Shown in pieces: positions 1 to 64,000 of a stretch of 64,000 bases of DNA. Every line of letters begins with the position of its first letter. Within the stretch, counting starts at the first letter, position 1. The notes under the pieces are model-generated. The model worked only from the letters and a program-made list of their open reading frames with translations. It was not told where the DNA came from and ran no database searches. Source of the DNA: Sphingomonas sp. S2-65. Its GTDB lineage: Bacteria; Pseudomonadota; Alphaproteobacteria; Sphingomonadales; Sphingomonadaceae. The DNA lies in NCBI RefSeq assembly GCF_021513175.1, contig NZ_CP090953.1, forward strand, positions 3,733,931 to 3,797,930, read 5' to 3'. The position numbers and the translations under genes are program-made.

Positions 1-96
1 GGCGCTCCGATCATCGCCGTCCTGGGCGTTGCCGCCGTTGTGGCCGGTGTCGTCGTGGTCGCGACCGAGAACGACGACGAGCCCGACAGCAACTAA
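1..96 (+). CDS. C-terminal end of a small membrane peptide (partial)
   Basis: The window opens inside an open frame that runs 31 codons to a TAA stop at 94-96. The visible part is one hydrophobic segment of Ala, Val and Ile (about residues 4-21 of the fragment) followed by a short acidic tail, ATENDDEPDSN. This matches the layout of the complete 73-residue protein at 44626-44847 (hydrophobic segment, then LADNDDDSDSN), so the two are probably paralogues. The start, and any signal peptide, lie outside the window. No function is known to me. The fragment is too short for a family assignment beyond that similarity. Confidence 0.6.
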   Translation, partial: GAPIIAVLGVAAVVAGVVVVATENDDEPDSN

Positions 97-110
97 GCTG
101 TAGGCTCGGC

Positions 111-196
111 TGGTACGGACGGCGGGACTCGAACCCGCACGCCCCGAAGGGCAGGGGATTTTAAGTCCCCGGCGTCTACCATTCCGCCACGTCCGC
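111..196 (-). tRNA. tRNA-Leu (anticodon UAA)
   Basis: On the minus strand a type II tRNA can be folded. The 7-bp acceptor stem begins GCGGACG and ends CGTCCGT with a G1-U72 pair. Discriminator A is followed by an encoded CCA at 111-113. The anticodon stem GGGGA/TCCCC encloses the loop CTTAAAA, giving anticodon UAA. There is an extra-long variable arm (CTGCCCTTCGGGGC region) and a T arm with GGTTCGAGTCC. The long variable arm together with the UAA anticodon identifies leucine. It reads UUA and UUG codons. I see no integrated element or duplicated 3' end near it. Confidence 0.95.
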
Positions 197-700
197 ACGC
201 GCGTACGGACAAGCGGATGACGGGGCTGTCGTCAAGCCAGTTGAATAGGGAAAGCCCGGCAAGGACGTCCTTGCCGGGCTTTTTCGTATGTGCGCGCGCA
301 GGGGTGATCGGCTTAGGCCGGCTCGCCGCGTTGGGGCGGGTGCGTTCGCATCCACGAACCGACAACGCCGGCGGATTGATCGGGGAGGCTCTTGCTCGGT
401 CTAAGGGTGCCTGCGCAGGACGGCGTCGCCAATAACTTCGCCTGCGCCCGAGCACGGCACGATGCGCATTCCGCTGCGTGGACGAGAGATCGGCGGCGTT
501 AGCGTGGTAAGCTGGCAGCTGGATTTGCACGGTGCATGGCACCGCTGCCTACGCTACGCGAATAAAGCTGAATGCGTGGACCCCCTGCATGAGCGTGGCC
601 GCTAGCCGCAGCTTCCCACGTCACAGCATCCGTCCGCTGATGTGAAATGAACGGTACTTGAGCCTCTGCCACTGTAGAGGCCGCCGTTTTCGGGAAGGTA
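197..700. other. Intergenic DNA between two tRNA genes, no gene seen
   Basis: About 500 bases with no convincing coding frame: open frames here are short, lack ribosome sites and resemble no family I know. The only clear structure is the perfect inverted repeat at 251-282 described separately. A TTGACG hexamer on the minus strand about 35 bases upstream of tRNA-Leu could be part of its promoter, but no good -10 accompanies it. Confidence 0.5.
251..286 (+). terminator. Strong intrinsic terminator
   Basis: A perfect 16-bp inverted repeat (core GCCCGGCAAGGAC / GTCCTTGCCGGGC) is followed on the plus strand by TTTTT at 279-284. The T run favours plus-strand transcripts, most simply the peptide gene ending at 96. 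Such a transcript would have to run antisense through tRNA-Leu. On the minus strand the stem could also stop read-through, but there is only a short T tract. Confidence 0.75.
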
Positions 701-776
701 TGGTGGAGCCGAGGGGGATCGAACCCCTGACCTCTGCAATGCCATTGCAGCGCTCTCCCAGCTGAGCTACGGCCCC
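701..776 (-). tRNA. tRNA-Ala (anticodon GGC)
   Basis: On the minus strand the acceptor GGGGCCG pairs with CGGCTCC and contains the G3-U70 pair that specifies alanine. Anticodon stem CTGCA/TGCAG encloses loop ATGGCAT, so the anticodon is GGC. The D arm has AGCTCAGCTGGGAGAGC and the T arm GGTTCGATCCC. Discriminator A is followed by CCA encoded at 701-703. Length is 76 bases including CCA. Confidence 0.96.
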
Positions 777-791
777 ACACCCCGGGAAGGC

Positions 792-853
792 GGCCCCTCT
801 AGAAGGGGCCTGCCGGGTTGGCAAGGGCACTTTTTGAATTTTGTGCCCTTGCC
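792..853 (-). terminator. Tandem hairpins downstream of the zinc-ribbon gene
   Basis: Two stem-loops separate the minus-strand gene ending at 861 from tRNA-Ala. A perfect 11-bp stem (GGCAAGGGCAC at 820-830 with GTGCCCTTGCC at 843-853) has an A/T-only loop. A second hairpin has 7-bp arms GGCCCCT/AGGGGCC at about 792-810. Neither has a classic T tract on the minus strand, so termination strength is uncertain. Confidence 0.5.
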
Positions 854-860
854 GGTATTT

Positions 861-1184
861 TTACTGCTCGTCTTCGTCCTTGACGGTCTCGACGCCCAGA
901 TCGTCGTCGCCGCCCAGATCGACGTCGTCGTCGGCCGAGGGCTCTTCGTCATCGGCGCCGATGTCCAGATCCTCGTCGCCAAGGTCGGAATCCTCCGCCT
1001 TGTTCTTCGCGGCATCCGTCTTCACCACTTCGAAGGGCAGCGGCTGCTTCGACTTCAGGATGGGCTCAGGCTCCCACGCGAACGAGCAGTTGATGCAGGT
1101 GACGGGCTCGTCCTTCTGCAGATCGTAGAACCGCGTTCCGCACTTCGGGCACGCGCGCTTGGTGCCCCATTCCGGCTTCACCAT
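861..1184 (-). CDS. TIGR02300 / FYDLN-type zinc-ribbon acidic protein
   Basis: A 107-residue protein with an N-terminal zinc ribbon (Cys12, Cys15, Cys30, Cys33, two CxxC knuckles) and the FYDL signature at 19-22. A short linker leads into a strongly acidic tail (about residues 63-107) of mostly Asp and Glu. This layout matches the alphaproteobacterial TIGR02300 family, whose role is unknown. A zinc ribbon with an acidic tail suggests contact with nucleic acid or a basic protein partner, which is inference. I chose the ATG at 1184 because an AGAGG ribosome site precedes it and the family consensus starts MVKPEWG. It is divergent from aroA with a 101-bp gap. Confidence 0.85.
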   Translation of the reverse strand: MVKPEWGTKRACPKCGTRFYDLQKDEPVTCINCSFAWEPEPILKSKQPLPFEVVKTDAAKNKAEDSDLGDEDLDIGADDEEPSADDDVDLGGDDDLGVETVKDEDEQ

Positions 1185-1285
1185 GTGTTGCCTCTTGCCT
1201 TTCGAATTTTCGTGATCTGGGGAGTCGAGCCCCAAAAGTGGTGGGCGCCTTGCCATGGCGCAAGGCGGCTGTCAAAGCCGCCGCG

Positions 1286-2620
1286 ATGTCGCATGCCGCT
1301 CCTCGACCCCTGTCCGTCTCCTCCCGCGGCCCCTTGCGCGGGGCGCTTACCGTTCCCGGCGACAAATCGATCAGCCACCGGGCGCTGATGTTTTCGGCGC
1401 TTGCGGTCGGCGAAAGCCGGATCAGCGGGTTGCTGGAAGGCGAGGACGTCCTCGCGACCGCCGCCGCGATGCGGGCGATGGGCGCGCGTATAGAGCGCGG
1501 CGAAGACGGTATTTGGCGCGTGCAGGGCGTTGGCGTCGGCGGACTGCTCCAGCCGGCCCAGGCACTGGACATGGGCAACTCCGGCACCTCCACGCGGCTG
1601 CTGATGGGACTGGTGTCGAGCCACGCGATCACCGCGACCTTCACCGGCGACGCATCGCTGTCCGCGCGGCCGATGGGCCGGGTTATCGAGCCGCTCTCGC
1701 ACATGGGCGCCGACATCCAGGCGAGCCCGGGCGGGCGTCTGCCGCTGATGGTGCGCGGGATGTGCCCGGCAGTGCCGATCACCTATACGTTGCCGGTCGC
1801 ATCGGCGCAGGTGAAGTCCGCGGTGCTGCTGGCCGGGCTCAACACGCAGGGGATCACTCGGGTCATCGAGCCAGTGCCTACCCGCGATCACAGCGAGCGC
1901 ATGCTGCGCGGCTTCGGTGCGGAAGTGACGGTTGAGGATAGCCCCGACGGCAAGATCATCTCGATCACCGGAGAGGCGGAGTTGAAACCGCAGACGATCG
2001 AGGTGCCGGGCGACCCCTCCTCAGCAGGCTTCTGGATGGTCGCGGCATCGATCGTACCGGGATCGAACATCGTGATCCGCAACGTCTGCATGAATCCGAC
2101 CCGGACCGGGCTGATCACGGCGCTCAAGCTGATGGGCGCGGACATCGTGCAAGTCGATGCGCGCGAAGTCGGCGGTGAGCCGGTTGCCGACCTGCGGGTT
2201 CGGCATGCCGCATTGAGCGCGATCGAAGTGCCGGCCGATCTCGCGCCCAGCATGATCGACGAATATCCCATCCTCTTCGTGGCGGCCGCCATGGCGCAGG
2301 GGCGGACTGTGGCCCGCGGCGCGCACGAACTGCGCGTCAAGGAGTCTGACCGGATCGCCGCCATGCGCGTGGCGCTGCAAGCGATAGGCGTAGCGACCGA
2401 GGAGTTCGAAGACGGCTTGGCGATCGAGGGATCGGGCGGTGCGCCATTGCCCGGCGGCGGCGCGGTCGCGTCGTTGCTCGATCACCGCATCGCGATGAGC
2501 ATGACGGTGGCCGGTCTCGCCGCGGCCAAGCCGATCGCGATAGACGATGTGAGCCCGGTCGCGACTAGCTACCCGGATTTCTTCCAAACGCTGGATGCGC
2601 TCACCGGAGGCGCGGAATGA
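1286..2620 (+). CDS. aroA: 3-phosphoshikimate 1-carboxyvinyltransferase (EPSP synthase)
   Basis: A 444-residue enzyme that joins shikimate-3-phosphate and phosphoenolpyruvate to form EPSP, the sixth shikimate pathway step. Visible motifs are PGDKSISHR at 24-32, [11 protein letters not shown] from 96, [10 protein letters not shown], the RVKESDR loop at 350-356 and DHRIAMS near the C-terminus. Overall it resembles the class II enzyme type best known from Agrobacterium CP4. However, the residue matching CP4 Ala100 is Gly, as in glyphosate-sensitive enzymes. The start at 1286 matches the family; an upstream in-frame ATG at 1238 would add 16 residues. It overlaps cmk by 4 nt, so the two are probably translated together. 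Confidence 0.97.
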
Positions 2621-3255
2621 CCGGCATGATCATCGCCGTCGATGGACCCGCTGCTTCGGGCAAGGGGACCATCGCACGCGCGCTGGCCCGCCATTACGGG
2701 TTGCCGCACCTGGACACCGGCCTGCTTTACCGGGCGGTGGCGGCAACAGTGCTCCGCGCACAACTGGATCCCGCCGTGGAAGCCGACGCGGTGCTATCCT
2801 GCGGGTTCGAGGATTCGTTGCTCGCCGATCCATGGCTACGCACCGACGATGTCGGTAAGGTCGCCTCGGTCGTATCGGCGAATCCGCTGGTCCGTGCCGC
2901 CTTGCTGCAGCGGCAAAAGGCGTTCGCGCAACAGCCGGGCGGCGCGGTTCTCGACGGGCGCGACATCGGCACGGTAATCGCGCCGGATGCGGATGCGAAG
3001 CTGTTCGTGAAAGCCACGCCCACCATCCGCGCCCAGCGCCGCCACTTGGAGCTGCGCAGGGCAGGGCAGGATCCAAGCCTGGACAAGGTATTGGCCGACA
3101 TCCGCGCCCGCGACGAACGCGACTCCAGGCGCAGCGACGCGCCGATGGTCGCCGCTGCCGATGCCGCCCTCCTCGACACGAGCTTCCTTTCCATCGACGC
3201 TGCCGTTCAAAAGGCGATCGAGTTGGTCGAGTCGCGGCGCAGCGCTTCCACCTGA
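2617..3255 (+). CDS. cmk: Cytidylate kinase
   Basis: A 212-residue cytosolic kinase that phosphorylates CMP and dCMP from ATP. The P-loop GPAASGKGT lies at residues 10-18. The CMP-binding region includes [11 protein letters not shown] and [10 protein letters not shown], and the lid has [10 protein letters not shown]. Length is normal for bacterial CMP kinases. The start codon overlaps the aroA stop (ATGA); an ATG three codons later is also possible. aroA-cmk-rpsA is a widespread gene order, and rpsA follows here after a 276-bp gap. Confidence 0.96.
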
Positions 3256-3531
3256 GCGGCGGCGAGAGCGGGCAAGCGGCGCCTGCTTCTCCTTGCGAAA
3301 AGCACGGGATTGGCATAAAGGCAGCGCGTCCAGCGAGTACATGCTCGCGGAGGAAGGCGCGGAGAGGTGACTCTCACGCGCCGTTTTCGCATTAGAACCG
3401 CGTCTGTTCCTCTGCTTGCAAGCGCCCGGTGGATGCCGCGACCGGCATGAGGCCGCCGTGGCAATTCTGGCCTCCAAGACCGCCGGATACAACCGGCCGG
3501 CCGGAAAAACGTAAGACAGGAACTCTATTCA
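3256..3531. other. cmk-rpsA intergenic region / rpsA leader
   Basis: 276 bases without a supported gene. The stretch just before rpsA contains GC-rich inverted repeats around 3472-3505 (CCGCCGG and CCGGCCGGCCGG blocks) and an AGGAA ribosome site about 12 bases before the start at 3532. In other bacteria the rpsA leader is a target of S1 autoregulation, so a structured leader is plausible. I cannot define one from sequence alone. Confidence 0.4.
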
Positions 3532-5244
3532 ATGGCTACTGCGCCAAACCCGACCCGCGACGATTTCGCGGCAATGCTGGACGAGACCTTCGGCGCGGCG
3601 GACGGCTTTGAAGGCCGCGTCGTGATCGGTACGGTCACCGGCATCGAAAACGATCTGGCCGTCATCGACGTCGGCCTCAAGTCCGAAGGCCGCGTGCCGC
3701 TGCGTGAATTCGCTGCGCCGGGCCAGAAGGCAGAGCTCAAGGTCGGCGACGAAGTCGAAGTTTACGTCGACCGCGTCGAGAACGCGAACGGCGAAGCGAT
3801 GCTCAGCCGCGACCGCGCCCGCCGCGAAGCCGCCTGGGACAAGCTCGAAACCGAATTCGCCAGCACCGCCCGCGTCGAAGGCGTGATCTTCGGCCGCGTA
3901 AAGGGTGGCTTCACTGTCGATCTGTCTGGCGCCGTGGCGTTCCTGCCGGGTTCGCAGGTTGATATCCGTCCGGTGCGCGACGTGACCCCGCTGATGGACA
4001 TCCCGCAGCCTTTCCAGATCCTCAAGATGGACCGCAAGCGCGGCAACATCGTCGTTTCGCGTCGCGCGGTTCTGGAAGAAACCCGCGCCGAGCAGCGTTC
4101 GGGCCTGATCCAGTCGCTGGCCGAGGGCCAGGTGATCGACGGCGTCGTCAAGAACATCACCGATTACGGCGCGTTCGTTGACCTGGGTGGCATCGACGGC
4201 CTGCTCCACGTCACCGATCTGAGCTACAAGCGCGTCAACCACCCGAGCGAAGTGCTCGAGATCGGCCAGACGGTGAAGGTGCAGATCATCCGCATCAACC
4301 GCGACACGCAGCGCATCTCGCTCGGCATGAAGCAGCTCGAGAGCGATCCGTGGGAAGGCGCCGGCGCCAAGTACCCGGTGGGCGCACGCGTCTCCGGTCG
4401 CGTCACCAACATCACCGAATATGGTGCGTTCGTCGAACTGGAAGCCGGCATCGAAGGCCTGGTCCACGTTTCGGAAATGTCCTGGACCAAGAAGAACGTC
4501 CATCCGGGCAAGATCGTCTCGACTTCACAGGAAGTGGACGTGGTCATCCTCGAGGTCGATCAGGAAAAGCGCCGCATTTCGCTCGGCCTCAAGCAGGCTC
4601 AGGCCAATCCGTGGGATGCCTTCGCGGCAGCTCATCCGGTCGGTTCGACGGTCGAGGGCGAAGTCAAGAACGCCACCGAGTTCGGCCTGTTCATCGGCCT
4701 GGACAACGACGTCGACGGCATGGTCCACATGTCCGACATCGCTTGGGGCATTTCGGGTGAAGACGCGCTCAACCTGCACCGCAAGGGCGAGACCGTTCAG
4801 GCCGTCGTTCTAGCGATCGAGCCCGACAAGGAGCGCATCAGCCTTGGCATGAAGCAGCTGGAGCGCGGCGGTCCGTCGGCAGCAACGGCAGCCGGTGCGG
4901 GTGACCGCCTCAACAAGAACCAGGTCGTGACCGTGACCGTTCTGGAAGTCCGCGATGCGGGTCTGGAAGTTCAGGTCGGTGATGATGGCGCCACCGGCTT
5001 CATCAAGCGCACCGATCTGGGCCGCGACCGCGACGAGCAGCGTCCGGAGCGTTTCCAGGTCGCGCAGAAGTTCGATGCCATGGTCACCGGCTTCGATCGT
5101 TCGAAGAAGCCGACCTTCTCGGTCAAGGCGATGCAGATCGCCGAAGAGAAGCAGGCCGTTCAGCAGTACGGTTCGTCCGATTCGGGCGCATCGCTGGGCG
5201 ATATTCTCGGCGAGGCCCTCAAGGCCCGCAACGAAAAGGCGTAA
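3532..5244 (+). CDS. rpsA: 30S ribosomal protein S1
   Basis: A 570-residue protein made of six S1 (OB-fold) RNA-binding domains. Recurring cores such as ITDYGAFVDLGGIDGLLHV and ITEYGAFVELEAGIEGLVHV mark the repeats, each ending in a version of RISLGMKQL. The first two domains normally dock the protein to the 30S subunit via S2. The remaining domains bind mRNA and help initiate translation of structured messages. Length fits the alphaproteobacterial S1 family (about 560-570). It follows cmk, as in many proteobacteria, and is followed by a strong terminator. Confidence 0.98.
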   Translation: MATAPNPTRDDFAAMLDETFGAADGFEGRVVIGTVTGIENDLAVIDVGLKSEGRVPLREFAAPGQKAELKVGDEVEVYVDRVENANGEAMLSRDRARREAAWDKLETEFASTARVEGVIFGRVKGGFTVDLSGAVAFLPGSQVDIRPVRDVTPLMDIPQPFQILKMDRKRGNIVVSRRAVLEETRAEQRSGLIQSLAEGQVIDGVVKNITDYGAFVDLGGIDGLLHVTDLSYKRVNHPSEVLEIGQTVKVQIIRINRDTQRISLGMKQLESDPWEGAGAKYPVGARVSGRVTNITEYGAFVELEAGIEGLVHVSEMSWTKKNVHPGKIVSTSQEVDVVILEVDQEKRRISLGLKQAQANPWDAFAAAHPVGSTVEGEVKNATEFGLFIGLDNDVDGMVHMSDIAWGISGEDALNLHRKGETVQAVVLAIEPDKERISLGMKQLERGGPSAATAAGAGDRLNKNQVVTVTVLEVRDAGLEVQVGDDGATGFIKRTDLGRDRDEQRPERFQVAQKFDAMVTGFDRSKKPTFSVKAMQIAEEKQAVQQYGSSDSGASLGDILGEALKARNEKA

Positions 5245-5251
5245 GCCGATC

Positions 5252-5285
5252 AAGGGGAGTGGCCATGGCCGCTCCCCTTTTTACT
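5252..5285 (+). terminator. rpsA intrinsic terminator
   Basis: The stem GGGGAGTGGC / GCCGCTCCCC (one G-T wobble) encloses a CATG loop and is followed by TTTTT at 5278-5282. It lies 7 bases after the rpsA stop. Confidence 0.85.
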
Positions 5286-5397
5286 CCAGAATATTCATTG
5301 ATTCGTACATGTTCGGGTTGATGATCAGCGCGGCCCGGGGCTAAGGATAGGGCGTGCGTTGGCTGGCTACTTGCCGCGCACCATGGGAGAAATGCGG

Positions 5398-5679
5398 ATG
5401 ATCCGATCGGAACTGGTCCGGATGCTTGTCGAAGAAAATCCGGGCCTTTCGGTCCGTGAAGTCGAGAAGGTCGTGACGGTGTTTTTCGATGAGATCGTTC
5501 GCCGCTTGAGCGAGGATGGTCGGGTCGAGCTTCGTGGCTTCGGCGCTTTCTCCACCCGCGCACGCGATGCCCGAACGGGCAGAAACCCACGCACCGGTGA
5601 GTCCGTGGATGTCGATGCCAAGCGTGTTCCGTACTTCAAGCCCGGCAAGGAAATGCGAGTCCGCCTGAACGTCTCGTAG
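5398..5679 (+). CDS. ihfB: Integration host factor subunit beta
   Basis: A 93-residue HU/IHF-family DNA-bending protein that pairs with IHF alpha. The arm and saddle region are visible: [20 protein letters not shown] followed by NPRTGESV and [11 protein letters not shown]. The N-terminal part is the usual helical dimerisation segment ([16 protein letters not shown]). The start is fixed by the GGGAGA ribosome site at 5385-5390: it is 7 bases from the ATG at 5398 but only 1 base from the ATG at 5392. It follows rpsA, the usual proteobacterial neighbour. Confidence 0.94.
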
Positions 5680-5901
5680 CCGGCGCCGCTGCCATGTCCT
5701 GGCAGGTCTGAATCTCTCAGGATGGTGCGAGTGTCGCGTTGGCTCGACGCGCTTTGACAAGACGACGCTCGCGTAAAGCCGGAAAGCGGCCGATCTCGCG
5801 CGTGTTCTAAGCCTGTGGCTGTAGAACCCTTGGGGTTGCGCGTAGCCCTTCCCCTCCAATATGCCGGTAACAGCGGGCAGCAAGCCTTGCGGGGGAGAGG
5901 C

Positions 5902-6909
5902 ATGTCCGGACGTCCGACGATCAAGGAAGTATCGAAGATCGCGGGGGTCTCGTTCAAGACCGTGTCGCGGGTTCTCAACAACGAGAAGCATGTCAGCGAA
6001 GAGACGCGCCGCCGAGTGGAGGAGGTCGTCGCCAGGCTCAATTTCCGCCCCAGTCAGGCGGCGCGAATGCTAGCGGGCCGGCGCTCCTTCCAGGTGGCGC
6101 TGCTCTACGACAATCCTAGTCCTTATTATGTCTATCACATCCAGGCCGGGGCCCAGCAGCGTTGCACCGAGCTTGGATATCGCCTGCTTCTCCAGCCGAT
6201 CGACAGTCAGTCGGCCGATCTGGTGCCGAACGTCATGGCCCTGATCGACGAGGCGCATCTGGACGGGCTTATCTTGTCGCCGCCGGTGACCGAAGTGGCT
6301 GCGCTTCTCGACGCGCTTGATGCTCGGGGGCTGCCTTATGTCCGAATCGCTCCAGGCATCCGCAAAGGCGCGGGAATGGCCACCACCATGGACGACATAG
6401 CGGCGGCGCGTGAAGTCACTCGTCATCTGATCGGATTGGGTCACCGCGCGATCGCCTTCATCCCCGGTCCCGAAAGCCATGTCTCGTCGAAGGATCGCCT
6501 TGAGGGTTATCGTGCCGAGCTGGAATCCGGCGGCATCGCCTTCGATCCTGCGCTCGTCGTCGCGGGCGACTACAGCTTTACCTCGGGAGGCGAAGCTGCC
6601 CGCCGTCTGCTCGCCCGCAACCGGCGGCCGACGGCTATCTTCGCCGGCAACGACGACATGGCAGCCGGTGCCCTTGCCGTCGCGCATGAACTCGACATAG
6701 CGGTGCCGGACCAGCTCTCCATCGCCGGCTTCGACGATAGTGATCTGGCCAAAGCAGTCTGGCCGCCGCTGACCACACTGCGTCAGCCGGTTCGCGAGCT
6801 GGCTTGGGCCGCCGCAGACCTCATGCTGGGGGAGAACGCCGCCGAACCTCAACTGGTGTTGGAGCACCAGCTGATGGTGCGGGCCAGTACCGGTCGTCGG
6901 ATAATATAA
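5902..6909 (+). CDS. LacI-family transcriptional regulator
   Basis: A 335-residue repressor. The N-terminal helix-turn-helix (PTIKEVSKIAGVSFKTVSRV, about residues 5-24) is followed by the hinge helix (RPSQAARMLAGRR) and a periplasmic-binding-protein-like sugar sensor. Sensor landmarks include LLYDNPSPYY, LILSPPV, FAGNDDMAAGAL and SIAGFDDSDLA. The start has a strong GGGGGAGAGG site. The effector cannot be read from sequence. Members of this branch in sphingomonads often control sugar uptake via TonB receptors, but no sugar gene lies beside it here. The downstream stretch 6910-7278 may hold its operator. Confidence 0.9.
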   Translation: MSGRPTIKEVSKIAGVSFKTVSRVLNNEKHVSEETRRRVEEVVARLNFRPSQAARMLAGRRSFQVALLYDNPSPYYVYHIQAGAQQRCTELGYRLLLQPIDSQSADLVPNVMALIDEAHLDGLILSPPVTEVAALLDALDARGLPYVRIAPGIRKGAGMATTMDDIAAAREVTRHLIGLGHRAIAFIPGPESHVSSKDRLEGYRAELESGGIAFDPALVVAGDYSFTSGGEAARRLLARNRRPTAIFAGNDDMAAGALAVAHELDIAVPDQLSIAGFDDSDLAKAVWPPLTTLRQPVRELAWAAADLMLGENAAEPQLVLEHQLMVRASTGRRII

Positions 6910-7278
6910 ATCGGACGGAGCGTGCGCTAACCCGTTGCTACTGTAGCATTTCCGTCACAACCTGACGCAAAGCACAGGATGGAGCGGGTTCGTGAACACG
7001 TGTGATTGACCGCCACCAGGCGGGAGCCTAGCGTCTCGCCAAGTCCAAACATATGGACAAGAGGCAGGGAGGATGTCTCCGCAGCAGCCGCCGGACCGAA
7101 CGGGTTCGGCGGCTGGCGTTGCCAACAGGGGCAATCTTTCCGTAACCGCTCCTGACAGCGTTGTCAACTCTCCGGCTCTTCCAGCACGTTTCTGGGACCG
7201 CGCAGCTGTTCCGAAGCTGGACACGGATGTTGATTTCAGCAGTGGCCAAAATCGTAAACAAAACGTTAACTGCACGTC
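6910..7278. other. Unassigned leader-like region after the LacI gene
   Basis: 369 bases without a supported gene. Three things stand out. There is a palindrome ACACGTGT at 6996-7003. A very good ribosome site (AGGGAGG) lies directly before an ATG at 7073. Just inside that frame is an imperfect 11-bp hairpin (GCCGCCGGACC / GGTTCGGCGGC, about 7087-7112). The ATG opens a 73-codon frame to 7294, but its codon third positions are not GC-biased as real genes here are. It may be the remnant of a deleted LacI-controlled gene or a regulatory leader. Confidence 0.35.
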
Positions 7279-7446
7279 ATGCAGCGTCGTTTGATCATCG
7301 AGGGTCACCCCCGTCGCAACCTCTTCCGCACCCATGTCCACCGCGTGGTCATGCGTGAGCGGCGCGCTCGCGATGATGGCGATGTGAAGCTCTTTGCCTT
7401 GAGCTTCAGCGCCTTCTTCGTCTGCTTCTACACGTTCCTGCTTTAG
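7279..7446 (+). CDS. Small protein with C-terminal membrane segment (55 aa)
   Basis: A short frame starting at ATG 7279 encodes 55 residues. The N-terminal part is very basic (MQRRLIIEGHPRRNLFRTHV, then RVVMRERRARDDGD). The last 18 residues, KLFALSFSAFFVCFYTFL and on, form one hydrophobic segment ending at the stop. This suggests a tail-anchored inner-membrane micropeptide with its basic domain in the cytoplasm. Its stop overlaps the stop of the convergent MFS gene by 4 nt. No strong ribosome site is visible. I know no function. The charge pattern and its exact fit against the neighbour argue that it is a real gene. Confidence 0.55.
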   Translation: MQRRLIIEGHPRRNLFRTHVHRVVMRERRARDDGDVKLFALSFSAFFVCFYTFLL

Positions 7447-8735
7447 GGAATCACGTCCGGGCCATGCGGCGCATGCTCCGCCTGACGTAGCCGCCACGCG
7501 CACCATGCCGAGGCCAGGCACAAGGCGACGACCACCCACATGCAGTCGGCAACGCTGACGCCCGGGATATTGGTGATGCCGAAGATGCCGACCGATCCGA
7601 TCACCATTGCGCCCGAATTCACGATGTTGTTCGCCGCCACCGTTCGCGCGGTCTGCGACTTCTCCACGGTGGTGGTCAGGAAGGCATAAAGCGGCACCAC
7701 GAACATGCCGCCGGTGATCGCGATCATCCCTAGGTCGACCAGCACGTGCCACGCTGCCGGGTGCGCGATGAAGTCGGCGGTCTTCAGCAGCGGGCCGTCG
7801 CTCACCGGCCAGAAGCGTGCGGCGAAGTGGAAGTCTACAACGAATGCCGCCATCGCCAGCACCGACGCCACCGCGTATTTCGCCGAAACCTCGCCCTTCA
7901 ACAGCCGGTTGATGATCACCGATCCGACCGCGATCCCGACCGAGAAGATGCCCAGGAAAACGCTCGCCACATCCTTCTGGGCATGGAACACATTCTTGAC
8001 CAAGGGCGGGAACAGCACGCCAAGCACTGCGGCGATCGTCCAGAATACGCTGATCGCGATGATCGCCAGGTACAGCCGGCGGATGTGCATCGTCGCGGCG
8101 ATCAGCCGGTAGGACGAGCGGAAGATGTTGAAGTCGATCTTCAGCGTCGTCAGCGGCGGGGCGGCGGGAATCTTGAGCGACGCCAACCAGCCGATGCACG
8201 CTACGCCGATCACCGCGACTGCTGCGAAGGTCGGGCTGATCAACCCGCCTGCGATCGTGCCGAACAGGATAGCGATATAGGTCCCGGCCTCGACCAGCCC
8301 GGTTCCGCCCAGTACTTCGTCTTCGGCCATGTGCTGCGGGATGATCGCGTATTTGATCGGCCCGAAAAAGGTCGAGTGGATGCCCATCCCCACCAGCGCG
8401 ACCAGCATCAACGGCAGGCTCTTCAAGAAGATGCCCGCGGCGCCGACCAGCATGATGCCGACCTCGGCGGCCTTGATGATCCGCATGATCCGGGCCTTGT
8501 CGTAGCTGTCCGCCAGCTGACCGGCGAGCGCGGAGAACAGGAAGAAGGGCAGGATGAAGATGCCCGTCGCGATCGCGCTGAACCGCGTCTCCTCCTCCAC
8601 CGAGTTGAAGATTTGATAGGTCGCGAAGAAGATCATCGCGTTCTTGAAGAGGTTGTCGTTGAACGCCCCCAGGAACTGCGTCACGAACAGGGGGAGGAAG
8701 CGGCGCTCCTTCATCAGCCCGAGCGCACCGATCAT
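7443..8735 (-). CDS. MFS transporter, LplT-like
   Basis: A 430-residue carrier with about twelve membrane segments. The N-terminus (PLFVTQFLGAFNDNLFKNAM) and the loop GQLADSYDKARIMR are typical of the LplT branch of the major facilitator superfamily. That branch flips lysophospholipids and is often fused to acyltransferases. Here the carrier stands alone, so a lysophospholipid substrate is inferred. I took ATG 8735 (MIGALGLMKERRF); upstream in-frame sequence is Pro/Gly-rich and atypical. It is divergent from pgsA, a phospholipid synthesis gene, across 115 bp, which suits a role in membrane lipid handling. Confidence 0.8.
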   Translation of the reverse strand: MIGALGLMKERRFLPLFVTQFLGAFNDNLFKNAMIFFATYQIFNSVEEETRFSAIATGIFILPFFLFSALAGQLADSYDKARIMRIIKAAEVGIMLVGAAGIFLKSLPLMLVALVGMGIHSTFFGPIKYAIIPQHMAEDEVLGGTGLVEAGTYIAILFGTIAGGLISPTFAAVAVIGVACIGWLASLKIPAAPPLTTLKIDFNIFRSSYRLIAATMHIRRLYLAIIAISVFWTIAAVLGVLFPPLVKNVFHAQKDVASVFLGIFSVGIAVGSVIINRLLKGEVSAKYAVASVLAMAAFVVDFHFAARFWPVSDGPLLKTADFIAHPAAWHVLVDLGMIAITGGMFVVPLYAFLTTTVEKSQTARTVAANNIVNSGAMVIGSVGIFGITNIPGVSVADCMWVVVALCLASAWCAWRLRQAEHAPHGPDVIP

Positions 8736-8850
8736 GCCGTACTTGCTCCACAGCGGCGGCGTTCCGCCCGACCCGGCAGCGCATACCGGCCCCCCGGCGC
8801 CGCAGCAACGCTTATTCCGCTCAGGCCCCGGCGGTGTTAGAGCGACGCTC

Positions 8851-9405
8851 ATGTGGACGCTGCCCAATATCCTCACGCTTTCGCGCATCCTGGCGCTGCC
8901 GCTGCTGGTGGCGTTCCTGTGGTGGCCGAACTGGCCAACCGGCTATGCCGTCGCCTTCGCGCTCTATGTCGCAATGGGCGTCACCGATTATTTCGACGGC
9001 TATCTCGCCCGCAGCCAGGGGACCGTGTCGAAGCTCGGCGTGTTCCTTGATCCCATCGCCGACAAGATCATGGTCGCTGCGGTGATCCTGGTGCTCGCCG
9101 CAAAGGGTATCATCGCCGACGGGCACGTCATCGCCGCTGCGGTGATCTTGGCGCGCGAGATCGCGGTTTCGGGGCTGCGCGAGTTTCTGGGCGGTATTCA
9201 GGTGTCTGTGCCGGTCTCGCGTCTCGCCAAATGGAAGACGACGCTGCAGCTCGGCGCGCTCGGCGCACTGATCTTCACGGGCGCGGTTCCCGAATGGACC
9301 TGGGTGGAGCCCGCCGGGCTCGTCGCGCTATGGGCGGCCGCCGTCCTCACCGTGATCACCGGCTGGGACTATCTGCGGATCGGCCTCAAGCACATGGACA
9401 GCTGA
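8851..9405 (+). CDS. pgsA: CDP-diacylglycerol-glycerol-3-phosphate 3-phosphatidyltransferase
   Basis: A 184-residue integral membrane enzyme that makes phosphatidylglycerol phosphate, the committed step to phosphatidylglycerol and cardiolipin. The CDP-alcohol phosphotransferase signature is complete: D49-G50-x2-A53-R54, then G63, D67 and D71. The N-terminus MWTLPNILTLSRI is the usual PgsA start. The stop shares one base with the moaD start, so pgsA, moaD and moaE form one tightly packed unit, an arrangement common in sphingomonads. Confidence 0.95.
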   Translation: MWTLPNILTLSRILALPLLVAFLWWPNWPTGYAVAFALYVAMGVTDYFDGYLARSQGTVSKLGVFLDPIADKIMVAAVILVLAAKGIIADGHVIAAAVILAREIAVSGLREFLGGIQVSVPVSRLAKWKTTLQLGALGALIFTGAVPEWTWVEPAGLVALWAAAVLTVITGWDYLRIGLKHMDS

Positions 9406-9656
9406 TGGACCTGCTCTATTTCGCCTGGGTGCGCGAGCGGGTCGGCATCGGCCAGGAGCGCCTCGATCCTCCTGCCGAGATCCATACGGTCGCCGACTTG
9501 ATCACTTGGCTGTCGCGGCGCAGCCCCGGCCATGCCGAGGCGTTCCGCGAGCCCGATCGCCTGCGCGCGGCGCTCGACCAGAAGTTCGTGCCCCTCGACG
9601 CGCCCCTCGCCAACGTCCGCGAAGTCGCGCTCTTCCCCCCGGTGACCGGCGGATGA
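9405..9656 (+). CDS. moaD: Molybdopterin synthase small subunit MoaD
   Basis: An 83-residue ubiquitin-like sulfur carrier. It ends in the required Gly-Gly (FPPVTGG), which is adenylated by MoeB and thiocarboxylated before sulfur transfer to precursor Z. The start ATG overlaps the pgsA TGA by one base and the stop overlaps the moaE start (ATGA). It partners with MoaE immediately downstream. A MoeB-like activating enzyme is encoded at 53054-53845. Confidence 0.93.
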   Translation: MDLLYFAWVRERVGIGQERLDPPAEIHTVADLITWLSRRSPGHAEAFREPDRLRAALDQKFVPLDAPLANVREVALFPPVTGG

Positions 9657-10090
9657 TCCGGATCGCGGTCAGGCCCGATCCGATCGACGTCGCCGCCGAA
9701 CTCGCCGCGGTGGAAGGACAAGGGGCAGGGGCCGTCGCGAGCTTTACCGGCATGGTCCGCGGCGACGACGGGGTCACTGAGCTCGAACTCGAACATTATC
9801 CCGGCATGACCGAGGGCGCGCTCGCCGGGCTTGCCGAGACCGCCACTGCCCGCTGGTCGCTGCTCGGCGCCACCGTGGTTCACCGCGTCGGCCGCATGGC
9901 GCTGGGCGATCGTATCGTCTTCGTCGCCGCCGCCGCGCTGCATCGCAGGGAGGCGTTAGACGCCTGCGCGTTCCTCATCGACAGCCTCAAGACCGGGGCG
10001 CCGTTCTGGAAGCGCGAGCGCCGCGGCGAAGATGCGACGTGGGTGGAGGCGAAGACAGCGGACGACGCGGCAGCGAAGCGCTGGATGTAA
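9653..10090 (+). CDS. moaE: Molybdopterin synthase catalytic subunit MoaE
   Basis: A 145-residue subunit that takes sulfur from the MoaD thiocarboxylate and inserts it into cyclic pyranopterin monophosphate to give molybdopterin. Family features include AVASFTGMVRGDDG, LELEHYPGM, HRVGRMALGD and the substrate-binding KTGAPFWKRE segment with its conserved lysines. Start and length are normal. It ends the pgsA-moaD-moaE unit; oxyR converges on it with a 36-bp gap. Confidence 0.95.
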   Translation: MIRIAVRPDPIDVAAELAAVEGQGAGAVASFTGMVRGDDGVTELELEHYPGMTEGALAGLAETATARWSLLGATVVHRVGRMALGDRIVFVAAAALHRREALDACAFLIDSLKTGAPFWKRERRGEDATWVEAKTADDAAAKRWM

Positions 10091-10126
10091 GCAACGCTTC
10101 CTCTCACGGGGGAGGATTGCCCAGCC

Positions 10127-11026
10127 TCAGGCCGCCTGCTTCAACACCTCGGCCATCAATCGGAAATCACGTTCGCGGGGCGAAGCCTTGCGCCATACCA
10201 GCGCGATCCGACGCGCGGCATTCTCCGCCTCCAGCGGCCGTGCGGTGACGGATGTATGCTCCAATATACCCGCCGTCACCGCCATCTCCGGCAGCATCGT
10301 CACCCCCAGCCCGTTGTCGACCATCTGCACCATCGTGTGCAGCGAAGTCCCCAGCATCATCGCCTCGGCGCGCAATTCGGGCCGATTGCACGCGGCCAGC
10401 GCATGGTCCTTCAGGCAGTGCCCATCCTCCAGCATCAGCAGCCGAGTCTCGTCGATGTCGGCCGGCTTGATCATCGGCGTCGGGTCCATCTCGCCCTCGT
10501 GGAACGCCACGAACAGCCGGTCGTCGAACAGCGCCGCCGCTTCGACGTCGCCGCACGAGAACGGCAGGGCCAGCAGCACGCAGTCGGTCCGCCCCAGGTG
10601 CAGTTGCTCGCAAGCCTGGCCGCTGGTCTCCTCGCGCAGATACAGCTTTAGTTCGGGATAATCCTTGCGCAGCCGCGGCAGGATGCGTGGCAGCAGGAAG
10701 GGCGCGATCGTCGGGATGACGCTCATACGCATCTCGCCCGACAGCGGCCGTCCAGCAGCACGCGCGAGATCGCCCAATTCGTCGGCCTCGCGCAGCACCC
10801 GGCGCGCCTTGTCGACGATCTGCTCGCCCAGCGGCGTGAACCGCACTACGCGCCTTGTCCGCTCGACCAGCACCACGCCGATCAGCGTCTCCAGCTCGCG
10901 AATGCCCGCCGAAAGCGTCGACTGGGTGACGAACGACGCCTCCGCCGCTCGCCCAAAATGCCCAGAATCGTGCAGCGCCACCAGATATTGCAGCTGCTTC
11001 AGTGTCGGAAGATAGGTCTGCGCCAC
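10127..11026 (-). CDS. oxyR: Hydrogen peroxide-sensing LysR regulator OxyR
   Basis: A 299-residue LysR-type regulator. The N-terminal winged helix-turn-helix includes LKQLQYLVALHDSGHFGRAA and VTQSTLSAGIRELE. The effector domain holds Cys204 and Cys213 in GHCLKDHALAAC, the same nine-residue spacing as the redox pair Cys199/Cys208 of E. coli OxyR. Disulfide formation there switches on peroxide defence genes. ahpF and ahpC, classic OxyR targets, lie just upstream on the same strand. Confidence 0.95.
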   Translation of the reverse strand: MAQTYLPTLKQLQYLVALHDSGHFGRAAEASFVTQSTLSAGIRELETLIGVVLVERTRRVVRFTPLGEQIVDKARRVLREADELGDLARAAGRPLSGEMRMSVIPTIAPFLLPRILPRLRKDYPELKLYLREETSGQACEQLHLGRTDCVLLALPFSCGDVEAAALFDDRLFVAFHEGEMDPTPMIKPADIDETRLLMLEDGHCLKDHALAACNRPELRAEAMMLGTSLHTMVQMVDNGLGVTMLPEMAVTAGILEHTSVTARPLEAENAARRIALVWRKASPRERDFRLMAEVLKQAA

Positions 11027-11097
11027 TGATCGTCCCTGTCGATTGAATCAACCGTATAGAGTTGCGGGGGCGATTGAACAATGGGGCCACCTAGTTC

Positions 11098-11128
11098 CCG
11101 TCACCCCGGCTCGAGGCCGGAATGACGG
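11098..11128. repeat. REP-like palindrome between ahpF and oxyR
   Basis: An inverted repeat with 13-base arms (CCGTCACCCCGGC / GCCGGAATGACGG, two mismatches) around TCGAG. The pattern CGTCA-CCGGC...GCCGG-TGACG is typical of dispersed intergenic palindromes in alphaproteobacteria. I see only this copy in the window. It could also slow read-through from ahpF into oxyR. Confidence 0.6.
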
Positions 11129-11155
11129 AAATCAAGTAGAGCCGAGTATATGCTC

Positions 11156-12733
11156 TTACGCCGCCTCCGCCTCGATCTCGGCGGGCAGCCGGATCAAATA
11201 ATCGAACGCCGACAATGCCGCGGTCGATCCCGCGCCCATGGCGATCACGATCTGCTTGTACGGCACCGTGGTGCAGTCGCCTGCCGCGAAGACGCCCTTT
11301 TGCGACGTCTCGCCGCGATCGTCGATCTCGATCTCACCGCGCGGAGTCAGGCCGATCGCGCCCTTCAGCCATTCGGTGTTCGGCACCAGCCCGATCTGGA
11401 CGAAGATGCCTTCCAGCTCGACCTCATGGCTCGTGCCATGGTTGCGGTCCTTGTAGGTCAGGCTGGTCAGCTTCGATCCGTCGCCCTTCACTTCGGTGGT
11501 CAGCGCCGAGGTGATGATCTTGACGTTCGGCAGCGAGCCCAGCTTGCGCTGGAGCACCGCGTCGGCACGCAGCTGGCTGTCATATTCGATCAGCGTCACA
11601 TGCGCGACCAGCCCGGCCAGGTCGATCGCCGCCTCGACGCCCGAATTGCCGCCGCCGATCACGGCGACGCGCTTGCCCTTGAACAGCGGACCGTCGCAAT
11701 GCGGGCAATAGGTCACGCCCTTGTTGCGATATTCGTCCTCACCCGGCACGTTCATCTGCCGCCAGCGAGCGCCGGTCGAGAGGATCACGGTGCGCGCCTT
11801 CAGGCTTGCGCCATTGGCCAGCACCACTTCGTGGAGCCCGCCTTCGCGCTTGGCCGGGATCAGCTTGGCCGCCGCCTGCAGGTTCATGATATCGACGTCA
11901 TAATCCTTGACGTGCTGCTCCAGATGCGCGGCCAGCTTCGGACCCTCGGTGTGGGGCACCGAGATGAAGTTCTCGATCGACATGGTGTCGAGAACCTGGC
12001 CGCCGAAGCGCTCGGCGGCGATGCCGGTGCGGATGCCCTTGCGCGCCGAATAGATCGCCGCTGCCGCGCCGGCGGGGCCGCCGCCGACCACCAGAACCTC
12101 GAACGGGTCCTTGTTCGCGATCTTCTCGGCGGCGCGCGCAGTGGCGCCGGTGTCGATCTTGGCGACGATCTGCTCCAGCTCCATCCGGCCCGACGCGAAC
12201 GGCTCGCCGTTCAAGTATACCGTCGGCACCGACATGATCTGCCGCGCCTCGACTTCGGCCTGGAACAGCGAGCCTTCGATCGAGGTGTGCTTGATGCGCG
12301 GGTTGAGCACCGCCATCAGGTTCAGCGCCTGCACCACGTCGGGGCAGTTCTGGCAGCTGAGCGAGAAATAGGTTTCGAACTCATAGTCGCCGGCCAGGTT
12401 CTTGACCTGGTCGATCACGTCCTGCGCCGCTTTGGACGGGTGGCCGCCGACCTGGAGCAGCGCGAGCACCAGCGACGTGAACTCATGGCCCATCGGCAGG
12501 CCGGCGAAGCGGACGCCGATATCGGTGCCCGTGCGGCGGATCATGAAGCTTGGCACGCGCTTGTCGGCGCCGGTAACGACGGCGATCTTGTCGGACAGCG
12601 CGGCGATGTCGTTCAGCAGCTTCTCCATCTCGCGCGACTTGGCATCATCGCCAAGGCTGGCGACGAGCTCGATCGGCTCGCGGATGTTCACGAGATAGGC
12701 CTTGAGCTGCTGCGTCAGATTTGCGTCGAGCAT
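11156..12733 (-). CDS. ahpF: Alkyl hydroperoxide reductase subunit F
   Basis: A 525-residue NADH-dependent flavoprotein disulfide reductase that recycles AhpC. The N-terminal double-thioredoxin domain has the redox pair Cys127/Cys130 (SCQNC). The FAD-binding GGGPAGAA follows at 217-224. The thioredoxin-reductase-like active site Cys343/Cys346 (CPHC) lies in [11 protein letters not shown], and NADH binds at [12 protein letters not shown]. The ATG at 12733 has an AGGAG site upstream. It follows ahpC on the same strand, but a strong terminator lies between them, so ahpF may depend on partial read-through. Confidence 0.97.
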
Positions 12734-12792
12734 GCGAGAAAACTCCTGTGTACTCAATCGAGCGGCTCCGGCGTCGCCGGTGTGGTCCACTC

Positions 12793-12837
12793 AATAAAAA
12801 ACGGGCCGGGGTGGGAGGGACTCTCCACCCCGGCCCG
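12793..12837 (-). terminator. Terminator between ahpC and ahpF
   Basis: A 13-bp perfect stem (CGGGCCGGGGTGG at 12802-12814 with CCACCCCGGCCCG at 12825-12837) is followed on the minus strand by TTTTTTATT. It lies 38 bases beyond the ahpC stop and before the ahpF start. It would make ahpC more abundant than ahpF, in line with the high peroxiredoxin-to-reductase ratio in cells. Confidence 0.9.
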
Positions 12838-12875
12838 CCATTGGGCGCCCCCACAAGGGGGGAGGGGAGGGCGCC

Positions 12876-13439
12876 TTAGATCTTGCCGACCAGGTCCAGC
12901 GACGGGGCCAGGGTCTCTTCACCCTCTTCCCACTTCGCGGGGCACACTTCGCCCGGATGCGCGGCGATGTACTGTGCAGCCTTGATCTTGCGGAGCAGCT
13001 CGGTCGCGTTCCGGCCGACGCCTTCCGAAGTGATCTCGACCAGCTGGATCACGCCTTCGGGATCGACGACGAAGGTGCCGCGGTCGGCCAGGCCCTGGCC
13101 TTCACGCAGAACGTCGAAGTTGTTGGCGAGCACGTGGTTCTGGTCGCCGAGCATGAAATAGTCGATCTTGCCGATCGCCGGCGAGGTGTCATGCCATGCC
13201 TTGTGGCTGAAGTGAGTGTCGGTCGACACCGAGTAAACCTCGACGCCCATCTTCTGCAGCTGCGGATAGATGTCGGCCAGGTCTTCCAGTTCGGTCGGGC
13301 AAACGAAGGTGAAGTCTGCGGGGTAGAAGAAGAACACGGCCCACTTGCCGCGCACGTCCGCGTCGCTCACGTCGACGAACTTGCCCTGCTTATATGCCGT
13401 CGTGGTGAAGGGCTTCAGCGTGCTTCCGATAAGCGCCAT
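12876..13439 (-). CDS. ahpC: Peroxiredoxin AhpC
   Basis: A 187-residue typical 2-Cys peroxiredoxin that reduces hydrogen peroxide, organic hydroperoxides and peroxynitrite. The peroxidatic Cys47 sits in [13 protein letters not shown] and the resolving Cys166 in GEVCPAKW. The C-terminal helix after Cys166 is present, as in the overoxidation-prone subfamily. I took the ATG at 13439 ([11 protein letters not shown]), preceded by CCGGAGAA. An inverted ATTGGT/ACCAAT pair lies upstream, but I cannot place a clear OxyR site. Confidence 0.97.
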
Positions 13440-13566
13440 GCAATAATTCTCCGGTAGGGGTGTTTGGTTCGAAGCGGGATATAGGCACGATTTGCTGCAA
13501 TGCAAAACCGATTGGTCCGGTCGCACTGATCGATTTTACCAATGACCGAAGCGTTTGCTGGTTGGT

Positions 13567-14346
13567 TTAGATCCAGCCGATCGCCCGGGAGAGGCTGTAC
13601 AAGCTGGTCAAGGTCAGCACGATTCCCACCAGCAACAACAGAACGCGCGTCGGCACCCGCTTGGCGAAGAACGCGCCGAACGGTGCGGCGACCACACCAC
13701 CTATCAGCAGCCCGAGCACAGGATGCCAGAACTCCGGGGTGAAGCCCTCCGTGCCGATATGGTAGAGGAAGGTTGCGGAGATCGTCAGCGTCAGGAAGAA
13801 CTCGGTCGTATTCACTGTGCCGATGGTCGTTCGCGGCTGCGCGCCCTGCACCAGCAGGTTGCTGGTCACTACGGGTCCCCAGCCGCCGCCTCCCGCTGCG
13901 TCCAGGAAGCCGCCGGCCAGCCCCAGAGGCTCGACGATTTTCGGCTCGCGCTGGGTCGGCGGAAAGCGCGCGGCGCGAAACAACAGGTAGAGCCCGATAC
14001 AGGCGAGATAACCCATCACGAAAGGACGCGTGACCGATGCGTCGAGCGACGTCAGCACATAGGCGCCGAGCACCCCGCCGATGATGCCGGGGATCAGCAG
14101 CCGGCCGAACAGTTTCCAGTTCACGTTGCGATGCAGCACATGGCTGATGCCCGACACGCCGGTAGTGAAGGTCTCCACGACATGCACTCCGGCGGATGCA
14201 GTGGCCGGCGCCACGCCCAGCACGCTTACCAGCAACGTGCTGGAGATCACGCCAAAGGCCATGCCCAGCGCGCCATCGACAAGCTGGGCGGCGAAACCTG
14301 CTGCGACATAGGGAAGAAGCTCGGTAATCGTTACGCCCGCGAACAT
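13567..14346 (-). CDS. TauE/SafE-family sulfite or sulfur-compound exporter
   Basis: A 259-residue membrane protein with about eight helices in the TauE/SafE fold. The two repeat halves start FAAQLVDGALGMAFG and GGFLDAAGGGGWGP, the typical glycine-rich signatures. Family members move sulfite, thiosulfate, taurine-derived sulfur or sulfoacetate. It is divergent from cysE across 154 bp, so a role in sulfur balance, such as exporting excess sulfite, is a reasonable inference. The exact substrate is unknown. Confidence 0.85.
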   Translation of the reverse strand: MFAGVTITELLPYVAAGFAAQLVDGALGMAFGVISSTLLVSVLGVAPATASAGVHVVETFTTGVSGISHVLHRNVNWKLFGRLLIPGIIGGVLGAYVLTSLDASVTRPFVMGYLACIGLYLLFRAARFPPTQREPKIVEPLGLAGGFLDAAGGGGWGPVVTSNLLVQGAQPRTTIGTVNTTEFFLTLTISATFLYHIGTEGFTPEFWHPVLGLLIGGVVAAPFGAFFAKRVPTRVLLLLVGIVLTLTSLYSLSRAIGWI

Positions 14347-14500
14347 TCAGCGCCTCGTAATGGTTTTACACGCTCTGGGATGCCGGGCACGTCGATCTCC
14401 TACAAGACAGATAGTGTTTAGCGCGCGCAAGCCCTGGATCGGCGCTTCTGGAATTCACCGGCGCGAGCGACTAGATAGCCGCAACTAAAGGGGACCGGCC

Positions 14501-15184
14501 ATGTTCCAGCGTCTGGCGGCATATATTGATTCCATCCGGGCGCGCGACCCGGCCCCGCGCAGCCGCGCGGAGATCCTGCTGTACCCGGGCGTGTGGGCTG
14601 TCGGATACCACCGTATCGCCAATCGGCTGTTCCGCGGGCGCTGGTTCTTTCTCGCCCGGTTGGTCAATCATTGGTCGCGCTGGATGACGGCGATCGACAT
14701 TCATCCCGGCGCCCGGATCGGCCGCAACTTCTTCATCGACCATGGCTTCGTCGTCATCGGCGAGACTGCCGACATCGGCGACAATGTCACCATCTACCAG
14801 TGCGTGACGCTGGGCGGCACCAGCCCCGACAATGGGGTAGGGGGCAAGCGCCACCCGACCTTGCGCGACGGGGTGATCATCGGCTCGGGGGCGCAGGTGC
14901 TGGGGCCCATCGACGTCGGCGCCCGCGCCCGGATCGGCGCCAATGCTGTTGTGACCAAGGACGTGCCGGAGGGTGCCGTGATGGTCGGCATCCCCGCCAA
15001 GCCGACCCTGATCGAGGCAGGCACCTGGCAGAAGGACTTCGTGCCCTATGGCACGCCGTGCAGCGAGGTGTTCGATCCTTCTACGCAGAAGCTAGAGTTG
15101 ATGCGCTGTGAGATCGAGACGCTGCGCAAGCGGCTGGATGCGATGATCGAGGCCAAGGACGAAGACCGCCGCAACATCGGCTGA
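14501..15184 (+). CDS. cysE: Serine O-acetyltransferase (EpsC type)
   Basis: A 227-residue enzyme that acetylates L-serine with acetyl-CoA, the first committed step of cysteine synthesis. The left-handed beta-helix has hexapeptide repeats from IHPGARIG to PEGAVMVGIPAK. The active-site loop contains IDHGFVVIGETADIGDNV and the TLGGTS segment. It is the short-helical-domain (EpsC) form. A C-terminal coiled extension (residues about 198-227) follows the CoA site. It is read together with the DUF2794 gene 38 bp downstream. Confidence 0.93.
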   Translation: MFQRLAAYIDSIRARDPAPRSRAEILLYPGVWAVGYHRIANRLFRGRWFFLARLVNHWSRWMTAIDIHPGARIGRNFFIDHGFVVIGETADIGDNVTIYQCVTLGGTSPDNGVGGKRHPTLRDGVIIGSGAQVLGPIDVGARARIGANAVVTKDVPEGAVMVGIPAKPTLIEAGTWQKDFVPYGTPCSEVFDPSTQKLELMRCEIETLRKRLDAMIEAKDEDRRNIG

Positions 15185-15222
15185 ACTTGCGGGCCGAGGT
15201 GCGCCTTACTACCTTCGTGTCG

Positions 15223-15558
15223 ATGGGAACCGTAACCCCGCTGCCGGTCGGGCGGCCTTCGCAGGTCGGCTTCGACCGACCCGAGCTCAACCGCATCCTC
15301 GACCTATACGGCCGCATGGTGGCGGCAGGTCACTGGAAGGATTATGCGATCCAGCTCGACGCCGACGCCGCGATCTTCGCCGCCTTCCGCCGGGCCGCCG
15401 AGCGGCCCGAGTTCCGCATCGAGAAGCGGCCGTCGCTGCGCAACCGCCAGGGGATGTGGGCGCTGGTCAACGAAGCCGGCATGATCCTGAAGCGTGGTCA
15501 CGAGCTTGGCCCCATACTCGCCCCGGTCGAACGCCGGCTCATGAAACTGGTGGAGTGA
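15223..15558 (+). CDS. DUF2794 protein
   Basis: A 111-residue protein with FDRPELNRILDLYGRMVAAG near the N-terminus, then the conserved WKDYAIQLDADAAIFAAFRR and FRIEKRPSLRN. This matches the alphaproteobacterial DUF2794 family, which has no known role. It probably shares a transcript with cysE. I chose ATG 15223; a TTG at 15187 would extend it by 12 residues and a GTG at 15217 by two. Confidence 0.8.
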   Translation: MGTVTPLPVGRPSQVGFDRPELNRILDLYGRMVAAGHWKDYAIQLDADAAIFAAFRRAAERPEFRIEKRPSLRNRQGMWALVNEAGMILKRGHELGPILAPVERRLMKLVE

Positions 15559-15564
15559 TGGCTA

Positions 15565-15590
15565 AGCCGCGCAGCTCGCACTGCGCGGCT
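15565..15590. terminator. Convergent hairpin
   Basis: A perfect 10-bp stem AGCCGCGCAG / CTGCGCGGCT with loop CTCGCA lies between two convergent genes (stops at 15558 and 15598). There is no T tract on either strand, so it is only a probable terminator. Confidence 0.5.
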
Positions 15591-15597
15591 CGCGACT

Positions 15598-16722
15598 TCA
15601 GGCGATCGCCGCCTGCCGCGTCGGTGGGAGCCGGTCCTCGAAGCTGCCGAGCAGGCGCACTGCCGTGCGGCGCATCGGCTGCCAGAAGGCGGACAGGCTG
15701 AGCAGCGCAGAACCGATCACCAGCGCCGTGAGGGCCGCCGCCAGTTCGACCGCCCCTGACTGTTGGAACAGCGCGTACATGGCCCAGAGCACATAAACGA
15801 GGCTGGACACCAGCAGCGCGCGCCGGTCGACTGCCAGCGCGATGAACGCGAAGGCCAGGTACAGGGCGATCACCAACACTGCGATGCCAGGGCTGATGTC
15901 GCCGTTCAGCACGCCGAGCATATGGAAGATCGGATGGGCGATCAGCGGCGCCGCGGCGAGGTGCAGCCAGAACGCCACATCGGAGCGGCGTGTCGTGCGC
16001 TCCCGATCCGACATATCCCAGCGCATGGCGAACAGGAACACCAGCACTCCCGCGGCCAGCAGCATGACGTTCAATGCGCCGCGCGCATCAGGCAAGGCCG
16101 CAAGGATCGCCCCGACCGCCACGGACACCACCGCCAGAGCGCCCACTGCAATCGTGATCGGCACCATGAAGCGCCGCCAGTGCAACCAAGCGGCGCCAGC
16201 GGTAAGCACGCCGACGACGATCACTCCGGCGCCTGCAAGCTGCTTCTGCTGCTCCGGATCGATCAGCCCAAGCTGTTCGGCGACCGAAGGCGCGAACGCG
16301 CCCAGCAGCGCCGCGAACCCCATGAACATGCCACCCGCGAACCCGATCAGCAGCAGGATGCTGGGCAATGCCATGCGGCGTCGCCTGGTGAAGTATTCGC
16401 CAAGCAACCAGCTTGCGCCCGCCACTCCGAAAGCGCCGAGCGCAGCAGGGAGGCCGAACTCGTCGGGTGACGAGACTGCATCGAGGTCGACGCCGGTCAG
16501 CGCGCCTCCCAGTTGAAAGCCGATCCAGCCGACCGCGACCAGCAGCAGGATCGCCGCGATCGACACGAAGATGTCGTTGAACCCCGTCAGCAGCCTGAAC
16601 GATTCTTCGTCGGCGCTGGGTGTCGCTCGGTGCAAGGCGACATGGCTGCGGAATCGGCTCACAGCCTCGGGGGTAAAGATGCCGGCGTCGATGGCGCTAG
16701 TGAGATCGGTCTCGCTGTACAT
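15598..16722 (-). CDS. Multi-pass membrane protein, DUF2157-like
   Basis: A 374-residue protein. A soluble N-terminus of about 50 residues (MYSETDLTSAIDAGIFTPEA) precedes about ten hydrophobic segments with short loops. This resembles DUF2157-type membrane proteins, which carry a cytoplasmic helical N-terminus before a multi-helix domain. No catalytic motif is visible and the role is unknown. The ATG at 16722 has a GGAGGA site, which fixes the start. Confidence 0.7.
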   Translation of the reverse strand: MYSETDLTSAIDAGIFTPEAVSRFRSHVALHRATPSADEESFRLLTGFNDIFVSIAAILLLVAVGWIGFQLGGALTGVDLDAVSSPDEFGLPAALGAFGVAGASWLLGEYFTRRRRMALPSILLLIGFAGGMFMGFAALLGAFAPSVAEQLGLIDPEQQKQLAGAGVIVVGVLTAGAAWLHWRRFMVPITIAVGALAVVSVAVGAILAALPDARGALNVMLLAAGVLVFLFAMRWDMSDRERTTRRSDVAFWLHLAAAPLIAHPIFHMLGVLNGDISPGIAVLVIALYLAFAFIALAVDRRALLVSSLVYVLWAMYALFQQSGAVELAAALTALVIGSALLSLSAFWQPMRRTAVRLLGSFEDRLPPTRQAAIA

Positions 16723-16825
16723 CGGTAGTCCTCCTTCACAGGAAGCCTAGCCGCAGTGTATCACCGGCACAATACACTAAATCTCTTAGCCGAGCGCTGC
16801 TGCTGTCAGCCGTCCAAGTTGATTG

Positions 16826-16859
16826 AAGAAGGCGCTCGCCTTTCGACGAGCGCCTTCTT
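16826..16859 (-). terminator. Terminator of the Thr/Ala-rich protein gene
   Basis: A perfect 13-bp stem, AAGAAGGCGCTCG (16826-16838) with CGAGCGCCTTCTT (16847-16859), lies 30 bases past the minus-strand stop at 16889. On that strand the stem ends in TTCTT rather than a full T run. Confidence 0.75.
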
Positions 16860-16888
16860 GGAAGTGCTTATTGTTCGCTAGGCGAAGA

Positions 16889-17245
16889 TCAACGACCGCC
16901 GCGCTGGCGACACTGGTCCTTCACGGTGCGCGAGCAGAGCGGATAGGAGGTTTGGGCAGCGGGTGCCGGCGTGCTCGTTGTGGCGCCCATGGTCGGCGCA
17001 GCATTCTGAGCGCCGGCAGGGGCGGCCGCGCTATCCGTCGGGGCTGCGGCGTCGCTCGCCGTGCCGGCATCGGTCGTGCCCGTCGTCGGCGCCGTATCGG
17101 TGGCGGTGTCCGTCGTGTCAGTCGGAGCCGTGGTCGACTGCGTCTGATCCTGCGGCGTTGCAGTCGTTGAGGTCGTCTGCGGCGCATCCTGTGCGACGGC
17201 CACGCCGCCCATGGCGAGCGCGGCTGCGAGTGCGATAAGCTTCAT
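16889..17245 (-). CDS. Secreted Thr/Ala-rich low-complexity protein
   Basis: A 118-residue protein with a clear Sec signal peptide (MKLIALAAALAMGGVAVAQD, cut near residue 18-19). The next 70 or so residues are almost only Thr, Ala, Asp, Ser, Gln and Pro, in TTS, TDT and AAP runs. The last 20 residues differ: YPLCSRTVKDQCRQRGGR holds two cysteines and is basic. An acidic disordered linker ending in a Cys-paired basic tip could bridge the periplasm or bind the cell wall; this is inference. The start has a CAGGAGAAG site. It lies 76 bp downstream of phoB on the same strand and has its own terminator. Confidence 0.7.
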   Translation of the reverse strand: MKLIALAAALAMGGVAVAQDAPQTTSTTATPQDQTQSTTAPTDTTDTATDTAPTTGTTDAGTASDAAAPTDSAAAPAGAQNAAPTMGATTSTPAPAAQTSYPLCSRTVKDQCRQRGGR

Positions 17246-17321
17246 CGAGCTTCTCCTGAATCGGTTGGCGGGTACGCATGCGCACCCATGCAACCAACTC
17301 AGAACTGGCCCGATGGCTCCC

Positions 17322-18014
<693 letters not shown>

Positions 18015-18025
18015 GTCGAAGTTCC

Positions 18026-18715
18026 TCAGCCGGCAGCCGCTTCGTCCGCAAGATAGCGGCCGGTAGCGGCGAAATAGACCATTTCAGCGACGTTCGTGGC
18101 GTGGTCGCCGATCCGCTCCAAATTCTTCGCGACGAACAGCAGATGGGCGACCTGACTGACCGTGCGGGGATTCTCGACCATGAAGGTCACGAGCGTCCGG
18201 AAGATGGAGTCATAGAAATCGTCCAGCGCGGTGTCGCGCTCGCAGATCGCTGCCGCGGCCTCGGCGTCGCGCGCGGAAAAGGCATCGAGCACGTCGTGCA
18301 CCATGTCGCTGGCCAGCTGCGCCATCGCCGGAAGGATCGAAATCGCCTCGATGCGGTCTTCGCCCTCGGTGTGGATCATCGGCACGCGCTTGGCGATATT
18401 CTTGGCATAGTCGCCGATGCGCTCGACGACCGCCGCGATCTTCAGCGCGGCGATCACCTCGCGCAGATCGTCCGCCATCGGCGCGCGCAGGGCGATCACG
18501 CGGACGACCAGTTTTTCGATCTCCGCTTCGATCGCGTCGATCTGCTTGTCCTTCTTGCGGACTTCCTTCGCGAGCGCAGTGTCGCCGCGCTGCAGTGCCT
18601 TCATCGCGTCGTGGATGGCCTGCTCGGCAAGGCCGCCCATCTGCGAGATCAGCGCGCGCAGCTTGCCGATGTCCTGATCGAAGGCCTTGACGGTATGTTC
18701 GTGGCCCGTAGCCAT
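18026..18715 (-). CDS. phoU: Phosphate signalling regulator PhoU
   Basis: A 229-residue all-helical protein built of two PhoU three-helix repeats. Each repeat carries the metal-cluster signature: ERIGDYAKNIAKR in the first half and ERIGDHATNVAEM in the second. PhoU links PstSCAB transport activity to PhoR and keeps PhoB off when phosphate is plentiful. Its ATG shares one base with the pstB stop (TAATG), so the two are translationally coupled. Confidence 0.97.
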   Translation of the reverse strand: MATGHEHTVKAFDQDIGKLRALISQMGGLAEQAIHDAMKALQRGDTALAKEVRKKDKQIDAIEAEIEKLVVRVIALRAPMADDLREVIAALKIAAVVERIGDYAKNIAKRVPMIHTEGEDRIEAISILPAMAQLASDMVHDVLDAFSARDAEAAAAICERDTALDDFYDSIFRTLVTFMVENPRTVSQVAHLLFVAKNLERIGDHATNVAEMVYFAATGRYLADEAAAG

Positions 18716-19482
18716 TAGCCGTACCTTCCGGTGATGTAGTCTTTCGTCCGCTCTTCGCGCGGCGCGGTGAAGATGTTGTCGGTGTCGCCATATTCCACCA
18801 GATTGCCCAAGTGGAAAAACGCAGTGCGCTGGCTCACGCGCGCCGCCTGCTGCATGTTGTGCGTGACGATCACGATCGCATAGCGGCCGCGAAGCTCGTG
18901 GATCAGTTCCTCGATCTTCGCCGTGGCGATCGGGTCGAGCGCGGAAGCCGGCTCGTCCATCAGGATCACTTCGGGATCCACGGCGATCGCCCGCGCGATG
19001 CACAGCCGCTGCTGTTGTCCGCCGGACAGGGCCGTGCCGCTTTCCTGCAGCCGGTCCTTCACTTCTTCCCACAAGCCGGCCCGGCGCAGCGAGCGCGCGA
19101 CGATCTCCTCAAGGTCCGTCTTCGACGCCGCGAGCCCGTGGATACGCGGGCCATAAGCGACATTCTCGAAGATCGACTTGGGAAACGGGTTCGGCTTCTG
19201 GAATACCATGCCGACCCGCGCGCGCAGCTGCACCACGTCCATGTCGGGCGAATAGATGTCCTCGCCGTCCAGCGTGATCTGCCCTTCGACCCGGGCATTG
19301 CCGATCGTGTCGTTCATCCGGTTCAGGGTACGCAGGAAGGTCGACTTGCCGCAGCCCGAAGGCCCGATGAAAGCCGTCACGCGGTCCATGTCGATGTCGA
19401 TCGAAACGTTCTTCACGGCTTGCTTCTCGCCGTAGAAGACGTTCACGTCGCGTGCGGTCATCTTATGCGGAACGTCGGTCAT
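18715..19482 (-). CDS. pstB: Phosphate ABC transporter ATP-binding protein PstB
   Basis: A 255-residue ATPase. Walker [10 protein letters not shown] lies at 40-48, the Q loop in [12 protein letters not shown], the signature [14 protein letters not shown] and Walker [13 protein letters not shown], with the H loop in [13 protein letters not shown]. It drives uptake through PstC and PstA. The start at 19482 was chosen because it matches family length and overlaps the pstA stop; a longer frame upstream lies inside pstA. Confidence 0.97.
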
Positions 19483-20807
19483 CACCAGCGGGTCTCGAAC
19501 TTGTTGCGAAGATAGATGGCGATGCCGTTCATGGCGAGCAGGAACACCAGCAGCACGATGATCGCGGCGCTGGTCTTCTCGACAAAGCCACGGCTGACTT
19601 CGTCGGACCACAGGAAGATCTGAACGGGCAGCACGGTGGCCGGATCGGTCAGGCCCGAAGGCGGCGTCACGATGAACGCGCGCATGCCGATCAGCAGCAG
19701 GGGAGCGGTCTCGCCCAGCGCGCGCGCCATGCCGATGATCGTGCCCGTCAGGATACCCGGCATCGCCAGCGGCAGGACATGATGGAAGACGACCTGGATC
19801 GGGCTGGCGCCGATACCCAGCGCCGCATCGCGGATCGACGGCGGCACCGCCTTGATCGCATTGCGGCTGGCGATCACGATCACCGGCATGATCATCAGGG
19901 CGAGGGTCAGGCCGCCCACCAGCGCCGCGGAGCGGGGAAGCAGCGGACCGAAGCGGTAGCCGAACAGCGACCAGCTGCCGAGGAACACCGCAAGCCCGAG
20001 CAGGCCGAAGATGATCGAAGGGACCGCCGCGAGGTTGTTGATCGACACTTCGATCAGGTCAGTCCAACGGTTCCGCGACGCATATTCTTCCAGATAGATC
20101 GCCGAGAGCACGCCCACGGGAAAGGCGATCAGGAAGGTCACCAGCATCGTCAGCAGCGAGCCCTTGAGCGCACCCCAGATGCCCACCACGACCGGATCGG
20201 TCGAGTCCGACGCCTTGAGGAAGTTCAGGTTGAGATGCCGGGAAACCATGCCCGCATCGCGAAGCTTGGCGACCGCGGCGAGCAACTCCGGCGTGCCGCG
20301 TCCCGCCATGGCCTGATCGATCTCGCTGGAAGCCGGAACCTCGATGCGAACGGTGCGGTCGAGCACCGACGGATCGTGCTTGATCGTATCGCGCACGGCC
20401 ACCCATGCGCTTTCGGAGATGAAGTCCTCGCCGCCATCGCCGAACGCCGCCACGGCCGCGCCCTTGACTGCGTTCTCCAGCCCGGCGCCCGCCAGCGCCA
20501 GATCCGCGCCTGCGGTCTGGAGCTGCGCGCGTTCCACGGTGACGCCGCTCGCCCGGAAGTCGATCGGCAGCGCAATGTCGGTGCGCGTGAACCCACGCCA
20601 GCCCTGCGACATCATCGTGACGAGCAGGAAAGCCAGGAACGCAGCCGACAGCACCACGGCCGCCAGCCCGAAGAAGCGGAACCGGCGCTCCGCGGCATAC
20701 CGCCTGCGGATGCGCCGCTGCATCGACTGCGTCTTCCAGTCGGTCGGTGCACGCTCCGCGGGCTCGTGGCCCTCGATCGGCAACTGGGGGATCAGCGAGC
20801 TACTCAT
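19482..20807 (-). CDS. pstA: Phosphate ABC transporter permease PstA
   Basis: A 441-residue inner-membrane permease. The C-terminal 250 residues are the ABC permease domain, with the EAA-like loop [20 protein letters not shown]. The N-terminal 180 residues (one membrane helix then a large region, DUF3333-like) are longer than in E. coli PstA, as is usual in alphaproteobacteria. It shares 8 nt with pstC and ends at the pstB start. Confidence 0.95.
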
Positions 20808-22176
20808 ACGCTTCCCGGTACCGCTTGACGACGCGCAAGGCGACGATGTTGAGCATCAGCGTGATCACGAACAGCGTCAGGCCAAGCGCGAACGCAGCGA
20901 GTGTCTTGGGGCTGTCGAACTCGCTCTCGCCGGTCAGCAGATCGACGATCTGCTTGGTGACGGTGGTCGCGCTCTCGAATGGGTTGAGCGTGATATTCGC
21001 GGCACCGCTCGCGGCCATCACCACGATCATGGTCTCGCCGATCGCGCGGCTGACGGCCAGCAATATACCGGCCACCACCCCGGGCAACGCGGCCGGGATC
21101 AACACGCGGGAGATCGTCTCGCTGGTGGTCGCCCCCATCGCCAGGCTTCCGTCCCGCATCGCAGTGGGCACAGCCGCGATCGAGTCGTCGGCCATCGACG
21201 ATACGAACGGGATGATCATCACGCCCATCACCAACCCGGCCGCCAGCGCGCTTTCGGAACTGGCATAGGGAAAGCCGAGCGCGACGGCGAGGTCGCGGAC
21301 CGCCGGCGCAACCGTCAGCGCCGCGAAATAGCCATAGACGACGGTCGGAACGCCCGCGAGGATCTCGAGGATCGGCTTCATCCAGCGCCGCACCTTTGGC
21401 GCGGCATATTGGGTGAGATAGATCGCGCTCATCAGGCCGAACGGGATCGCCACGATCATCGCGATCACCGCGCCGATGAAGAAGGTGCCCCAGAACAGCG
21501 GCACCGCACCCAGCGACTTGCCGGGCCGGGCCGGATCGATCACCTGCGGGCTCCAATGCGTGCCGAACAGGAAGTCGGTGATCGATACCTGTCCGAAGAA
21601 CCGCAGCGACTCCCACAGCAGCGACAGGAAGATCCCCAGGGTGGTGAGGATCGCAATGAGCGAAGCTACGAGCAGCACCAGCATCACGCCGCGCTCGACG
21701 CGGCTCCGGGCCGGAAAGTTGGCGCGAATGCGGGTAAAGGCGAGGGCGCCGCTGGCAAAGGCGAGCAGGATGGCGATTGCAGTGCCGATCCACGCGTAGC
21801 GCGTCTCCGCGATCCGGGTCGGCGCCACCAGTTGCTGTGCGACGGGATCGAAGGCGGTGGCGCCTGGCTCGTCGGCAACCCGACTGGCTTCGGCCAGCAG
21901 CGCGTCACGCTCGAAATCGAACTGGGGCAGCTGCGCGGCTGCGGGGTGTTCGAGCACTTCCTGCTTCACCAGCGTAGGCGAGACCGCGCTCCAGGCCGCA
22001 ACGAACAGCAGCGCCGGCAGCACGACCCAGATCGCAACGAAGAAGCCATGCTGTGCCGGCAGCGAGTGGAGGCGCTTGGCTCCGCCGCGATCGAATCCGG
22101 CGGCGCGCGCACGCGCGGTCAGCCAGCCGATCAGGCCAAGGCCGGCAATCAGGAAGAGGAGGGCGAGTGCGTTCAC
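20800..22176 (-). CDS. pstC: Phosphate ABC transporter permease PstC
   Basis: A 458-residue permease. Two or three membrane helices and a periplasmic stretch fill the first 180 residues. They are followed by the transport domain from FFIGAVIAMIVAIPFG with the coupling loop DGSLAMGATTSETISRVLIP. As with PstA, the N-terminal extension is the long alphaproteobacterial form. It lies 10 bp downstream of pstS. Confidence 0.95.
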   Translation of the reverse strand: MNALALLFLIAGLGLIGWLTARARAAGFDRGGAKRLHSLPAQHGFFVAIWVVLPALLFVAAWSAVSPTLVKQEVLEHPAAAQLPQFDFERDALLAEASRVADEPGATAFDPVAQQLVAPTRIAETRYAWIGTAIAILLAFASGALAFTRIRANFPARSRVERGVMLVLLVASLIAILTTLGIFLSLLWESLRFFGQVSITDFLFGTHWSPQVIDPARPGKSLGAVPLFWGTFFIGAVIAMIVAIPFGLMSAIYLTQYAAPKVRRWMKPILEILAGVPTVVYGYFAALTVAPAVRDLAVALGFPYASSESALAAGLVMGVMIIPFVSSMADDSIAAVPTAMRDGSLAMGATTSETISRVLIPAALPGVVAGILLAVSRAIGETMIVVMAASGAANITLNPFESATTVTKQIVDLLTGESEFDSPKTLAAFALGLTLFVITLMLNIVALRVVKRYREAYE

Positions 22177-22186
22177 GGTAGCGATC

Positions 22187-23281
22187 TCAATGCAGGTCGG
22201 CTGGGTTCAACGCCAGTCGCTGCGCGACCACCTGACCGGCCCGCGCGCGAATTGCGTTGGGAGCGGCGATCAGGCCCCGCGAGGCCAGCCTGCCGCCCGG
22301 GTTCCACATGCTGGTGTACAGCTGCAGGAAGTCTGACAGGCCAGGAACCGCGCGAAGATGCCGCTTCTTGACGTAAAGGTATAGCGGGCGGGCACCTGGA
22401 TACTCGCCAGAGGCAATCGTCTGCGCCGTGGGGGCGATACCGTCGACCGGCGCACCGCGCAGCCGATCGGCATTTTCCTCCAGATAGGAATAGCCGAACA
22501 CGCCCAGCGCATTGGGATTGGCGGCAAGACCCTGGACGATCAGATTATCGTTCTCGCCCTTGTCGATATAGGGTCCGTCGTCGCGGATGCGCTTGCAACG
22601 CTCCTCGAACGCGGCCTGATTGGTCTGCGCCTTGAGCGCCTTGGCTTGCGGATCCGCCTCCACGCAGCCGGGTGCCAGGATCAATTCGACCAAAGCGTCC
22701 CGCGTGCCGCTGGTGGACGGTGGGCCCATGACCTGGATGGGAAGGGCAGGCAGCGCCGAATTGACGTCGCGCCAGGTACGCGCGCGGTTCGGCTGGCCGT
22801 TCGGGTTCGCGGCCAGCGCCAGGTACAGGTCGCGCTTGCTGAGACGCAGATTGGGGCCGTTCTTCGCCTCGGCGATCGCCACGCCGTCGATGCCGATCTG
22901 CACTTCCAAGATCTCGCCGACGCCGTTGCGCTGACACAGGGCATATTCCGACTTCTTGATGCGCCGCGAGGCATTGGCGATGTCGGGGAACTCCCAGCCC
23001 ACGCCGGCACAGAACCGCGCGATGCCGCCGCCAGTGCCGATCGATTCCACTACCGGCGCCTTGCGGCCGCCGCCCTGGTTCACGAACGCTTCGGCCACCG
23101 CGGTGGTGAAGGGATATACGGTGGAGGAGCCGACGACGCGGATTTCCCGCGCCGTGTTGCTGCCACAAGCGGTCAGCGCGAGCGCGCCCGCTATCAGTGC
23201 CAGCCTGCCGATAATCGCCGTTCCCCCATTTCGAAGCACGAGTCGAACAAATGCCTCGCCGGATGCGCTGTCTTGCAACAC
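22187..23281 (-). CDS. pstS: Phosphate-binding lipoprotein PstS
   Basis: A 364-residue solute-binding protein. A lipoprotein signal (LALIAGALALTAC, lipidation at the Cys) is followed by the phosphate-binding fold: VVGSSTVYPFTTAVAEAF, ESIGTGGGIARFC and PSTSGTRDALVEL. The GTG at 23281 is 10 bp past the phoR stop with an AAGG site. A GTG at 23239 would give a shorter signal but has no ribosome site. Its position between phoR and pstC puts the kinase first in a seven-gene operon. Confidence 0.93.
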   Translation of the reverse strand: MLQDSASGEAFVRLVLRNGGTAIIGRLALIAGALALTACGSNTAREIRVVGSSTVYPFTTAVAEAFVNQGGGRKAPVVESIGTGGGIARFCAGVGWEFPDIANASRRIKKSEYALCQRNGVGEILEVQIGIDGVAIAEAKNGPNLRLSKRDLYLALAANPNGQPNRARTWRDVNSALPALPIQVMGPPSTSGTRDALVELILAPGCVEADPQAKALKAQTNQAAFEERCKRIRDDGPYIDKGENDNLIVQGLAANPNALGVFGYSYLEENADRLRGAPVDGIAPTAQTIASGEYPGARPLYLYVKKRHLRAVPGLSDFLQLYTSMWNPGGRLASRGLIAAPNAIRARAGQVVAQRLALNPADLH

Positions 23282-23291
23282 GGTTACGCCT

Positions 23292-24506
23292 TTATGACAC
23301 GGACTGCAGGGGAAGAAGGATGGTCACGGCCGTGCCCTTGCCCACCACACTGGAGATGTCCAGCCGGCCGCGGTGCCGCTCTACGACATGTTTGACGATC
23401 GCCAGCCCCAGACCGGTGCCGCCCAGCGATCGGCTGCGCCCGGAATCCACGCGATAGAAACGCTCGGTTAGGCGGGGCAGGTGCTGCGCCGGAATTCCTT
23501 CGCCCTCGTCGGTAACCGTCAGGCGAACCATCGACGTGCCGTCCGGGATCAGCGTAACCGTCACGGGCGTGCCTTCGCGTCCATATTTCATGGCGTTGCC
23601 GATGACGTTGTGGAGCAACTGGCTCAGCTGCGTCATGTCGCCGCGGATGGGCGGCACGTCTCCGATCTGCGTCACCACGTCCGCCGCACGCGGGCTGCCC
23701 GACAGTTCCTGACAGACCTGGCCGACCAGATCGCCCATGTTCACGGACTGGTTGGGTGCGCGGTACTTTTCCGCCTCGATCCGGCTGAGCGAAATCAAGT
23801 CGTCGATCAGCCGCTGCATCCTGCGCGCCTCGCCGAACATGATCTTGAGGAACCGCCCGCGGATCTCTGGATCGTCGCCGGCCTCGTCGGCGAGAGTCTC
23901 GACATAGCCGAGCAGCGACGCGAGCGGGGTGCGCAGCTCGTGGCTGGCATTCGCCACGAAGTCGACGCGCATCCGTTCGGCGGCGTAGCTGCCGGTGCGG
24001 TCGATCAGATGAACGACGCGCCTGCCGTCATCGAGATTGCGCATCCGCATCTCCCAGCGCTGCTCGCGCGCGCCCAGGCCCACCAGGTGGATCGGGCCGC
24101 CATTGGCGCCGTCCTGCGGGTCCATCAACCTTTCGGCCGCGGCGGGATGGCGGATCGCGACTCGCACGTCCTCGCCCAGTATGTGCTGCCCCAGCAGCTC
24201 GCGCGCGCCCTGGTTCGCGGCTTCGACATGGTGGTCGGCGATGACCAACAGCGGTTCGGCGATCGCTTCGATCACCGCCGCAAGCTGCGGGGCCTGTACC
24301 GCCGCTGGCACTGCCGGCGCCGCCACGATGGCGGTCGGCGCGTCGTCATGGGCGCCCGATGCCACCAGCACCGCCGCGACCCCGCAGACCAGCACGATCA
24401 AGCCGCCTTGCGCGTCCCCATTCATCAACAGGCTGGCGAGTGCGCCCAGCGCGACCAGCGCGATGGCGAGGAAGGAACGCAATCCAAAGAACACGGGCAT
24501 CGGCAT
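23292..24506 (-). CDS. phoR: Phosphate regulon sensor kinase PhoR
   Basis: A 404-residue histidine kinase. Two N-terminal membrane helices (about residues 7-28 and 35-50) precede a PAS-like region. The H box has His189 (VANASHELRTPL), followed by N box NVIGNAMKYG, G1 DEGEGIP and G2 GGTGLGLAIVKH. There is no large periplasmic domain, as expected for PhoR, which senses phosphate through PstSCAB and PhoU. It is the first gene of the operon. No clear Pho box is visible in the 76 bp that separate it from the divergent cassette at 24583. Confidence 0.95.
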   Translation of the reverse strand: MPMPVFFGLRSFLAIALVALGALASLLMNGDAQGGLIVLVCGVAAVLVASGAHDDAPTAIVAAPAVPAAVQAPQLAAVIEAIAEPLLVIADHHVEAANQGARELLGQHILGEDVRVAIRHPAAAERLMDPQDGANGGPIHLVGLGAREQRWEMRMRNLDDGRRVVHLIDRTGSYAAERMRVDFVANASHELRTPLASLLGYVETLADEAGDDPEIRGRFLKIMFGEARRMQRLIDDLISLSRIEAEKYRAPNQSVNMGDLVGQVCQELSGSPRAADVVTQIGDVPPIRGDMTQLSQLLHNVIGNAMKYGREGTPVTVTLIPDGTSMVRLTVTDEGEGIPAQHLPRLTERFYRVDSGRSRSLGGTGLGLAIVKHVVERHRGRLDISSVVGKGTAVTILLPLQSVS

Positions 24507-24582
24507 GCTCTACCGCAACTCCGTCTTCAAGCGAGCGATGATTTACGATTGCGAAAGACGCGCGGGTGCAGAACAAGGTCCT

Positions 24583-24972
24583 ATGGCCGACGAACCGCAA
24601 GGATCCGAGACGACCCGCCGCCGCGCATTGATGCTCGGCGCGGCAGGTGCATCGGCGATCGTGTCGATACGCCCGGCGCTGGCGCAGACCAGTGCGTCGA
24701 TCACCAATTGCGAGATCCCGGTGCCCGATCCCGGCCGTGCCGGCAGCTACATCGCCGCGGATGGATCGCTGGTCCCCGCCGGAACGCCAGGCGCGTTCCC
24801 GCCGCCAAGCGGCACCTTCAAGGCGGAGGATGTTCAGCGCGCGCTCGCGGGGGGCAATTTGCCGGGGGCGGATTACGACCGCAGCCGCGCCTACACCAAC
24901 TATATCCGCCGCTTGCAATCGGGCACCAGCGGCTTCACGTGCTTCGCGTCGCTGCAGATGCCACGCGGCTGA
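24583..24972 (+). CDS. Tat-signal small protein heading the HPr-rel-A cassette (candidate substrate)
   Basis: A 129-residue protein of no known family. A twin-arginine signal (TTRRRALMLGAAGASA, RRR at 12-14) ends near ALAQ at 32-35. The mature part of about 95 residues is rich in Pro, Gly, Ser and Thr, with only two cysteines (Cys43, Cys120). It ends SGTSGFTCFASLQMPRG. It lies 4 bp ahead of a PqqD-like chaperone gene, which suggests it is what the chaperone, kinase and nucleotidyltransferase act on. That is inference from position. The start gives a complete Tat signal; an ATG at 24538 would add 15 residues. Confidence 0.65.
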   Translation: MADEPQGSETTRRRALMLGAAGASAIVSIRPALAQTSASITNCEIPVPDPGRAGSYIAADGSLVPAGTPGAFPPPSGTFKAEDVQRALAGGNLPGADYDRSRAYTNYIRRLQSGTSGFTCFASLQMPRG

Positions 24973-24976
24973 CGCC

Positions 24977-25261
24977 GTGCCGCCTCCCGCCTATCGCGCC
25001 GCGCGCGAGGTGACCCTTCGGGTCGTCCCGCTCGATGCGCTTACCCTGATATACCACCGAGCATCCGGAATCACGCATGTCGTGGATGCGCCGGTGCCCG
25101 AGATATTGCAGGAACTCGGTGACGAGGCGCTGACCGCACCGGCGCTGCTGGCGCGAATGGCCGACCGGTTTGCCTTGATCGATGCCGACGGCGCGGCACT
25201 AGAGGCGCGGCTTGAGGAACTGGTAATCGCGGGGCTGGTGGAGCGCGTGTGCGCCACGTGA
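24977..25261 (+). CDS. HPr-rel-A system PqqD-family peptide chaperone
   Basis: A 94-residue PqqD-like protein. It shows the winged-helix pattern of RiPP recognition elements: strands REVTLRVVPLDALTLIYHR and ITHVVDAPVPEILQEL, then helices ALTAPALLARMADRF and LEARLEELVIAGLVE. PqqD-family proteins bind a leader or core peptide and present it to modifying enzymes. The start is GTG at 24977, 4 bp after the previous stop. Its own stop overlaps the kinase start (GTGA). The family name is from my knowledge of sphingomonad genomes. Confidence 0.8.
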   Translation: MPPPAYRAAREVTLRVVPLDALTLIYHRASGITHVVDAPVPEILQELGDEALTAPALLARMADRFALIDADGAALEARLEELVIAGLVERVCAT

Positions 25262-26109
25262 CGCAGTTGCGCATCGGGCCGGTGGGGTTCCGGGTCGGGA
25301 GCGACTGGCGGCAGCCGATCGCCGCGCTCCAGGATCTGTACCGCGACTATCCCGCACCCGAGGATGGCATTCCCGATTTCAACGTCCACCTGTTCGCCGC
25401 TCGCCCGTGGCGCCGCGTGCTGAGGCCGGCGGTGCACATCGGCGGCGACTTCGTCATGCCGGGCGCCGCGCCGTTGCCGCTCGCCCAGGGCTTGCTGGCG
25501 GCGGAAATGGGAATGAACCTGCAGATGGCGCTCGGCCAGCGCCGCTATCTTCTGCTGCATGCCTCGGCGGTCGAACGCGGCGGCAAGGCATTGCTGATGA
25601 CCGGCCTGTCGGGGGCGGGCAAGTCGACCCTCGCGGCACTGCTGATGGCGCGCGGCTGGAGGCTGATGGGTGACGAGTTCGCGCTGATCGATCCCGACAC
25701 GGGACTGGTGCACGGCTTCCCGCGGCTGATCAGCCTGAAGAACGAAGCGATCAGGGTAGCGCAACGGGCATTGCCAAAGGCGCGGTTCGGCCCGCTTCTC
25801 GAGGGAACGCCCAAGGGCACGATCCGGCACCTGGTGCCAGATGCGGCGGCGATCGCGGCGATGGCGCGCCCAGCGGTGCCGGCTTTGCTGCTGTTCCCGA
25901 GCTTCGGTTTCGAAGCCGGCGAACGCGAAGTACTGCCCAGCGAAGTGTTCGTCCGCCTTACCCAGGCGTCGACCAACTATGTCGCCCTGACCGAGCGCGG
26001 CTTCACTGCGCTTGCCGACCTGGTCCGCACCGTGCCGGCACGCGCCATCGACTATCCCGACACTGCCACCGCGCTTGCCCAGGTCGAACGGCTGTGGAGC
26101 GCCCTATGA
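25258..26109 (+). CDS. HprK-related kinase A
   Basis: A 283-residue protein resembling the C-terminal catalytic domain of HPr kinase/phosphorylase. It has Walker A GLSGAGKST at 116-124, His101 in LLLHASAVERGG just ahead, and GDEFALID at 138-145 at the catalytic-acid position. The N-terminal 90 residues are not HprK-like. HprK phosphorylates a serine in HPr; related kinases in some lasso peptide clusters phosphorylate a peptide serine. The target here is unknown. The GTG at 25258 overlaps the upstream stop (GTGA); an in-frame GTG at 25249 is the alternative. Confidence 0.85.
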   Translation: MTQLRIGPVGFRVGSDWRQPIAALQDLYRDYPAPEDGIPDFNVHLFAARPWRRVLRPAVHIGGDFVMPGAAPLPLAQGLLAAEMGMNLQMALGQRRYLLLHASAVERGGKALLMTGLSGAGKSTLAALLMARGWRLMGDEFALIDPDTGLVHGFPRLISLKNEAIRVAQRALPKARFGPLLEGTPKGTIRHLVPDAAAIAAMARPAVPALLLFPSFGFEAGEREVLPSEVFVRLTQASTNYVALTERGFTALADLVRTVPARAIDYPDTATALAQVERLWSAL

Positions 26110-27113
26110 CCAGCGGCGCTCTTCTCGTCGGGGCGCTACGGGAGCCGGTATCCACGATCGGCCTGTCTCCTGCGCAATGGACCGCGTTGCTCGCCATCGC
26201 CCGCGCCGAGCAGCTCATCGGCACGCTCGGCTACCGCCTGCACGGCATGCCCGTCCCGGCGCCCGTGGCCAGGATCCTCGAAGAGGCCCGGCACTCGGCC
26301 GAGCAGGGCCGCACCGCCGCCTTGTGGGAAGCGGAGATGGCCCGCCGCGCGCTCGCGCCCGTCGGCATAGCGGTGATCCTGCTCAAGGGCACGGCGTTCG
26401 TCGCCGCGGGCCTGTCGGCGGGGGTAGGGCGCTCGATCGGCGATCTCGACATCCTCGTTCCGCACGCGCGGATCGGCGAAGCCGAGGCGGCGCTGCTCGC
26501 CGCCGGCTGGGAGTGGGTGAAGCCGGACGCCTATGACGATGCCTATTATCGCCGCTGGATGCACGAGTTGCCGCCGCTGATCCACCGCGAGCGCGACCGC
26601 ATGATCGACGTTCATCACACCATCCTCCCGCTCACCGCCCGGATCACGCCGGATGCCGAGGCGCTGATCGCCGACAGCGTCGCGCTGGGAAGCGAGCTGC
26701 GGATGCTCTCGCCGCCGGATGTGCTGTGCCACGCCGCCGCTCACCTGTTCGCCGATGGCGATCTCGCGGGCGGGCTGCGCAACCTGTGGGACATCCACTG
26801 CCTGGTCGAGGAGTGGGGTACCGCAGGCCTCCACGATCGGGCGCGCCTGCACGGCCTCGCGCCCGCGGTGGCCAGGGCGATGCGCCAGGCGCACCGGCTC
26901 TACGGCACTGCGGTTCCCGAGGAATGGCGCGGCTGGACCACCCAGGACGCATTATACCGTCACCGGCTGCTGGCGCGCGACGGCTGGGGCAGGCCGACGC
27001 GGCGCCTCACTAGGCTCGCCTTCTACATGCGCGGCCATGCCCTTCGCATGCCCCCGGCCATGCTGGCCCGCCACCTCGTGACCAAGTGGCGCAAGGGCCA
27101 CGCGCCTGGCTGA
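26106..27113 (+). CDS. Nucleotidyltransferase of the HPr-rel-A cassette
   Basis: A 335-residue protein of the NTP_transf_5-like type. The motif GRSIGDLDILV at 108-118 carries the catalytic acids Asp113 and Asp115 after GRS. A third acid may be in MIDVHHTI, and Lys94 lies in ILLKGTAF. The C-terminal half is helical and basic. Such enzymes attach a nucleotide to a hydroxyl or phosphate. After an HprK-like kinase it could modify a phosphorylated side chain, which is inference. It starts inside the kinase stop codon (ATGA), so the three enzymes are coupled. Confidence 0.8.
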   Translation: MTSGALLVGALREPVSTIGLSPAQWTALLAIARAEQLIGTLGYRLHGMPVPAPVARILEEARHSAEQGRTAALWEAEMARRALAPVGIAVILLKGTAFVAAGLSAGVGRSIGDLDILVPHARIGEAEAALLAAGWEWVKPDAYDDAYYRRWMHELPPLIHRERDRMIDVHHTILPLTARITPDAEALIADSVALGSELRMLSPPDVLCHAAAHLFADGDLAGGLRNLWDIHCLVEEWGTAGLHDRARLHGLAPAVARAMRQAHRLYGTAVPEEWRGWTTQDALYRHRLLARDGWGRPTRRLTRLAFYMRGHALRMPPAMLARHLVTKWRKGHAPG

Positions 27114-27122
27114 TCTTACAGC

Positions 27123-27914
27123 TCAGGCGCCGTGATAGCGCGGCGCCGTCCTGTCTCGGGAGCAGTTCTTTGCCACCAGTGCCTCGGCGGCGGCGTAATT
27201 GTCCCAGTCGCGAATATCGGGCAGCGACGGGATGCACACCGGCTCTTCCATCTCCAGCGCGCGCAGCGAGGCGACCACCAGGTCATCGGCCCGCATCACC
27301 CGTTCGGGTGGGAAGTTCTCGATCGCGTTTCCGGCGACTTCGTGGAAATCGGTGGCGATCACGCCTGGCACCAGCAATTGCACACGCACGCCCGTGCCTT
27401 CCGCCTCGGCCTGCATGTGGCGCGTGAATGCCATCACGTAGTTCTTGGACGCGCCATATCCGGCATTGCCTGGAATCTGCATGAACACCGTGCCCGAAGA
27501 CACGTTGATGATCGTGCCGCGCCCAGCAGCGATCATCGACTTCATCGCGGCAGCGGAAAGCCGGCTGAGCGCAAGGACATTGACTCGCAGCATCGTCTCT
27601 AGCGCGTCAGGATCCAGCTCGGCGACACGCCCGCGTGAGGCATAGCCGGCGTTGTTCACCACCATGTCGACACCGCCCTGCTCAATCCGCGCGACGACCG
27701 CGGCCACGCCCGCATCGCTGCCCAGGTCGGCAGGCAGGATTTCCGCCTCTACCCCGGTAGCGTCCGCCAGCTCGCGGGCGAGATCCTCCAGCCTGTCGGC
27801 GCGCCGCGCGACCAGCACCAGATCGTGGCCGGTGCGTGCCAGATGCTCGGCATAGCTCTTGCCGATGCCGGCGGAAGCGCCGGTCACCAGCGCGCGGGGT
27901 CGTCCGTTGGTCAT
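27123..27914 (-). CDS. Short-chain dehydrogenase/reductase
   Basis: A 263-residue classical SDR. The cofactor loop TGASAGIG lies at 11-18, NNAG at 87-90, catalytic Ser at 139-140, and Tyr153 and Lys157 in YGASK. Arginines after the second strand (ARRADR) favour NADP(H). The substrate cannot be read from sequence. It overlaps the gph stop by 4 nt on the same strand. It converges with the HPr-rel-A cassette with a 9-bp gap. Confidence 0.88.
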   Translation of the reverse strand: MTNGRPRALVTGASAGIGKSYAEHLARTGHDLVLVARRADRLEDLARELADATGVEAEILPADLGSDAGVAAVVARIEQGGVDMVVNNAGYASRGRVAELDPDALETMLRVNVLALSRLSAAAMKSMIAAGRGTIINVSSGTVFMQIPGNAGYGASKNYVMAFTRHMQAEAEGTGVRVQLLVPGVIATDFHEVAGNAIENFPPERVMRADDLVVASLRALEMEEPVCIPSLPDIRDWDNYAAAEALVAKNCSRDRTAPRYHGA

Positions 27915-28606
27915 GCAATGCTCCTGTGGTTCGGCTCCCCCAAACGCACGAGCGTCGGCACAAGCTCAACGAAATGATCGATGACGGCGTTCGCGCCGAG
28001 CGCATGCACGCCATCGCCCAGGAAGCCGAAGCTTACCGCGATGCTCGGCACGCCGGCACTACGCGCAGCCTCTATATCAAAGCGTGAATCCCCGACGAAC
28101 GCCGCGCGCCCGCCGCCGCACCGCTTGATCATCTCGAACAGGGGAACAGGGGAGGGCTTGGCGGTGCCGGGCCCAAGACTGTCTCCGCCGATCACGGTCG
28201 CGAACGCATGCGCCACGCCCATCGCTTCCAACAGCTCGGTCGCGAGGCGCTCCGCCTTGTTGGTCACCACCGCCAGCGCCACGCCGGCGGACATCAGTGC
28301 CTCCAACGCCTCGGCAAGCCCGGGATAGGGCTCGGTCTGCATGGTCAGGTGCGCTTCGTAGAACCGCATCAGCGCGGGATAGGATCGATTCAGGAGATCA
28401 GGCGTGCAGCCGCCCGTCGCCTCCAGGCCCAGCGCCAGCATGTGGCGCGTACCCTGGCCGATCAGCGTCTTCACCTTGGGGAGCGGCAGATCCGGTCGCC
28501 CAAGCTGTTGAAGCGCGTGGTTCAACGCGCCGGCAAGGTCGGCACTGGTGTCGAACAACGTGCCGTCGAGATCGAACCCGACAATGTCGAAGGCGAAGCC
28601 GGTCAT
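27911..28606 (-). CDS. gph: Phosphoglycolate phosphatase (HAD family)
   Basis: A 231-residue HAD hydrolase. Motif I FDLDGTLFDT supplies Asp12 and Asp14. Motif II is AVVTNKAER, motif III includes KPSPVPLFEM, and motif IV is FVGDSRFD. It removes phosphate from 2-phosphoglycolate formed during DNA repair or oxygenase side reactions. HAD specificity is hard to read from sequence, so the assignment rests on overall likeness to Gph. It is divergent from glmU across 69 bp. Confidence 0.85.
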   Translation of the reverse strand: MTGFAFDIVGFDLDGTLFDTSADLAGALNHALQQLGRPDLPLPKVKTLIGQGTRHMLALGLEATGGCTPDLLNRSYPALMRFYEAHLTMQTEPYPGLAEALEALMSAGVALAVVTNKAERLATELLEAMGVAHAFATVIGGDSLGPGTAKPSPVPLFEMIKRCGGGRAAFVGDSRFDIEAARSAGVPSIAVSFGFLGDGVHALGANAVIDHFVELVPTLVRLGEPNHRSIA

Positions 28607-28675
28607 GGCGCGTGCCTGGCAGCAACCCTATGGAAATGGCAAGCTTCCCGTGGCAGGGCAGCGGGTGGAGGGGCC

Positions 28676-30028
28676 ATGACATCACCGATCGCCGCAATCA
28701 TCCTTGCCGCGGGCAAGGGTACGCGGATGAAGTCCGACACGCACAAGGTGCTGCACCCGATCGCGGGCAGGCCGATGTTGCTGCATCTGATCGACAGCGT
28801 CGCCTCGCTCGATCCCGCGCGAACGATCGTCGTGGTGGGCGCCGGGCGCGAGCAGGTCGAGGGAGCGGTGCGGCCACTCGGTGCCGAGATCGTGGAGCAG
28901 GTCGAGCAATTGGGCACGGGGCATGCGGTGCTTCAGGCACAGGCGGCGCTGTCGGATTTCACCGGCGACGTGCTGATCCTATATGGCGACGTGCCGCTGG
29001 TGTCTGCGGCCACGTTACGCCGGATGCTCGACCGGCTGCATGAACCCGACATGCCAGCGACCGTAGTGCTTGGTTTCCGTCCCGCCGATCCCGCCGCCTA
29101 CGGCCGGCTGATCGTCGACGCCGATGGCGGTTTTCGGCGGATCGTCGAGTTCAAGGACGCCTCGCCCGAAGAAGGGGCCGTGACCTTGTGCAACTCCGGG
29201 CTGATGGCGGTGCGCTCGACCGACCTGTTCGGCCTGCTTGCCCGCGTGACCAACGCCAACGCGGCAGGCGAATATTATTTGGTCGACCTCGTCATGCTGG
29301 CAGCACAGGATGGCCGCAGCTCGGCAGTGGTGGAGACCGACGCGGCGGAGGTCGCCGGCGTCAATAGCCGCGGCGAACTGGCGGCTGTGGAAGCTGAATG
29401 GCAGCACGCCAGGCGCGCGCGTGCGATGGCGGACGGCGCCAGTCTGACGGCGCCCGACACCGTGTGGTTCGCACATGATACGGTGCTTGGCCGTGACGTG
29501 ACGATCGAGCCCAATGTGGTGTTCGGGCCCAAGGTCGAGATCGGCGACGGCGTTACCATCCACGCCTTCAGCCATCTGGAAGGCGCGAAGGTCGCTGCCT
29601 GCGCGGACATCGGACCCTATGCGCGGCTGCGCCCAGGCACGGTTGTCGGCGAGGGTGCCCGAGTGGGCAATTTCGTCGAGACCAAGAATGCGGTGCTGGA
29701 GGCGGGTGCCAAGGCCAACCATCTGACCTATCTGGGCGATGCGCGGATCGGCGCGCGCGCGAACATCGGCGCGGGCACGATAACCTGCAACTATAACGGC
29801 TATCTGAAGCAGCGAACCGATATCGGCGAAGGTGCATTCATCGGTTCGAACAGCGCGCTGGTGGCGCCGGTGCGGATCGGCGACGGTGCGATCGTAGCGG
29901 CCGGCAGCGTGGTGACGCAGGATGTCGAAGCCGATGCGCTGAGCATGACGCGGGCGCCGCAAACGGCCAAGCCGGGCTGGGCCAGGAAATTCCGTGAAGT
30001 GATGCAAGCCAGGAAGGCAGCGAAGTAA
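28676..30028 (+). CDS. glmU: Bifunctional GlmU (GlcN-1-P acetyltransferase / GlcNAc-1-P uridylyltransferase)
   Basis: A 450-residue two-domain enzyme that makes UDP-GlcNAc. The N-terminal uridylyltransferase has AAGKGTRMKS at 11-20 and the UTP and sugar site ILYGDVPLV. The C-terminal left-handed beta-helix has hexapeptide repeats from DVTIEPNVVF to the acetyl-CoA site GAGTITCNYNG. The start at 28676 is set by the MTSPIAAIILAAG consensus. It is one base from glmS, so the hexosamine pathway is made as one unit. It feeds peptidoglycan, LPS and the WecB step at 47477. Confidence 0.97.
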   Translation: MTSPIAAIILAAGKGTRMKSDTHKVLHPIAGRPMLLHLIDSVASLDPARTIVVVGAGREQVEGAVRPLGAEIVEQVEQLGTGHAVLQAQAALSDFTGDVLILYGDVPLVSAATLRRMLDRLHEPDMPATVVLGFRPADPAAYGRLIVDADGGFRRIVEFKDASPEEGAVTLCNSGLMAVRSTDLFGLLARVTNANAAGEYYLVDLVMLAAQDGRSSAVVETDAAEVAGVNSRGELAAVEAEWQHARRARAMADGASLTAPDTVWFAHDTVLGRDVTIEPNVVFGPKVEIGDGVTIHAFSHLEGAKVAACADIGPYARLRPGTVVGEGARVGNFVETKNAVLEAGAKANHLTYLGDARIGARANIGAGTITCNYNGYLKQRTDIGEGAFIGSNSALVAPVRIGDGAIVAAGSVVTQDVEADALSMTRAPQTAKPGWARKFREVMQARKAAK

Positions 30029-30029
30029 C

Positions 30030-31853
30030 ATGTGTGGAATCGTCGGGATCCTGGGCAAGGAAGCCGTTGCGGATCGCCTGTTCGAAGGGCTGAAGCGGCT
30101 CGAATATCGCGGCTATGATTCGGCCGGCATCGCCACCCTTCATGACGGAGCGATCGATCGGCGCCGCGCCGAGGGCAAGCTGGTCAATCTGGGCAAGCGC
30201 TTGATCGAAGCACCGCTGCCCGGGACGACCGGCATCGCCCATACGCGCTGGGCGACGCACGGCGCGCCGACCGAGGACAATGCCCATCCGCACATCGTCG
30301 GCGACGTGTCGATCGTGCACAACGGCATCATCGAGAATTTCAAGCCGCTCCGCGACGCGTTGATCGCCGAGGGGCGCACGTTCCTGAGCCAGACCGACAC
30401 CGAAGTGGTGGCGCATCTCGTCAGCCGCGAGCTGGAAGGCGGCAAGAGCCCGCGCGACGCAGTGGCGGCGGTGTTGCCGCAGCTGCACGGCGCGTTCGCC
30501 GTCGCGTTCCTGTTCAAGAACGAACCCGACCTGCTGATCTGCGCGCGGCTGGGTGCACCGCTGACCGTCGGGTATGGCGAGGGTGAGAATTACCTTGGGT
30601 CGGACGCGCATGCGCTGGCATCGCTGACCCAGCGCATCGTCTATCTGGAAGAGGGCGACTGGGCGGTCCTGACGCGCGACGCGATCGAGATATTCGACCA
30701 GTCGAATGCGGCGGTGGAGCGCCCGATCGTCCAGTCGGGCGCCTCCGCTGCGCTGATCGACAAGGGCAACCACCGCCACTTCATGCAGAAGGAGATCTAC
30801 GAACAGCCGGTCGTGGTCGCCCAGACGCTGCAATCCTATATTCGCCCGCTCGAGCAGATGGTGGCTATGCCGGACATGAGCTTCGACCTGTCCACGGTCG
30901 AGCGCGTGGTGATCGTCGCCTGCGGCACTGCCAGCTATGTCGGGATGATCGGCAAATACTGGATCGAGCGCTTTGCCCGGCTGCCGGTGGAAGTCGATGT
31001 CGCCTCCGAATTCCGCTATCGCGATCCGGTGCTGCTGCCGAACACGCTTGGCGTGGTGGTCAGCCAGTCGGGGGAAACCGCCGACACGCTGGCGGCGCTC
31101 CGTCACATGAAGGCGAACGGCGTCACCACCGCCGGGATCATCAACGTGCCGACCAGCTCGATGGCACGCGAAGTCGACCTGTTGCTCTCGACTCATGCTG
31201 GCCCGGAGATCGGCGTCGCCTCGACCAAGGCGTTCACCTGCCAGCTTGCGGTCATGGCTGCGCTGTCGGTCAATCTGGCGCGTGCCAAGGGCAAGCTGTC
31301 GGGCGAGGAAGAGCGCGAGATCGTCGGTCACCTGATCGAGGCGCCGGCCGCCATCAACGCCGCGCTCGCGCACGATGCCGACATCGAGGCGATGGCGCAC
31401 ACTATCGCCTCGGCGCGCGACGTGCTCTATCTCGGCCGCGGTCCCGATTACCCGCTGGCGCTGGAGGGCGCGCTGAAGCTCAAGGAGATCAGCTACATCC
31501 ATGCCGAGGGATATGCCTCGGGCGAGATGAAGCACGGGCCGATCGCGCTTATCGACGATTCGGTGCCGTTGATCGTGCTGGCACCCTCGGGTCCGCTGTT
31601 CGAGAAGACGGTGTCGAACATGCAGGAAGCCAAGGCCCGCGGCGCCCGCGTCGTGCTCATCTCGGATGCCGAAGGGCTGGCGCAGGCAGGCGAAGACGCG
31701 GTCGCGACGATCGAGATGCCGCAGGTTCATCCGCTGATCGCGCCGCTTGTGTATGCGATCCCGGTCCAGCTGCTTGCCTACCACGTCGCCGTGGCGAAGG
31801 GCACGGACGTCGACCAGCCGCGCAACCTCGCAAAGTCGGTCACCGTCGAATAA
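30030..31853 (+). CDS. glmS: Glutamine-fructose-6-phosphate aminotransferase
   Basis: A 607-residue enzyme that makes glucosamine-6-phosphate. The N-terminal glutaminase domain begins MCGIVGILG, with Cys2 as nucleophile once Met is removed. Two SIS sugar isomerase domains follow (CGTASYVGMIGKYWIE, SQSGETADTL, then LGRGPDYPLALEGALKLKE). The C-terminus ends AKSVTVE, the conserved tail that shapes the active site. I see no glmS riboswitch: the gap to glmU is one base. Confidence 0.98.
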   Translation: MCGIVGILGKEAVADRLFEGLKRLEYRGYDSAGIATLHDGAIDRRRAEGKLVNLGKRLIEAPLPGTTGIAHTRWATHGAPTEDNAHPHIVGDVSIVHNGIIENFKPLRDALIAEGRTFLSQTDTEVVAHLVSRELEGGKSPRDAVAAVLPQLHGAFAVAFLFKNEPDLLICARLGAPLTVGYGEGENYLGSDAHALASLTQRIVYLEEGDWAVLTRDAIEIFDQSNAAVERPIVQSGASAALIDKGNHRHFMQKEIYEQPVVVAQTLQSYIRPLEQMVAMPDMSFDLSTVERVVIVACGTASYVGMIGKYWIERFARLPVEVDVASEFRYRDPVLLPNTLGVVVSQSGETADTLAALRHMKANGVTTAGIINVPTSSMAREVDLLLSTHAGPEIGVASTKAFTCQLAVMAALSVNLARAKGKLSGEEEREIVGHLIEAPAAINAALAHDADIEAMAHTIASARDVLYLGRGPDYPLALEGALKLKEISYIHAEGYASGEMKHGPIALIDDSVPLIVLAPSGPLFEKTVSNMQEAKARGARVVLISDAEGLAQAGEDAVATIEMPQVHPLIAPLVYAIPVQLLAYHVAVAKGTDVDQPRNLAKSVTVE

Positions 31854-31859
31854 GGATCC

Positions 31860-31892
31860 GGGCGCGCTGCCATTTGGCTGGTGCGCGCGCCC
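31860..31892. terminator. Convergent hairpin after glmS
   Basis: A perfect 8-bp stem GGGCGCGC / GCGCGCCC encloses a 17-base loop in the 43 bp between glmS and the convergent lyase gene. There is no T run, so termination is only likely. Confidence 0.45.
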
Positions 31893-31896
31893 TTGG

Positions 31897-32769
31897 TCAC
31901 CGCTCCCGCAAGGCGAGTGTGGCCTGCGCGCGCTTCAGATGCGGCATGTCGAGCATGGCGCCGTCGAGCCCAACCGTTCCAGCGCCCGGGTTGGCGGCAA
32001 AGGCGGCCAGGACCCGCTCGGCCTGCGCGATCTCTTCTGGCGAGGGTGAAAAGGCGCGGTTGATCACCGGCACCTGGTCCGGGTGGATCGCCATCATGCC
32101 GCGAAAGCCGGCGCGCCGCGCCCTGACGGCGACCTTTTCGATCCCGGCAAGGTCGCGGAAGTCGCCGTGGATGGTCTCAATCGCCGTCACCTTGGCGGCC
32201 GCTGCCCCGGCCAGGCAGAGTGCGCGGAACAGCTGGTAGGGGAATGCATACTCCCCGTCCTCTTCGCGGTTGTCGCTTGCGCCCAGTGCTGCGGCGCTGT
32301 CCTCGGCGCCCCAGGTGAGCGCCGCGAGCCGCGGACAGCCCGCATAGTCGCCGAGCCCGAACAAGGCTGGGGCGGTTTCGGTCGCCACGACCATCGTCGG
32401 GATGCCGCCGCGGGGCAGACCCGCGGCGACTTCCAGCGCGGTGAGATAATGGTGCAGCCGGTCCGCCTCGGCACGGGTGGCCTTTGGAAGCATGATGCCG
32501 TCGGGCCTGCTCGGCACCACCGCGGCGAGATCGGCCAGGCCATGTTCGCTGTCGAGCGGGTTGATCCGCACCCAATAAGGTTGCGCGCGCTCCGCACTTG
32601 CCAGCCGCTCGGCCACGAGTGCACGGGCTTCGGCCTTCTTCTCCCAGGCCACCGCGTCCTCGAGGTCCAGCAGCAGAAGGTCCGCCGCGCTGGAGGCGGC
32701 TCGAACGAGCTTGCGCTCGGAATCGCCCGGGACGAACAGCAGCGAACGCGCAGACAAGGCATGGGTCAT
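31897..32769 (-). CDS. CitE-like CoA ester lyase (HpcH/HpaI aldolase family)
   Basis: A 290-residue TIM-barrel lyase. It shows RSLLFVPGDSERK, the metal-site acids in LLLDLEDAVAWEKK, RINPLDSEHG, and the second metal acid in ATETAPALFGLGD, followed by AIHPDQVPVINRAF. Relatives cleave citramalyl-CoA, malyl-CoA or beta-methylmalyl-CoA. The exact substrate is open, and no pathway partner lies near. ATG 32769 was chosen over upstream GTG and TTG codons. Confidence 0.85.
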   Translation of the reverse strand: MTHALSARSLLFVPGDSERKLVRAASSAADLLLLDLEDAVAWEKKAEARALVAERLASAERAQPYWVRINPLDSEHGLADLAAVVPSRPDGIMLPKATRAEADRLHHYLTALEVAAGLPRGGIPTMVVATETAPALFGLGDYAGCPRLAALTWGAEDSAAALGASDNREEDGEYAFPYQLFRALCLAGAAAAKVTAIETIHGDFRDLAGIEKVAVRARRAGFRGMMAIHPDQVPVINRAFSPSPEEIAQAERVLAAFAANPGAGTVGLDGAMLDMPHLKRAQATLALRER

Positions 32770-32812
32770 CACCAAGACCTAGAACCGCAGCGGGCAGAGG
32801 TAAACCGCGCCG

Positions 32813-33550
32813 TCACCGCTGCGGTATCGGATCGCCTCCGCACGCGGCCACTGCGTCGAGCACGGACTGCGCCAGATCCTTTCGGCAGATCAGCAGATCC
32901 GGGATGCTGGTGTCGGCGCGGTTGTAGACGAGCGGCGACCCGTCGATGCGCGACGCGTGCAACCCTGCCGCCAGCGCCACCGCGACCGGCGCGCAATTGT
33001 CCCATTGGTGCTGCCCTCCGGAGTGTAGATAGATCTCGGCTTCGCCGCGCACCACGGCCATCGCCTTGGCACCTGCCGACCCCATCGGCACCGGCTGCGC
33101 GCCGAGCGTGTGGCCGACGTCCACGCACAGCCTGCTTGCCCGCGACCGGCTCACCAGCATGCGGGGAGGATGGTGCGGGGGCGGAAGATCGGGCGGGCAT
33201 TCGCTCGACAGCGTCACCCCCAGCCGGGGCAGCGCCACGGCGCCGATCTCGGCACGTCCGTCGATGGCGAGCGCGACATGCACGGCCCAGTCGCCGCGCC
33301 GCTCGGCGAACTCGCGAGTGCCATCCAGCGGGTCGACGATCCATACGCGCTTGTGATCGAGACGCGACAGGTCGTCGGCGGATTCCTCCGACAGGATCGC
33401 ATCGTCGGGCCTCGCCTCGCGAAGCCGGTCGAGGATCAGCGTGTTGGCTTCGCGGTCGCCGCGATGGCCCTGGGCGCAGTCGTTCTGGATGGCCAGCAAC
33501 AGCGTGCCAGTCTCGGTGGCGATCCTCCGGGCCAGTTCGGCGTCGCTCAT
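32813..33550 (-). CDS. cysQ: 3'(2'),5'-bisphosphate nucleotidase CysQ
   Basis: A 245-residue inositol-monophosphatase-fold enzyme that hydrolyses PAP to AMP and recycles PAPS. The metal site includes Glu55-Glu56 (LSEES), the signature DPLDGT at 73-78 and the C-terminal WDNCAPVAVA. It removes the PAP left after PAPS reduction. It lies just after cysNC on the same strand, so the sulfate activation genes and PAP clean-up are together. Confidence 0.92.
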   Translation of the reverse strand: MSDAELARRIATETGTLLLAIQNDCAQGHRGDREANTLILDRLREARPDDAILSEESADDLSRLDHKRVWIVDPLDGTREFAERRGDWAVHVALAIDGRAEIGAVALPRLGVTLSSECPPDLPPPHHPPRMLVSRSRASRLCVDVGHTLGAQPVPMGSAGAKAMAVVRGEAEIYLHSGGQHQWDNCAPVAVALAAGLHASRIDGSPLVYNRADTSIPDLLICRKDLAQSVLDAVAACGGDPIPQR

Positions 33551-33566
33551 GCCGCTCGCTTCCCCA

Positions 33567-35480
33567 TCACAGCACCGGGGACCAGATGCCCATAATCTCC
33601 TCCACGATCCGTTCGGCCGCATCCTCGGGCGTGCAGCGCGTCGTGTCTATACGGATTTCTGGGTTCACGGGCGCCTCGTACGGGCTGGAAATACCCGTGA
33701 AGTTGGCGATCTCCCCGGCGCGGGCTTTCTTGTACAGGCCCTTCACGTCGCGTGCTTCGGCGACCTCCAGCGGCGTGTCGATGAAAATCTCGAAGAATTC
33801 GCCCTCGGGAACCATCGAGCGCACCATCTCCCGATCGGCGCGGAAAGGCGAGATGAACGCCGTCAGCACGATCAGCCCGGCATCGGTCATCAGCTTGGCG
33901 ACCTCGCCCAGGCGGCGGATATTCTCGACCCGGTCCGCGTCGCTGAACCCAAGGTCGCGGTTCAACCCGTGCCGGACATTGTCGCCGTCCAGCAGGAAGC
34001 TGTGCCTGCCCAGCGCGTGCAGCTTCTTTTCGACCAGATTGGCGATCGTCGACTTGCCCGATCCGGACAGTCCCGTGAACCACAGCAGTCGCGCTTGCTG
34101 CCCCTTTTGCGCGGCGTGCGCCTCCCGCGTGATCTCAACCGCCTGCCAATGGACGTTCTGCGCGTGCCGCAGCGCGTGGCGCAGCATGCCGGCCGCTACC
34201 GTCGCGTTGCTGACCTTGTCGATCAGGATGAAGCCGCCCAGATCGTGACTGTCGGCATAGGGCTCGAACACCAGCGGGCGGTCGACCGCGATCTCGGCGA
34301 CGCCGATGTCGTTCAACCCTAGCGTCTTCGCCGAAGTCTTGGCGAGGGTGTTCACGTCCACGACGTGCTCGGGCGCGCGCACGACCGCACTGACGGTCTG
34401 TGTCCCGAGCTTCAGCCAATAAGCGCGCCCGGGTAGCAGTGCTTCCTGGTCCATCCACACGATCGTGGCCTTGAACTGGTCGGCGGCTTGCGGTGCGTCG
34501 TCCGCGGCGGCAATCACGTCACCGCGCGAGCAGTCGACCTCGTCCGTCAGCGTCACGGTGACCGACTCGCCGGCGGCGGCATGGTCGCGGTCCCCCCCCA
34601 ATGCGACGATACGGCCGATCCGAGTCGTTCGGCCCGAGGGTAGGATCCGAACCGCGTCGCCTGGACGCACCGTGCCGCTGGCGATCAGGCCGGCGAAACC
34701 ACGAAAGTCGAGGTTCGGGCGGTTGACCCATTGCACGGGCATGCGGAACGGCCGAGCGCGGTCCGCTTCGACATCCACCGCCACCGCCTCGAGATGGCCG
34801 AGCAGCGTGGGGCCGCCGAACCACGGCATGTTCGCCGACGGTGCCGCGATGTTGTCGCCCTTGAACCCGGAAATCGGAATGGCCGTGAAGTCCCGGATCC
34901 CGATCGACTTCGCGAAACCGGCATAGTCGCGGACGATCGCGTCATAGGCCTGCTGGTCATAGCCGACCAGGTCCATCTTGTTCACCGCCAGCACGATCTG
35001 GCGGATGCCCAGCAGATGGCACAGATAGCTGTGCCGCCGCGTCTGGGTGAGCACGCCCTTGCGCGCGTCGACCAGGATCACCGCCAGATCCGCGCTCGAC
35101 GCACCCGTCACCATGTTGCGGGTATATTGTTCATGGCCCGGCGTATCGGCGACGATGAACTTGCGCTTCTCGGTCGCGAAGAAGCGGTACGCCACGTCGA
35201 TCGTGATGCCTTGTTCGCGCTCGGCGGCGAGACCATCGACCAGCAGCGCGAAGTCGATCTCCTGACCCTGGGTGCCCAGGCGCTTGCTGTCCGCCTCCAG
35301 GCTGGCCAGCTGATCCTCGAAGATCATCTTGGAATCGTACAACAACCGGCCGATCAGCGTCGACTTGCCGTCATCGACCGATCCGCAGGTGATGAAGCGC
35401 AGCAGCGACTTGTTCTGGTGCTGGTGCAGGTAGGCGGCGATGTCGGACGCGATCAGCGCGTCGGGGCGATAGGAGGTCAT
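33567..35480 (-). CDS. cysNC: Bifunctional sulfate adenylyltransferase subunit 1 / APS kinase (CysN-CysC fusion)
   Basis: A 637-residue fusion. Residues 1 to about 440 are the CysN GTPase: G1 GSVDDGKST at 33-41, G3 [12 protein letters not shown]4 NKMDLV, then beta-barrel domains. From about 455 the CysC APS kinase follows, with P-loop GLSGSGKS at 470-477, [16 protein letters not shown] and the [20 protein letters not shown] segment. It makes APS with CysD, then PAPS. The start at 35480 overlaps the cysD stop (TGATG-type coupling). Confidence 0.96.
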
Positions 35481-36433
35481 CAGAAATACCCCTCCTGCTT
35501 CTTTTTCTCCATGCTCGCGCTCTGGTCGTGATCGATGGCGCGCCCCTGCCTTTCGGAGGTGGTGGTAAGCAGCATCTCCTGGATGACCTGCTCCAGCGTC
35601 GCGGCCTCGCTTTCCACTGCTCCGGTCAGCGGATAGCAGCCCAACGTCCGGAACCGCACCGAACGCTCGACCGGTACTTCGCCAGGCTCCAGCCGGAAGC
35701 GCGCATCGTCCACCATCAGCAGCAGCCCGTCGCGCTCCACCGTCGGCCGCCTGGCGGCGAAGTATAGCGGCACGATCTCGATGTTCTCCGCCAAGATATA
35801 TTGCCAGATGTCGAGCTCGGTCCAATTCGACAGCGGGAATGCACGGATGCTCTCGCCCTTGTTCTTCCGGGCATTGTACAGGCGCCACAATTCGGGACGC
35901 TGATTCTTCGGGTCCCAGCGGTGCGTGGCGGTTCGGAACGAGAAGATGCGCTCCTTCGCGCGGCTCTTTTCTTCGTCCCGCCGCGCGCCGCCGAACGCCG
36001 CATCGAAGCCATATTGGTCCAATGCCTGCTTAAGGCCCTCGGTCTTCCACAGATCGGTGTGAAGGCTGCCATGATCGAAGGGGTTGATGTCCTTCGCCAG
36101 CGCCTCCGGATTCTGGTGGACGATCAGGTCCATGCCGGCCGCCGCCGCAGCGCGGTCGCGCAGCGCGTACATCGCCTTGAACTTCCAGGTGGTGTCGACA
36201 TGGAGGAGCGGGAAGGGCGGGGGAGCCGGGTAGAACGCCTTGCGCGCCAGGTGCAGCATCACGGCGCTGTCCTTGCCGACCGAATACAGCATCACCGGCC
36301 GCTCAGCCTCCGCGACTACTTCGCGCAGGATGTGGATGCTCTCCGCCTCGAGCCGCTGAAGATGAGTCAGAGGTGGCGTCGCCGGGGATTGCCCGACGGG
36401 GGAAGTTGGCGCTTGGACCACGGAAGATAGCAT
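35480..36433 (-). CDS. cysD: Sulfate adenylyltransferase subunit 2
   Basis: A 317-residue PP-loop ATP pyrophosphatase. SVGKDS at 51-56 binds [23 protein letters not shown] and [10 protein letters not shown] are family signatures. With CysN it couples GTP hydrolysis to formation of APS from sulfate and ATP. It is first of cysD-cysNC-cysQ. No leader or regulator site is clear in the 123 bp upstream. Confidence 0.96.
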
Positions 36434-36556
36434 CGCGCGGATTTAGGAAGTGCCTCCCCGCCGCGCGATCTAGTTTATGTTTAGCCTGCCATACCGGGTT
36501 CCGGTGGGACGTCTTCGGCTGGCGCGCGCCGCCTCTTGAGCAGCGCGCGTACCGGC

Positions 36557-37873
36557 TCAGTCGAGCTTGGGCTTGCCGACACCCACCAGCGTGAGCCCGG
36601 CGCGCTCGGCTTCAGCGGGCGGATAGATGTTGCGCAGATCCACCAGCAGCGGAGTCTTGAGCGTGGCGGCGATCCGCTTCAGATCGAGGGCGCGGAACTC
36701 GTCCCACTCGGTCACGATCACCAGCGCGTCCGCGCCTTGCGCAGCGACATAGGGGCTGTCGCAGAACTCGACATCGGTCAGCATCGGCTTGGCCTGTTCG
36801 ACACCCTCGGGATCATAGGCACGGACTTTGGCGCCGGCATCCTGGAGCGCCGCGATCACTGACAGGCTCGGCGCGTCGCGCATGTCGTCGGTGTTCGGCT
36901 TGAAGGTGAGGCCGAGCACGGCCACCGTCTTGCCATGTGCGTCGCCGCCCATCGCCTTGATCACCTTGCGGCCCATGGCGCGCTTGCGCGTGTCGTTGAC
37001 CTGCACGGTCGCCTCGACGATGCGCTGCGGCGTATCGTTGTCGGCGGCGGTCTTGAGCAGCGCCAGCGTGTCCTTGGGGAAGCACGAGCCCCCATACCCC
37101 GGACCGGCGTGCAGGAACTTGCCGCCGATACGGTTGTCCATGCCGATGCCGCGCGACACTTCCTGCACGTCGGCGCCCACCGCCTCGCAAAGGTCGGCAA
37201 TTTCGTTGATGAAGGTGATCTTGACTGCAAGGAAGGCGTTGGCGGCGTATTTGATCAACTCGGACGTACGGCGCCCGGTGAACAGCACCGGCGCGTTCTG
37301 GTTGAGCGACAGCGGGCGGTAGATCGCCCGCATCACGTCGCGGGCCGCTTCGTCGTCGGTGCCGACCACGACACGGTCGGGCCGTTTGAAGTCCTCGATC
37401 GCGGCGCCTTCGCGCAGGAACTCGGGATTCGATACCACCTTCGCGCCGCTGTCCGGTGCCACCTCGGCGATGATCCGCTCAACCTCGTCGCCCGTGCCCA
37501 CCGGCACAGTGGACTTGGTGACGATGACGCTGGGCTTGGTGAGGTTCTCGGCGATCTCGCGCGCTGCGGCGAAGACGTAGGAAAGGTCGGCATGGCCATC
37601 GCCGCGCCGGCTGGGGGTGCCGACGGCGATGAAGATCGCGTCGGCATCCTTTACCCCTTCCGCCAGGTCGGTGGTGAACGACAGGCGTCCCGACCGAACG
37701 TTGGTCGCGACGAGTTCTGCCAAGCCCGGCTCGTAGATCGGCATGACGTTCTGGTGCAGCAGCTCGATCTTGCGGGCATCCTTGTCGACGCAGACCACCT
37801 CATGGCCGAAATCCGAGAAGCAGGCACCGGAAACCAGGCCGACATAGCCCGTGCCGATCATGGCAATACGCAA
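36557..37873 (-). CDS. ugd: UDP-glucose 6-dehydrogenase
   Basis: A 438-residue NAD-dependent enzyme that oxidises UDP-glucose twice to UDP-glucuronate. The Rossmann loop is MIGTGYVGLVSGACF at 5-19. The catalytic Cys is in GYGGSCFPKDTLAL, and the acid/base region includes STVPVGTGDE. The C-terminal UDP-binding domain has GLTFKPNTDDMRDAPS. Its product feeds the UDP-xylose synthase at 48651. It stands alone, 123 bp from cysD. Confidence 0.95.
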   Translation of the reverse strand: MRIAMIGTGYVGLVSGACFSDFGHEVVCVDKDARKIELLHQNVMPIYEPGLAELVATNVRSGRLSFTTDLAEGVKDADAIFIAVGTPSRRGDGHADLSYVFAAAREIAENLTKPSVIVTKSTVPVGTGDEVERIIAEVAPDSGAKVVSNPEFLREGAAIEDFKRPDRVVVGTDDEAARDVMRAIYRPLSLNQNAPVLFTGRRTSELIKYAANAFLAVKITFINEIADLCEAVGADVQEVSRGIGMDNRIGGKFLHAGPGYGGSCFPKDTLALLKTAADNDTPQRIVEATVQVNDTRKRAMGRKVIKAMGGDAHGKTVAVLGLTFKPNTDDMRDAPSLSVIAALQDAGAKVRAYDPEGVEQAKPMLTDVEFCDSPYVAAQGADALVIVTEWDEFRALDLKRIAATLKTPLLVDLRNIYPPAEAERAGLTLVGVGKPKLD

Positions 37874-37983
37874 CGCATTTCCCCTAGGGTGAAGGACCTA
37901 CGCGCCCTTAACGAACCCCGGCGGTAGCGCAAGGGCAGGCGCATGCCAACCTGCCACGCTGGCGATCGTTTCACGCAGGCAAT

Positions 37984-38007
37984 AAAAAAAGCGGCCTTTC
38001 GGCCGCT
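37984..38007 (-). terminator. Terminator of the 20-codon microgene
   Basis: The stem AGCGGCC / GGCCGCT with a GAAA tetraloop on the minus strand is followed by TTTTTTTATT. It lies about 75 bases past the stop at 38083. It defines the end of a short minus-strand transcript separate from ugd. Confidence 0.9.
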
Positions 38008-38082
38008 CTTCTGTCAGGTTCAACGTTGGGCCGACGTCAGGTCTTCACAGGAAGTCCACGGCGCCAGCCCAAACGGTATGGA

Positions 38083-38145
38083 TTAGAACGGACGGATGTT
38101 GTCGCCGCCTGCACCGTCGCGGAAAAAAGAAAGCAAAGCGAACAT
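38083..38145 (-). CDS. Putative 20-aa microprotein with own terminator
   Basis: A minus-strand ATG at 38143-38145 with a good GGGAGA ribosome site 7 bases upstream opens a 20-residue frame: MFALLSFFRDGAGGDNIRPF. The first eight residues are hydrophobic and the rest polar. Below it lies a strong intrinsic terminator and above it a plausible promoter, so it forms its own unit of about 200 bases. It may be a conserved micropeptide, a leader peptide, or a small RNA that happens to carry a frame. No function is known to me. Confidence 0.5.
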   Translation of the reverse strand: MFALLSFFRDGAGGDNIRPF

Positions 38146-38185
38146 CGATTTTCTCCCATCGCGCGCCACTGGGTGCGCACCGACA

Positions 38186-38214
38186 TCGTTAACGGCTTCT
38201 TAACCCTGTTTCAA
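38186..38214 (-). promoter_or_regulatory. Possible promoter of the microgene
   Basis: On the minus strand TTGAAA (38209-38214) and TAACGA (38186-38191) are separated by 17 bases. The -10 matches consensus poorly (3 of 6). Position, about 40 bases upstream of the start at 38145, and the strong downstream terminator support it. Confidence 0.35.
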
Positions 38215-38300
38215 TCAGTGTTTCTGCGTAGTATGGAAGGGAAAGGCGGTGCTCTGCACGTTTAACGCTTCCTTCAACGGTGGGCCGTTAGGAGAAAGCC

Positions 38301-39752
38301 ATGTCTCGAGGCCCGCGGAAATCGTCAGACGTGGAAGAACTTGGCCGTTCGTCCAAGACGCAAGTCATTGACTTTGCTGATCGGTCGCGGCGCGGCTCTC
38401 CTCAGGCTTGCGACATCGGCACGGGTGATGAGCGTCCCGCGCCTTCTCTGACGAACCCGTCGAACACTTGTGCCGGAACGGGACGCAGCGTTACGGACGG
38501 TACGAAGCAGGAGAGCGGCTTCCGGATCCTGTGCCTTTGCGAGATCGTGAATTTCGTCGGGCTACGTCGCAACCTGGGCCGCCAGCGTGCCGAGCAGCGC
38601 ATCGGTGACCTTGTCGCGGCCATCGCAGCGGCATGCCCCGACATGCAGGTGACGCCGGCGGGACGTGCACTGGCAGAGATATCGTTCGACCGCGAAAGCG
38701 CGGAGCTCGCGGTCGAGGATATCGGTGAATTGCGGGACCGTCTCGCCCACACCGCCGAGTTCGCCGCCGGCCCCCATCCGCTTCAGCTTCGGTTCGGCCT
38801 GGCCGCAGCTCCCGAAGCGCAGTCTGACGAGCTTCGCCTGATCGAAGCGGCGGAAGCCGCGCTTGATGAAGCTCGCACTCAGGATCGCCTGGTCGTTCGC
38901 GACCTTTCTCTCGAGCATATCGCATTCGACCGTCTCACCATGATGCAGGAGCTTCCGCTTGCACTGGCGCGCGGGGAGATGTTCCTTCACTATCAACCCA
39001 AGGTCCATGTCCGGCGGCAAGAAGTGGCCAGTGCCGAGGCTTTGCTTCGTTGGCAGCACCCAAATCACGGATTGATCCTCCCCGGCGACTTCATCAGCGT
39101 GGCGGAAGAAGCCGGCGAGATAGGCGCGCTGACGCTCTGGACCTTGCATCGCGTGATCGAGGATCAGAAGCGGCTCGCGGCGGCGGGGTACGACATCCGT
39201 CTTTTCCTCAACATCTCGGGCATGCTGCTGGCCGATGTCGCCTTCGTCGCAAAGGCATGCGAGATCGTGTTGGGCAGCAACGCGAAGCTCGGCTTCGAAA
39301 TCACCGAGACGGCGGTTATCCGCGATCCGGAAAGTGCTATCCGTCACCTCCAGGAATTCGCCGCAATTGGCGTGGAGCTGGCGATCGACGACTATGGTGC
39401 CGGACTTTCCTCGCTAGCCTATCTAAAGCAGCTCCCGGCGCGCGAACTGAAGATCGACAAGATGTTCGTGATGCAATTGACATCGAGCAATCGCGACCCG
39501 TTGATCGTTCGTTCCACCATCGACCTGGCGCATGCGCTCGAAATGGAAGTAACGGCCGAAGGTGTCGAGACGCCCTCCGCGCTGGCGCTTCTAAGCGTGA
39601 TGGGGTGCGACATGGTCCAGGGCTTCCTGATTTCCCGACCAATGGGCATCGATGCCTTGGAAGCATTCCTCCAGCAGGATTCCCATCTGACCCGTGGAGT
39701 GAGCGGGCAATCCCCGTTCGTGCGGCCTGAAAGCTTCTGGAAACGGGCGTGA
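38301..39752 (+). CDS. EAL-domain cyclic-di-GMP phosphodiesterase
   Basis: A 483-residue protein. The first 70 residues are low-complexity; residues 75 to about 205 look like a degenerate sensor or GGDEF-like region without a GGDEF motif. The EAL domain begins with SAEALLRWQHP (Glu246-Ala-Leu248) and keeps the metal and catalytic residues: FLNISG, FEITETAV, AIDDYGAGLSS, LKIDKMFV and AEGVETP. It is therefore probably an active c-di-GMP phosphodiesterase. No membrane helix is seen. GGAGAA precedes ATG 38301. Its stop overlaps the start of the hybrid kinase (GTGA). Confidence 0.9.
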   Translation: MSRGPRKSSDVEELGRSSKTQVIDFADRSRRGSPQACDIGTGDERPAPSLTNPSNTCAGTGRSVTDGTKQESGFRILCLCEIVNFVGLRRNLGRQRAEQRIGDLVAAIAAACPDMQVTPAGRALAEISFDRESAELAVEDIGELRDRLAHTAEFAAGPHPLQLRFGLAAAPEAQSDELRLIEAAEAALDEARTQDRLVVRDLSLEHIAFDRLTMMQELPLALARGEMFLHYQPKVHVRRQEVASAEALLRWQHPNHGLILPGDFISVAEEAGEIGALTLWTLHRVIEDQKRLAAAGYDIRLFLNISGMLLADVAFVAKACEIVLGSNAKLGFEITETAVIRDPESAIRHLQEFAAIGVELAIDDYGAGLSSLAYLKQLPARELKIDKMFVMQLTSSNRDPLIVRSTIDLAHALEMEVTAEGVETPSALALLSVMGCDMVQGFLISRPMGIDALEAFLQQDSHLTRGVSGQSPFVRPESFWKRA

Positions 39753-42205
39753 CCCGCTGGGCCTTCAGGCTCCTCCTTATTGGCGTTTTCCTCTCGGCTC
39801 ATCCGCTAGAGGCCGCTCCGGATGCTTCCAAGAAAGCCTCCATCCAGGCGACCATCACAGCCGCCAAGATGAGCATGGTTGCCGATCCAGACCAGGCATT
39901 GGCACGCGCCAAGGATTTGGAGCTGCTGGCGCGACAATTGGGCGATCGCCGTGAGCGGACCGTCGCTCTGGCCACGGCCCGGTGGCTGGCAGGGGAAGCC
40001 CAGCTCAGGCTGAACGCGGTGGATCGGGCCGGCCCTTTGCTGTCGGACGGTCTTCGGCTGTTGGAGGCTTCCAACGGCACGTCGAAGCTTCGTGGCGATT
40101 TGCTGATGAGCCAGGGCGCCTATTTTGCGGCTGCCGGTAGGGCGGCCCAGGCGCTCGCCAATTACCACGCCGCATACCGCATCTTTTCTGAGGCGGGCGA
40201 GCCGAGGAGCGCGGCCGTGGCATTGCAGAACATCGCAATCCTCTATTCAGTCACCAGCGACTTGGCGCGCGCCGAGCGATACTATGTCCAGGCGGCGAAC
40301 ACCTATCAGGGTGATCCGCTTCTCTCCCTCTCGCTTCGTAATAACCTCGGCGGCTTATTCTTGCGCGCAAACCGTTACGCAGAGGCGGAGGGGCAGTTCT
40401 TGCGGGCTCTCGCGTCTGCTCGCCAAATGCGGGACCCTGCCCTCGAATCCCGGATCCTCAGCAACTTGGCGCGTGCGCAGATAGATTTGCGAAAGTTCGA
40501 CGCTGCGGAAAGGACGCTCGCGCGCGGCTTTTCGCTTCTGACGTCAGACGGCACATCAATGGCCCGGCGTCAGCTTCTGGCGAGCGCCGCGAGGCTTGCT
40601 GCCGATCGTGGCGACACCTCGGGCGCAGTCCGACTGATCAGCGAGGCGTTTGCCGGTCTTGACCTCTCGTCCACGACGGCGGACCTGTCGGTAGCGCACA
40701 TATACGCGTACAAAATATTTAGCCGAGTTGGCCAATCCAGACTGGCGCTTGCGCATCTCGAGTCTCTGAAGCGGCTAGACGACGAAGCCGCCAAGGTCGC
40801 CACGACCACCAGTGCCGCGCTGATGGCCGCGAAGTTCGACTATCAGGGCCAGCAGCTGACCATCGAGCGGCTGACGACCGAGCAATTGCGCAAGACCGCG
40901 GAGTTCCAGCGGACCCTGTTCCTCAGCCTGGGCGGCGCCACCCTCGCGGTGATCGCCATGCTCAGCTGGGGGATCATCACGATTCGCCGCAGCCGCAACC
41001 GCGTCCGCAGCGCGAACGTGGTCCTCCACCACACCAACGCCGCGCTGGAAAAGGCGCTGGCGGCCAAGACCGAGTTCCTCGCCACCACCAGCCACGAGAT
41101 CCGTACGCCGCTAAACGGTATCCTCGGCATGACGCAGGTGATCTTGTCCGACGCGAAGCTGTCGCCCGACATCCGGGATCGCCTCGGCGTCGTGCACGGC
41201 GCCGGCATGACCATGCGTGCCCTGGTCGACGACATCCTGGATGTCGCCAAGATGGAAACCGGCAACCTCACCATCGACCCCGCGCCGATGGACCTACGGG
41301 AGACGTTGCGCGAAGTGGCGTGCATGTGGGAGGCGCCGGCCCTCGCCAAGGGGCTTTCGTTCCATCTCGAGATCAGCCACGCCCCCGCCTGGATCGTGTG
41401 CGACGCCGGGCGGCTGCGCCAGATCGTCTTCAACCTCCTGTCCAACGCCGTGAAGTTCACCGCAAAGGGCGGCATCACCGTGCGCGCCGTGGCGGAGGGG
41501 GAGGACGGAGACCGGCACCTCAAGCTGGTGGTGGCCGACACCGGCATCGGCATCCCCCACGCGAAGCTGGAGGACATATTCGAGTCGTTCCGCCAGGTCG
41601 ATGCGAGCACCACGCGCCGCTACGGCGGGACCGGGCTCGGGCTGACCATCAGCCGCAACCTCGCCGAGGCGATGGGCGGCGGCATCCGCGTGAAGAGCAG
41701 GGAAGGGTACGGGACCGAGTTCATCGTCGAGCTTCCGCTGGTTCCCGCAAGCGCGCCCGAACAGGCCAGCCCCCAGGCCGCCACCGGCCAGTGCATCCTC
41801 ATCGTCGACCGCAACCCGATCGCGCGCAGCATGATCCGGACCTTGCTCGAGCCGCACGGCGCCACCTTGCAGTTCGCCGCCACCGCGGACGAGGCCGCCG
41901 CATTACTTCAGAACGTGCCGGTGGCGGCTCTCCTGGTCGAGGAGGCCACGCTGAGAGCCACGCGGGACGATCCCCTCGGCGCGGTCGCGGCGCTGGCTGG
42001 CGCTGCCAAGGGTGCGAGAGTGGTGGCGCTCTGGACCAAGTCGGACCCCGACATCCGCGAGGCGCTGCGGATCAGGGGCGCCGAGCGGATCATCCAAAAG
42101 CCCGTCGCCGGAAGCGACCTCATCGCGGCGCTCCTTCCGTCCGGCAGGGTGGAATTTACCGGCGATCGGCCCAGCGCGCTTGTCTCAAGTGCAATAGCGC
42201 AATAG
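39749..42205 (+). CDS. TPR-containing hybrid histidine kinase with Glu-substituted receiver
   Basis: An 818-residue sensor. A signal or anchor (MTRWAFRLLLIGVFLSAHPL) precedes about 350 residues of helical TPR-like repeats, then a membrane helix near LFLSLGGATLAVIAMLSWGI. The kinase core has His449 (TSHEIRTPLNGILG), N box NLLSNAVKFT, G1 DTGIGIP and G2 GGTGLGLTISRN. The C-terminal receiver-like domain keeps Asp in LIVDRN and Lys in IIQKPV, but at the phospho-acceptor position reads LLVEEA, with Glu for Asp. It starts with GTG inside the EAL stop. Confidence 0.88.
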   Translation: MTRWAFRLLLIGVFLSAHPLEAAPDASKKASIQATITAAKMSMVADPDQALARAKDLELLARQLGDRRERTVALATARWLAGEAQLRLNAVDRAGPLLSDGLRLLEASNGTSKLRGDLLMSQGAYFAAAGRAAQALANYHAAYRIFSEAGEPRSAAVALQNIAILYSVTSDLARAERYYVQAANTYQGDPLLSLSLRNNLGGLFLRANRYAEAEGQFLRALASARQMRDPALESRILSNLARAQIDLRKFDAAERTLARGFSLLTSDGTSMARRQLLASAARLAADRGDTSGAVRLISEAFAGLDLSSTTADLSVAHIYAYKIFSRVGQSRLALAHLESLKRLDDEAAKVATTTSAALMAAKFDYQGQQLTIERLTTEQLRKTAEFQRTLFLSLGGATLAVIAMLSWGIITIRRSRNRVRSANVVLHHTNAALEKALAAKTEFLATTSHEIRTPLNGILGMTQVILSDAKLSPDIRDRLGVVHGAGMTMRALVDDILDVAKMETGNLTIDPAPMDLRETLREVACMWEAPALAKGLSFHLEISHAPAWIVCDAGRLRQIVFNLLSNAVKFTAKGGITVRAVAEGEDGDRHLKLVVADTGIGIPHAKLEDIFESFRQVDASTTRRYGGTGLGLTISRNLAEAMGGGIRVKSREGYGTEFIVELPLVPASAPEQASPQAATGQCILIVDRNPIARSMIRTLLEPHGATLQFAATADEAAALLQNVPVAALLVEEATLRATRDDPLGAVAALAGAAKGARVVALWTKSDPDIREALRIRGAERIIQKPVAGSDLIAALLPSGRVEFTGDRPSALVSSAIAQ

Positions 42206-42267
42206 CGCAGCTCAGATGATCGAAAAAAGGCCACGTCGTTGAACATCCTCCCGCGCTCTCTTCCCGC

Positions 42268-42654
42268 ATGAACATCCTCTTCATCGAAGACGACCCCATG
42301 AACCGCAGGGTGGTCAAGGACATGCTCGACGTGGCGGGCGCCACGATGGCCGAAGCGAGCTGGGCCGAAGAAGGCCTGGCGATGATCGACTCGGATACGT
42401 TCGATGTGGTGCTGGTCGATTTGCGGATGCCGGGCGTGGATGGCTTCGAAACGATTCAGCGGATCCGCGCGCGCGGTGATGCCAAGGCGGAACTGCCGAT
42501 CATCGTGGTGACCGCGGACACCGCGGTCGATCTGCGGGAGCGGTGCCTGGCCCTGGGCGCCGACGACCTCTTGTTCAAACCCGTCGCGATGGACGCTCTG
42601 TTCGACGCGATCGGCCGGGTCCTGGCGATCCGCGGCGGCGGAATGATCGTCTAA
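42268..42654 (+). CDS. Single-domain response regulator
   Basis: A 128-residue CheY-like receiver with no output domain. Acid pocket residues are Glu7, Asp8 and Asp9; phospho-acceptor Asp51 lies in VLVDLRMPG; Thr82 and Lys104 complete the site. It is a likely partner of the hybrid kinase 62 bp upstream, whose own receiver lacks the acceptor Asp. Without an output domain it must act by protein contact, perhaps with the EAL protein, or as a phosphate sink. Confidence 0.88.
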   Translation: MNILFIEDDPMNRRVVKDMLDVAGATMAEASWAEEGLAMIDSDTFDVVLVDLRMPGVDGFETIQRIRARGDAKAELPIIVVTADTAVDLRERCLALGADDLLFKPVAMDALFDAIGRVLAIRGGGMIV

Positions 42655-42780
42655 GGCGCGCGCGCCCGGCACTCTCTTCTTGAAACCGGAGGCGGGGCCT
42701 GTTACGTGCCCGGCCACGACGCCGCGAGCTTGGGTTCCGGCGGCCTCTTGCTATTGAACAAATCGGAGCTCTACGGCTTT

Positions 42781-42987
42781 ATGCAAATCATCGTTCGCGA
42801 CAACAATGTCGACCAGGCGCTGCGGGCGCTCAAGAAGAAGCTGCAGCGTGAGGGCGTCTATCGCGAGATGAAGCTCCGCCGTCACTACGAGAAGCCGAGC
42901 GAGAAGCGCGCTCGCGAGCGTGCTGCCGCCGTGCGCCGCGCCCGCAAGCTCGAGCGCAAGCGCGTGGAGCGTGACAGCGCACGGTAA
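42781..42987 (+). CDS. rpsU: 30S ribosomal protein S21
   Basis: A 68-residue, highly basic protein of the small subunit that helps base-pair the Shine-Dalgarno helix. It starts [20 protein letters not shown], the S21 consensus, and ends in an Arg/Lys-rich helix. The start at 42781 is preceded by GGAG about 14 bases upstream, a long spacing. A longer in-frame start upstream is not typical for S21. Confidence 0.94.
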
Positions 42988-43074
42988 GATCCTTGCGGTT
43001 GCCCGCTGAATCCGATCGGGATTGCGGGCTGGTGTGAAGCTAAGCGGCGGAACGCCGTGTCGAGGAATTGTTCG

Positions 43075-43695
43075 ATGTCGGTGACCGCCGTTCCGCTCCA
43101 GCCCGTCAAGCGTGCTTACAAGATCTGGCTCTGGATCGGCATTCTGGCCGCCATCCTGCTGGCCGGCGGGCTCGCCTGGGTCGGAACCCGTGCCCAGGTC
43201 GCCGCCAGGGGCACCAACGAACAGTTTCTCGCATGGAACAAGGGACGCTCAGGCGTTCACACCACTGCATCCGGTCTTCAGTACCAGGTGTTGAAGGCGG
43301 GTTCGGGCCCGACGCCGAACGAGCAGGACGGCGTGTCGCTGACCATCCACGGCAACCTGCGCGACGGCAGCGAATTCCAGCCTTCTGCGCCGATGCGCTT
43401 CCAGCTTGGTCAGCCGATGATCCCTGGCTTCACCGAGGGTGTGAAGCTGATGCGCAAGGGTTCGCACTACCGTTTCTGGCTCCCGCCGCGCCTCGGCTAT
43501 GGCGCGGAGCCGGGGGCTCAGGGTCCTGGCAGCGAATTGGCGGACAAGGTCCTGATCTTCGATGTCCAGATGAGCGACCTGGTGCCCGCTGCGGTCATCC
43601 AGCAGATGATGATGCAGCAGATGATGCAGCAGCAGCAGCAGGGTGGTCAGGGTGGCGCACCGGGCGGTCCGCCCCCGGCGATGCCCGGCCAGTAA
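43075..43695 (+). CDS. Membrane-anchored FKBP-type peptidyl-prolyl isomerase
   Basis: A 206-residue protein. An N-terminal anchor helix (IWLWIGILAAILLAGGLAWV) puts the catalytic domain in the periplasm. The FKBP domain (about residues 60-165) has GSGPTPNEQDGVSLTIHG, FQLGQPMIPGFTEGVKLM and RLGYGAEP. The last 40 residues are unusual: a Met/Gln run (IQQMMMQQMMQQQQQ) then Gly/Pro-rich sequence. ATG 43075 has a GAGG site. It assists folding of exported proteins. Confidence 0.88.
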   Translation: MSVTAVPLQPVKRAYKIWLWIGILAAILLAGGLAWVGTRAQVAARGTNEQFLAWNKGRSGVHTTASGLQYQVLKAGSGPTPNEQDGVSLTIHGNLRDGSEFQPSAPMRFQLGQPMIPGFTEGVKLMRKGSHYRFWLPPRLGYGAEPGAQGPGSELADKVLIFDVQMSDLVPAAVIQQMMMQQMMQQQQQGGQGGAPGGPPPAMPGQ

Positions 43696-43706
43696 GACCA
43701 GGGTTT

Positions 43707-43731
43707 CAGGAACGCCGGGAAGGCGTTCCTG
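43707..43731. terminator. Convergent terminator hairpin
   Basis: The perfect 10-bp stem CAGGAACGCC / GGCGTTCCTG with loop GGGAA lies between the FKBP stop (43695) and the convergent phosphatase stop (43735). The following ACTTTAG is only weakly T-rich. Confidence 0.6.
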
Positions 43732-43734
43732 ACT

Positions 43735-44505
43735 TTAGCTGGCGCTCAGGATCCAGCGCCGGTCTGCCTCGAACCCCATCGCCGTGAGCTTGCCCGACCG
43801 ATAGGCGCCGGTGTCGAGCGCGATCCGGTTCGGCAGTTCCTCCACGTCAGCGACGATGGTGTGGCCGTGCACCACCACCTTTTCGAAGGGGCCGGTCACG
43901 TCCAGAAATCCTTCTCGAATCCAGCGCAGGTCCTTGCTGTTCTGCCGGCTGAGCGGCTCGGTCGGCCGGATACCGGCATGCACGAACGCATAGTCCCCCA
44001 ACACGATAAGGTCTTCGAAGCCCGACAGGAAGGCGACGTGTTCGGCCGGAACGCTCTGCTGGAACGCGGCTAGCAGGTCTGGATAATCCAGCTGGTCATA
44101 CTGTTCCTCGGTCATGCCATAGCTGAGGATGGTCTCGCGCCCCCCGATCTTGGTGAAGAAGCGCAAGCTCTTCTCGTCGCCCGCTGCCGCGGTGAGGAAC
44201 ACTTCCTCGTGATTGCCCAGTAGAAGCCGGGTGGCGCCCTCCGCGCGCTCGCGCTGGAACCGCGACAGCCGGTCGATCACCTGCGCCGATTGCGGCCCGC
44301 GATCGATCAGATCGCCCAGGAAGATGATGGTAGTGTTGGCCGGATCGCGGCGGGCATCGTCATGCTCGATCGTCGCGATAAGCTGTTCGAGCAGATCCAG
44401 CCGGCCGTGGATATCGCCCACGGCGTAGACGCGCTCACCCTCGGGGAGCGATGCTTGCGGCGCTTTGCTGGCGCGCGGCCGTCGGGAAAACAGGTTCTTC
44501 AGCAT
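43735..44505 (-). CDS. Ser/Thr-type metallophosphatase
   Basis: A 256-residue calcineurin-like phosphoesterase close to bacterial Ser/Thr phosphatases. Metal-site motifs are GDIHGR, GDLIDRG, GNHEEVF, AFVHAGI and HGHTIV. The first 20 residues are basic (MLKNLFSRRPRASK). It may dephosphorylate proteins or act on diadenosine tetraphosphate, as relatives do. ATG 44505 is the start that gives normal length. Confidence 0.88.
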   Translation of the reverse strand: MLKNLFSRRPRASKAPQASLPEGERVYAVGDIHGRLDLLEQLIATIEHDDARRDPANTTIIFLGDLIDRGPQSAQVIDRLSRFQRERAEGATRLLLGNHEEVFLTAAAGDEKSLRFFTKIGGRETILSYGMTEEQYDQLDYPDLLAAFQQSVPAEHVAFLSGFEDLIVLGDYAFVHAGIRPTEPLSRQNSKDLRWIREGFLDVTGPFEKVVVHGHTIVADVEELPNRIALDTGAYRSGKLTAMGFEADRRWILSAS

Positions 44506-44570
44506 CTGGACAGGCCCGGTTCTGCTCGTTCGGCAAGCGGGCCTGCGTGACACGAGCAGGAGTACACAAA

Positions 44571-44599
44571 AGAAAAGTGGCGGCCGTTAGGCCGCCACT
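44571..44599 (-). terminator. Terminator of the small membrane peptide gene
   Basis: A perfect 10-bp stem AGTGGCGGCC / GGCCGCCACT with a 4-base loop is followed on the minus strand by TTTTCTTTT. It lies 27 bases past the stop at 44626. Confidence 0.88.
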
Positions 44600-44625
44600 C
44601 GTAACTCTCAGACGGTACCGAAAGC

Positions 44626-44847
44626 TTAGTTGCTGTCGGAATCGTCGTCGTTGTCAGCCAGGACAACCGCACCGCCGACGATGGCGACGGTAGCGATCAC
44701 GCCGATGATGGCTGCAGAAGCGATATCGCTTTCCTTGTCACCCGCGGTCGACGCGCGCGAAAGCGAAAGCTTGGCAGCCGGAGCCGCCATGACAGGTGCG
44801 GTTGCCAGGGTGGCGACGGCAGCTGCCGCGAGAAGCTTAGTGAACAT
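44626..44847 (-). CDS. Small secreted/membrane peptide with acidic DSN tail
   Basis: A 73-residue protein. A signal peptide (MFTKLLAAAAVATLATAPVMA, cut near residue 21) is followed by a polar stretch (KLSLSRASTAGDKESDIA), one membrane segment (AAIIGVIATVAIVGGAVVLA) and the tail DNDDDSDSN. It is a paralogue of the fragment at 1-96. ATG 44847 has a GGGAG site and the gene has its own strong terminator, so it is probably well expressed. Role unknown. Similar small proteins with an acidic C-tail occur in sphingomonads. Confidence 0.75.
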   Translation of the reverse strand: MFTKLLAAAAVATLATAPVMAAPAAKLSLSRASTAGDKESDIASAAIIGVIATVAIVGGAVVLADNDDDSDSN

Positions 44848-45158
44848 AAAAATACTCCCTCTTCGAGCTCCGGTGCTCTCGTTCAGCGCGCCTATGACAT
44901 AGGTCGCCCAAAACGACAACACCTCCATTTCCCGAACCCGGCGCGATTATGGTCGCCGTGGCCCGGATGCAACACTGGTCCGGTATATCCGTACTCTTGC
45001 CCGCAAAACCGACCCGTGGTGCGTGCGCGTCAGGTCCATAACGCGGCGTAGCACTAGCGCCAAGACACTTAACAACACGTCGATGCCATCGCACCGCTGG
45101 CCGTCGAGGCTCAAATTGTCATGGCGCGACGATTCGCCGGAGTGGTAGGGACCTCTGC
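44848..45158. other. Divergent intergenic region
   Basis: 311 bases between the small membrane peptide gene and the M48 protease gene, which read away from each other. No coding frame here is convincing. The region should hold both promoters, but I cannot point to clear -35/-10 pairs. An AGGG site precedes the protease start. Confidence 0.4.
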
Positions 45159-46190
45159 ATGCACCCTATCGCTGCCGCAGCCGGCTCGTTCTTCGCCCTC
45201 CTTTCTCTTGAGGGAGCTGCGTCCGCAGACCAGCGGGCGCCCGAATCCGCCGCCATGTTCGAAGAGATTCGGCAGGCGGACATGGCGCTCGCGACGATCG
45301 GCTGGCGCCTGGCGTCGAACAACGTGGCGCTGTGCGACCGGCAGGAGCCTGGTCTGGGAATGCAGATCCACACCTTGGATCAGTTCGAAAGCAGCTCCCG
45401 CAAGGGTGCCGAGTCCCACTTCGGCTTCGCCACACCGGTCGCGGTGGAGGGAGTCGTGCCGAACAGTCCGGCCGATCGGGCGGGCCTTCGCGCGGACGAT
45501 TCGCTGGTCCGGGTCGGCAGCGTTGCCGTCTCCCAGGTTGCCGGAAAACCGGGCAGCACCGACCGTCTGGTTGCCGCGCAGCTTGCCCTCGCGGCGCTGC
45601 CGATCGACACTCCGATCGTCGTGGAGGCAGTGCGGGCGGGCAAGCCGGTGCGCGTCACTGTCAATCCGGTGCCGATCTGCAAATCCCGGTTCGAGCTTCG
45701 ACTGGCCAGTGATTTCCGGGCTTCGGCCGATGGTTCGATGGTTCAGATCAGCTCGGCATTTCTGGACACCTATTCGCGGGAGCAGGTCGCGGCTGCCGTC
45801 GCGCATGAGCTGTCGCATAATATCCTGCACCATCGCGACCGGCTGGACGCGCGCGGCGTCAACTTCGGCATGCTTTCGGGCTTCGGCGGCAGCGTGAAGT
45901 ATTTCCGGCAGACCGAGATCCAGGCCGACTTGCTGTCGGTCTATCTGCTCGCGAACGCCGGCTATGATCCCAACGTATCCATCGCCTTCTGGAAAGCATT
46001 CGGGCCCAGCAAGGCCGGCGGCATCTTCCGGACCCGCTCACATCCGCATTGGCGCGACCGGGTGAGGACCTTGTTGGCGGAGATCGGAAAGATCGCGGCG
46101 CACCCCGAGCGGCCGATTGTACCCGGCCTGATAGCGCAGCGGGATCAGCCGCTGGACGGGGACTGGCAGTCCCTGCTGATCCGCCAGTAA
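45159..46190 (+). CDS. Periplasmic M48-family metalloprotease with PDZ domain
   Basis: A 343-residue protein. A weak signal peptide (MHPIAAAAGSFFALLSLEGA) precedes a helical stretch. A PDZ domain lies at about residues 95-170 (EGVVPNSPADRAGLRADD). The peptidase domain has the zinc motif HELSH at 216-220 and third ligand Glu253 in EIQADLLS. The PDZ before the protease is less common than after it. It probably degrades misfolded outer-membrane or periplasmic proteins, like BepA or LoiP; target unknown. Confidence 0.85.
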   Translation: MHPIAAAAGSFFALLSLEGAASADQRAPESAAMFEEIRQADMALATIGWRLASNNVALCDRQEPGLGMQIHTLDQFESSSRKGAESHFGFATPVAVEGVVPNSPADRAGLRADDSLVRVGSVAVSQVAGKPGSTDRLVAAQLALAALPIDTPIVVEAVRAGKPVRVTVNPVPICKSRFELRLASDFRASADGSMVQISSAFLDTYSREQVAAAVAHELSHNILHHRDRLDARGVNFGMLSGFGGSVKYFRQTEIQADLLSVYLLANAGYDPNVSIAFWKAFGPSKAGGIFRTRSHPHWRDRVRTLLAEIGKIAAHPERPIVPGLIAQRDQPLDGDWQSLLIRQ

Positions 46191-46197
46191 TCCCGGA

Positions 46198-47493
46198 TCA
46201 GCCGACAAGTCTCAGCGGTTCCGCCGGCAGCGATCGCGGCTGATCCTGCCAAATACCTCGCGTGTCATAGACCAGTTTGTCGGCACGCTCGTCGAGCGGG
46301 ATCGATCGGAACACGTCGTGGTCCACCAGCACGATCAGGATGTCGCACGCTTCCAGCGCCGAATCGACGTCGATCAGGCACGCGCCGCTGCCGGCGAACG
46401 CGTCGGGCAGCGCCGCGGCATAGGGCTCGACGATGGCGATTCGATCGCCGAAGCGATGGGCGAGTTCGCGGGCGACCTTCAGCGCCGGGCTCTCCCGGAA
46501 ATCGTCGATATTGGCTTTGAACGCCAACCCCAGGCACCCGACCTTCGCACCCGGATGCGCGGCGATCATCGACGATGCCGTGTCGACGACATGCAGGATC
46601 TTGCCGTCATTCACTTCGCGGGCGGTGCGGATCAGGGGCGTACGCTCCGGGGCGGCGCTCACCAGGAACCACGGGTCCACGGCGATGCAGTGCCCGCCCA
46701 CCCCAGGCCCGGGTGACAGGATGTTGACGCGCGGGTGCCGATTGGCGAGGCGGATCACTTCCCAGACATCGACCCCCATCTTCTCCGCGATCATCGACAG
46801 CTCATTGGCAAAGGCGATGTTCACGTCGCGAAAAGCGTTCTCGCTAAGCTTGGTCATCTCCGCTGCCTTGGCCGATGTGGTGACGCACGCACCGCGCACG
46901 AACCGGCGATAGAATTGCAACGCCTTGCGCGCGCAACGCGGGGTGACGCCGCCGATCACTCGGTCGTTGTCGATCAGTTCCACCAGGATACGCCCGGGAA
47001 GCACGCGCTCGGGGCAATAGGCGATCGCGACATCCGCACTGCCGGCGCAGTGGCCGGGAATCTTCAGGTCGGGCCGGAGTTGCCCGAGAAGCGCGGCGAC
47101 CTGTTCGGTCGTTCCTACCGGTGACGTGGACTCCAGGACCACCACGTCGCCTGTCTTGAGCACGGTCGCGATGGCCGTTGCCGCCTTCAGCACATAGCCA
47201 ATGTCGGGCGTATGATCGTCGCGAAACGGAGTGGGGACGGCGATCACGAACACCTCCGCGGGCTCGATATCAAGCGAGGCGCGCAGATTGCCGCGCGCAA
47301 CCACGCCCGACACCAGGCCGTCCAGGTCGATCTCCTCGATATGCACCTTGCCCGAATTTACCGTGTCGACGACATGCTGGTGCACGTCCACGCCGACAAC
47401 CTGTGCGCCCGTGCGGGCGATAACCGCAGCGGTGGGCAGGCCGATATAGCCGAGCCCCAGAACGCAGACCTTCAGTTCAGAGCCCGAAACCAT
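46198..47493 (-). CDS. wecC: UDP-N-acetyl-D-mannosamine dehydrogenase
   Basis: A 431-residue nucleotide-sugar dehydrogenase. The NAD loop is GLGYIGLPTAAV; the catalytic Cys lies in GVGGHCIAVDPWF and the C-terminal domain has GLAFKANIDDFRES. It oxidises UDP-ManNAc to UDP-ManNAcA. It overlaps wecB by 17 nt, so the two steps are coupled. ATG 47493 fits family length. Confidence 0.93.
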   Translation of the reverse strand: MVSGSELKVCVLGLGYIGLPTAAVIARTGAQVVGVDVHQHVVDTVNSGKVHIEEIDLDGLVSGVVARGNLRASLDIEPAEVFVIAVPTPFRDDHTPDIGYVLKAATAIATVLKTGDVVVLESTSPVGTTEQVAALLGQLRPDLKIPGHCAGSADVAIAYCPERVLPGRILVELIDNDRVIGGVTPRCARKALQFYRRFVRGACVTTSAKAAEMTKLSENAFRDVNIAFANELSMIAEKMGVDVWEVIRLANRHPRVNILSPGPGVGGHCIAVDPWFLVSAAPERTPLIRTAREVNDGKILHVVDTASSMIAAHPGAKVGCLGLAFKANIDDFRESPALKVARELAHRFGDRIAIVEPYAAALPDAFAGSGACLIDVDSALEACDILIVLVDHDVFRSIPLDERADKLVYDTRGIWQDQPRSLPAEPLRLVG

Positions 47494-48607
47494 GTGCGAC
47501 GATCCCCGCGATACGCTGTGCGGCATGGCCGTCGCCGAAGGGATTATGGGCGCGGGCCATGGCCGAATAGCTATCGGGTACGTCGAGGAGGGTTGAGATT
47601 TCGGAAACGATGCGCTCGGGATCGGTGCCGACGAGCTTTGCGGTGCCCGCCGCTACGCCCTCGGGCCGCTCGGTCGTCTCCCGCATGACCAGCACTGGCT
47701 TGCCGAGTGCGGGCGCTTCTTCCTGCACGCCCCCAGAGTCGGACAGGACGATGTGTGCCATGCCGAGTGCGCGGATGAAATGCGGGTAGTCGAGCGGGTC
47801 GATGCGCGCGATGTTGGGCTGGTGGCCCAGCACATCGTCCATGACCGACACGACATTGGGGTTGGGGTGCATTGGAAACAGAATGGCCATGTCGGGCCGC
47901 TGCGCGATCCGGCCGAGCGCCTGGGCGATTCCGGCCATGCCGTCGCCGAAATTCTCGCGCCGATGCGTCGTGACCAGCACGATCCGCTTGCCGGCGAAGC
48001 GGGCTGCGATCGGATCGAGCCCGGCGGCCAACGAAGGATCGGCTTCGATCTGGGCGCGCGTGATATGCAGGGCGTCGATCACCGTGTTGCCGGTGACGTG
48101 CACCGTGGCGGCTACGACATTTTCTCGCAGCAGCGCGTCCGCCGCGGTCTGAGTGGGGGCGAAATGTTGGTCGGCGATCGTCGCGACGATGCGGCGATTC
48201 ACTTCCTCGGGCCAGGGCTGGTAGATGTCTCCGGAGCGCAGCCCGGCTTCGACATGCCCGACGTTGACCTTGCGATAATAGGCCGCGAGCGCGCCGACCA
48301 TCGCCGTCGCGGTGTCTCCCTGGACGATTACTCGATCCGGCTTCTCGGCATCCAGGACCCGCCCCAGGCCCGTCAGCAGCCGCGCGCTGAGCTCGTCCAG
48401 CGACTGTCCGGGAGTCATGATGTCCAGGTCGATGTCGGGCGTCAGACCGGCAATTGACAGCACTTGGTCCAGCAGTCCGCGATGCTGGGCGGTGACGCAG
48501 GTCCGCACCTCCATGCCGCCATGGGCCTGGAGCGTGCGGATCACCGGAAACAGTTTGATCGCCTCGGGACGTGTGCCGAAGACGAAAAGTACCTTGGATT
48601 TCGCCAT
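47477..48607 (-). CDS. wecB: UDP-N-acetylglucosamine 2-epimerase (non-hydrolysing)
   Basis: A 376-residue GT-B-fold enzyme that interconverts UDP-GlcNAc and UDP-ManNAc. Signatures are FGTRPEAIKLFPVI, VQGDTATAM, HVEAGLRSGDIYQPWPEE, VTTHRRENFGDG and SDSGGVQEEAPALGKPVLVM. It uses the product of GlmU. With WecC it gives UDP-ManNAcA, a surface glycan precursor. It is 43 bp downstream of the UDP-xylose synthase gene. Confidence 0.95.
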   Translation of the reverse strand: MAKSKVLFVFGTRPEAIKLFPVIRTLQAHGGMEVRTCVTAQHRGLLDQVLSIAGLTPDIDLDIMTPGQSLDELSARLLTGLGRVLDAEKPDRVIVQGDTATAMVGALAAYYRKVNVGHVEAGLRSGDIYQPWPEEVNRRIVATIADQHFAPTQTAADALLRENVVAATVHVTGNTVIDALHITRAQIEADPSLAAGLDPIAARFAGKRIVLVTTHRRENFGDGMAGIAQALGRIAQRPDMAILFPMHPNPNVVSVMDDVLGHQPNIARIDPLDYPHFIRALGMAHIVLSDSGGVQEEAPALGKPVLVMRETTERPEGVAAGTAKLVGTDPERIVSEISTLLDVPDSYSAMARAHNPFGDGHAAQRIAGIVAHGFGL

Positions 48608-48650
48608 TTTCCCGTCCTAATCGATCAAGCTTAAAACGGGGTAAGGGCGC

Positions 48651-49643
48651 TCAGCTGGCCATCCGCAGATTGCGTGCGAAGGTCAGCGAGCGGGTCTGCA
48701 GCGTTCCGTCGAAATATTCGATTGTCCGCGTAAGCCCCTCGCGCAGCTGGATTTTCGGCTCCCAGTTCAGCAGCTTCTTGGCCTGGGTGATGTCGGGCTT
48801 GCGCTGCCGCGGATCGTCGGCAGGCAATGGCTTGTGGATGATCTCGACGCTCGACCCGACCAGCTCTCGAACCAGCTCTGCCAGCTCCAGCATCGTAAAT
48901 TCGCCCGGATTTCCGAGGTTTACGGGGCCGATAACGTCCGCGGGCGTGTCCATCATCGCGATGATACCGTCAACAAGATCGTCTACATAGCAGAACGACC
49001 GAGTCTGGCTCCCATCCCCATAGATCGTAATTGGCTCGCCCGTCAGCGCCTGGACAATGAAGTTCGAAACTACCCGCCCATCCCCCGGATGCATCCGGGG
49101 ACCATAGGTGTTGAAGATGCGAATGACCTTGGTCTGCAAGGCATGCTGGCGATGATAATCGAAGAACAGCGTCTCGGCACAGCGTTTGCCCTCGTCATAG
49201 CACGAACGCGGCCCGATCGGGTTGACGTTGCCCCAATAGCTTTCAGGCTGCGGGTGGACCGCAGGGTCGCCATAAACCTCGCTGGTCGACGCTTGCAGGA
49301 TCGGCGCCTTCACGCGCTTGGCCAGGCCGAGCATGTTGATCGCGCCCATCACGCTGGTCTTCGTCGTCTGAACGGGATCCGCCTGATAGTGGATCGGCGA
49401 GGCAGGGCAGGCGAGATTGAAGATGCGGTCGACCTCGACATAGAGCGGGAAGTTCACGTCGTGCCGCAGCAATTCGAATTTGGGAGAGCCCAGAAGGTGC
49501 TCGATATTCTCCCGCCGGCCTGTGTAGAAGTTGTCGACGCAAAGCACCTCGCAGCCCCGCATCAGCAGCCGGCTGCACAAGTGCGATCCGATGAAGCCGG
49601 CGCCGCCGGTCACCAGAATGCGTTTGGGCTCCGTCAGACTCAT
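48651..49643 (-). CDS. UDP-glucuronate decarboxylase (UDP-xylose synthase)
   Basis: A 330-residue extended SDR. The NAD loop is [12 protein letters not shown] at 11-22. TSEVYGDP carries the catalytic Ser/Thr region, YDEGK has the catalytic Tyr and Lys, and [20 protein letters not shown] is typical of UXS. It turns UDP-glucuronate (from Ugd at 36557) into UDP-xylose. ATG 49643 gives the UXS length; upstream in-frame Met codons exist. Confidence 0.92.
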
Positions 49644-49814
49644 AGCACCCCCTTTTATTTTCATGCTGTGTTGGAGCCGTAACGTTGTCGCTGCGTTTTT
49701 TCTCCGTCCGCTTCTACATTCCTGAAGAAGCTGCCACCGAGGGTTGACCAGTCTGCGTCTTTGCGGAAGGCGGTGGCTCACACCTGAGGGGTTTCACGTG
49801 TCTCGGAGAAATTG

Positions 49815-50678
49815 ATGTTCAAGCCGTTGCGAAAGGCCGTGTTTCCTGTCGGTGGTCTCGGCACCCGGTTCCTTCCTGCAACGAAGGCGATGCCGAAGGA
49901 GATGCTACCCGTCGTCGATCGCCCGTTGATACAATATGCCGTTGAGGAGGCTATGGAGGCGGGCATCCAACAGATGATCTTCGTCACCGGCCGGGGTAAG
50001 CACGCGATCGAAGATCACTTCGACATTGCGTTCGAGCTCGAAGCCACCATGAACGAGCGCGGCAAGTCGCTTGATGTGCTCGATGCTACCAAATTGAAGC
50101 CGGGCGCGATTGCCTATGTTCGCCAGCAGGAACCGATGGGCCTCGGGCATGCGGTCTGGTGTGCGAGAGACATCGTTGGCGACGAGCCGTTTGCGGTGCT
50201 GCTTGCCGATGATTTCATGCTCGGCAAGCCGGGCTGCCTGAAGCAGATGGTGGACGCATATAACCGCGTCGGCGGTAATCTGCTGTGCGCCGAGATCGTA
50301 CCGGACGACCAGACGCATCGGTATGGCATCATCACGCCAGGCGAGCAGGACGGCACCCTCACGGAGGTCCGGGGCCTTGTCGAGAAGCCGAAGCCCGGTA
50401 CCGCGCCTTCGAACCTGTCCGTGATCGGGCGCTACATCCTTCAGCCAGAGGTGATGCAAGTGCTCGACGGGCAGGAGGCGGGTGCTGGTGGTGAAATCCA
50501 GCTGACCGATGCCATGGCTCGCATGATCGGAAACCAGCCGTTCCATGGCGTAACCTACCAAGGCAAACGGTACGACTGCGGCGACAAGGCCGGCTTCATT
50601 CAAGCCAATATTGCGGTTGCGCTGGAGCGCGAGGACATCGCTCCCTCCGTTCGCTCCTTCCTCGACACTATTCGTTGA
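49815..50678 (+). CDS. galU: UTP-glucose-1-phosphate uridylyltransferase
   Basis: A 287-residue enzyme that makes UDP-glucose. Motifs are FPVGGLGTRFLPATKAMPKE, the sugar-binding EKPKPGTAPSNLSVIGRYIL and GEIQLTDAMA. UDP-glucose feeds Ugd and most surface glycans. The start has GGAGAA; a TTG just before the ATG is less likely. It is divergent from the UXS gene across 171 bp and convergent with the next dehydrogenase. Confidence 0.96.
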   Translation: MFKPLRKAVFPVGGLGTRFLPATKAMPKEMLPVVDRPLIQYAVEEAMEAGIQQMIFVTGRGKHAIEDHFDIAFELEATMNERGKSLDVLDATKLKPGAIAYVRQQEPMGLGHAVWCARDIVGDEPFAVLLADDFMLGKPGCLKQMVDAYNRVGGNLLCAEIVPDDQTHRYGIITPGEQDGTLTEVRGLVEKPKPGTAPSNLSVIGRYILQPEVMQVLDGQEAGAGGEIQLTDAMARMIGNQPFHGVTYQGKRYDCGDKAGFIQANIAVALEREDIAPSVRSFLDTIR

Positions 50679-50707
50679 TCGCGCGTCGCGCGCGCAGGAT
50701 TCTGCAA

Positions 50708-52054
50708 TCAGGCGCGCACGACTTTGTCACTGACGACGCCAGCTTTTGCGCAGGCATTTCGCGTATCGATCACTAGCTTGGCCGACGCGGCGAGCTCGCG
50801 ATAATCGATGCCGTCGTGATCGGTCGCGATCAGTACGGCATCGTATCGCGCGATCACGTCAGCATCCCAGGCGATCCCCTCGCGATAGTTCAACGTCGGA
50901 TGCTCGCGCGTTCCATTGATCTGCGGCACATACGGATCGTGGAAATCGGCAACCGCCCCACGCGCCTCGATCATTTCCATAAGGCGCAGTGCCGGACTCT
51001 CGCGAATATCGTCGACGTTCTTCTTGTACGCGACACCCAGCACCAACACGCGAGCGTTTCGCAAGCCTCTGCCAAAACGCGCGTCGAGCGTATCAGCCAT
51101 TACGCGGATCACATGAGCGGGCATGTCGGCATTGATCTGGCCGGCTAATTCGATGAAGCGCGTATGCTGGTTGTACTCACGCGCCTTCCAGGTCAGATAA
51201 AACGGGTCGATGGGGATGCAATGGCCCCCCAAACCTGGCCCGGGATAAAACGGCATAAAGCCGAACGGCTTGGATTTGGCTGCGTCGATCACTTCCCAGA
51301 CATCAATGTTCATCGCAGTGAAGATGAGTTTCAATTCGTTGACGAGCGCTATGTTGACCGCTCGGAATACGTTTTCGGTTATTTTTACTGCCTCCGCTGT
51401 CGCCGCCGACGACACGGAGATCGTCTTAGGGACTATGCGGCGATACACCGCTGAAGCCAGTCCGGCGGACACCGCGTCGTCTGCACCAACGACTTTGGGG
51501 ATTTGTGTGGTCGAGTATGTCGGATTGCCGGGATCTTCTCGTTCGGGCGAGTAGGCGAGAAAGAAATCTGATCCGGCCTTCAGTCCCTTCGCTTCGAGGA
51601 TCGGCTGCATGACATCGCGCGTCGTCCCGGGGTAAGTTGTGGACTCCAGGATGATCAGCTGTCCTTTGCGGAGCGTCTTGGCAATCGCGGTAGTCGTCGC
51701 CTCGACATATCTAAGGTCGGGTTCAAGATGGCGCGTCAGCGGAGTGGGTACGCAGATCAGCACGACGTCCGCTTCGGCCAGTCGGCTGAGATCCAAGGTC
51801 GCTTCTAGCTTCAGCGCCTTCACCAAAGGTGCAATACGCCCGCTGTCGATGTGCTTGATGTAGCTGCTACCGGCGGAAAGCGCTTCGACTTTGGCGTCGT
51901 CGAGATCGAAGGCCAGCACAGAGCAATCAGCTTCGCAGAAGGCTACTGCAAGCGGCAGGCCGACATAGCCCATGCCGACCACCCCGATCTTTGCTGTCCC
52001 GGTCTCAATGCGCGCCTGAAGCTTCAGGCCATGGGCCGGCCATTCGATGCTCAT
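50708..52054 (-). CDS. UDP-N-acetyl-D-hexosamine dehydrogenase (WbpA/TviB type)
   Basis: A 448-residue nucleotide-sugar dehydrogenase of the UDP-HexNAc group. The NAD loop is GVVGMGYVGLPLAVAF and the active-site Cys is in GLGGHCIPIDPFYL. The C-terminal UDP domain has GVAYKKNVDDIRESPA. Relatives oxidise UDP-GlcNAc or UDP-GalNAc to the uronate. It is the third nucleotide-sugar dehydrogenase in the window after Ugd and WecC. The next gene upstream on this strand is the broken UDP-glucuronate epimerase. Confidence 0.9.
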   Translation of the reverse strand: MSIEWPAHGLKLQARIETGTAKIGVVGMGYVGLPLAVAFCEADCSVLAFDLDDAKVEALSAGSSYIKHIDSGRIAPLVKALKLEATLDLSRLAEADVVLICVPTPLTRHLEPDLRYVEATTTAIAKTLRKGQLIILESTTYPGTTRDVMQPILEAKGLKAGSDFFLAYSPEREDPGNPTYSTTQIPKVVGADDAVSAGLASAVYRRIVPKTISVSSAATAEAVKITENVFRAVNIALVNELKLIFTAMNIDVWEVIDAAKSKPFGFMPFYPGPGLGGHCIPIDPFYLTWKAREYNQHTRFIELAGQINADMPAHVIRVMADTLDARFGRGLRNARVLVLGVAYKKNVDDIRESPALRLMEMIEARGAVADFHDPYVPQINGTREHPTLNYREGIAWDADVIARYDAVLIATDHDGIDYRELAASAKLVIDTRNACAKAGVVSDKVVRA

Positions 52055-52111
52055 GTAAGTTCCCGTCGGTATGAATCACAGCGCAACTGCGTTCATCACT
52101 CATCAGGGGTT

Positions 52112-53013
52112 TCAAGATCGATAATGATCCAGATACCATCGCACGAACGCGGGCACGCCAGCACTCGGGGGCGTGGTCGGGATTGTGCCGGTCAGGCGCT
52201 TCAGCAAGACCGATGAAGCCTCCGTAGCCGGCACGTCGCCTTGCTGCATAGGCAGGAAGTTCTTTATAGCGGTCTTGCCGAGCGCTCTTTCGAGCTCACC
52301 GATATAGTCCATAAGTTGGGTTGGCGTGCCGGCACCGATGTTCACGGTGCGAAAGGGCGCAACTGGCGAGAGGCTGTCGCCCTCGACGGCAGTCTTGCCC
52401 GGGACGGCGGTGGTGAGCGCCACGATGGCATCTGCCTTCCCCAGGGCCCGTAAACTGTGAAAAAGCGGAAGAAGGTCATCGGCGTGCCGAACAAATGGCT
52501 GTAGCTGTGTCCGATCAGTTCGGTCGCACCCTTGGTGGCTGCATAGAGGCTCAGCGGCGTCTGGGTGCGCTGCGTTTCCTCGAACGGCATCTGCGCGTTC
52601 GCGCCATAGACCGAGCTTGTAGGCGCAGCGAGGAAGTGGCGAACCGGATGGTGTCGAGCAAGCTCCAGCAGGTTGAAGGTGCCGATCACGTTGGAGCCGA
52701 TGTACCTGCGGGGTTCTTCAATCGAGTAGCGAACCCCCGCTTGCGCGGCCAAATGTATGACCACGTCCGGTTTGAACTCCATCCATGCCTGTTCCAGCGC
52801 GGACATGTCCTCGATCGATATTCGCGCAAGTGAGAAGCGGGGCTTTTCGCCGAGAATGGCCGTGCGTCCTTCCTTCAGCGAAACATCGTAATACGCGCTC
52901 AAGTTGTCGATCCCGAGCACTGTTGCGCCTTGGTTCAGCAGGCGTAAACACGTATGAAAGCCGATGAAGCCAGCCGAGCCGGTCACCAGGATGCGCGGAG
53001 CAGGATCAGTCAT
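52112..53013 (-). pseudogene. UDP-glucuronate 4-epimerase, broken by an internal out-of-frame deletion
   Basis: From ATG 53013 an extended SDR reads normally: VTGSAGFIGFHTCLRLL, LAAQAGVRYSIEEPRRYI, TSSVYGANAQMPF, the catalytic Tyr and Lys of YAATK, and FFRFFTVYGPWGR. Near 52445 the frame then goes wrong. The rest of the protein (ADAIVALTTAVPGKT, GDSLSPVAPFRTVNIGAG, QGDVPATEASS to the stop at 52112) continues in another frame. The normal segment between YGPWGRPDM and RDFTYIDDI is missing. The total of 902 nt is not a multiple of three and about 100 nt shorter than intact relatives. The product would lack the sugar-binding part, so the gene is probably dead. Confidence 0.85.
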
Positions 53014-53053
53014 GGGTCGCTCTGGTGGCTGAACGTTCCGATCAAGTCCAGCG

Positions 53054-53845
53054 CTACCGGGCGCCGCACGAGGGGCAGCCGGGATCCTTCGGCAGGGTCA
53101 GCGTTCGAAATCGCAAGCCAAGCGCATCGACGAGCAGCAGCTTGCCCGCGCTGTCCTCGCCGAATGGGAAGATCGCACGGACCGCCTCTAAAGCCGCGAG
53201 GCTGCCCATGATGCCGGTCAATGCCCCGAGTACGCCCTGTTCGGCGCAGGTTACCTCCTCACGTTCCGGATCTGCGCCTACAAAGCATCGGTAGCAGGGC
53301 TTATCAGTTTCCCAGCCCCGGAATACGCCGAGCTGCCCCTCGAACTCTGCTACCGCTGCAGAGACCAGCGGCACGCGCTTGCTCAGGGTCGCATCGGCAA
53401 CGGCAAGCCGGGTCAGGAAATTGTCTGACCCGTCCAAAACGACGTCGGCGGAAGCGACAAAGGCGGAGGCGCTGCTGGCGCTGATCCTCTCGTTGACGGT
53501 GCATACTTCCACACCGGGGTTGAGCCGACGGACGGCATCCGCCGCGGCGTCGACTTTTGCAAGACCGATGTCGGACGTTCCGAAGAGCGTCTGACGCTGC
53601 AGGTTGGACAGTTCGACATGGTCGTCGTCAACGATCGTCAGCCTGCCGACTCCCGCTGTCGCGAGGTACTGGATGGCTGGAGAGCCGATACCGCCGGCGC
53701 CGATCACCAGAACGTGCGAACGCCGCAGCTTCAGCTGGCCGACGCCGCCGATGTCGCGAAGTACGATATGCCGCGCATACCGCTCCAGTTCGGCAGCGTC
53801 GAGGTTCACGTGGGCCAAGTGAAGGTGAGAGTGGTCCGATACCAT
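53054..53845 (-). CDS. moeB: Molybdopterin-synthase adenylyltransferase-like E1 protein
   Basis: A 263-residue HesA/MoeB/ThiF protein. The N-terminal ERYARHIVLRDIGGVGQLKL is followed by the ATP loop GAGGIGSP at 49-56, DDDHVELSNLQRQTLF and the zinc knuckles CYRCF and CPSCGAR. It adenylates the Gly-Gly end of a ubiquitin-like carrier. MoaD at 9405-9656 is the likely partner, though a ThiS-type carrier is possible. ATG 53845 has AGGAG; its first 40 bases overlap the upstream gene. Confidence 0.88.
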   Translation of the reverse strand: MVSDHSHLHLAHVNLDAAELERYARHIVLRDIGGVGQLKLRRSHVLVIGAGGIGSPAIQYLATAGVGRLTIVDDDHVELSNLQRQTLFGTSDIGLAKVDAAADAVRRLNPGVEVCTVNERISASSASAFVASADVVLDGSDNFLTRLAVADATLSKRVPLVSAAVAEFEGQLGVFRGWETDKPCYRCFVGADPEREEVTCAEQGVLGALTGIMGSLAALEAVRAIFPFGEDSAGKLLLVDALGLRFRTLTLPKDPGCPSCGAR

Positions 53846-54171
53846 TGCTCCTGCAGGCCGGTGCGGGGGAGAAGGTTGTTGCGTGCAAACCCTGCCACCA
53901 ACGCGGCCGCATATTGCTCGACGGTCGCGCAGCCGATTGCGCGCGGGACCGTGGTGCGGATGCCGCCAGCCTGATCTACGAGTACCGCGACATCGACGGT
54001 CATAGAGCCGCCCTGAGGCATCGGGCACTTTCGTCCTATCGCTTCACGCTGAACGAAGCTGTTCATCTCTGGCGTGATCTGTGGCGCAGTCTTGTACGGG
54101 AGCGGTGCCAGCATGTTCCACTGCAGCGCGAGGGCCTGGACCCCTGCAATAAGGGCAGAAGCCGCGCTCAT
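53806..54171 (-). CDS. Small exported protein with TonB-C-like domain
   Basis: A 121-residue protein. The N-terminus [20 protein letters not shown] could be a signal or anchor. Residues 55-120 resemble the strand-helix-strand of a TonB C-terminal domain: [36 protein letters not shown] and [10 protein letters not shown]. Two cysteines (in RKCPMP and IGCATV) could pair. The start overlaps the dut stop by 4 nt and its end overlaps the moeB start, so it belongs to the packed coaBC-dut-moeB run. Function unknown. Confidence 0.6.
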
Positions 54172-54614
54172 GTCCCGGTCGATCCGAAGCCGCCACTGCC
54201 CCTCGCGGTCTCATCCAACTCGGCGACTTCAACCAAGTGGGCGAGTTGGACGGGCGCGGGTACAAGCTGCGCGATCCTGTCCCCGCGCGTGATCGCAAAG
54301 TCTTCGCTGCCGAGATTAGCCAGGATCACCTTCAGCTCGCCGCGATAGTCGCTGTCGATCGTACCCGGCGTGTTGAGACAGGTAATGCCATGCTTTAGCG
54401 CCAGGCCCGATCGAGGGCGGACCTGCACCTCATATCCTACTGGGATCGCCATCGCGAACCCGGTCGGCACAGCGTAGCGTGCGCCGGGTCGAAGCATCAG
54501 GCTTTCCGCCGAAACGACATCCATCCCGGCAGATCCAGGCGTGGCATAGGAAGGAACGGGCAAGTCTTTCCCGTTGGGCAGGCGGAGTATCGCGATCCGG
54601 ATCGGAGAGAGCAT
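54168..54614 (-). CDS. dut: Deoxyuridine triphosphatase
   Basis: A 148-residue trimeric dUTPase that hydrolyses dUTP to dUMP and pyrophosphate. The five motifs are in order: [41 protein letters not shown] and the C-terminal GSGGFGSTG. It keeps uracil out of DNA. It follows the lipoprotein hydrolase gene by one base on the same strand. Confidence 0.96.
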
Positions 54615-54615
54615 G

Positions 54616-55377
54616 TCAGCCTTTCTTCAGCATCGCGGCTGCAAGTCGCTCCGTCGCTGCCAGCACTTCGGGATCGTTCAGCAAATCGTGTCCACGACCG
54701 GGGAGAATACGATAGTCAGTGGCAACACCGCGTAGCGCCAAAGCCTCGGCATAGGCGCGAGAAACGGCGATGGGGGTAACCGCGTCATCGGCGCCCACCA
54801 GAACCGCGGCGCGAAGGCTGGGCAGGATACCGCCGGCGGTTTGGAGTGGGTCAAGACCTTCACGGCCTGAGCCTACGTCTTGTGTTTGTTTCACACGCTG
54901 GCGCCACTCGCCGAGTGTGCAAGGGCAGCCCACCAGGACCATGCCGTCGATAAGCGCTGGGCGGATGCCGGCGAGATTCGCGGCAATGGCTGCGCCGCCG
55001 GCATCGCCGACCACGATCGTTCGGGCTCGAGGATATCGCACACGCAGGGCGGTTATCGTGTCGCCGACTGAGGCTAGATGGTCGCGGGTGCGGTCGTCTC
55101 CCGCGCCGGTGCCGTGACCGTCTGGAGGAGAACGATGATCGGTATCACCTGAGCGCACGAGGGCGACAGCCGCCGCGCCTGGGATGGTGCGCGCGGCACT
55201 GCGGGCGAAGCCGTGATGATCCGGCGCATCCTCGCCCTGCAGCACGACGATCAGGGTTTGCACGTCCGACCCACGCTTCGGGCCATATGTTTCCGCTTGG
55301 AGCCTGCCGTTCATCGTCGGTGTCGAGGTGGCGCAGCCCGTCAGGAGCAGCGGTAGCAGGGCGAGCCTAAAGCGCAT
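54616..55377 (-). CDS. Alpha/beta-hydrolase-fold lipoprotein lacking the nucleophile Ser
   Basis: A 253-residue protein. The lipobox LLTGC (Cys15) indicates a lipoprotein. The alpha/beta-hydrolase fold is clear, with Asp in [11 protein letters not shown] and His in [11 protein letters not shown] at the usual triad places. The nucleophile elbow, however, reads VVGDAGGAA (Gly124 to Gly128), with Ala126 where Ser is expected. Catalysis by the usual route is unlikely unless Asp125 takes over. The protein may bind a ligand instead. It overlaps coaBC by 11 nt and dut follows by one base. Confidence 0.7.
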
Positions 55378-56536
55378 GGGCGATCCGCTCGGCCAGCCTG
55401 CGGGCGACCCGGTCCTTGGGCATCTTCTCCCAATCTTCGACTCCGTCGGCAGTGACGAGATGGACGGTGTTATCGGCGCCGCCCATCACGTCGCCCGACA
55501 CGTCATTGGCAACGATCCAGTCGGCACCCTTGAGCAGGCGCTTGGCGGTGGCGTGCTCGACGACCTTTTCGGTTTCCGCGGCGAAGCCCACCACCAGCCT
55601 GGGGCGGTGAGGGCTGGCGGAGAGCAGGGCGAGGATGTCAGGGTTTTCGCTAAGCTGGAGGGTGGAGGGCGCTTCGCCTTTCTTCAGCTTCTGCTCGGCG
55701 GCCTCGACGTGCCAGTCCCCTACCGCGGCGACCATTATGGCGGCGTCGGCCGGGAGTGCGGCGGCGACGGCATTGGCCATTTCGCGGGCGGTCTCGACAT
55801 CTACGCGCGTGACGCCAGAGGGCGTCGGGGCAGTTACGGGGCCGCTAACGAGGGTGACGCGGGCACCTAGTTGAGCGAGGGCGGCGGCGATGGCGAAGCC
55901 CTGTTTGCCCGAGGAGCGGTTGGCGATGTAGCGCACCGGGTCGATCGGCTCGTGGGTAGGGCCGGCGGTGACCAGTATATGGCGGCCGCTGAGCATCTGG
56001 TTGACGCCAAAACATGTTTGGACGTGATCAAGTAGCGCGGCCGGTTCGGGCAGGCGGCCCGGGCCGTACTCGCCGCAAGCCATTGGACCTTCGTCGGGTT
56101 CGATGATCGTTACGCCATCGGAACGAAGCTGGGCGACGTTGCGCCGAGTGGCGGGATGCTGCCACATGCGGACGTTCATCGCGGGCGCGGCCATCACCGG
56201 CTTGTCGGTGGCGAGCAACAGCGTCGTGGCGAGATCGTCGGCGATGCCGGCGGCCATCTTGGCCAGCAGGTCTGCGGTGGCAGGGGCGACCACGACCAGG
56301 TCGGCCTCGCGGCTGAGCTGGATATGGCCCATTTCCGTCTCGTCCTTCAGGTCCCACAGCGTCGTGTAGACCTGGTTCTCGGACAAAGCGGCGAGCGTCA
56401 TCGGCGTGACGAAATGCTGCGCACCCTCGGTCAGCACGCACTTCACCGAAATGCCCGCCTTGCGGCACAGGCGAACGAACTCGCACGCCTTATAGGCAGC
56501 GATGCCGCCGCCGACGATCAGCAGGATCCGCTTCAT
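55367..56536 (-). CDS. coaBC: Phosphopantothenoylcysteine synthetase/decarboxylase
   Basis: A 389-residue bifunctional CoA synthesis enzyme. The N-terminal CoaC flavin decarboxylase has GGGIAAYKACEFVR, the active His in GHIQLSREAD, PAMNVRMW and the Cys loop MACGEYGPGR. The C-terminal CoaB synthetase begins HILVTAGPTHEPIDPVR and has NRSSGKQG and FAAETE. ATG 56536 sits inside the stop of the upstream membrane protein gene (ATGA). Confidence 0.96.
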   Translation of the reverse strand: MKRILLIVGGGIAAYKACEFVRLCRKAGISVKCVLTEGAQHFVTPMTLAALSENQVYTTLWDLKDETEMGHIQLSREADLVVVAPATADLLAKMAAGIADDLATTLLLATDKPVMAAPAMNVRMWQHPATRRNVAQLRSDGVTIIEPDEGPMACGEYGPGRLPEPAALLDHVQTCFGVNQMLSGRHILVTAGPTHEPIDPVRYIANRSSGKQGFAIAAALAQLGARVTLVSGPVTAPTPSGVTRVDVETAREMANAVAAALPADAAIMVAAVGDWHVEAAEQKLKKGEAPSTLQLSENPDILALLSASPHRPRLVVGFAAETEKVVEHATAKRLLKGADWIVANDVSGDVMGGADNTVHLVTADGVEDWEKMPKDRVARRLAERIAHAL

Positions 56537-57675
56537 CGCGTCACCCTTGTCACCGTTATGCGGCGTTTGTCGAGCGCCCGCGCCACCAGGTCGCGCAAGC
56601 CATCGGGTACGAATACCAGCCCGACGAGGAAGAGCGGGGCGACGATCAGCGCCCAATAGAAGTTCTCGGGGCGGGCGAAGACGCCGATCAGAGCGCCGTA
56701 GGCGATCAGCACCACCAGAAAGCGGTGTCCCAGCGGATCGGCCCAGCTCGCCCAGCCGAACAATATCAGACCGACCAGCAGGGCACCGCCCCAGAGCGGC
56801 AGGAATTGAAGCACGGTCGAGAGCGTCACCGCCTTCACGAAGAAGCCGGCGCCGAGCAACCCCGTCCAGCCGGGCAAGATCGCGTCGAGCGGACTGGTGG
56901 CGCCCATGACGGCATGGGCATGCGCCGCAAGCGCCAGGCCGAACAAGAGCAGTGCGGCAACCCAGCCGCGTGCCTCCGCCCGTGCGCCGTCGCGCCAGGC
57001 GAGTGCCGCCATTACCACGACGTACAGCGCCGCGGTCTCGCGGATCAGCATGGCGGCGAGGGCGAGCGCGACGGCCTCCATCCAACGCCCCGGCCTGCGG
57101 AGGGCAAGCGACAAGGCGATCAGCAGCCCAGCCCACAGATCATGGAGCGCCCACAGAGCCGGCTGGAGCAAGGCCAGCATCGAACCGAGCAGCAGGACGC
57201 TGGCGGCGGCGCGTGGCGCCCAGCCGGGCAGCACCTCGCCCAGGCGTAGCCCCCAGGCGGCCGCGGTGACCGCGGCGAGCAGCACGAGCAACAGGGAAGG
57301 GCCCCAATCGGGCAACGCGGCCTGGACGGTGGCCAGCGCGGGCATCCGCACGGTCACGAACGGCCGCAGCGGATAGCGACCGGCCCGCATCGCGTCCGTG
57401 GCGACGGTGTAATAGTCACCCGCGTCGCTGCGGACGCCGGCGACGATCTTTTCATACAGCACCACATCGGAGTCGTGCGCCGGTGCCTCGTCTGCCGAGC
57501 TGGTTGGCTCGCCGGTGGCGCTCATGCCCGCCGAAGGAGGCTGTGCCGCGAACAATGCGCTGAGACACAGAAGCAGCAGCACTGGCAGCAAGGCGAGGCC
57601 GATCCGCGCCCGGGAGCGAGAAAGTGCCGCGAAACGCGTAGGGCCGGCGAGCCATCGGGATGCAGTGCGAGCCAT
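56533..57675 (-). CDS. Multi-pass membrane protein, unknown
   Basis: A 380-residue protein with about nine hydrophobic segments. One N-terminal anchor (GLALLPVLLLLCLSALFAA) is followed by a soluble stretch of about 70 residues (DSDVVLYEKIVAGVRSDAGDYYTVATDAMR, shown in part) and then a run of helices. The layout, a short loop with Asp residues before many helices, recalls lipid-linked sugar transferases of the GT-C type, but no firm motif is visible. ATG 57675 was chosen over a TTG at 57687. Confidence 0.6.
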   Translation of the reverse strand: MARTASRWLAGPTRFAALSRSRARIGLALLPVLLLLCLSALFAAQPPSAGMSATGEPTSSADEAPAHDSDVVLYEKIVAGVRSDAGDYYTVATDAMRAGRYPLRPFVTVRMPALATVQAALPDWGPSLLLVLLAAVTAAAWGLRLGEVLPGWAPRAAASVLLLGSMLALLQPALWALHDLWAGLLIALSLALRRPGRWMEAVALALAAMLIRETAALYVVVMAALAWRDGARAEARGWVAALLLFGLALAAHAHAVMGATSPLDAILPGWTGLLGAGFFVKAVTLSTVLQFLPLWGGALLVGLILFGWASWADPLGHRFLVVLIAYGALIGVFARPENFYWALIVAPLFLVGLVFVPDGLRDLVARALDKRRITVTRVTR

Positions 57676-57796
57676 GCTGGGGCGCAACTACACGCGGTGC
57701 GAAGGGGGTGTCGAGCCTTAGCTGGACGCGAGGAAGGGAGAGCGGAAGAAGGAGGTCCAGGATGCCACCGGGCAGGGGCGTGCCGAGGCCGTCGTG

Positions 57797-59503
57797 TCAG
57801 GCGACGCGGATCTCGTGCAGGAAGCTGGCGGCTTCCGCCCGGAGCGCCTCGGCCTGACGCGAAATGTCGGCCACGGTGTCGTTCATCGCACGCGCCAGGT
57901 TGCCGGTGGCGTGGGCGCCGCTCGCCAGCTCCTCCGCCCGGTCGCGGACGTCGTCGACATGGCTCGCCACCAAACCGGTTTCCCGCCCGATCTCGATCGT
58001 GGCCTGCCGCTGCTGCGTGATCGAGCCTGCGATGAACGACGCGATCTCCGCCACGGCGTCGATCTTTTCGGCAGTTTCCGCCATACGTCCGGAAGCGCCT
58101 CCGATCTGGCCGATGATGGTGCCGGTCTGGCTGCGCACGTCCGCGGTCGCGCCGGTCGTGCGGTTCGCCAGCGCCTTGATCTCGCCCGCGACCACCGCGA
58201 ACCCTCTGCCCACCTCGCCCGCTCGCGCGGCTTCGATGGTCGCATTCAGCGCAAGCAGCTTGGTCTGGCTCGCCACGCCGTCGACCAGTTCGATCACGTT
58301 GTCGATCTTCGCGGCTTCGCTGCAGATCGCGTCCATGCTGCGCGCGCTCATGCTCGCAAGCTGGCGCGCGGCTTCGCTGAGGACGGCGTGGCCGTCGACT
58401 TGAGTCGAGATTTCGCTGACGGTGTGGCCCAGTTCGTCGGCGGCGGTCGCGACAATCATGGCAGAGGCCGAGGCGGCGGTCGCTCGCTGGGCGACGTCGG
58501 CGGCTGCGCCGGCGCTCCTTTGCCCGACCGAGGCAAGTTGCGCGGCCGACTGGTCCAACTCCGCGACTGCCTTGGACAGCAGGGTCACGGCGGCGGCCAC
58601 ATTCGTTTCGAAGTGCTCGCCAAGCGCGAGCAGCGAGCTGCGCTTGAGCTGTTCCGCGCGGTGCGCCGCGGCGACATGCTGTTCGGCCTCGAGCGCGCGG
58701 GCCTCGGCAGCGAGCCTCGCTTGCGCCTCTGCCGATTCGCGCGCGATTTGGAGCCTGGCGGCCTCGCTCTCGGCGAGACGGCTGACGGCGGTCTGGGCTT
58801 CGGCGAACACGCCGGACTGATCGACGGCAGCCTTTGCGAGGATGCTGTAGAAGATGAAGATGAGGGGCAGGCTGACGACGGCGCCCCCGAGGGTGATCGG
58901 CATGGAGGTGATGGCCAGGGAAAGCGCGATCGGCGTGCTGAAGCCGGCAAAGCCCGCAGGTAGATTGATGTACATGATGAGGCCGACGGCCATCAGCGCC
59001 ATCTGAACCTCTATTACGACGAAGATGAGGTCCTTGCCGGCATAGAAGGTGACGGCCACGCCGAGCAGTGCCCATCCGGACCCCACCAGCAAGGCGAGAA
59101 GGACGTGGCGTTTCGCGGCCTGGGTCGAGTCGTTCCCGGCACTGTTCGCGGGGATTGCGTGCCAGCCCCACACTGCGGCACCAATGACCAGTGCCGCGCT
59201 CGCGAGGGCAAAAGGCTTGTGCGCGACGTGCCAGAAGGCGGCGACCGCCACTGCGACGAAGAAGACGGCGAGGGGCAAGAGCGCCCGGAAGCTGCGCGTG
59301 GTCGCATCGAGACGGCGCGCGAAGACGATGCGGGAAGTCGCATCCGCAGGTGCGCTCACCTGCAGCAACTCGCCGATATAGCCGGTTAGGGCGCCTCCAC
59401 CCTTGATCAGGATCCTATTACCGTATCGCACAAGCCTGCCCGCTGACCAATCAAGTCCTTCGATACGCAGAGAATAGTTAATGGCGCCTTCGTGTTGCCC
59501 CAT
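57797..59503 (-). CDS. Methyl-accepting chemotaxis protein
   Basis: A chemoreceptor of up to 568 residues. About six hydrophobic segments form a membrane sensor with little periplasmic domain. A helical stretch with many Ala and Glu ([20 protein letters not shown]) leads to the signalling tip, where [18 protein letters not shown] and [15 protein letters not shown] bind CheA and CheW. ATG 59503 lacks a ribosome site. A GTG at 59359 ([10 protein letters not shown]) may be the real start, removing 48 residues. It has no che genes nearby. Confidence 0.8.
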
Positions 59504-60048
59504 CTGCGGCGGGTGCCGAGCGTGGCTCCCACCTTGCTAATGCGAGTGACTCGCATCCGGGCACGGCGGGGCAGCATGTCCAGATCGTCGGCGATCATCC
59601 GCGGCGGCTGATCTTCGGCGAATATTATGCGTTCGACGCGGCCGGGCACTTCAAGGGCACGGCCGGGCTGGCCGATGGGGCGCTGGGGCAGCAGGCGGCG
59701 GCGTCGAACTACAAGCTGCATTTCGGCAATTTCGGCGGACTGCCGGTGAAGATCGCCTATGCGCTGTTCGGGCTGGCGCTGAGCGTGGTCTGCGCGACGG
59801 GCGTGTATATCTGGCTGGGCAAGCGGCGGCGGCGGGGCTTGCACGAGCCTCGGCTGCGGGCGGCATGGAGCGGCGTGATCTGGGGAGCGCCGGGCGCACT
59901 GCTGGTGACCCTGGCGGCCCGCTTCGTGCTCGGCAACGGAGCGCCGTTCATCGCGCTGTTCTGGGGCTGCCTGGCAGCGGCGATCGTCTTCGGCGTGGCC
60001 CGCGTCAGCTTTGGCCGGGGCAAGCGGCTGGTGCCGGCCGTCAGCTGA
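59482..60048 (+). pseudogene. 5'-truncated PepSY-associated membrane protein
   Basis: A frame open from just after a stop at 59479-59481 to 60048 encodes the C-terminal part of a PepSY-type membrane protein. From about 59570 it reads QHVQIVGDHPRRLIFGEYY and YKLHFGNFGGLPVKIAYALF, then three further hydrophobic segments. The typical N-terminal helices are missing. No in-frame ATG, GTG or TTG start occurs before GTG 59746, in the middle of a membrane segment. The intact half was probably joined to the 5' end of the chemoreceptor gene by a deletion. It overlaps ubiB by 8 nt at the 3' end. Confidence 0.7.
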
Positions 60049-61579
60049 GGGTGACGAGCAAGGTTCCCGCAATGCCTGCCGCTGCTGCCGCACCGGCCAC
60101 CACGGCATAGCGCCAGCCACCGCCGACGCGCACGACTTCGATCTCGCGGAGCGGTAGCGCGGGCGGGGCGCCGCCGGGGGTGGGATAGCGCAGTTCGATG
60201 TTGCGGATCAGCTGGGGCAGGCGGGCGACGGTGCGCAGATCCTCGATCAAGCGGTCGGCGATCTTCGCCTCGGGCCCGAGCTCGGTGCGGATCCATTCGC
60301 GCACGAAAGGCGCGGAGGTTTCCCACAGGTTGATCTCCGGATCGAGGCCGCGCGCGACGCCTTCGACCATCACCATTGTCTTTTGCAACAGCAGCAGATG
60401 CGGTTGGGTCTGCATGTCGAAGTCGCGGGTGATATTGAACAGGCCGTCCAGCATCGCGCCGACCGACATGTCCTTGACGGGCATGCCGCGCATCGGCTCG
60501 CCCACCGCCCGAAGCGCAGTGGCGAACTCGGCGACATTGTGGTGGGCAGGGACGTAGCCCGCCTCGAAATGGATCTCGGCGACGCGCTTATAGTTGCCGG
60601 TGATCAGGCCGTAGAGGATCTCGGCGAGCCAGACGCGGGCGCGGCGATCGATCCGGCCCATGATGCCGAAATCGATCGCAGCGATGCGGCCGTCGGCGAG
60701 CGCGAACAGGTTGCCCTGATGCATGTCGGCGTGGAAAAAGCCTTCGGCGATGGCCTGGCGCAGGAATGCCCGGATCAGCTTGCCGGCGAGCGCGGTGGTG
60801 TCGTGGCCGGCAGCGATCAGCGCGGGGCGGTTGCTCAGCTTGATGCCGTCGACCCATTCAAGCGTCAGTACCTTGCCGGTGGTGCGCTGCCAGTCGATCG
60901 CCGGAACGGTGAAGTCCGGCTCGGCGGTCATCCCCTCGGCCAGTTCGGAGGCTGAAGCGGCTTCGCGGCGCAGGTCGAGCTCGCGCGCGGTCCACCGCTT
61001 GAAATGGGCGATGATCAGGCGCGGGCGCAGGCGCGCAGCCTCGCCACCCATGCCTTCCACCTGGGCGGCGGCCCATTCATAGGTGTCGATCGCGCGGGTG
61101 AAGTCCGCTTCGACGCCGGGACGCAGGACCTTGACCGCGACCTGGGCACCCTCGCGCGTGACGGCGCGGTGGACCTGGGCGATCGAGGCGGCGCCGACCG
61201 GCACTTCGTCGATGCTGGCGAACAGGGTCTCCAGCGGGCGGCCGAAGCTGGATTCGATGCGTTCGCGAATGATCGCAAAGGGCAGCGGCGGGAGTGCGTC
61301 CTGAAGCCGCAGAAGATCGTGCGCGGCTTCTTCGCCGACGAGGTCGGGACGCGTGGCGAGGGTCTGGCCGAGCTTGATCGCCGCGGGGCCGATCGCCTGG
61401 AAGGCGTCGGCGTAGCGGGGAACCGCCGGCACGCGAGCGCCCAGGCGCGCGAGACGGGCTATCCGGCGGACCGGCCGCGGGGTGTTGGGATCACGCTCGA
61501 TCCCACGCAGCGCACCGTGGCGGGCGAGGATGCGGCCCCATTTGAGCAGGCGCCAGAGATGGACGGCGGGAGCAGTCAC
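60041..61579 (-). CDS. ubiB: Ubiquinone biosynthesis kinase-like protein UbiB
   Basis: A 512-residue atypical kinase/ATPase that helps extract or present ubiquinone intermediates from the membrane. Family motifs are the KxGQ-type AIKLGQTLATRPDL, GAASIAQVHRA, AVKVLRPGVE, FFHADMHQGN and AIDFGIMGR. Two C-terminal membrane helices end in GIAGTLLVTLS. The GTG at 61579 (VTAPAVHLWRLLKW) gives the family length. It lies downstream of ubiE with a 148-bp spacer that holds hairpins. Confidence 0.93.
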   Translation of the reverse strand: MTAPAVHLWRLLKWGRILARHGALRGIERDPNTPRPVRRIARLARLGARVPAVPRYADAFQAIGPAAIKLGQTLATRPDLVGEEAAHDLLRLQDALPPLPFAIIRERIESSFGRPLETLFASIDEVPVGAASIAQVHRAVTREGAQVAVKVLRPGVEADFTRAIDTYEWAAAQVEGMGGEAARLRPRLIIAHFKRWTARELDLRREAASASELAEGMTAEPDFTVPAIDWQRTTGKVLTLEWVDGIKLSNRPALIAAGHDTTALAGKLIRAFLRQAIAEGFFHADMHQGNLFALADGRIAAIDFGIMGRIDRRARVWLAEILYGLITGNYKRVAEIHFEAGYVPAHHNVAEFATALRAVGEPMRGMPVKDMSVGAMLDGLFNITRDFDMQTQPHLLLLQKTMVMVEGVARGLDPEINLWETSAPFVREWIRTELGPEAKIADRLIEDLRTVARLPQLIRNIELRYPTPGGAPPALPLREIEVVRVGGGWRYAVVAGAAAAAGIAGTLLVTLS

Positions 61580-61650
61580 TGCGTGTTGCTTCCCGAGATG
61601 GGGAGGGGGGGCAGGCACAGGCTGGAGGGGGTTCTATACTGCGCGAATCG

Positions 61651-61709
61651 CTGGTGGAGGGCCCCCTCCACCACTCGCTGCGCGAGCGGTCCCCCTCCCC
61701 GTGCCGGGG
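61651..61709. repeat. Hairpin cluster between ubiE and ubiB
   Basis: Three short inverted repeats lie side by side: GGTGGAGGG / CCCTCCACC (61651-61670), CGCT / AGCG (61674-61686) and CTCCCC / GGGGAG (61693-61709). Such GC-rich palindrome clusters are common between sphingomonad genes and may protect or separate transcript parts. Confidence 0.5.
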
Positions 61710-61727
61710 AGGATTGAAGAGGGGCCA

Positions 61728-62459
61728 TCAGATCTTCCAGCCGGAGTGGATCGCGACGAGGCCACCGAGCAGGGGCTCGACCTTGGTCTGGCGGAAGCCG
61801 GCATCGGCGATCATGCGCTCGAACTCGGGCATGCGCGGAAAGCGGCGGATCGATTCGACCAGGTAGCGATAGCTGTCCGCGTCGTTGGCGAGCAGCTTGC
61901 CAAGCTTGGGCACCAGATGGTGCGAATAAGCGTCGTAGACCTGGCCGAAGCCCGGCCATTCGGTTGTCGAGAATTCGAGCACGTAGAAGCGGCCGCCGCG
62001 CTTCAGCACGCGGTGCGCTTCGTGGAGCGCCTTGGGGATGTCGGTGACGTTCCGGATGCCAAAGGCGATGGTGTAGGCGTCGAAGAACCTGTCGGGCCAT
62101 TGCAGCGTCTCGGCATTGGCTTCGCTCCAAACCAAGCCGTCTATACCGCGCTGAGTCGCGCGTTCGATGCCGACTTCCAGCATTTGCGGGTTGATGTCCG
62201 CGACGGTGATCGACGCCCCGGACTTGGCCATGCGAAAGGCGATGTCGCCGGTGCCGCCGGCCATGTCGAGGATCTGCTCGCCTGCACGCGGCTTCACCCG
62301 GCGGACGAACAGGTCCTTCCACACGCGGTGGAGACCGCCCGACATCGCGTCGTTCATCAGGTCGTATTTCGCGGCGACGTTGGAGAAGACCTCTCCAACG
62401 CGGCGGGTTTTTTCCTGGGGGGCGACGTCTTCGTAGCCGAAGGAGACAGTGTCGGACAT
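61728..62459 (-). CDS. ubiE: Ubiquinone/menaquinone methyltransferase UbiE
   Basis: A 243-residue SAM-dependent C-methyltransferase of ubiquinone synthesis. Motifs include KYDLMNDAMSGGLHRVWKD, the SAM loop LDMAGGTGDIAFRMA and AFGIRNVTDIPKALHEAHRV. Start and length are normal. It is divergent from mutM across 46 bp and upstream of ubiB. Confidence 0.96.
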   Translation of the reverse strand: MSDTVSFGYEDVAPQEKTRRVGEVFSNVAAKYDLMNDAMSGGLHRVWKDLFVRRVKPRAGEQILDMAGGTGDIAFRMAKSGASITVADINPQMLEVGIERATQRGIDGLVWSEANAETLQWPDRFFDAYTIAFGIRNVTDIPKALHEAHRVLKRGGRFYVLEFSTTEWPGFGQVYDAYSHHLVPKLGKLLANDADSYRYLVESIRRFPRMPEFERMIADAGFRQTKVEPLLGGLVAIHSGWKI

Positions 62460-62505
62460 GGGGGTGCTCTAGCGGGCGAGCGGCTATCGGGCTAGGGGGT
62501 TGGGC

Positions 62506-63315
62506 ATGCCAGAATTGCCTGAGGTCGAGACCACCGTGCGGGGCCTGCGCCCGGTGCTGGAGGGGCAGGTGCTCGAGCGCGTGACCTTGCGGCGTGGCGA
62601 TCTGCGGCGACCCTTCCCCGAAGGGCTGGGGCAGCACCTGAGCGGGGCGCGGGTTACCGGGTTGGGACGGCGCGCCAAATACGGGCTGATCGACACCGAT
62701 CGCGGCGACACGCTGATCTTTCACCTTGGCATGTCCGGGCGGTGGCGGATCGACCCTGAGGAGTTGGGCAAGCACGACCATTTCGTGCTGGAGACGGGCA
62801 AACACCGGCTGGCGCTGAACGACGCGCGGCGCTTCGGGTCGCTCGACCTGGTGCCGACTGCGGGATTGGACGCCTGGCCGGCCTTTGCGGCACTGGGTCC
62901 CGAGCCACTGGGCAGCGGCTTCACCGCCGCGCACCTTGCCGCGAAGTTCAAGGACCGCATCGCGCCGGTGAAGGCGTTGCTGCTGGACCAGCGCGTGGTG
63001 GCCGGACTGGGCAATATCTATGTGTGCGAGGCGCTGTTCCTGGCGGGGATCGCACCCACGCGGGCGGCGGGGACCGTCACCAGGCCGCGACTGGCGAAGC
63101 TGGTGGACGCGGTGCGCGAGGTGCTGGAGGCGGCGATCGCGGCCGGCGGATCGACCTTGCGCGACTATGCGAGGCCCGATGGCGAGCTGGGGTATTTCGC
63201 CAAGCAGTGGCGGGTCTATGGACGCGAGGGTGAGCCTTGTGCCTGCGGGGGGCTGGTGGAGCGGCGCGTGGACGGCGGGCGATCGACCTTTTGGTGCCCG
63301 CGATGCCAGAAGTGA
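62506..63315 (+). CDS. mutM: Formamidopyrimidine-DNA glycosylase
   Basis: A 269-residue repair enzyme that removes 8-oxoguanine and FaPy lesions. MPELPEVE places the catalytic Pro2 and Glu3 and fixes the start at 62506. Later motifs are HLGMSGRWRI and the helix-two-turn-helix GLGNIYVCEALFLAGI. The C-terminal zinc finger reads CACGG ... FWCPRCQK, with a one-residue shorter first knuckle (CxC) than the usual CxxC, as I recall in some alphaproteobacteria. Confidence 0.95.
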   Translation: MPELPEVETTVRGLRPVLEGQVLERVTLRRGDLRRPFPEGLGQHLSGARVTGLGRRAKYGLIDTDRGDTLIFHLGMSGRWRIDPEELGKHDHFVLETGKHRLALNDARRFGSLDLVPTAGLDAWPAFAALGPEPLGSGFTAAHLAAKFKDRIAPVKALLLDQRVVAGLGNIYVCEALFLAGIAPTRAAGTVTRPRLAKLVDAVREVLEAAIAAGGSTLRDYARPDGELGYFAKQWRVYGREGEPCACGGLVERRVDGGRSTFWCPRCQK

Positions 63316-63411
63316 TTGACCCGAATCGCCCAGGGCGGTAAGGGGCTCGCCTTTCCGGGCGTGGACATGATGTTCTGGCGCCCTTTCAATTCGAGCTAGG
63401 AACTAGACGGC

Positions 63412-63675
63412 ATGGCGAATACGCCGCAGGCGAAGAAGCGTATCCGGCGGAACGACCGCCGTGCGGAAATCAACGGTGTGCGCGTGAGCCGCATCCGTAC
63501 CTTCATCAAGAAGGTCGAGTCGGCCCTCGAGTCGGGCGACAAGGCTGCTGCCACCGCAGCACTCGCCGCAGCGCAGCCTGAGCTGCAGCGCGGCGTCGCC
63601 AAGGGCGTGCTCCACAAGAACACCGCTTCGCGCAAGTTCGCTCGGCTGACCAAGCGCCTGACCGCGCTCGCTTAA
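63412..63675 (+). CDS. rpsT: 30S ribosomal protein S20
   Basis: An 87-residue basic helical protein of the small subunit. It starts [20 protein letters not shown] and ends [19 protein letters not shown], both S20 signatures. A TTGACC at 63316 with TAAGGG 17 bases on may be its promoter, though the -10 is weak. It is followed by a strong terminator. Confidence 0.97.
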
Positions 63676-63698
63676 TCGTCACAACTCCGTAACAAAGG

Positions 63699-63728
63699 CC
63701 CCGTCGGACCCAGTCCGGCGGGGTTTTT
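63699..63728 (+). terminator. rpsT intrinsic terminator
   Basis: An 11-bp stem (CCCCGTCGGAC / GTCCGGCGGGG, one wobble pair) with a 3-base loop is followed by TTTTT. Confidence 0.92.
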
Positions 63729-64000
63729 CGCGTGCGTGTTCCAAGCGTTGGCAAGCAGGTTCGAGGTAACTCGGGTAAGTCTCGGAAAACCAACGATTCG
63801 GGGGCTCTGACGTCGCCGAAATGGTGTTAAGTCGTTGATGCCATTCTATAAAACAGAGGGGCCCACGGTTTTCCGCGGGTTAGGCCGAGTCAACAAAACT
63901 ATTTCAGATTCTTTGCGGGGGCTGCCCTTGCTCGACTCAGCAAGGCGTTCCTAAAACGAACTTCCGGCCACGCTCGTTGGCCGGATTGTGGGTGCTCGGT
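63729..64000. other. Region downstream of rpsT, probable leader of the next gene
   Basis: 272 bases with no supported gene up to the window edge. It includes an A/T-rich TATAAA at 63847-63852 that could be a -10 box and a hairpin CCGGCCA / TGGCCGG at 63964-63984. In many alphaproteobacteria rpsT is followed by dnaA, so this may be the dnaA promoter and leader. I see no DnaA-box cluster. Confidence 0.4.

Follow-up and report, generated by a model that had tools for sequence, protein, structure and literature searches.

In this study, we describe a four-gene set in Sphingomonas sp. S2-65, located within a stretch of 64,000 nucleotides that was analysed as a whole (the window), as a conserved modification system, so far little described, for which we find a probable family of substrates. 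We propose that it is a dedicated protein-modification cassette, in which a PqqD-like protein would present a Tat-signal protein, an HprK-related kinase would phosphorylate it, a PF14907 protein would elaborate the phosphate and the Tat route would export the product; we give this reading a probability of about 0.62. The pairing of the Tat-signal protein with the enzymes is well supported. Within the order to which the organism belongs, the Tat-signal family and the full-length kinase are found in the same genomes, including those in which their genes lie apart, and the few invariant residues of an otherwise divergent protein include a serine near its C-terminus.

Composition of the cassette

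The four genes are spaced by 4, −4 and −4 nt, as read directly from the sequence, and their treatment as one unit in a first-pass annotation of this DNA stands with its coordinates (Table 1). The identities given there to three of the products are likewise upheld: the PqqD-like protein scores 46.8 bits against TIGR04353 (NCBIfam cut-off 35), the kinase 242.1 bits against TIGR04352 (NCBIfam cut-off 200) and the fourth protein 167.3 bits against PF14907 (Pfam gathering threshold 31.2). The motifs GLSGAGKST in the kinase and GRSIGDLDILV in the nucleotidyltransferase are both present. For the Tat-signal protein there was no NCBIfam match at E ≤ 1, and its Pfam match was to the Tat signal only (12.7 bits, below the cut-off of 24).

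Table 1 Genes of the cassette and its chromosomal neighbours, in positions of the window
Feature	Position	Strand	Remarks
Tat-signal protein, proposed substrate	24583..24972	+	129 aa; no Pfam/NCBIfam family
PqqD-like protein, TIGR04353	24977..25261	+	94 aa, GTG start; proposed substrate-recognition element
HprK-related kinase A, TIGR04352	25258..26109	+	283 aa, GTG start; HPrK/PEPCK fold
PF14907 nucleotidyltransferase-like protein	26106..27113	+	335 aa
phoR-type histidine kinase, divergent neighbour	23292..24506	-	marks ancestral chromosomal site; outside the mechanism
phosphoglycolate-phosphatase-like HAD protein	27911..28606	-	neighbour, other side of ancestral site

The full name of TIGR04353 is 'HPr-rel-A system PqqD family peptide chaperone', so the PqqD/kinase pair is already recognised as a system by NCBI. 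Both proteins exceed their curated cut-offs and their genes are adjacent with a 4-nt overlap, but the HPr-rel-A names cover two of the four cassette genes and leave the candidate substrate without a family. A literature search for these names and accessions, beyond whose reach most subscription journals lie, found no paper.

Pairing of the Tat-signal protein and the kinase within the order

In a sample of 147 genomes from the order, the kinase exceeds the TIGR04352 cut-off in 79, and in two more a near-full-length kinase falls slightly short of it (197.7 and 187.8 bits), giving a total of 81 kinase-bearing genomes from 7 families. We compared the loci of 80 genomes, with flanks of up to 6 kb, together with the window (81 loci), using profiles iterated from the window's proteins. 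A Tat-type protein lies beside the kinase in 75 of these loci (79 copies, with tandem pairs in four), profile searches place PqqD in 79/81 and the nucleotidyltransferase in 79/81, and the order Tat-PqqD-kinase-nucleotidyltransferase is kept in 73. The eight exceptions are two loci without a nucleotidyltransferase match (L053, L109) and six without an adjacent Tat gene, one of which (L102) begins inside the kinase; in the other five (L034, L093, L095, L100 and L104) no Tat open reading frame was found in the locus, though its sequence does not begin inside the kinase.

When whole genomes were searched with an alignment of these 79 Tat-type proteins, the family was found in 81/147 at E ≤ 1e-3, and this set is identical to that of the full-length kinase (81/81 kinase genomes vs 0/66 without a full-length kinase). 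The five loci lacking an adjacent Tat gene therefore have one elsewhere in the genome. It lies on the same contig as the kinase in three genomes (G035, G080 and G119, about 164, 280 and 685 kb off) and on a different contig in two (G097 and G053), G053 having the Tat and PqqD genes at one place and those for the kinase and nucleotidyltransferase at another. The sixth genome without an adjacent Tat gene (G045) has its copy on another contig. The nucleotidyltransferase was found at E ≤ 1e-30 in 78/147 genomes, all of them kinase genomes; in the three kinase genomes without such a match (G023, G095 and G113), the contig with the kinase gene stops within that gene or shortly past it.

Among the named loci, for which we used the 80 best of 586, chiefly from Sphingomonas, all four genes occur in 79 and their order is kept in 78. 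The two that depart from it are L228, which fails the spacing rule, and L221, in whose 16.8-kb locus sequence the Tat gene is absent and the remaining three are present. The grouping of the four genes is not due to chance, because all of them occur in 79/80 of the best named loci, and their order is kept in 78 of those and in 73/81 loci of the order's genomes, which span 7 families.

Near 80 cassettes of the order, and counted within the fetched flanks only, we found homologs of phoR (61, at E ≤ 1e-15), gph (63), glmU (48) and glmS (43). The cassette thus occupies one old chromosomal site, in a block phoR-cassette-gph-glmU-glmS. The name phoR was taken from the counterpart of the divergent neighbour in locus L032, whose best match is TIGR02966 at 311.7 bits, below the cut-off of 334.2; that of the gph-like HAD protein comes from the same locus, again with matches below cut-off. 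Loss of the block would remove adjacent genes together, so the co-occurrence weighs less than 81 independent trials would; most can be learned from the five genomes where the genes lie apart, which alone are free of the block effect. The Tat-signal protein had been put forward as the likely target of the enzymes, with a comparison of kinase neighbours across sphingomonads as the check on this proposal. In the order it is neither absent nor random, and its presence in the same 81 genomes as the kinase, its retention in the five with genes apart and its invariant [ST]CxxS motif strengthen the proposal.

Conservation of the Tat-signal protein

The protein carries twin arginines at residues 12-13, a hydrophobic region and an A-x-A-type site, ALA, the last two judged by eye; cleavage is likely after ALA, at residue 34, from the same visual reading. 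It has cysteines at positions 43 and 120, the latter within the motif TCFAS (119-123), and ends in ...TCFASLQMPRG. A TatC homolog is present in the genome of the window (217.9 bits).

Twin arginines and [ST]CxxS are found in 79/79 relatives from the loci of the order, an alignment with a mean column identity of 15% in which only Arg13, Cys43, Cys120 and Ser123 are invariant. Either Ser or Thr stands at position 119 in 79/79 and at position 28, inside the signal, in 78/79; position 39 is Ser in 78/79. Mean relative information is 2.3 bits for columns 13-36, 2.1 for 37-46, 1.15 for 47-114 and 2.4 for 115-125; the middle part is hypervariable and often of low complexity, rich in Asp, Ser or Gly/Asn. 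With start codons chosen by rule, family members span 116-298 aa and 75/79 have an even number of cysteines. The motif is also kept in 79/79 Tat open reading frames of the 80 named loci. Among 7998 database candidates scored, 2755 homologs were identified at E ≤ 1e-3, and the best-scoring 120 of these all carry twin arginines and [ST]CxxS; these 120 are mostly nameless, the others being labelled 'hypothetical' or 'uncharacterized', bar one with a UniRef name. The structure model of the protein is poor (pLDDT 70.7), and a structure search with it gave no fold match. To see whether a pattern in the signal h-region, P-x-x-x-[ST]-[LIM], is unusual among Tat signals, it was set against a background of only 26 sequences, several of which are partner proteins or noise.

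Kinase and nucleotidyltransferase

The kinase was modelled with high confidence (pLDDT 97.2), and Foldseek matches it to PEPCK (E 8e-8) and HPrK/P (E 3e-5). His101, the Walker A motif including Lys122, Asp139-Glu140 and other residues are invariant in 45 kinases, as are Lys94-Gly95, Arg109, Asp113, Asp115, Asp168 and His170 in 43 sequences of the nucleotidyltransferase, for which no PDB relative was found by sequence at E ≤ 0.1. We take these positions to be equivalent to the named catalytic residues of HPrK/P and of nucleotidyltransferases, and judged from such conservation both enzymes look catalytically intact. HPr kinase phosphorylates a serine of a protein. The cassette kinase resembles HPr kinase/phosphorylase in predicted fold and in its Walker A region but differs from it in family, scoring only 23.7 bits against TIGR00679 (cut-off 240).

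Loci outside the order

Class-wide, among 385 genomes, 11 exceed the kinase cut-off, two of which belong to the genus of the window; 10 of these 11 match the Tat profile too. Among the remaining 374 the profile matches in 4, including one with a weak match to the kinase. Most Tat-profile matches outside the order cover the N-terminal part only. Of the 41 full-length kinase loci that we examined outside the order, 9 belong to other orders of this class; the other 32, out of 48 over the kinase cut-off, come from a second class of the phylum that we take to be the Gammaproteobacteria. By regular expression, 21 of the 41 have an upstream twin-arginine signal protein with the motif, 17 have a twin-arginine signal open reading frame lacking it (a spurious match in some), and in 3 no such frame was found upstream on the strand of the kinase. 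In one of these 3 (L156), such a reading frame lies downstream of the nucleotidyltransferase. Two of the 17 illustrate the spurious matches: at L185 the motif protein is on the opposite strand, and at L194 no convincing partner protein was found at the locus.

Eleven aligned partners from the second class share four invariant cysteines and [ST]CWxS near the C-terminus, in which the Cys, the Trp and the last Ser are invariant. Eight other partners form a second, loose type without CxxS, several of them with an 'SPGyWKN'-like stretch. With partners of two types, the kinase family does not serve a single kind of exported protein, and since one type lacks CxxS, Ser123 is not the universal target of that family. 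The proposed pairing thus holds throughout the order (81/81 genomes), whereas outside it the pairing is not universal, a motif-bearing partner being found at about half of the loci.

Association with XrtA exopolysaccharide genes

Many cassettes of the second class lie inside XrtA-type exopolysaccharide clusters: in that class we scanned 78 of 128 listed neighbours, of which 14 match TIGR03108 and 11 TIGR03088 (E ≤ 1e-20). Within the order, XrtA was found at ≥ 177 bits in 75/81 kinase genomes vs 33/66 others (Fisher p = 4.5e-9, with genomes treated as independent and a threshold chosen post hoc that left out weaker XrtA matches); the six kinase genomes without it have assemblies split into 60 to 400 contigs. 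At the curated XrtA cut-off the counts are 66/81 and 33/66 (table 66/15/33/33). Outside the window's family, 52 genomes carry both kinase and XrtA, within 25 kb of each other in 35 and on different contigs in 17; at L089, TIGR03108 and XrtA genes stand directly upstream. In the window's family XrtA is present in 23/23 genomes and within 25 kb of the kinase in 0/23; in the window's own genome, XrtA and TIGR03108 genes adjoin at 168.5-171.9 kb and the cassette is at 3.76 Mb. The cassette is therefore in or near an XrtA/PEP-CTERM cluster in two classes but not in the family studied here, and its proximity to XrtA within the order may reflect a single old synteny. By eye, the Tat-signal protein has no PEP-CTERM-like C-terminus.

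The cassette had been described as an orphan. This description has to be given up because of the XrtA association in two classes and the wide distribution of the genes, two of which already bear HPr-rel-A names.

Comparison with lasso-peptide tailoring

According to two reviews, HPr-kinase homologs of lasso-peptide clusters transfer phosphate to the side chain of a Ser at the C-terminus, and in pseudomycoidin the nucleotidyltransferase PsmN places one or two hexoses on the phospho-Ser (PMC8498205, PMC9266682); nucleotidylation by the enzyme itself is not excluded (PMC9266682). As described there, the tailoring of paeninodin and pseudomycoidin has in common with our cassette an HprK-homologous kinase, a nucleotidyltransferase and a stand-alone RRE-type protein, and in both settings the proposed target near the C-terminus is a Ser. 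The candidate here is a 129-aa Tat-signal protein with cysteines rather than a short precursor ending in Ser. A lasso peptide cluster is ruled out, with no cyclase over the cut-off and no PF13471 protein nearby, which agrees with the first-pass annotation: across the genome the best NF033535 score was 184 bits (cut-off 525), at the TIGR03108 gene at 169982-171862, and the single match to the B2 protease PF13471 lies at 2288504, about 1.47 Mb from the cassette.

That annotation also considered a phosphate capped with a nucleotide to be a new type of modification. Adding a second group to a phosphate is not wholly new chemistry, because the pseudomycoidin kinase/nucleotidyltransferase pair already makes phosphoglycosylated Ser. 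By analogy, lasso-type phosphate tailoring may be at work here in variant form, on a protein destined for export.

Proposed mechanism and alternatives

The steps that we infer, from binding by the PqqD-like protein to a role at the surface, are proposed by analogy with the lasso-peptide kinase and nucleotidyltransferase. The PqqD-like protein would bind the N-terminal signal or leader of the Tat-signal protein and present it to the kinase. The HprK-type kinase would then phosphorylate a conserved hydroxyl in the cytoplasm, most likely that of Ser123 in the C-terminal [ST]-C-x-x-S, with Thr119 and Ser39 as further candidates. Next, the PF14907 protein would elaborate the phosphate with a hexose (as in pseudomycoidin), a nucleotide or a sugar-phosphate. 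The modified protein would leave by the Tat route, which suits the cassette because modification with cytoplasmic ATP must precede export. A Cys43-Cys120 disulfide would form outside, and the protein probably works alongside XrtA-dependent exopolysaccharide at the cell surface.

Within this scheme, it is possible, though we are inclined to doubt it, that the PF14907 protein caps the phosphate with a nucleotide and not a sugar, as the first-pass annotation proposed, and so is a nucleotidyltransferase in the true sense. The invariance of nucleotidyltransferase-type residues speaks for this variant, as does a review of the lasso case, where nucleotidylation is not excluded (PMC9266682); PsmN, the one characterised parallel, gave hexoses on phospho-Ser. 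An extension that we regard as improbable makes the Tat-signal protein a surface-glycan carrier: a Ser-O-phospho-sugar would be formed at CxxS in the cytoplasm, and after Tat export the XrtA-associated exopolysaccharide would be joined or grown there, that is, a protein-polysaccharide phosphodiester link would be prepared before export.

The location of second-class cassettes among XrtA exopolysaccharide genes, and the GlmU, GlmS and Gph homologs frequent beside those of the order, would also fit enzymes that act on a small molecule or the exopolysaccharide, phosphorylating and activating a sugar, with the Tat-signal protein as a downstream surface partner. We consider this unlikely, as a PqqD-type protein, peptide-binding by its NCBIfam name, is present in 79/81 loci, and in none of the 147 genomes does the Tat-signal protein or the full-length kinase occur without the other. 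Among the relatives, HPr kinase targets a protein Ser, as is established, and the characterised lasso-peptide enzymes a peptide Ser.

The CxxS motif could, for its part, have a structural or redox function instead of being phosphorylated. The Tat-signal protein would then be a surface protein of an ordinary kind, structural or redox, with Ser123 kept for folding, and the enzymes would have their target at some other place in it or in a different protein. Two invariant cysteines and mostly even cysteine counts, which point to structural disulfides near the motif, the near-equal conservation of Ser39 and Ser/Thr119, and the second-type partners without the motif are all consistent with this. Such a role would leave unexplained both the confinement of the protein to kinase-bearing genomes of the order and the persistence of the motif near the C-terminal end behind a hypervariable middle, and it seems to us a rather improbable account. 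We thus favour the protein-modification cassette, with Ser123 as its candidate site within the order.

Conclusion

In conclusion, an enzyme system that was named but unexplained gains a concrete, probable substrate family and a candidate residue. If our reading is true, lasso-peptide-style phosphate capping would be used on exported proteins of 116-298 aa and would be tied to the XrtA surface-polysaccharide machinery, an unexpected link, and there would be a clear reason for the use of the Tat route, namely modification with cytoplasmic ATP before export.

Results and discussion

Weaker relatives of the kinase were found in other orders of the Alphaproteobacteria (loci L164, L166, L167 and L168), where the protein carries an N-terminal extension and measures 377-418 aa; among these extended kinases, only that of L168 matched the PqqD profile (E 4e-4). 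Close to the extended kinase, the same four loci also encode very small RR-leader proteins (52-90 aa for those that were called), with two copies each in L167 and L168. Together, the extended kinases and short RR-leader proteins perhaps represent a short-precursor branch of the cassette system. In three cassettes from the other class, taken to be Gammaproteobacteria, a TPR-sulfotransferase (Sulfotransfer_3) gene is inserted within the cassette itself (table).

Positions of genes within or close to the cassettes
Feature	Locus	Coordinates	Remark
TPR-sulfotransferase (Sulfotransfer_3) gene	L176	4380-6623	between kinase and nucleotidyltransferase
TPR-sulfotransferase (Sulfotransfer_3) gene	L183	4274-5986	between kinase and nucleotidyltransferase
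TPR-sulfotransferase (Sulfotransfer_3) gene	L184	6873-8564	between kinase and nucleotidyltransferase
Trypsin-like serine protease	L037	3467-4237	close to cassette; Trypsin_2 domain test
Phosphate-transport-like ORFs (by eye) and phoR	window	19482-24506	divergent to cassette

Additional paralogs of the Tat family, distant from the cassette, occur in one genus (g30, family f5; L208-L214), and six of the seven, L214 being the exception, adjoin a conserved gene pair of ~430 and 117 aa. Another family member, the database homolog P0052, is named gluconate 2-dehydrogenase subunit in UniRef, perhaps in error because of its Tat signal. A Sphingomonas-type kinase (76% identity) is present in L241, a record titled Bacillus sp. 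2B10 (RPSH01000014.1) that has probably been misassigned.

In the window, phosphate-transport-like ORFs and phoR neighbor the cassette. Elsewhere, the protease of L037, the sole locus subjected to the Trypsin_2 test, has similar ORFs, judged by eye, close to the cassette at eight further loci (L171, L173, L174, L186, L192, L198, L201 and L202), and this trypsin-like serine protease is a candidate processing protease.
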